Shown: in pieces, positions 1 through 17,674 of the stretch
Layout: the number at the start of each line of letters is the position of its first letter
Position numbering within the stretch: position 1 is the stretch's first letter
Assembly: GCA_019747455.1 (NCBI GenBank)
Contig: JAIEQT010000185.1
Location: 1-17,674 of the forward strand
Direction: 5' to 3'
Source of the DNA: Chitinophagaceae bacterium
GTDB lineage: Bacteria; Bacteroidota; Bacteroidia; Chitinophagales; Chitinophagaceae
DNA length: 17,674 nt
The notes under the pieces: model-generated
Told to the model about the DNA's origin: nothing
Databases searched by the model: none
Seen by the model: the letters and a program-made list of their open reading frames with translations, nothing else
Program-made: the position numbers and the translations under genes

Positions 1-743
1 GTAATAATGATTACGCCATTGGCTGCTCGGGTACCCCAAAGTGCTGCGGCAGAAGCGCCTTTTAATACCTGCATACTGGCAACATCTTCCGGATTAATGT
101 CATTCAATCTGCTTTGCCGAACAATTTGTCCGCCTGAAGTTTCTCCTCTGGCATCTCCGCTAATAGGTACACCATCTAAAACAATTAAGGGGTCTGTACT
201 TCTCGTAATAGTACTTTGACCACGAATTACAATTTGTGAACCACTACCGGGGTCGCCGGATGATCGGGATACCCGAACACCGGAAGATTTACCCGCAATG
301 GCATTCATTAAACCGGTTTCGCCAGAGTTCGTTATGGCTTCTGCACTGATTCGATTCGTGGCATAACCTAATTTATCTTTTCTGGTTTCAAAGCCAAGCG
401 CATTCACTACTACATTATCTAAGGAACTTGCTGTGGCTTTTAATATGATGGTAAGATCGGTCGTATTTCCAATCTTGGTTTCATAGGTTTCAAAACCAAT
501 AAAACTAATTACCAAGCTTTCTTTTCCGGCAGGTACATTGATCGAAAAATTTCCGGTATTGTCGGAAATTTTTGTGATGGCAGTTCCTTTTACTACAATC
601 GTAGCCCCACTTACCGGGCCCTTCTTTTCGTCTACAATAATTCCCTTAATTGTTTTGGTTTGGGCAAATACTTGAATAGGTAAAAAATGAATTAAACCTA
701 ATAAAAGCGAAAGTGATATCACTTTCAAAGCTTGATACTTCAT
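1..743 (-). CDS. SusC/RagA-family TonB-dependent outer-membrane receptor, N-terminal part (runs off the window)
   Basis: Only the first 247 residues are in the window; the frame is still open at base 1. The ATG at 743-741 begins a signal peptide (MKYQALKVISL, then a hydrophobic stretch ending VFAQ near residue 28). A carboxypeptidase-regulatory-like beta domain follows (about 29-105, with GPVSGATIVVKG and LVISFIGFETYE), then the plug domain with GLMNAIAGKSSGVRVSR, IVIRGQSTI, PLIVLDGVPI and VLKGASAAALWGTRAANGVI. These are standard SusC/RagA plug signatures. The family forms the 22-strand outer-membrane barrel that imports glycans or peptides with a SusD lid, using TonB energy. The barrel and any susD partner lie outside the window, so substrate cannot be guessed. 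No STN domain precedes the regulatory-like domain, so an anti-sigma signalling role is not indicated. It does not share the leader hairpin found upstream of the other susC. Confidence 0.93.
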   Translation of the reverse strand, partial: MKYQALKVISLSLLLGLIHFLPIQVFAQTKTIKGIIVDEKKGPVSGATIVVKGTAITKISDNTGNFSINVPAGKESLVISFIGFETYETKIGNTTDLTIILKATASSLDNVVVNALGFETRKDKLGYATNRISAEAITNSGETGLMNAIAGKSSGVRVSRSSGDPGSGSQIVIRGQSTITRSTDPLIVLDGVPISGDARGETSGGQIVRQSRLNDINPEDVASMQVLKGASAAALWGTRAANGVIII

Positions 744-855
744 AATGGCAAGAGTTTTGGTTAGCAAATGCAATTCGATACCGAAAGGTAACATTGCACC
801 AAAATTTTTGTGTAACTTTCCTCTTTCCTTATTAATTCCTAATAATTGACGGCCA

Positions 856-884
856 TTTCCGAAACGAAAAGTAAATTTCGGAAA
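856..884. promoter_or_regulatory. Perfect 9-bp inverted repeat in the divergent intergenic region
   Basis: TTTCCGAAA (856-864) and its exact complement TTTCGGAAA (876-884) are separated by 11 bases. The repeat lies 36 bases before the ATG at 921 and 112 bases before the divergent susC start. TAAATTTC at 872-879, overlapping the right arm, differs by one base from the Bacteroidota -7 box TAnnTTTG, so an operator over a promoter for the 921 gene is possible. No T-tract follows on either strand, which argues against a terminator. The rest of 744-920 shows nothing I can name. Confidence 0.4.
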
Positions 885-920
885 ATCATAAAAAATTGGT
901 TACCAACAAGTTGAGAAAAT

Positions 921-2159
921 ATGTTGAAGAAGGGTAAAGAAGAGATCATTTACTTGCTCAATAAGTCTATTGAGAAATTTCAGCAAGAAACTGGCAAGGA
1001 AATTATACAAAATACAAATCGTAAGAATTATGAGGGGCTAGCAGTGGCGCTCAGTGATATTTCAAACAAACTACCATATACGGCAGATACACTGGGTCAT
1101 CAACAGTATGAGATAGACCCTTCAAAAACAACAAAAGAATACCCTTTTCGAAAGTATGATATTACAGGCGGACAAATTAAAGATGCCTTGATGGGATTGG
1201 TATCTAACCCCCGACCATTTTTAGTGGATACCTGTTATATCTATTTATTCGGAAAAGGAAGAAATGCCTTTGAAGAAAATCCAACAGATAGTTTTTTAAT
1301 ACAACATGAACCGGTTGATCATCAAGCAAAACAAAGTTTATCCCTATTACAAGAAAACCAACAATTAAAAGCCCAACTTGCTGCACGGATAGAAAAAGAT
1401 AAAAAAGGAACCGGAAAGCCTAAAAATAATATATGGGTGTTTTTTATTACGGGTGTGCTCATATTAATAAGCATATTTTGTTTTTATGAGTACCAACGTG
1501 CGGAAAAGCGTTGGGAAATTATTAAGAGCGATTTTAATTTGTTACCATATACGGTAACCGAGCAAGAAAAAAAACAGCTAAATGGTATTTGGATTTGTTA
1601 TACAGGATCTCCTCAGGCTCGATTATCAGATACCAATCGCTATCATAAAGTGGTAGCCAATTTGATTGAAATTGAGTACAAAGAAGGATATTTTTTATAC
1701 AATCGCTATGGTGCCAGCTTTAATCATGTTGGCTATATTCAACTGGAAGCACCGTCTCTATTGTCTATACACTCACGAATAAAAACACAAAACGGTTTGG
1801 TGGAATCGCCTCGTCATAGCCTTATGACACTTGATAGTACAGGCACTTATCTTTCCGCTATTTCGGCCTCATGGAATTTTGATGTAGGCGAACGTAACAA
1901 AATTATAGGAATACGAGAAGCGTATCAAAAATTAGGTGTGGGTGGAAGATTAGAAGAAGTGATCAATTCAATTGAAAATGCATCTTGTCAGTGTAAGATT
2001 ATACAATGGAAAAAACCAGATAGTACGGTTGAAAAATTTTATTTAAGAAATATTTCTCTAGATGCGCTAAAAGATTCTTCATTATTAAAATTGATAAATG
2101 AAAAAAGTATCTTATCTAAAAATCCATACGATACATTAGTGATTGAAAAAAAAAGATAA
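921..2159 (+). CDS. Unrecognised single-pass membrane protein with a conserved-looking N-terminal domain
   Basis: This 412-residue protein does not match a family I can name. Residues 1-120 form a soluble, partly helical block containing the distinctive string YDITGGQIKDAL (80-91), then NPRPFLVDTCYIYL (96-109), which has the look of a conserved module. Residues 134-160 (KQSLSLLQENQQLKAQL) are a likely short coiled coil. A basic stretch (KDKKGTGKPK) precedes one transmembrane segment at about 171-189. By the positive-inside rule the N-terminal module is probably cytoplasmic and the C-terminal 220 residues outside the cytoplasm. The C-terminal part starts with LNGIWICYTGSP and looks beta-rich, lipocalin-like in flavour only. 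There is no signal peptide. The gene stands alone: a divergent susC lies upstream and mutL converges with a 5-base gap. A trans-membrane sensor or signalling role is a guess from topology. Confidence 0.75.
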   Translation: MLKKGKEEIIYLLNKSIEKFQQETGKEIIQNTNRKNYEGLAVALSDISNKLPYTADTLGHQQYEIDPSKTTKEYPFRKYDITGGQIKDALMGLVSNPRPFLVDTCYIYLFGKGRNAFEENPTDSFLIQHEPVDHQAKQSLSLLQENQQLKAQLAARIEKDKKGTGKPKNNIWVFFITGVLILISIFCFYEYQRAEKRWEIIKSDFNLLPYTVTEQEKKQLNGIWICYTGSPQARLSDTNRYHKVVANLIEIEYKEGYFLYNRYGASFNHVGYIQLEAPSLLSIHSRIKTQNGLVESPRHSLMTLDSTGTYLSAISASWNFDVGERNKIIGIREAYQKLGVGGRLEEVINSIENASCQCKIIQWKKPDSTVEKFYLRNISLDALKDSSLLKLINEKSILSKNPYDTLVIEKKR

Positions 2160-2164
2160 AATCA

Positions 2165-3994
2165 TTATTTCCCAAACATACGGTCTAAATAATCTTCTTT
2201 AAACTCAATATAAGTAGGACTTCCATTAGGTGAAACGTTAGGCGTTATATATTCAAATAAATCCGACACTAAGCTCTCCATTTCCTTATCGGTAAGTGAT
2301 TGACCGGCTTTGACAGATTGTTGCCGTGCCATACAGCGAACTAACTTTTCTCTTTTACTATATTTAATATCGCTGCTAAAGTGTTTGAATTGCTCTATTA
2401 GTAACTCAATTGTATTTTTTTCATTACCGGCTACTACATCTGCAGGGCAACCTTGTATTACAAAACTATTATTACCAAATGGTTCTACTACATAACCTAT
2501 TTGAACGAGATCGGATATCATATCGTGTAAGAGCGCCGCATCTGCAGCTGTAAGGTCCAGCGTAACGGGAAATAACAACTGCTGTGTGGCAACTTGTTGC
2601 TTATGCATGGCAACACTATATTTTTCATATAGTATTCTTTCATGCGCTAATTGTTGGTGTACCAATAAAAAGCCACTTAAATGATTAAGGAGTATATAGG
2701 TATTGTTGATTTGTAGAAATGATTTTGATGAATCTTCTCCGCCTAGGCGGATCAATCTGGAATCTGTAATCTGTTGCTTCTCAGATTGAAGATTATTAAT
2801 TGAAGATTGCTTAAAAAAATCCCGCCAATCACCCAACTTACTTTTTTCGGTAGGCTCAATAGCATGTGCCTGGTTACTCCGCGAAAATGTTTGGTATAGC
2901 CCCGATGAAACGGTTGCTTGTTGCTGCTCATTGGTAAAAGGCTTACTTACCGCATCTAGTTGTTGTATATCTGCATTCAAAGAAAAATCTAAAGAAGGGG
3001 CAATACTGAACTGTGCTAATGCATGTTTTACTGCCGCCTGAATAAATGCATAAATTATTTTTTCATCCTCAAACTTTATTTCTTGTTTGGTAGGATGTAC
3101 ATTGATGTCAATTTGTGCAGGATCCAGATCTATGTACAATACATAACCCGGAAAACTATCTTTCGGAATGATACCGTCAAAAGCGGCATTAACTGCATGA
3201 TTGAGATAGGCGCTTTTGATAAATCGGTTATTCACAAAAAAATATTGATCGCCTCTTGTTTTACGAGCTGTTTCTGGCTTACCAATAAAACCTGATATGG
3301 TAAGATAATCTGTTTTTTCCTGTATCGGTACCAGCCTAGCCGTGTAGGTGCTGCCCAATATTTGTACAATTCTTTGTTTATGATTACCAGCTTCGAGATG
3401 AAATAGTTCTTGTCCGTTTGCACTTAAAGAAAAAAAGATATTCGGGAAAGCCATCGCCACCCGAATAAATTCATCTACGATATGCCTCATTTCAGCAGCA
3501 TTACTTTTCAAGAAATTTCTTCTTGCCGGAACATTGAAAAATAGGTTTTTCATACTAATACTGGTTCCCACCTCAGTAGCACAAGGCTCCTGATTCACTA
3601 CCCGACTATTTTCAATATTTATAAGGGTGCCTAATTCATCTTCTGCCCTTTTTGTTTTCAATGTAACCTGTGCTACTGCCGCAATAGAAGCTAATGCCTC
3701 ACCTCTAAACCCCATGGTTTTGATGCGAAATAAATCTTCGATATCCCGGATCTTACTAGTGGCATGGCGTTCAAATGCCATACGCGCATCGGTTTCACTC
3801 ATACCCTTGCCATTGTCAATAACCTGCACCAATGCCTTGCCGGCATCGTTTATGATCAGTTGAATGCGGGTAGCTCCTGCATCAACAGCATTTTCCAATA
3901 ATTCTTTCACAGCACTGGCGGGTCGTTGAATTACTTCTCCGGCTGCTATTTGATTGGCAATATTATCGGGTAACAATTGTATAATATCCTGCAC
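2165..3994 (-). CDS. mutL: DNA mismatch repair protein MutL
   Basis: The 609-residue protein has the GHKL ATPase head typical of MutL: NQIAAGEVIQRPASAVKELL (14-33), E31 and N35 of the ELLEN motif, DNGKGM (60-65), GFRGEALASI (95-104), then the transducer domain with FVNNRFIKS (253-261) and the lysine loop DINVHPTKQEIKF (296-308). MutL couples MutS mismatch recognition to strand removal. The start is GTG at 3994-3992: an in-frame TGA lies three codons upstream and the ATPase motif begins at once, so no ATG can serve. In the C-terminal domain the endonuclease signature DQHAxxE is replaced by HQQLAHE (446-452), and the zinc-site motif CPHGRPT by SPNGSPT (588-594), so nicking activity is doubtful. 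The linker (about 394-419) contains an in-frame palindromic heptamer array. Divergent from pepF. Confidence 0.97.
   Translation of the reverse strand: MQDIIQLLPDNIANQIAAGEVIQRPASAVKELLENAVDAGATRIQLIINDAGKALVQVIDNGKGMSETDARMAFERHATSKIRDIEDLFRIKTMGFRGEALASIAAVAQVTLKTKRAEDELGTLINIENSRVVNQEPCATEVGTSISMKNLFFNVPARRNFLKSNAAEMRHIVDEFIRVAMAFPNIFFSLSANGQELFHLEAGNHKQRIVQILGSTYTARLVPIQEKTDYLTISGFIGKPETARKTRGDQYFFVNNRFIKSAYLNHAVNAAFDGIIPKDSFPGYVLYIDLDPAQIDINVHPTKQEIKFEDEKIIYAFIQAAVKHALAQFSIAPSLDFSLNADIQQLDAVSKPFTNEQQQATVSSGLYQTFSRSNQAHAIEPTEKSKLGDWRDFFKQSSINNLQSEKQQITDSRLIRLGGEDSSKSFLQINNTYILLNHLSGFLLVHQQLAHERILYEKYSVAMHKQQVATQQLLFPVTLDLTAADAALLHDMISDLVQIGYVVEPFGNNSFVIQGCPADVVAGNEKNTIELLIEQFKHFSSDIKYSKREKLVRCMARQQSVKAGQSLTDKEMESLVSDLFEYITPNVSPNGSPTYIEFKEDYLDRMFGK
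2738..2751. repeat. 14-bp perfect palindrome inside mutL
   Basis: TCCGCCTAGGCGGA is a perfect palindrome and is GC-rich in an AT-rich gene. It sits directly against the AGATT heptamer array at 2752-2810, in the part of mutL that encodes the variable linker (residues about 415-419). It may be part of the same inserted element. Confidence 0.6.
2752..2810. repeat. Palindromic heptamer array (AGATTNN type) within the mutL coding sequence
   Basis: Read on the plus strand, three phased heptamers of type NNAATCT (TCAATCT, GGAATCT, GTAATCT; 2752-2772) are followed by a 10-base spacer. Four phased heptamers in the opposite sense then follow (AGATTGA, AGATTAT, TAATTGA, AGATTGC; 2783-2810). The words match those of the array at 8868-8958. 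The reading frame of mutL is intact across it; it encodes the linker SSINNLQSEKQQITDSRLI. Confidence 0.75.
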
Positions 3995-4056
3995 GCTATT
4001 TCAATAAATGTTTGTAAAAATACGATCCATACACCGTTCTGCCCATACTGATACCC

Positions 4057-4064
4057 TAAATTTG
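4057..4064 (+). promoter_or_regulatory. Putative Bacteroidota -7 promoter box for the M3 peptidase gene
   Basis: TAAATTTG matches the Bacteroidota -7 consensus TAnnTTTG exactly and ends 15 bases before the ATG at 4080. No convincing -33 TTTG is seen at the usual distance, so this is a single-element prediction. If it is right, transcription begins downstream of the earlier in-frame ATG at 4008, which supports 4080 as the start codon. Confidence 0.4.
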
Positions 4065-4079
4065 CCGCAAATAGAAAAT

Positions 4080-5789
4080 ATGAATCCTACTGCAGCAATA
4101 GAAAAAATAAAAAGATCCTTTGTTCCCGCCGATTTTGTAGTAACGGGTTGGGCCCATCTGGAGCCTTTTTTTAAAACACTGGTAGAGCGACCTATCAATA
4201 GTAAAGCCGATTTAGAACAGTGGCTGCAAGATATAAGTGAATTAGAAGCGGTAGTGAGTGAAGATGCTTGTTGGCGACAAATTCGCATGACCTGCGATAC
4301 AACAAATAAGGTATTGGAAGAAGCTTTCACGTATTTCTGTATGGAAATTCAACCTAAACTTCAGCCGTATGCAGATGCATTAAATAAAAAATTGATCGAT
4401 TGCACATTCACGGCTGAATTAGATCAAAACTTATATCATACCTATTTACGATCTGTTAAAAAAAGTATTGAACTTTTTCGGGAAGCAAATATCCCTATTC
4501 AAGCAGAACTGAGTGTTTTGCAACAAGAATATGGAGCTATTGCCGGAAAAATGACGATTGAAGTAAATGGTGAAGAATTTACATTGCAACAAGCAGGAAA
4601 ATTTTTAGAAAGTGAGGATAGAAGTTTGCGGGAACAAGTATACCGTAAAATTCAGGATCGTCGCTTACAAGATGCTACTGCCATGCATGATCTGTATACT
4701 AGTTTAATTGCAAAGAGGCAACAGATAGCCATACATGCAGGCTTTGAAAATTACAGAGATTATAAGTTTAAAGAACTTGGAAGATTCGATTATACAAAAG
4801 AAGATTGTTTCCAATTTCATGAAGCCGTGAAACAACATGTTTTACCTCTGGTGAATGATATCTATAAGAACAAGAGAGAAAAACTTGGATTAGATACATT
4901 ACGCCCTTGGGATACCGAAGCAGAACCAGCTGGCACAAAGCCTTTAAAGCCATTTACGGATGGCAATGATTTATATGAAAAATCGGTTGCCTGTTTTGAA
5001 CAACTTAATCCATTCTTTGCCGATTGTTTGCGTAAAATGAAAGAACTAAATCATTTTGATTTAGAGAGTAGAAAAGGCAAAGCTCCGGGTGGATATAATT
5101 GTCCATTAGCAGAAAGTGGCGCTCCTTTTATATTTATGAATGCAGCTTCACAAATGAGTGATGTAACTACCATGGTACATGAAGGCGGACATGCCATCCA
5201 TTCTTTCCTGGCGCATCCACTTCCGCTGAGTGCATTCAAAGAATATCCTATGGAAATTGCTGAAGTAGCTAGCATGGCTATGGAATTATTTAGTATGGAT
5301 TATTGGCACAGTTTTTTTGATAATGAAGAAGAATTGAAACGTGCTAAAGAACATCAGTTAGAAAGAACTATCACTATTTTTCCTTGGATTGCGATCATCG
5401 ATAAATTCCAACATTGGGTATATGAAAATCCAAATCATACGCTTGAGGAAAGAACAGAAAATTGGGTATCTATACTCAACGAGTTCTCTACAAATGCTAT
5501 AGATTATAGTGGATTAGATCATTACAGAGCCATTGGCTGGCAGCGCCAACTTCATTTATTTGAGGTGCCCTTCTATTATATTGAATATGGTATTGCCCAA
5601 TTAGGTGCTATAGGCTTGTGGATGCAGTTTAAAAACGATAAGCACAAAGCCCTAGAAAATTACATGAAGGCATTGAGTTTAGGGGGAACAAAAACCTTAC
5701 CTGAATTATATGCTGCTGCAGGATTGGAATTTAATCTTACTCCAGCATATATTAAAACATTGATGGAGTTTGTGAAAAAAGAATTATAG
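4080..5789 (+). CDS. M3-family zinc metallopeptidase (oligoendopeptidase F-like)
   Basis: A 569-residue protein with an N-terminal oligoendopeptidase F helical domain followed by an M3 catalytic domain. The zinc site is clear: HEGGH at 367-371 within MVHEGGHAIHSF, and a third ligand E395 in EIAEVASMAMEL, 28 residues after the first histidine, as in M3 enzymes. The family cleaves short peptides in the cytoplasm; there is no signal peptide, so a role in peptide turnover is expected. I place the start at ATG 4080 (MNPTAAIEKIKRSFVPADFV). An in-frame ATG at 4008 would add 24 residues, but it lies upstream of the likely promoter box and the extra residues look non-coding (FVKIRSIHRSAHTD). It is divergent from mutL across a gap of about 85 bases. 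Downstream it meets ricT tail to tail over a palindromic heptamer array. Confidence 0.95.
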   Translation: MNPTAAIEKIKRSFVPADFVVTGWAHLEPFFKTLVERPINSKADLEQWLQDISELEAVVSEDACWRQIRMTCDTTNKVLEEAFTYFCMEIQPKLQPYADALNKKLIDCTFTAELDQNLYHTYLRSVKKSIELFREANIPIQAELSVLQQEYGAIAGKMTIEVNGEEFTLQQAGKFLESEDRSLREQVYRKIQDRRLQDATAMHDLYTSLIAKRQQIAIHAGFENYRDYKFKELGRFDYTKEDCFQFHEAVKQHVLPLVNDIYKNKREKLGLDTLRPWDTEAEPAGTKPLKPFTDGNDLYEKSVACFEQLNPFFADCLRKMKELNHFDLESRKGKAPGGYNCPLAESGAPFIFMNAASQMSDVTTMVHEGGHAIHSFLAHPLPLSAFKEYPMEIAEVASMAMELFSMDYWHSFFDNEEELKRAKEHQLERTITIFPWIAIIDKFQHWVYENPNHTLEERTENWVSILNEFSTNAIDYSGLDHYRAIGWQRQLHLFEVPFYYIEYGIAQLGAIGLWMQFKNDKHKALENYMKALSLGGTKTLPELYAAAGLEFNLTPAYIKTLMEFVKKEL

Positions 5790-5793
5790 CTGC

Positions 5794-5862
5794 GGGTTTC
5801 GTGATAGGGGTTTCGGGTTAAAAAGGAATTATTTTACTCGCATATCCCGTAACCCGTAACTC
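5794..5862. repeat. Palindromic heptamer array (GGGTTNC type) between the peptidase gene and ricT
   Basis: The left arm has four phased heptamers: GGGTTTC, GTGATAG, GGGTTTC, GGGTTAA (5794-5821). After a 20-base spacer the right arm has three in the opposite sense: ATATCCC, GTAACCC, GTAACTC (5842-5862). These read as GAGTTAC, GGGTTAC, GGGATAT on the other strand. The arms are imperfectly complementary and could fold as a hairpin. The array fills the 78-base gap between two convergent stop codons, so it may serve as a bidirectional terminator or 3'-end stabiliser; that is inference. Confidence 0.65.
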
Positions 5863-5867
5863 GCATC

Positions 5868-7076
5868 CTATTTTCCCCCATTTGGCCTAGGTCGCTGTGG
5901 ATTATTGCCTCTTGGCGGATTGCTTCTTCCTTGTTGTGGTCCACGAGGCTGTTGTTGATTACGTTGTTGATCGCGTTTACGACGCTCATTTTTTTCGAGC
6001 GTCTTCAAACTGATTTGTCCAACTAACTCTACAAAAGCCGGTTCAGCTTCTGTTTGCTTTTTATTGACTATTTCAACAGCTTGTAATTCTTCTGCTTTTT
6101 GCCCTTGTTGATTCAGCCTTTTGATTTCTTTCACACGCTGAATGGTTAGCGGGTAGTGCTTGGTATTATTGGGTAAAGTATACCACATCAAGTTCTTAAA
6201 AATATCTTTCTTAATCAGAAAGGCAGTACCCATTGCCGTATCCAAGGTATCTGCATAATCGGGAAAGTGCTGTAATGCATCTAAGTAGGTATCTAACTCA
6301 TAATTCAAGCAACATTTTAAGCGGCCGCATTGTCCGCTTAGTTTGGTTTGATTGATAGATAAATTCTGATAACGGGCTGCTGTAGTATTAACACTCTTAA
6401 AGTCATTCAACCAAGTGCTACAACAAAGTTCGCGTCCACAACTTCCAATACCACCTACTTTGGCAGCTTCTTGCCGAATTCCGATTTGCCTCATTTCAAC
6501 TTTTACTTTAAAGTCGCTGGCAAATATTTTGATCATCTCTCTAAAATCTACTCTATCATCGGCTGTATAAAAGAAAGTTGCTTTTTTACCGTCGGCTTGT
6601 ACTTCTACTTCGCTCAATTTCATTTGAAGATTGAGGGAACGCGCAATCGCTCTACTACGGGATAGCATTTCCTTCTCCCTCGACTTGCTTATTTTATAGC
6701 TTTCCAAATCGCGATCGGAACTGGGGCGAAGAATTTTTTTTATTTCCGGACTAAATTCATCAACCCCTTTTTTCTTCAATTGTAAACGAACCAATTCGCC
6801 TGTTAAGCTTACTTCACCTACATCAAAACCGCTTACGCCTTCTACGGTAACATATTCTCCCTTTTCAAAAAACTGTAAGGTGGGATTACGGAAAAACTCT
6901 TTTCTGCTTCCTTGTTTAAAGCTTACCTCTACAACTTTACAAGTACTTTCAGGATCACTGAAAGGTAAATTCATTAACCAATCATGCACATTCAAACGAT
7001 TACAACCGCCTGTGCTGCATCCGCCATTACTTTTACAACCGTTGGGTTTACCCGTTCCACAAGATCCACAGCCCAT
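5868..7076 (-). CDS. ricT: PSP1-domain protein, RicT/YaaT family
   Basis: The 402-residue protein carries the PSP1 domain (about 45-275). It has CKVVEVSFKQGSRKEFF near its start, the cysteine motif GSCGRELCCSTWL (211-223) and the second motif GQCGRLKCCLNYE (248-260). In Bacillus subtilis, RicT (YaaT) joins RicA and RicF in an iron-sulfur complex that affects RNase Y-dependent RNA maturation and development; its role in Bacteroidota is not established. The N-terminus is a separate cysteine-glycine cluster with Cys at 3, 6, 14, 20 and 25. The tail (about 362-402) is disordered and rich in R, Q, N, P and G, suggesting nucleic-acid contact. The start codon lies 24 bases after holB; the holB-ricT pairing is also seen in Bacillus (holB-yaaT), supporting the identification. 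The gliding gene gldH, often next in Bacteroidota, is not adjacent here. Confidence 0.92.
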   Translation of the reverse strand: MGCGSCGTGKPNGCKSNGGCSTGGCNRLNVHDWLMNLPFSDPESTCKVVEVSFKQGSRKEFFRNPTLQFFEKGEYVTVEGVSGFDVGEVSLTGELVRLQLKKKGVDEFSPEIKKILRPSSDRDLESYKISKSREKEMLSRSRAIARSLNLQMKLSEVEVQADGKKATFFYTADDRVDFREMIKIFASDFKVKVEMRQIGIRQEAAKVGGIGSCGRELCCSTWLNDFKSVNTTAARYQNLSINQTKLSGQCGRLKCCLNYELDTYLDALQHFPDYADTLDTAMGTAFLIKKDIFKNLMWYTLPNNTKHYPLTIQRVKEIKRLNQQGQKAEELQAVEIVNKKQTEAEPAFVELVGQISLKTLEKNERRKRDQQRNQQQPRGPQQGRSNPPRGNNPQRPRPNGGK

Positions 7077-7100
7077 ATTTAAATATATAATAGAGTTAAA

Positions 7101-8300
7101 CTAAGTAGTCAAAAATACAGTTTTGTTCTGAATGATATGGTATAGTTTGATGCTAAGGGCTTGAAACAGCATTTTGCCGTTAGCATTCCGCTCTATGTAA
7201 TAGGCGGCTTTATCTAGCTCTTCAATAATCGCTTCTTGTTGACTAACAGAGGCAATTTTATTTAGCCTATTGGCGAAGTCCTTTTCGGCCTCACCGTGAT
7301 TAACTGCATTTTCGCCTAATATGCGTATTCGAATACTCAATTCGAGTAGGTGATTAAAGTAGCGTAAGAACTGCTTTTGTTTTTCTCTGCCCAGCGCACT
7401 GATATCTTCGCTAAATTTTACTTGAGCAGCGGGACCTGTTTTCAATATGGCATTAAGCCATTCCCGTAACAAACTCTGCCAGTCTTCGTCGGCATGTTGT
7501 AAGGCTTGTAGCGCTTCGCGATAGTTACCTTCAGCAACTGCGGCTATTTGCTTGGCTTTGTTAGCATCAGCACCAGCCCTTTGTATAAGTGCTTCTTCAA
7601 CGTCGGCATCGGTTAAAGTAGGAATCCTAACTAATTGGCACCTGCTTAATATGGTAGGTAATATGGCTTCTTCACTTTCTGCAACTAAAATAAAAATAGT
7701 ATTAGCGGGAGGCTCTTCAATAAGTTTAAGTAGTTTATTGCCCTCTTTGCCTAAGTATTCAGGCATCCATAGCAATAAGACTTTATACTTGCTTTCAAAA
7801 CTTTTTAAACTTAATTCGTGAATAATACGATTACACTCTTCTGCGGTAATATTGCCTTGCTTATTTTCGGCATTGATGCTTTGTAACCAATCGTACGCAT
7901 TACCGTATGGATACTGCTGAATAAATTCTCTCCAATCTGCGATATAATCTGTGCTCACCGGTTTATCACCCGGTTTACGAGGGATTACGGGATAGCTAAA
8001 ATGAAGATCAGGATGTATTAGTTGTTGCGCACGCTGATAGGCTGGCTGTTCCACAATTTTATCCGGAGGAATAAAGCCTGCAGCAGGTGCTAGGGCAGTC
8101 ATCCCGCCAAATAAATCTTCAACAACGGGTGCATCGGCAGGTAAACTCACCAGATATTGTGCGAAAGCCAAAGCTAAAGGCAGGCCGCCGGCTCCCTCCT
8201 TGGCCAGAAAGAGTAGCGCATGACTAATACGGTTATGTTCTACCATTTCAGTCAGATGCTGCTTGGTGGCTGTTTGGCCAATTACCTCAGAAAAAAGCAC
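7101..8300 (-). CDS. holB: DNA polymerase III, delta-prime subunit (clamp loader)
   Basis: The 399-residue protein begins MLFSEVIGQTATKQHLTEMV, the usual opening of delta-prime AAA+ proteins. The Walker A region is degenerate (KEGAGGLPLA, 34-43), normal for this non-hydrolysing subunit. The Walker B-like strand is VLLLWMPEYLG (174-184), followed by KLIEEPPANTIFIL (192-205) and the arginine-finger SRC motif ILSRCQ (217-222). It acts in the clamp loader that places the beta clamp on DNA. The start is GTG at 8300-8298; an in-frame TAA stands four codons upstream and the family motif starts immediately. The zinc module expected before HPDLHFSYP is missing its cysteines: only C156 and C221 exist in the protein, and residues 52-95 form an acidic, proline-rich replacement. 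Gap to the upstream gpx-like stop is 7 bases, so the two are probably co-transcribed. Confidence 0.93.
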   Translation of the reverse strand: MLFSEVIGQTATKQHLTEMVEHNRISHALLFLAKEGAGGLPLALAFAQYLVSLPADAPVVEDLFGGMTALAPAAGFIPPDKIVEQPAYQRAQQLIHPDLHFSYPVIPRKPGDKPVSTDYIADWREFIQQYPYGNAYDWLQSINAENKQGNITAEECNRIIHELSLKSFESKYKVLLLWMPEYLGKEGNKLLKLIEEPPANTIFILVAESEEAILPTILSRCQLVRIPTLTDADVEEALIQRAGADANKAKQIAAVAEGNYREALQALQHADEDWQSLLREWLNAILKTGPAAQVKFSEDISALGREKQKQFLRYFNHLLELSIRIRILGENAVNHGEAEKDFANRLNKIASVSQQEAIIEELDKAAYYIERNANGKMLFQALSIKLYHIIQNKTVFLTT

Positions 8301-8307
8301 GTGAGTA

Positions 8308-8841
8308 TTACTTTACGTATTTCAGAATTTCCTCACTATCAGGAGTTGTTTTACTAGGAAAGTATTGTAATATCTTGCCGTTTTCATCTAATAAAAATTT
8401 CCCAAAATTCCACTTAATATCAGCGTCTAATACGCCGTTTTCTGCTTTAGAGGTAAGCCATTTATAAATAGGAGCCATATCATCTCCCTTGACGCTTACT
8501 TTACTTGCCATGGGGAAACTTACACCATAATTCTTTTTACAAAACTCTTGAATCTCGCCATCTGATCCGGGCTCCTGACCACCAAAATTATTGGCAGGGA
8601 AACCAATGATCACTAGTTTATCTTTGTACTGGTCGTACACTTTTTGAAGGGCTTCATATTGCGGGGTATAGCCACATTTAGAGGCGGTGTTAACCACTAA
8701 AATTTTCTTGCCCTTGAAAGAAGCAAAATCAATCGTTTTGCCATCAAGACCTTTTACTTTAAAACTATGGATACTATTAGGGCCGGGTAGGGTAAAGGCA
8801 CTTAAAAAGAGTATTGTTACGAGGCTGAAAAAATATTTCAT
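8308..8841 (-). CDS. Glutathione peroxidase-family thiol peroxidase, exported
   Basis: A 177-residue thioredoxin-fold peroxidase. The catalytic set is visible: peroxidatic cysteine C56 in NTASKCGYTPQY, Q89 in FPANNFGGQEPG, and W144-N145 in IKWNFGKFLLD. C101 in EFCKKNYGVSFP is a candidate resolving cysteine. Bacterial members usually reduce hydrogen peroxide or lipid peroxides with thioredoxin rather than glutathione. The first 20 residues (MKYFFSLVTILFLSAFTLPG) are a signal peptide, so it probably acts in the periplasm or on a membrane. I chose ATG 8841. An in-frame ATG at 8892 would put 17 residues before the signal peptide and would start inside the heptamer repeat, so it is unlikely. It lies in a minus-strand run between comF and holB. 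Confidence 0.93.
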   Translation of the reverse strand: MKYFFSLVTILFLSAFTLPGPNSIHSFKVKGLDGKTIDFASFKGKKILVVNTASKCGYTPQYEALQKVYDQYKDKLVIIGFPANNFGGQEPGSDGEIQEFCKKNYGVSFPMASKVSVKGDDMAPIYKWLTSKAENGVLDADIKWNFGKFLLDENGKILQYFPSKTTPDSEEILKYVK

Positions 8842-8853
8842 ATGTTTTTTATG

Positions 8854-8861
8854 TAAAGGTA
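8854..8861 (-). promoter_or_regulatory. Possible -7 promoter box before the peroxidase gene
   Basis: On the minus strand TACCTTTA differs from TAnnTTTG at the last base and ends 12 bases before the ATG at 8841. The same spacing and nearly the same word (TAACTTTA) occur before the gene at 16815. No good -33 element is seen. If used, the peroxidase has its own promoter after the repeat array. Confidence 0.25.
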
Positions 8862-8867
8862 ATGGGT

Positions 8868-8958
8868 TAAATCTACAATCAGGAATCTTCAATTAGGTAT
8901 AACAGATGAAGATTCCAGATTGAAGATTCCAGATTGAAGATTGTAGATTGTAGATTGA
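8868..8958. repeat. Palindromic heptamer array (AGATTNN type) between comF and the peroxidase gene
   Basis: The right arm is seven perfectly phased heptamers, AGATTCC, AGATTGA, AGATTCC, AGATTGA, AGATTGT, AGATTGT, AGATTGA (8910-8958). The left arm has four in the opposite sense, TAAATCT, ACAATCA, GGAATCT, TCAATTA (8868-8895). A 14-base spacer separates them. The array starts 7 bases after the comF stop codon on the minus strand. The arms are complementary over much of their length, so a long hairpin can form in the comF 3' region. The same words make the array inside mutL. Confidence 0.8.
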
Positions 8959-8965
8959 CTATCAT

Positions 8966-9658
8966 CTACAGCGTATACGCTACCGCTGCAATGCTAAGTT
9001 TGGTACCCGGAACGCTGAGAATCGCTTCTCCGCAGGCTTCAAGGGTAGCGCCGGTAGTTATTACATCATCTATAAGCAATATATGTTTGTTTTGAAGGCT
9101 TTCGGGATCACTTATATAAAAAATATTTCTCATATTTTCCCATCTGCTAATTCGGTTTTCATGGGTTTGGGTTTTGGAATCAACCAGCCGAATTACCGAT
9201 TTTTCGAGTATAGGTTTAGCCCATTTTTCTTGTATTCCCTGCGCAATAATCATGGCTTGATTATAGCCTCTTTTATATTCTTTTTTGGGGTGAAGTGGTA
9301 AAGGAACGATAGCATCAATATCGTTAAAACGAGATGATGCAGCTAATGACTTACCGAGTGCATGACCAAGAAAAATTCCGCTATAGATATTGGCTTTGTA
9401 TTTAAGTGAAATGAGTAGTTGTTGTACTAATCCATGTTTATTAAAATAGTACAGTGCAGTTGCCTGCTCAATTGGGATACGCCCCCAAAAAATTTTCTCA
9501 ATAGTATTATGGCTACTATTTATAAAATGCGTTTCAGGTAATGAGATTTTGCAACGCGGGCAAATAACTTCTTTTGCATTGATGAAATCAGCTGCACAAC
9601 CTAAACAATAGTGCGGAAAAAATAAATCGCGAATCGCGATAGCCATTTTGTGAAGCAT
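8966..9658 (-). CDS. comF: ComF-family phosphoribosyltransferase-like protein
   Basis: The 230-residue protein has the double zinc motif CLGC (18-21) and CPRC (33-36). A type I phosphoribosyltransferase fold follows, with PLHPKKEYKRGYNQA (121-135) and the PRPP-binding motif HILLIDDVITTGATLEACG (192-210). ComF proteins are needed for DNA uptake in naturally transformable bacteria and are thought to act in the cytoplasm on incoming single-stranded DNA, but the reaction is not settled. The family is kept in many Bacteroidota not known to be competent, so competence should not be assumed. ATG 9658 is chosen; a second in-frame ATG four codons later is possible. It lies downstream of radA on the same strand; RadA also acts in transformation and recombination, so the neighbourhood is sensible. 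Confidence 0.93.
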   Translation of the reverse strand: MLHKMAIAIRDLFFPHYCLGCAADFINAKEVICPRCKISLPETHFINSSHNTIEKIFWGRIPIEQATALYYFNKHGLVQQLLISLKYKANIYSGIFLGHALGKSLAASSRFNDIDAIVPLPLHPKKEYKRGYNQAMIIAQGIQEKWAKPILEKSVIRLVDSKTQTHENRISRWENMRNIFYISDPESLQNKHILLIDDVITTGATLEACGEAILSVPGTKLSIAAVAYTL

Positions 9659-9730
9659 ACTGCAATATCGAGTGGCAGAAATTATTTTATTAAGGTATTA
9701 ACCGTAAGCGCTAATGTTTTTTAACGGTGA

Positions 9731-9815
9731 GTTTCGTCGGGTCGTCTGACTAAGTCAACCTTATGAGGCGCTAACGTTCCGACGATCTGACGATCTGACG
9801 ACTCGACGTTCCGAC
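9731..9815. repeat. Octamer array with inverted arm, abutting the radA stop codon
   Basis: Five phased octamers occur at 9773-9812: AACGTTCC, GACGATCT, GACGATCT, GACGACTC, GACGTTCC. The next GAC runs into the radA stop codon. An inverted arm lies at 9731-9746 (GTTTCGTC, GGGTCGTC). The arms are about 26 bases apart and partly complementary. The rest of the 156-base comF-radA gap (9659-9730) shows nothing I can name. Confidence 0.65.
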
Positions 9816-11185
9816 TAGAATAGCTGTTGATAAACCTCATCCACCCTGCCAAGTGCAATCACCTCGATACCTTTTTTTTCTTTGGTATTTATTTTATTAT
9901 AACGAGAGATAATTATTTTTTCAAAACCTAATTTTTCTGCTTCTGCAATTCTTTGTTCAATACGCGTAACAGCTCTTATTTCTCCATTCAAACCAACTTC
10001 CCCTGCGAAGCAAATCGATTTTGGTAAGGGAATATCTTCATAGGAAGAAAGTAGAGAACAAATAACAGCTAAATCTATAGATGGGTCTTCCATTTTTATG
10101 CCCCCTGCGATATTCACAAACACATCCTTAATGCCAAATTGAAAGCCACCTCTTTTTTCTAAAACAGCTAATAGTAATTGTAATCTTCTCAAATCAAAAC
10201 CGGTTACAGTTCTTTGCGGAGTGCCGTAAACACTGGTGGTTACAAGTGCTTGCACTTCGATAAGAAGCGGGCGCATACCTTCTAATGAAGCTGCTACGGC
10301 ACAGCCACTTAATACTTCTTCTCTTTGTGCAATGAGTATTTCAGATGGATTTGTTACAACACGCATACCATTCCCATTCATTTCATAAATACCTAATTCT
10401 GCGGTGCTGCCGAAGCGATTTTTTAGGGTACGTAATAATCGATATACATAATGTCTATCACCTTCAAACTGCAATACCGTATCTACCATATGTTCTAAAA
10501 TTTTCGGTCCTGCAATACCACCATCTTTTGTAATATGTCCGATTAGAAAAACAGGGGTATTGGTTTCTTTGGCAAAACGTTGAAAAGCTGCGGCTGTTTC
10601 TCTGATTTGCGAAACAGTTCCTGCGGCAGAATCGATTAATGATGATTCCATCGTTTGAATAGAATCTACTATGATGAGTTCAGGTTTTAATTTTTTTATT
10701 TCTTTAAAAATGGTAGTTGTATCCGTTTCGGTAAGTAAATAAAAATTCTGGTTTTGAATTTGCAATCGATCAGCGCGCATTTTTATTTGTTGCTCACTTT
10801 CTTCTCCACTGATATATAGAATCCGCATCGAAGAAAGTAGTAGTCCGTTTTGTAAGAACAAAGTGCTTTTGCCGATACCCGGTTCGCCTGCTACTAAAAC
10901 CAATGAGCCGGGTACAATGCCACCTCCTAAAACACGATTAAGTTCAGGGTCGGTAGTAATAATTCTTTTTTCCTCGGTAGAGGTAACAGTGTTGAGGGAA
11001 ACTGTTTTTGATTTTCTTTTTTCATCCGTGTAATCATCCCAGCTTTCTTTTTTTGTTGGCTCATTACGGGAAAGCACTTCTTGTGTGAACGTATTCCATT
11101 GTGCACAAGATGGACATTTGCCTAACCATTTTGTACTTTCATATCCACAATTACTACAAAAAAAAGCGGTTTTAATTTTACTCAT
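9815..11185 (-). CDS. radA: DNA repair protein RadA (Sms)
   Basis: The 456-residue protein has the full RadA layout. It starts with a four-cysteine zinc finger (C10, C13, C24, C27). A RecA-like ATPase follows with Walker A GEPGIGKST (100-108), Walker B ELIIVDSIQT (169-178) and the RadA-specific KNRFG motif (255-259). The C-terminal part resembles the Lon protease domain (about 290-456, with SLEGMRPLLIEVQALV and CFAGEVGLNGEIRAV). RadA is a hexameric branch-migration helicase that processes recombination intermediates. Length is normal for the family. The ATG at 11185 directly precedes the zinc finger. The stop codon touches the octamer repeat array. A perfect 10-bp hairpin lies 43-73 bases upstream of the start. 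Confidence 0.97.
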   Translation of the reverse strand: MSKIKTAFFCSNCGYESTKWLGKCPSCAQWNTFTQEVLSRNEPTKKESWDDYTDEKRKSKTVSLNTVTSTEEKRIITTDPELNRVLGGGIVPGSLVLVAGEPGIGKSTLFLQNGLLLSSMRILYISGEESEQQIKMRADRLQIQNQNFYLLTETDTTTIFKEIKKLKPELIIVDSIQTMESSLIDSAAGTVSQIRETAAAFQRFAKETNTPVFLIGHITKDGGIAGPKILEHMVDTVLQFEGDRHYVYRLLRTLKNRFGSTAELGIYEMNGNGMRVVTNPSEILIAQREEVLSGCAVAASLEGMRPLLIEVQALVTTSVYGTPQRTVTGFDLRRLQLLLAVLEKRGGFQFGIKDVFVNIAGGIKMEDPSIDLAVICSLLSSYEDIPLPKSICFAGEVGLNGEIRAVTRIEQRIAEAEKLGFEKIIISRYNKINTKEKKGIEVIALGRVDEVYQQLF

Positions 11186-11552
11186 ATTAGCTGAAAATAG
11201 GATAAATCAACACAGAATCTGGAAATGCAAAAGGGTCAACATTCCTGCTGACCCTTTTACTTACTAACCCATTAAATTCTAACACTAAGTTACAAATCTG
11301 GGCCACACGGCAAAATTAATTTTTTGCATTCAGCGGTATTCGGCCAATTCATATGTAGAATAATTTGCATACTTTTTTTTGTTTAGCGTAATTAAATGGT
11401 TGACTTAAAAAAGCCTGATTTTATAACTTCTGATTCAGGTATTTAGCCCAGAGGTATATTTATAATCAACTATTTAGCGGATTAAAAGCCGTTTTTACCG
11501 ATCATCAATTTTGTTTAATGATTTAAAAATTTATTTGTAAAAAAATTAAAAG
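11186..11552. other. Long AT-rich intergenic region between divergent radA and susC
   Basis: There is no credible coding frame here. It holds a 10-bp hairpin at 11229-11258 and an 11-base word AAAAGCCTGAT at 11409-11419 that also occurs in the susC leader hairpin. I see no tRNA, small RNA gene or clear promoter. It must contain the promoters of radA and susC, but no TAnnTTTG box with a partner element stands out. Confidence 0.5.
11229..11258. other. Perfect 10-bp hairpin upstream of radA
   Basis: AAAAGGGTCA (11229-11238) pairs exactly with TGACCCTTTT (11249-11258) around a 10-base loop. The stem has A-tracts and T-tracts at its base on both strands, which looks like a bidirectional intrinsic terminator. 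It lies 43-73 bases before the radA start codon, however, and no gene ends nearby. It could be a radA leader attenuator or a terminator for an unseen short transcript. Confidence 0.55.
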
Positions 11553-11554
11553 TG

Positions 11555-11652
11555 CATTAAAATTAATATAATGTTAAGGTTGATCGGCAGCTATTCGGTT
11601 ATTTAGGTGGTCAAAAGCCTGATAAATGGCTTTTATACCTAAATTAATCAAC
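11555..11652 (+). promoter_or_regulatory. susC leader element, copy A, with nested hairpin before the start codon
   Basis: This stretch up to the ATG is repeated at 17565-17663 with about nine substitutions and three single-base indels (hand alignment). It contains a nested hairpin. The outer stem is TTTAGGT (11602-11608) with ACCTAAA (11637-11643). The inner stem is AAAAGCC (11613-11619) with GGCTTTT (11628-11634), around loop TGATAAAT. The structure ends 9 bases before ATG 11653. A further inverted repeat ATTAA-AA-TTAAT lies at the upstream end. Confidence 0.7.
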
Positions 11653-14600
11653 ATGAGAAAAAAACTGCTAATTAGTTTTTGTGCTTTACTTTTCGCTATT
11701 ACAGCAGGGTTGGCGCAAACAACAACTGTTACAGGTAAAGTGACAGACGACAAAGGGACGCCGCTTGCTGGCGCTTCTGTTCTTGAAAAAGGCACCAAAA
11801 ATGGTGTAAGTGCCGATGCGAACGGATCTTTTACTATTAAAGTAAAATCTGGGGCAACCCTTATTATTTCCGAGGTTGGCTATGAGAACCAACAGATCTC
11901 ATCCACCTCTACGAATTTGCTGGTTAAGTTGGCGGTTGACACAAAAACCTTAAACGAGGTGGTAGTTACTGGTTCTGGTACAGCCACTACCAGGAGCAAG
12001 TTGGGTATTTCGGTAGAATCCATAAAAGGGGATAAACTCCCACAGATCCCAGCCGCTAGTATCGACCAAGCCTTGGTAGGTAAAATCCCAGGTGCACAAA
12101 TTTCATCTGTATCAGGTAACCCGGGCGACCAGGTGAACATTGTGTTGAGAGGTATTAATACAGTACAGGGAGGTACGCGTCCAATGATTATGTTGGATGG
12201 TACTGAAATTCCATTTTCTAACCTTAATACACTCGATTTAACACAGGTAGAAAGAATTGAAGTTGTTCAGGGCGCGGCCTCTTCTGCTTTATACGGTGCG
12301 CAAGGTGCAAATGGTGTAATACAAATTTTTACTAAAAAAGGAGTTAAAGGAAATGTAAAAGTTGATTTCTCTTCTAGTGTTGCTAATAACATTTATATCA
12401 ATGCCGGAAAATTTGGAAAAGCCAATTTACATCCTTATTTAACGGATGCCAATGGTAATATTGTTTCAGCATTAGCCAGTGGTGGTTTTACACCCGGTCA
12501 ACCACTTAGTATTGATCCGGTGCTAGGCTCCATCCTAGGTTCGGGTTCATTAGCGTATCGTTATGGAACGAACGTACCGGGACTACCTGCTGGATTTACT
12601 ACTCCCGGGGGAACTCAAAACTATACTCGTTATGGAATTCTAGATCCACGGAATACGAGTGACCAAGCGTATACCGGGAATTTAAAATACAACGATCAAT
12701 TTGCACAGGTTTTTCAAAGTGGTATTTCAAGGAACAATAGCATCACATTTAGCGGTGGTGGTGATAAAAACGATTTTAGTCTTACTTTATCCAATAACCA
12801 TGTGCAATCTGCTTTATTAAAAGACAACGGTTCATTAGATAGAACAAATGTGGTGGTGAATTTAGGCTTTGAGTTGTTTAAGAATTTCACCATTCGTTCT
12901 ATTACCAATATTATTTATACAACCAATAATATGCACCCGCAATTGGGTGGTGGAGGAGGTTATGGTTACGGACAAGGTAATTCCAATGCCGATGTGAGTG
13001 GAGTTTTCGGATTTTTGAACACATCTCCGTTCTTCGACCTAACCGCTAAAACCAGTGATGGTACTTATCCTAGTTATCAGCGAGCAAGTTTCGCCAGCGT
13101 TAACGCATTCAATCCCTTCTATCGGTTACAATACACCAATGGGGATGATAAGAGAATTGATTTGGTGCAAAGCTTACAGGCAAGTTACAAAGTCAATAAG
13201 TTTGTAACCTTGGATGCCCGTTATGGTATCAGCTATAGAAATGAAAATGCTATTTGGACCTACTATAACCAGTCTTTAAACAACAACTCAAATTTTTATC
13301 AGAGCTGGGCGGCTTATAATAACGGAAACGACAATACGGGTGAAATCAACAATTTCCAGTATTTCAATACCCGTCAAAACTTTTATACCAGTGCTACTAC
13401 GAAGTTAGATTTTGAAAAGGATTTTCATCTAAAACTGCCTATTCAATCTACTACTTTGGTGGCATTCGACTATAGAAAAAATAAGTATAAAGAATACGAT
13501 ACTTGGGGTCAAACGCTCCCTTTTAATCCTCCTATTAATTTACAGGCAGCTCAACAGCAGTTTGTATCCCTTGACTACATAGAGCCTTTTGTAACCTATG
13601 GTTATTTGGTTGATCAAAAATTTGATTATGCCAATCATTTGGGTATTTCCGGTGGCTTTAGAACAGATTATTCTTCTGCTTTTGGTGCGGGATCTAAACC
13701 TTTCACTTTTGGTCATGCCAATGGTTATATCAACGTGCATACTTTTGGATTTTGGGATCCAATTAGCAAAGTGGTATCGGCATTTAAAATTAGAGGTGGT
13801 TGGGGCCAGGCCGGTATTCAGCCGGGTGCATTCCAACGTTATCCAGTGTTGAATTTACAGCAAACCGGTAATGAGGTTACTTATACCAACCAAACCACTT
13901 CACGTAACCCTAATTTGAATGTGGAAGTTTCTACAGAGATGGAAGTTGGTACCGACCTTTCTTTTAATTTAGCAAAAACAGGAAAATGGTTCAGGTCACT
14001 GAATGCTAATTTCACTTACTGGAAAAGGTCAACAGACAATGCGATTTTCTCACAAAACGTTCCGCCTTCAACTGGCGCTTCTCAATTGCTAACCAATGCC
14101 ATCTCACTTTCTTCCAATGGATTGCAGTTGGGAATTAACATACCGGTTTACTACAGCAAAGATTTTACCTGGGATTTCACCGCCAACTTCGGTAAGCAAA
14201 AATCAACTATCGATAACGTATCGGGTGGAGATATACCGCTTACTACCGCTGCAGGAAGCTCAGGATTGATTTTGAAATCTGGCGCACCAATCGGACAAAT
14301 CTATGGCTACAAGGCCTTAACTAGCATCGATCAAACCAGGGCCGATGGAACACCTTTCATTCCTGCTGCCGATAAAACCAACTACGAAATTGTGGATGGC
14401 AGAGTTGTAAATAAACTTACGAAAGCCATCTTCTTTTCGGATGAAGCAACAGCTTTTGGAGATCCTAATCCTAAGTTAACTTCATCTTATATCAATAGCT
14501 TTACCTATAAAGGAGCCTTTAGCTTTGGCTTCCAGTTCGATTGGGTATATGGATCTCATTTATACAATCAAACAAATGAGTGGATGTACCGCGATGGTAT

Positions 14601-14988
14601 CAGTAGCGACTTCACCAAGCCTGTAACCATTAACGGACAAACCGGTGCCTATACCGCGTATTATGCAAGTGCCTATTATGCACTTGGAAATACAGCCAGA
14701 GGAGTAGGTAATAATACCACTAAAGACTATTTCTATTCCGATGCTTCTTTTGTAAGGTTGAGAAACGTTTCTCTTGGTGTAGATTTTGCTAAGTTATTTG
14801 ATATGAAATGGGCTAAAAAATGTCAACTTGTTCTTAGCGGAAGAAATCTATTAACTTTTACCAAGTACAAAGGATTGGATCCTGAAATTAGCTCAGGCTC
14901 TTCTAACTCGGCTTTTGATAGAGGTATAGACAATAGTACTATCCCTAATTTAAAAGCGTATCAAGTAACCCTAAATCTTGGTTTCTAA
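11653..14988 (+). CDS. SusC/RagA-family TonB-dependent outer-membrane receptor
   Basis: An 1111-residue receptor. Domains in order: signal peptide (1-22, ending ITAGLAQ); carboxypeptidase-regulatory-like domain (about 23-97, with VTGKVTDDKGTPLAGASVLE); a TonB-box-like LNEVVVTG (100-107); plug domain (about 113-230, with LVGKIPGAQISSVSG, IVLRGINT, PMIMLDGTEIPF and SALYGAQGANGVIQIFTKKG); then the outer-membrane beta barrel to the C-terminal phenylalanine (VTLNLGF). It works with the SusD lipoprotein encoded 18 bases downstream to import an unknown nutrient. The start is ATG 11653 (MRKKLLISF); an in-frame ATG nine codons earlier would add residues before the signal peptide and falls inside the conserved leader hairpin. 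No STN domain, so no ECF-sigma signalling is indicated. No glycanase or peptidase in the operon hints at the substrate. Confidence 0.96.
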   Translation: MRKKLLISFCALLFAITAGLAQTTTVTGKVTDDKGTPLAGASVLEKGTKNGVSADANGSFTIKVKSGATLIISEVGYENQQISSTSTNLLVKLAVDTKTLNEVVVTGSGTATTRSKLGISVESIKGDKLPQIPAASIDQALVGKIPGAQISSVSGNPGDQVNIVLRGINTVQGGTRPMIMLDGTEIPFSNLNTLDLTQVERIEVVQGAASSALYGAQGANGVIQIFTKKGVKGNVKVDFSSSVANNIYINAGKFGKANLHPYLTDANGNIVSALASGGFTPGQPLSIDPVLGSILGSGSLAYRYGTNVPGLPAGFTTPGGTQNYTRYGILDPRNTSDQAYTGNLKYNDQFAQVFQSGISRNNSITFSGGGDKNDFSLTLSNNHVQSALLKDNGSLDRTNVVVNLGFELFKNFTIRSITNIIYTTNNMHPQLGGGGGYGYGQGNSNADVSGVFGFLNTSPFFDLTAKTSDGTYPSYQRASFASVNAFNPFYRLQYTNGDDKRIDLVQSLQASYKVNKFVTLDARYGISYRNENAIWTYYNQSLNNNSNFYQSWAAYNNGNDNTGEINNFQYFNTRQNFYTSATTKLDFEKDFHLKLPIQSTTLVAFDYRKNKYKEYDTWGQTLPFNPPINLQAAQQQFVSLDYIEPFVTYGYLVDQKFDYANHLGISGGFRTDYSSAFGAGSKPFTFGHANGYINVHTFGFWDPISKVVSAFKIRGGWGQAGIQPGAFQRYPVLNLQQTGNEVTYTNQTTSRNPNLNVEVSTEMEVGTDLSFNLAKTGKWFRSLNANFTYWKRSTDNAIFSQNVPPSTGASQLLTNAISLSSNGLQLGINIPVYYSKDFTWDFTANFGKQKSTIDNVSGGDIPLTTAAGSSGLILKSGAPIGQIYGYKALTSIDQTRADGTPFIPAADKTNYEIVDGRVVNKLTKAIFFSDEATAFGDPNPKLTSSYINSFTYKGAFSFGFQFDWVYGSHLYNQTNEWMYRDGISSDFTKPVTINGQTGAYTAYYASAYYALGNTARGVGNNTTKDYFYSDASFVRLRNVSLGVDFAKLFDMKWAKKCQLVLSGRNLLTFTKYKGLDPEISSGSSNSAFDRGIDNSTIPNLKAYQVTLNLGF

Positions 14989-15006
14989 CATCCTAAATTA
15001 CTAAGC

Positions 15007-16722
15007 ATGAAAAAGAACACAATTTTTACAATACAAAAAGGACTGTTAAGATCCACCGTTAGCACGTTTGCACTTACCGCATTATTAGGTTTGCAAGCTT
15101 GTAAAAAAGACCTGGAGGTTAACAATCCCAATTCTCCAACAGTAGGGGGTAATGTTACTAATGAAAGTGGCATAGCTGCCTATGCAAAAGGTACCGTTTA
15201 TTGGAACGGATTTAATTATGGTAATGGCTGGTTGGGAGATAGTTATTTTTCCCTACCCTGGGGTTATATTGAATTAATGGGGGATGTTGTTGGAGGTGGT
15301 CAGGGCTCTAACAACCAAACAACAACGATGGGGGTTCCCGATCGTTTTCAAGCAGATCCAGCAGATGCCACTACTGTTTTTACTAATCCTTCTCCTCAGG
15401 TAAGTATTATCCGCTCCTTCAATACACAGGCTGCAAGCTCGAATGCGAATAATGCCCTGATTTATCAGTGGACGAGTAATTACGCACTGATAAATGCCGC
15501 TAATTTAATAGTTGAAAACCTAGGAAATGTTTCAGGACTATCTGTTGACAAAGCAAATACCATTAAAGCCTGGGCAGCTTGGTGGAAGGGATACGCTTAT
15601 TCACAAATCGGATCTTTATATTATGCAGGCTTAATTATCGACAAATCGAATACGGTTGTAAACACCTATGTAGATAAAAATGCCATCATTGCTGAATCTA
15701 ACCGTAACCTCAGCGCTGCAGCTACATTGCTCAATGGAATAAGCAATCAGGGTGATTATGCTGCTATGATTGCACAGTTGATCCCTAAGCAAAACCAAGT
15801 AGGATTAGGTATGCCCCCTACTTCAGCTCAATGGGTACGCATCATTAATACCATGTTGGCCAGGAATATTGTTTTGAATAAGCTGGCTCCTTTTGTTAAT
15901 GGTAGTTTAACTGCAAGTATATCAAAGTCTAGCACCACAGCCATGACGAATGCAGACTGGCAGTCTGTTATTACTTTATGTAATAATGGAATTCGTTCGG
16001 GTGATTACGTGTTCACCGGTCGTTCTTCCGCTGCTAATTCTTTCTTTTCTGCAAGTGGTGGTACTGTGGCTTCTTTAGCGGCAATTAGCAACCAAAACTC
16101 AACCTATAAAGTGAGTGAGCGCCTTGTTCAACAATTTAAATCGAATGATAAGCGACTTGCAAACTTTAGTACAACTAACGGTACTTTCTTTGGCGACGCC
16201 AATACTAACAGTACACGATACACTTTAGTAGATGGTGTAACTGCTGGTTTGTCGGGTATCCCTATATTTGGTTCACGCCAGGCGGGAGGTATCGAAATTT
16301 ACCTTTCACCCACCTATGAAGAAAATACACTGATGCTGGCTGAAGCAAATATTCGTTTAGGAAATGTACCTGTTGCGCTTACACAAATAGATGCAGTAAG
16401 AAGTGCACAGGGATCGGGTGTAAGTACTTTAACAGGGTTGCCTTTAACAGCTGCACAAGCTATGACGGAACTTACGATGGAACGTTTGGCTGCATTGGCT
16501 TTTAGAGGTTTATCATACTATGATTTGAGAAGATGGGGCTGGACCTATTCCATTGCCAATGGTGGTGGTCGTTATGGATGTAATGTTATCTTCCGTAATA
16601 CACTCTATACCAATGCCACATTTAATTATAACTATATGGATTATTGGGATGTACCTGCAGATGAGCTTGTAAAAAATCCTCCTGCTGCTTCGAGTGCAGT
16701 GGTTAAGAACCCCAATTATTAA
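15007..16722 (+). CDS. SusD/RagB-family nutrient-binding outer-membrane lipoprotein
   Basis: A 571-residue lipoprotein. The signal peptide ends in lipobox LQAC with Cys32; the following KKDLE fits the lysine-acidic type of surface export signal seen in Bacteroidota lipoproteins. The family pattern is clear in the C-terminal half: EENTLMLAEANIRLGNVPVAL with IDAVRSAQGSG, and ELTMERLAALAFRGLSYYDLRRWGW near the end. SusD proteins form the hinged lid over the SusC barrel at the cell surface and bind the substrate first. It starts 18 bases after susC and is surely co-transcribed. A strong terminator follows 39 bases after the stop, so the operon is a simple susC-susD pair. Substrate unknown. Confidence 0.95.
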   Translation: MKKNTIFTIQKGLLRSTVSTFALTALLGLQACKKDLEVNNPNSPTVGGNVTNESGIAAYAKGTVYWNGFNYGNGWLGDSYFSLPWGYIELMGDVVGGGQGSNNQTTTMGVPDRFQADPADATTVFTNPSPQVSIIRSFNTQAASSNANNALIYQWTSNYALINAANLIVENLGNVSGLSVDKANTIKAWAAWWKGYAYSQIGSLYYAGLIIDKSNTVVNTYVDKNAIIAESNRNLSAAATLLNGISNQGDYAAMIAQLIPKQNQVGLGMPPTSAQWVRIINTMLARNIVLNKLAPFVNGSLTASISKSSTTAMTNADWQSVITLCNNGIRSGDYVFTGRSSAANSFFSASGGTVASLAAISNQNSTYKVSERLVQQFKSNDKRLANFSTTNGTFFGDANTNSTRYTLVDGVTAGLSGIPIFGSRQAGGIEIYLSPTYEENTLMLAEANIRLGNVPVALTQIDAVRSAQGSGVSTLTGLPLTAAQAMTELTMERLAALAFRGLSYYDLRRWGWTYSIANGGGRYGCNVIFRNTLYTNATFNYNYMDYWDVPADELVKNPPAASSAVVKNPNY

Positions 16723-16761
16723 ATGTTTTCTCATAGTTTCTCTTGTTTAATTTTTAAGTAC

Positions 16762-16785
16762 GCGAGCCCCATTCCTGGGGCTCGC
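16762..16785 (+). terminator. Intrinsic terminator of the susC-susD operon
   Basis: A 9-bp perfect stem, GCGAGCCCC (16762-16770) with GGGGCTCGC (16777-16785), closes a six-base loop ATTCCT. The stem is GC-rich in AT-rich surroundings and is followed by CTTATTTCG, a modest T-rich tail. It lies between susD and the next gene. Confidence 0.85.
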
Positions 16786-16794
16786 CTTATTTCG

Positions 16795-16802
16795 TAACTT
16801 TA
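16795..16802 (+). promoter_or_regulatory. Possible -7 promoter box for the secreted hypothetical gene
   Basis: TAACTTTA differs from TAnnTTTG at the last base and ends 12 bases before the ATG at 16815. It lies just after the operon terminator, so the gene needs its own promoter here. No -33 element is convincing. Confidence 0.3.
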
Positions 16803-16814
16803 ATAAAAACAATT

Positions 16815-17522
16815 ATGTATAAGGTAAGTATCATTTGTTTGTTTGTATTTAGTCTTTTGAATAACAATACATATGCTCAAGCCTCCAACACAGGGTTACT
16901 AGTTGGCAAATGGGATCAACAAATGGTTATTACCGATATGAATGGAAGACCCTTTAAATCTTCTTATGATGATGTAAAAGGAAGCCCCTATTTAAGGGAC
17001 AGTTTCAATATTGGTACAATCCTTCTTAGTAATGGAACAAAAATTAATCATATACTGTTGCGTGTAGACCTCTGTAACCAATCTGTTCAGTTTAAAGCAC
17101 AAGATGGTCAACAACTATACGTTGGCGCGTCTGAAGTGATTGAAGTAAATTATGAGGACGTATTTGCCGAAAATGCCTCTGTAAAACTCAGAACGCATTT
17201 TCCGCCTGTAGATTTTCATAAAGCAAATGAGTTTTTTGAAGTGCTATCAGAAGGTTCAATAACTTTATTAAAGTCTACAACAAAACGAATAGATATTCAA
17301 AAGCACGGGTTAAGCGGAGAAATTTCAAAAGAGTTTATTACCTATATAGATTACTATGTCCTGAAAGAAGCAAAAATGATCCGATTAAAACACGATAAAG
17401 ATTTTATTCGTGGTATTTTTTCAGACAAAACAGAAAAAATGGAAGCTTACCTCCACAATTACAAGAAAATAATAAGGCAGGAGGCAGATTTAATAAATAT
17501 ATTTAATTATTATAATATGTAA
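16815..17522 (+). CDS. Secreted protein of unknown function
   Basis: A 235-residue protein with a signal peptide (MYKVSIICLFVFSLLNN, cleavage near AQA at about 21-23). The mature part contains KGSPYLRDSFNIGTILLSNG, LLRVDLCNQSVQFKAQDG and FFEVLSEGSITLLKS. This order of short beta strands recalls small exported proteins common in Bacteroidota that have no assigned role, but I cannot name a family. There is no lipobox, transmembrane anchor or catalytic motif. It sits between a susC-susD operon with its own terminator and the start of another leader of the same kind, so it is probably a single-gene transcript. A link to either transporter is not shown by the sequence. Confidence 0.75.
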   Translation: MYKVSIICLFVFSLLNNNTYAQASNTGLLVGKWDQQMVITDMNGRPFKSSYDDVKGSPYLRDSFNIGTILLSNGTKINHILLRVDLCNQSVQFKAQDGQQLYVGASEVIEVNYEDVFAENASVKLRTHFPPVDFHKANEFFEVLSEGSITLLKSTTKRIDIQKHGLSGEISKEFITYIDYYVLKEAKMIRLKHDKDFIRGIFSDKTEKMEAYLHNYKKIIRQEADLINIFNYYNM

Positions 17523-17564
17523 TTGGCTAAAATGCCTTCAAAAATGAATAAAACCTTAAAAAAT

Positions 17565-17663
17565 CATTAAAATTAATGAATTGTTAAGGTTTGTCAACAG
17601 CTATTTGGTTATTTAGGTGGTCAAAAAGCCTGATAAAAGGCTTTTATACCTAAAATTAACAAC
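17565..17663 (+). promoter_or_regulatory. susC-type leader element, copy B, with the same nested hairpin
   Basis: This is a near repeat of 11555-11652. The outer stem is TTTAGGT (17612-17618) with ACCTAAA (17648-17654). The inner stem is AAAAGCC (17624-17630) with GGCTTTT (17639-17645), around loop TGATAAAA. All stem bases are kept; the differences fall in the loop, the internal bulge and upstream. The structure again ends 9 bases before ATG (17664). Confidence 0.7.
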
Positions 17664-17674
17664 ATGAGAAAAAA
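17664..17674 (+). CDS. Start of the next gene, probably another susC (only 11 bases visible)
   Basis: ATG AGA AAA AA reads M-R-K, the same first residues as the susC at 11653 (MRKK). It sits 9 bases after an identical hairpin. The call rests on the copied leader; no domain is visible. Confidence 0.45.

Follow-up and report, generated by a model that had tools for sequence, protein, structure and literature searches.

The repeat that precedes two genes in the window (the whole 17,674-nucleotide stretch of Chitinophagaceae DNA analysed here) is probably a promoter-proximal leader belonging to an expression site for susC, at which SusC/SusD bodies are exchanged behind a kept leader and gene head. 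The site lies between radA and rng, a gene for an Rne/Rng-type RNase, and 28 of the 33 loci inspected have radA adjoining the leader; of the five that do not, four are truncated by a contig end. The first susC and susD products exceed the cut-offs of their profiles (TIGR04056, 464 bits against 368.25; PF07980, 39.9 bits against 23.1). In the window lineage, leader, susC, susD and a gene for a hypothetical protein form units arranged in tandem, and both the window and the related genome G096 carry the leader as direct tandem repeats. The window's two copies would be the heads of tandem units of such a site (Table 1). The window is an entire contig of a 650-contig assembly (76.55% complete); it stops 11 bases into the second gene, which is therefore unreadable here.

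Table 1 Coordinates of the features in the window
Feature	Position	Strand	Basis
radA, left neighbour of the locus	9815..11185	-	TIGR00416
Leader copy 1, conserved block before susC1	11545..11652	+	own-genome search, profile matches
Skeleton element GCAGC, copy 1	11587..11591	+	sequence, alignments
Outer stem 5' arm TTTAGGT, copy 1	11602..11608	+	MAFFT alignment, fold
Skeleton element GGTC, copy 1	11609..11612	+	sequence, alignments
Inner stem 5' arm AAAAGCC, copy 1	11613..11619	+	alignment
Inner stem 3' arm GGCTTTT, copy 1 (GG is the third skeleton element)	11628..11634	+	alignments
Outer stem 3' arm ACCTAAA, copy 1	11637..11643	+	alignment
susC1 head: signal peptide and most of the CarboxypepD_reg-like domain, stays with leader (boundary approximate)	11653..11880	+	
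susC1 body, class A: rest of N domain, plug, barrel (class varies between lineages)	11881..14988	+	
susD1	15007..16722	+	PF07980
Hypothetical protein of the unit, 235 aa, without family match	16815..17522	+	
Leader copy 2, before second susC cut by contig end	17555..17663	+	own-genome search, profile matches
Skeleton element, copy 2 (reads ACAGC)	17597-17601		sequence, alignments
Outer stem 5' arm, copy 2	17612..17618	+	alignment
Skeleton element GGTC, copy 2	17619-17622		sequence, alignments
Inner stem 5' arm, copy 2	17624..17630	+	alignment
Inner stem 3' arm, copy 2	17639..17645	+	alignment
Outer stem 3' arm, copy 2	17648..17654	+	alignment
Second gene, start at contig end (susC by analogy with G096)	17664..17674	+	

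A first-pass annotation of this DNA had described the repeat, and its description largely holds. The two copies are 86% identical and each stands immediately 5' of ATG-AGA-AAA; a search of the window's own genome returned two matches, the second aligning 124 of the 151 bases in the query at 86% identity (E 1.5e-34). The copies agree at all 28 stem bases, the differences in loop and bulge are as it described them, and both copies can fold into the nested hairpin it drew, which ends 9 bases before the ATG (at 11653 and 17664). The differences between the copies are real but had been miscounted: where about nine substitutions and three single-base indels had been given, MAFFT alignment of 11555-11652 with 17565-17663 yields 12 substitutions and one indel.

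The same annotation had proposed a search for further copies before susC in relatives, and many were found. A profile search of Sediminibacterium gave 32 matches in 30 of 147 genus genomes, each followed by ATGAGAAAA (the susC start), with a gap in E-value from 1.1e-6 to 0.0019 between these and the rest. Looser matches, checked by eye, placed the leader before susC starts in ten genomes of four other genera. Profile R2 was built with seven of these ten leaders, so that only G357, G230 and G415 are independent finds with R2; G137 was left out of this profile and also of one leader alignment. Family-level matches lacking a following ATGAGAAAA were taken as chance, including two found with R2 (G371, E 2.2e-5; G498, 5.9e-5). 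The match in G210 (E 5.3e-4) precedes a ATGAGAAAACAG start; it may represent an additional leader of greater divergence and is not counted. A pattern search of 84,980 genomes returned 36 stretches, 34 of them identical in the matched part to known leaders; one was a new match, in a Chitinophagaceae MAG, and a stretch in Herbaspirillum looks like chance. Among 19 leader-less relatives, 11 have no susC at the locus.

To judge from these sequences, the leader is an old, kept element and not merely a recent copy. Recent segmental duplication without selected function, which the first-pass annotation had thought might suffice, is thereby refuted as the full explanation and is extremely improbable: the window copies do head tandem units, but leaders are conserved in other species and genera, where they are mostly single.

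What is kept across leaders is a sequence skeleton, GCAGC-N17-GGTC-N16-GG, although the spacing after GGTC is 15 in copy 1 of the window, which lost one base (16 in copy 2). We considered the possibility that this skeleton combines a promoter with an operator and is recognised by an alternative sigma factor or a regulator, the inverted repeats being partly DNA operator half-sites. The fixed spacings of 17 and 16 point this way, as do the small number of indels between GCAGC and GG, unlike what is seen in RNA loops, and, within the genus, an A/T-rich tandem TTAAAA block upstream. Yet there is no sign of a regulon, since GCAGC-N17-GGTC is absent from a further 166 upstream regions sampled from G072, which cover about 9% of its genome and would contain none by chance, and no regulator gene was recognised by eye at the locus. 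We regard this reading as possible at best; it does not exclude an expression site. The canonical Bacteroidetes TTG/TAnnTTTG promoter arrangement was not evident by eye in the leaders, none of which fits TAnnTTTG well except L171 (TACATTTG). TAnnTTTG is nevertheless over-represented in the 166 G072 upstream regions, with 43 occurrences where 21.7 are expected, and so is its combination with a TTG 18-21 bases before (8 against 1.45). An EM promoter model trained on the same set converged on a T-rich motif and was discarded.

A leader peptide was also considered, in the frame CAG CTT TTT AGT TAT TTA GGT GGT CAA AAA GCC TGA (QLFxYLGGQxx*), the stop of which sits in the hairpin loop. Within the genus, the mean BLOSUM score of differing codons is 1.22 in this frame, the two remaining forward frames scoring -1.15 and -1.06, and 6 of 300 column permutations were as high (19 distinct rows, with G096b, G137, G000a and G110 left out). 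We nevertheless consider such a peptide highly unlikely: there is no conserved start codon, an in-frame stop lies upstream in nearly all rows, and the frame is broken in copy 1 of the window and, by eye, different or lost in other genera.

The leader and approximately the first 75 codons of susC follow the species far better than the remainder of the gene. The bodies fall into at least five classes, 22-55% identical to each other, that cross close sisters. In the tandem units of G096, identity is 86% for the leader, 97% for the head (amino acids 1-60; 92% for 1-80) and 49% for the body. The first 225 coding bases of these units are 84-92% identical at the DNA level, more than would be expected from protein constraint alone. 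Likewise, in the sisters G003 and G021, radA is 94% identical, the leader 92%, the head 97% and the body 55%, and the G003 body shares 75-78% with those of G096.2, G032 and G158. The four bodies of the G072 type are 62-64% identical to those of four genomes of other genera and 22-27% to other classes within the genus. In the profiled pairs identity drops once 150-375 nt of the gene have been passed, except in G072/G027, where it does so at the ATG itself; G153/G013 and G136/G124 show further body differences behind similar heads. The conservation of leader and first codons together would also fit a site around the susC start that is targeted by a small RNA acting in trans, similar to FopS of Bacteroides, which binds near the start codons of susC mRNAs according to the excerpt of PMC11697453. 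The restriction of this conservation, as seen here, to one locus makes that reading highly improbable.

Tree tests used 23 sequences (leaving out G096.2 and ten loci with a split, truncated or not-included susC). The radA tree is rejected by the body sequences, at a cost of 3935 log units, and the body tree by the leader sequences, at a cost of 52 (AU 3.4e-6); the leader sequences lie closer to the radA tree (24; SH 0.054). Agreement between the trees is not complete: the leader, only 106 nt long, also rejects the precise topology of radA by the AU test (p 0.0039), and the leader tree is in turn rejected by radA, at 158 log units.

These observations suggested how the expression site may work. 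The transcription and translation signals of the leader would be under purifying selection, and the leader and head would serve as an upstream homology arm for homologous recombination, either between tandem units or with incoming DNA, by which SusC/SusD bodies would be replaced and expression retained. Bodies of classes B and E, which occur at this locus also without this leader (G069, G006), count against this reading. Much the same pattern would arise without lateral transfer if tandem paralogs of ancient origin had been lost differentially and their heads had undergone conversion.

The first-pass annotation had proposed a cis-regulatory RNA in which the nested mRNA hairpin, 9 nt before the AUG, controls ribosome access. 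On this reading, which is compatible with an expression site, the hairpin would perhaps be opened by a protein, a small RNA or temperature. Pieces of 55-56 nt from the window fold far better than shuffled sequences (z -4.24 and -5.02), and longer pieces less strongly so (z -2.84 for 116 nt, -1.63 for 110 nt). Yet most of the family keeps the sequence while the hairpin is weak. Nine of 42 folded leaders have z below -2, eight of them in the window clade, both window copies included, and the remainder lie between -2 and +1. This count depends on the folded piece: when 62 nt are folded, G206 and G153 cross the -2 line, whereas G083 fails to reach it. By a looser criterion, nested minimum-energy folds, 23 of 42 leaders qualify. 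Among the 42 leaders, the structure is not kept outside close relatives: the strong hairpin is not what is conserved, and it is stable almost only in the window clade. The proposal of a shared cis-regulatory RNA before susC therefore stands for a conserved cis element with further copies, and is not supported for a conserved hairpin.

Compensatory changes in the window clade (10 distinct rows) affect 3 of 14 pairs, all in the inner stem, with 4 compensated cells. None of 500 shuffles reached the covariation score (0.116) or this number of cells; sliding by one column gave the same three pairs and four cells, though the score fell to 0.079. Compensated pairs are absent from the outer stem, where 13 of 70 cells are unpaired. 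With the skeleton kept, the hairpin stable almost only in the window clade and covariation weak, the cis-regulatory RNA is supported in part and seems to us a doubtful reading. Forty distinct MRKK-type susC starts in the fetched loci, those of a second leader type (class F) included, have an average z of -1.73. No general hairpin was seen at 44 other susC-like or PF13715 starts (most upstream in-frame ATG), with a mean z of -0.31 against -0.55 for 166 background genes (p 0.88). The suggestion that the hairpin acts as a weak attenuator was not borne out, as no terminator-like site (G+C-rich hairpin followed by a U run) was present at 11400-11700, the region scanned around copy 1. Rfam (release 15) gave no match at the leader in the window or in six related loci, with one sub-threshold match elsewhere in the window (2776-2802) and one away from the leader in the related loci. 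A pairing of GCAGCTTTTT with susC codons 3-6 was dropped, as the partners are not kept in G013, G153, G306 and G289.

The class F leader, an unrelated-looking type, is present in 11 genus genomes (12 matches; G081 gave no leader) and occupies the same locus in all six checked. In its nested hairpin 8 of 14 pairs are compensated (19 cells), 91.6% of cells are paired, and 16 of 141 paired cells are G-U. The covariation score is 0.447 against at most 0.203 for slides, and shuffles were as high in 0 of 500 cases for four of five measures and in 1 of 500 for the fifth. The compensatory changes thus exceed both shuffle and slide controls, which do not model the tree. This is a clean, covarying hairpin beside a start codon; such strong covariation makes start-proximal hairpins at this locus credible and keeps the idea of a gate alive. 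Against a common RNA, no homology was detectable between class F and window-type leaders: R2 reached at best 5.8 bits at the class F leader position, and R3, the structured class F model, does not find the window type. Over 35 sources R3 finds the class F leader of G083; that of G069 is marginal (E 0.099), and a further two score no better than E 0.65. In 394 family genomes it finds only two class F genomes at E 0.01.

In the window clade, the leader would have acquired a stable nested hairpin, 9 nt from the start codon, that most likely lowers or gates translation initiation, the least certain step of the proposed mechanism. Bacteroidota are a group without Shine-Dalgarno sites, in which the control of initiation by hairpins has, to our knowledge, been little studied. 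The lack of Shine-Dalgarno sites is mentioned in the excerpt of PMC9723704. We tentatively entertain a fuller reading, in which a fixed platform of leader and head has its bodies swapped across species and genera by ordinary homologous recombination, and nested RNA hairpins near the start, which arose in at least two leader types at the one site, gate translation of any body present there. SusC/SusD pairs determine import in Bacteroidota; a fixed gene start with an exchanged body would offer strains a simple way to alter their diet or surface while expression control stays as it is, and the exchange breakpoints are testable from sequence.

If true, this fuller reading would describe a slow, recombinase-free counterpart of the SusC shufflon. 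In the ragA/susC intergenic shufflon of Bacteroides fragilis (region EE), as excerpted from PMC5729914, DNA inversion between inverted repeats takes place downstream of an invertible promoter. Both systems have repeats at the susC start and different SusC/SusD pairs behind one expression start; here, in contrast, the repeats are direct and tandem, no inversion was seen, and inverted repeats at the susC start were absent from the window and G096. No site-specific invertase was recognised by eye in the ORF lists of the locus, of which some ORFs were profile-scanned. For PUL replacement in B. ovatus/xylanisolvens, the excerpt of PMC8845570 proposes recombination between conserved node genes. There too a variable SusC/SusD cargo lies between fixed neighbours and is empty in some strains, whereas here one crossover, falling at or inside susC, would leave leader and head in place. 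Control at the RNA level is known at susC, from FopS/RbpB, which acts post-transcriptionally at the susC start region in Bacteroides, and from DonS-type RNAs. According to the excerpts, however, FopS/RbpB involves a trans small RNA acting over many PULs (PMC11697453) and DonS-type RNAs are antisense at susC (PMC7366714), whereas the candidate here is a cis leader at one locus.

Both leader copies described in the first-pass annotation are present in the window, which is a single complete contig of a fragmented assembly, and the stem bases of both hairpins are identical between them. MAFFT alignment of the copies gave 12 substitutions and one indel, in place of the approximately nine substitutions and three single-base indels counted previously. 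Hairpin pieces of 55-56 nt folded well beyond shuffled sequences, longer pieces less so. An Rfam scan of the leaders in the window and in six related loci matched no family. In copy 1, the altered loop contains a new in-frame ATG (MAFIPKLINMRKK) that lies nine codons before susC and that automatic annotation could mistake for its start.

The expectation that further copies would be found upstream of susC in relatives was borne out. A sequence-only profile built from nine leaders, with the start codon excluded from the model, gave 32 matches in 30 of 147 genomes of the genus Sediminibacterium (E 1.1e-6 or better; the next match only at 0.0019), all 32 directly followed by ATGAGAAAA. Among 394 genomes sampled from the family, matches preceding ATGAGAAAA were accepted by eye in ten genomes of four other genera, including Hydrotalea flava; weaker or equally scored ones elsewhere were counted as chance. 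In the H. flava locus, the susC head (about the first 75 codons) is frameshifted and the body, the rest of susC, goes on in another frame. Pattern matching against 84,980 genomes returned 36 stretches, 34 of them identical in the matched part to known leaders; L171 is a new leader, and a Herbaspirillum match (L169) is apparently due to chance. A possible more distant leader precedes a ATGAGAAAACAG start in a fifth genus (G210; E 5.3e-4 with leader profile R1).

On the long contig of G096, a sheep-duodenum Sediminibacterium MAG, radA is followed by leader-susC1-susD1-hypothetical-leader-susC2-susD2 and, further on, a third susC. In the window the first unit has this order too, followed by the beginning of a second unit, and G003 has one unit (leader-susC-susD-hypothetical) between radA and rng. 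These gene orders indicate that copy 2 of the window heads a second tandem unit. radA adjoins the leader in 28 of 33 loci examined; four of the others are cut by contig ends, and in G153 the leader comes after an apparent other susD-like operon.

Positions of features, and classes of susC bodies (from 24 complete susC genes)
Feature	Sequence or genomes	Position
Leader copy 1 (+)	window	11545-11652
Leader copy 2 (+)	window	17555-17663
Upstream in-frame ATG	window	11626
Stretch compared with G096 (L077)	window	8701-11792
Tracts 100% identical to L077	window	8701-10200; about 10800-11792
Perfect hairpin	G069 (L242)	1566-1627
Frameshifted susC	H. flava G311 (L207)	from 3786
Class A bodies	G000 (window genome), G096.1, G027, G034, G138; another genus: G306, G415	
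Class B bodies	G003, G096.2, G032, G158, G093, G149	
Class C bodies	G021, G083	
Class D body	G013	
Class E bodies	G072, G164, G147, G073; other genera: G289, G206, G193, G230	

The bodies following these leaders fall into classes that cut across species. Class E bodies are 22-27% identical to the other classes, and B and C reach up to 55%. The two units of G096 are 86% identical in the leader, 97% in the head (residues 1-60) and 49% in the body, with 84-92% DNA identity over the first 225 coding bases. Likewise, G003 and G021 share 94% in radA, 97% in the head and 55% in the body; body classes also differ between G013 and G153, and G136 and G124 have the same first 20 residues and different bodies (68% and 97% identical to G034). 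Identity drops 150-375 nt into susC in the profiled pairs; between G072 and G027 it drops at the ATG (87% over the last 75 leader bases, 64% over the next 75). In 400 kb of G072, AGTGAAG-type words, probably a tandem repeat, are strongly over-represented in upstream regions. The radA-rng interval of 19 leader-less relatives, with genes named by eye, contained no susC in 11, a susC with a second leader type (class F) in five and another susC in two; one was unjudgeable.

The radA tree was rejected by 3935 log units on body data, the body tree by 52 on leader data, and the leader tree by 158 on radA data. On leader data the radA tree was 24 log units worse (SH 0.054, AU 0.004). The leader is therefore much nearer to species history than the body, yet not identical to it.

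Across genera, the leader keeps GCAGC, GGTC 17 bases on and GG 16 bases further, with few indels within this skeleton (window copy 1 is short by one base), as well as an A-rich run into the start codon. The proposal of a shared cis-regulatory RNA holds in part, for a conserved element before susC starts, but not for a strong hairpin as its conserved part: folding stability against shuffled sequences (z) was below -2 in only 9 of 42 leaders (both window copies, G021, G003, G096a, G083, G023, G095 and G418, of the genus of H. flava); in the others it ranged from -2 to +1. When the criterion for these folds was relaxed to four or more pairs in both the outer and the inner stem, 23 of 42 qualified, so that weak nested folds are commoner than strong ones. 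Among 11 rows of the window clade, 10 of them distinct, three of 14 pairs were compensated, all inner, and 79.7% of cells were paired; shuffles did not reach the covariation score, but a one-column slide gave the same compensated pair and cell counts.

The class F leader, matched in 12 of 147 genus genomes, comes after radA in the five loci inspected and is present as a second unit in G083. Eleven such leaders form a nested hairpin preceding the ATG, in which compensation affects 19 cells at eight of the 14 pairs and 91.6% of cells are paired; the covariation score was 0.447 versus at best 0.203 for slides, and none of 500 shuffles scored as high. Profile and structured-model comparisons detected no homology with the window leader. 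In G069, a perfect 14-bp hairpin (z -6.93) in a different leader directly precedes a class B susC. The class F covariation and this hairpin make it credible that hairpins lie immediately before susC starts at the radA-rng site, alike by structure and not by sequence. A folding comparison did not show start-proximal hairpins for susC-like genes in general. Hairpin-like leaders were also seen before a second MRKK gene, a susC, of G230 (L211; z -2.54) and, by eye, before the second susC of G021 (L043; MRKK start).

The window and G096 share two fully identical tracts separated by a patch of 92-97% identity; identity is 80-95% in one flank and about 72% in the opposite flank, and the tracts terminate within the susC1 head. 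Either a recent recombination event or chimerism in the assembly may explain them.

We consider recombination, with the leader or head serving as upstream arm, the likeliest cause of the exchange of bodies. Bodies may have been replaced laterally by way of this arm, or units may have been lost and converted within tandem arrays, two routes that are not separable from sequence alone. We infer that the leader may act as promoter, translation start or hairpin gate. Literature searches on leaders and mosaicism of susC genes and on shufflons, in which subscription papers were thinly covered, yielded no account of this leader or of this locus, where the leader is fixed and the susC/susD cargo is not.
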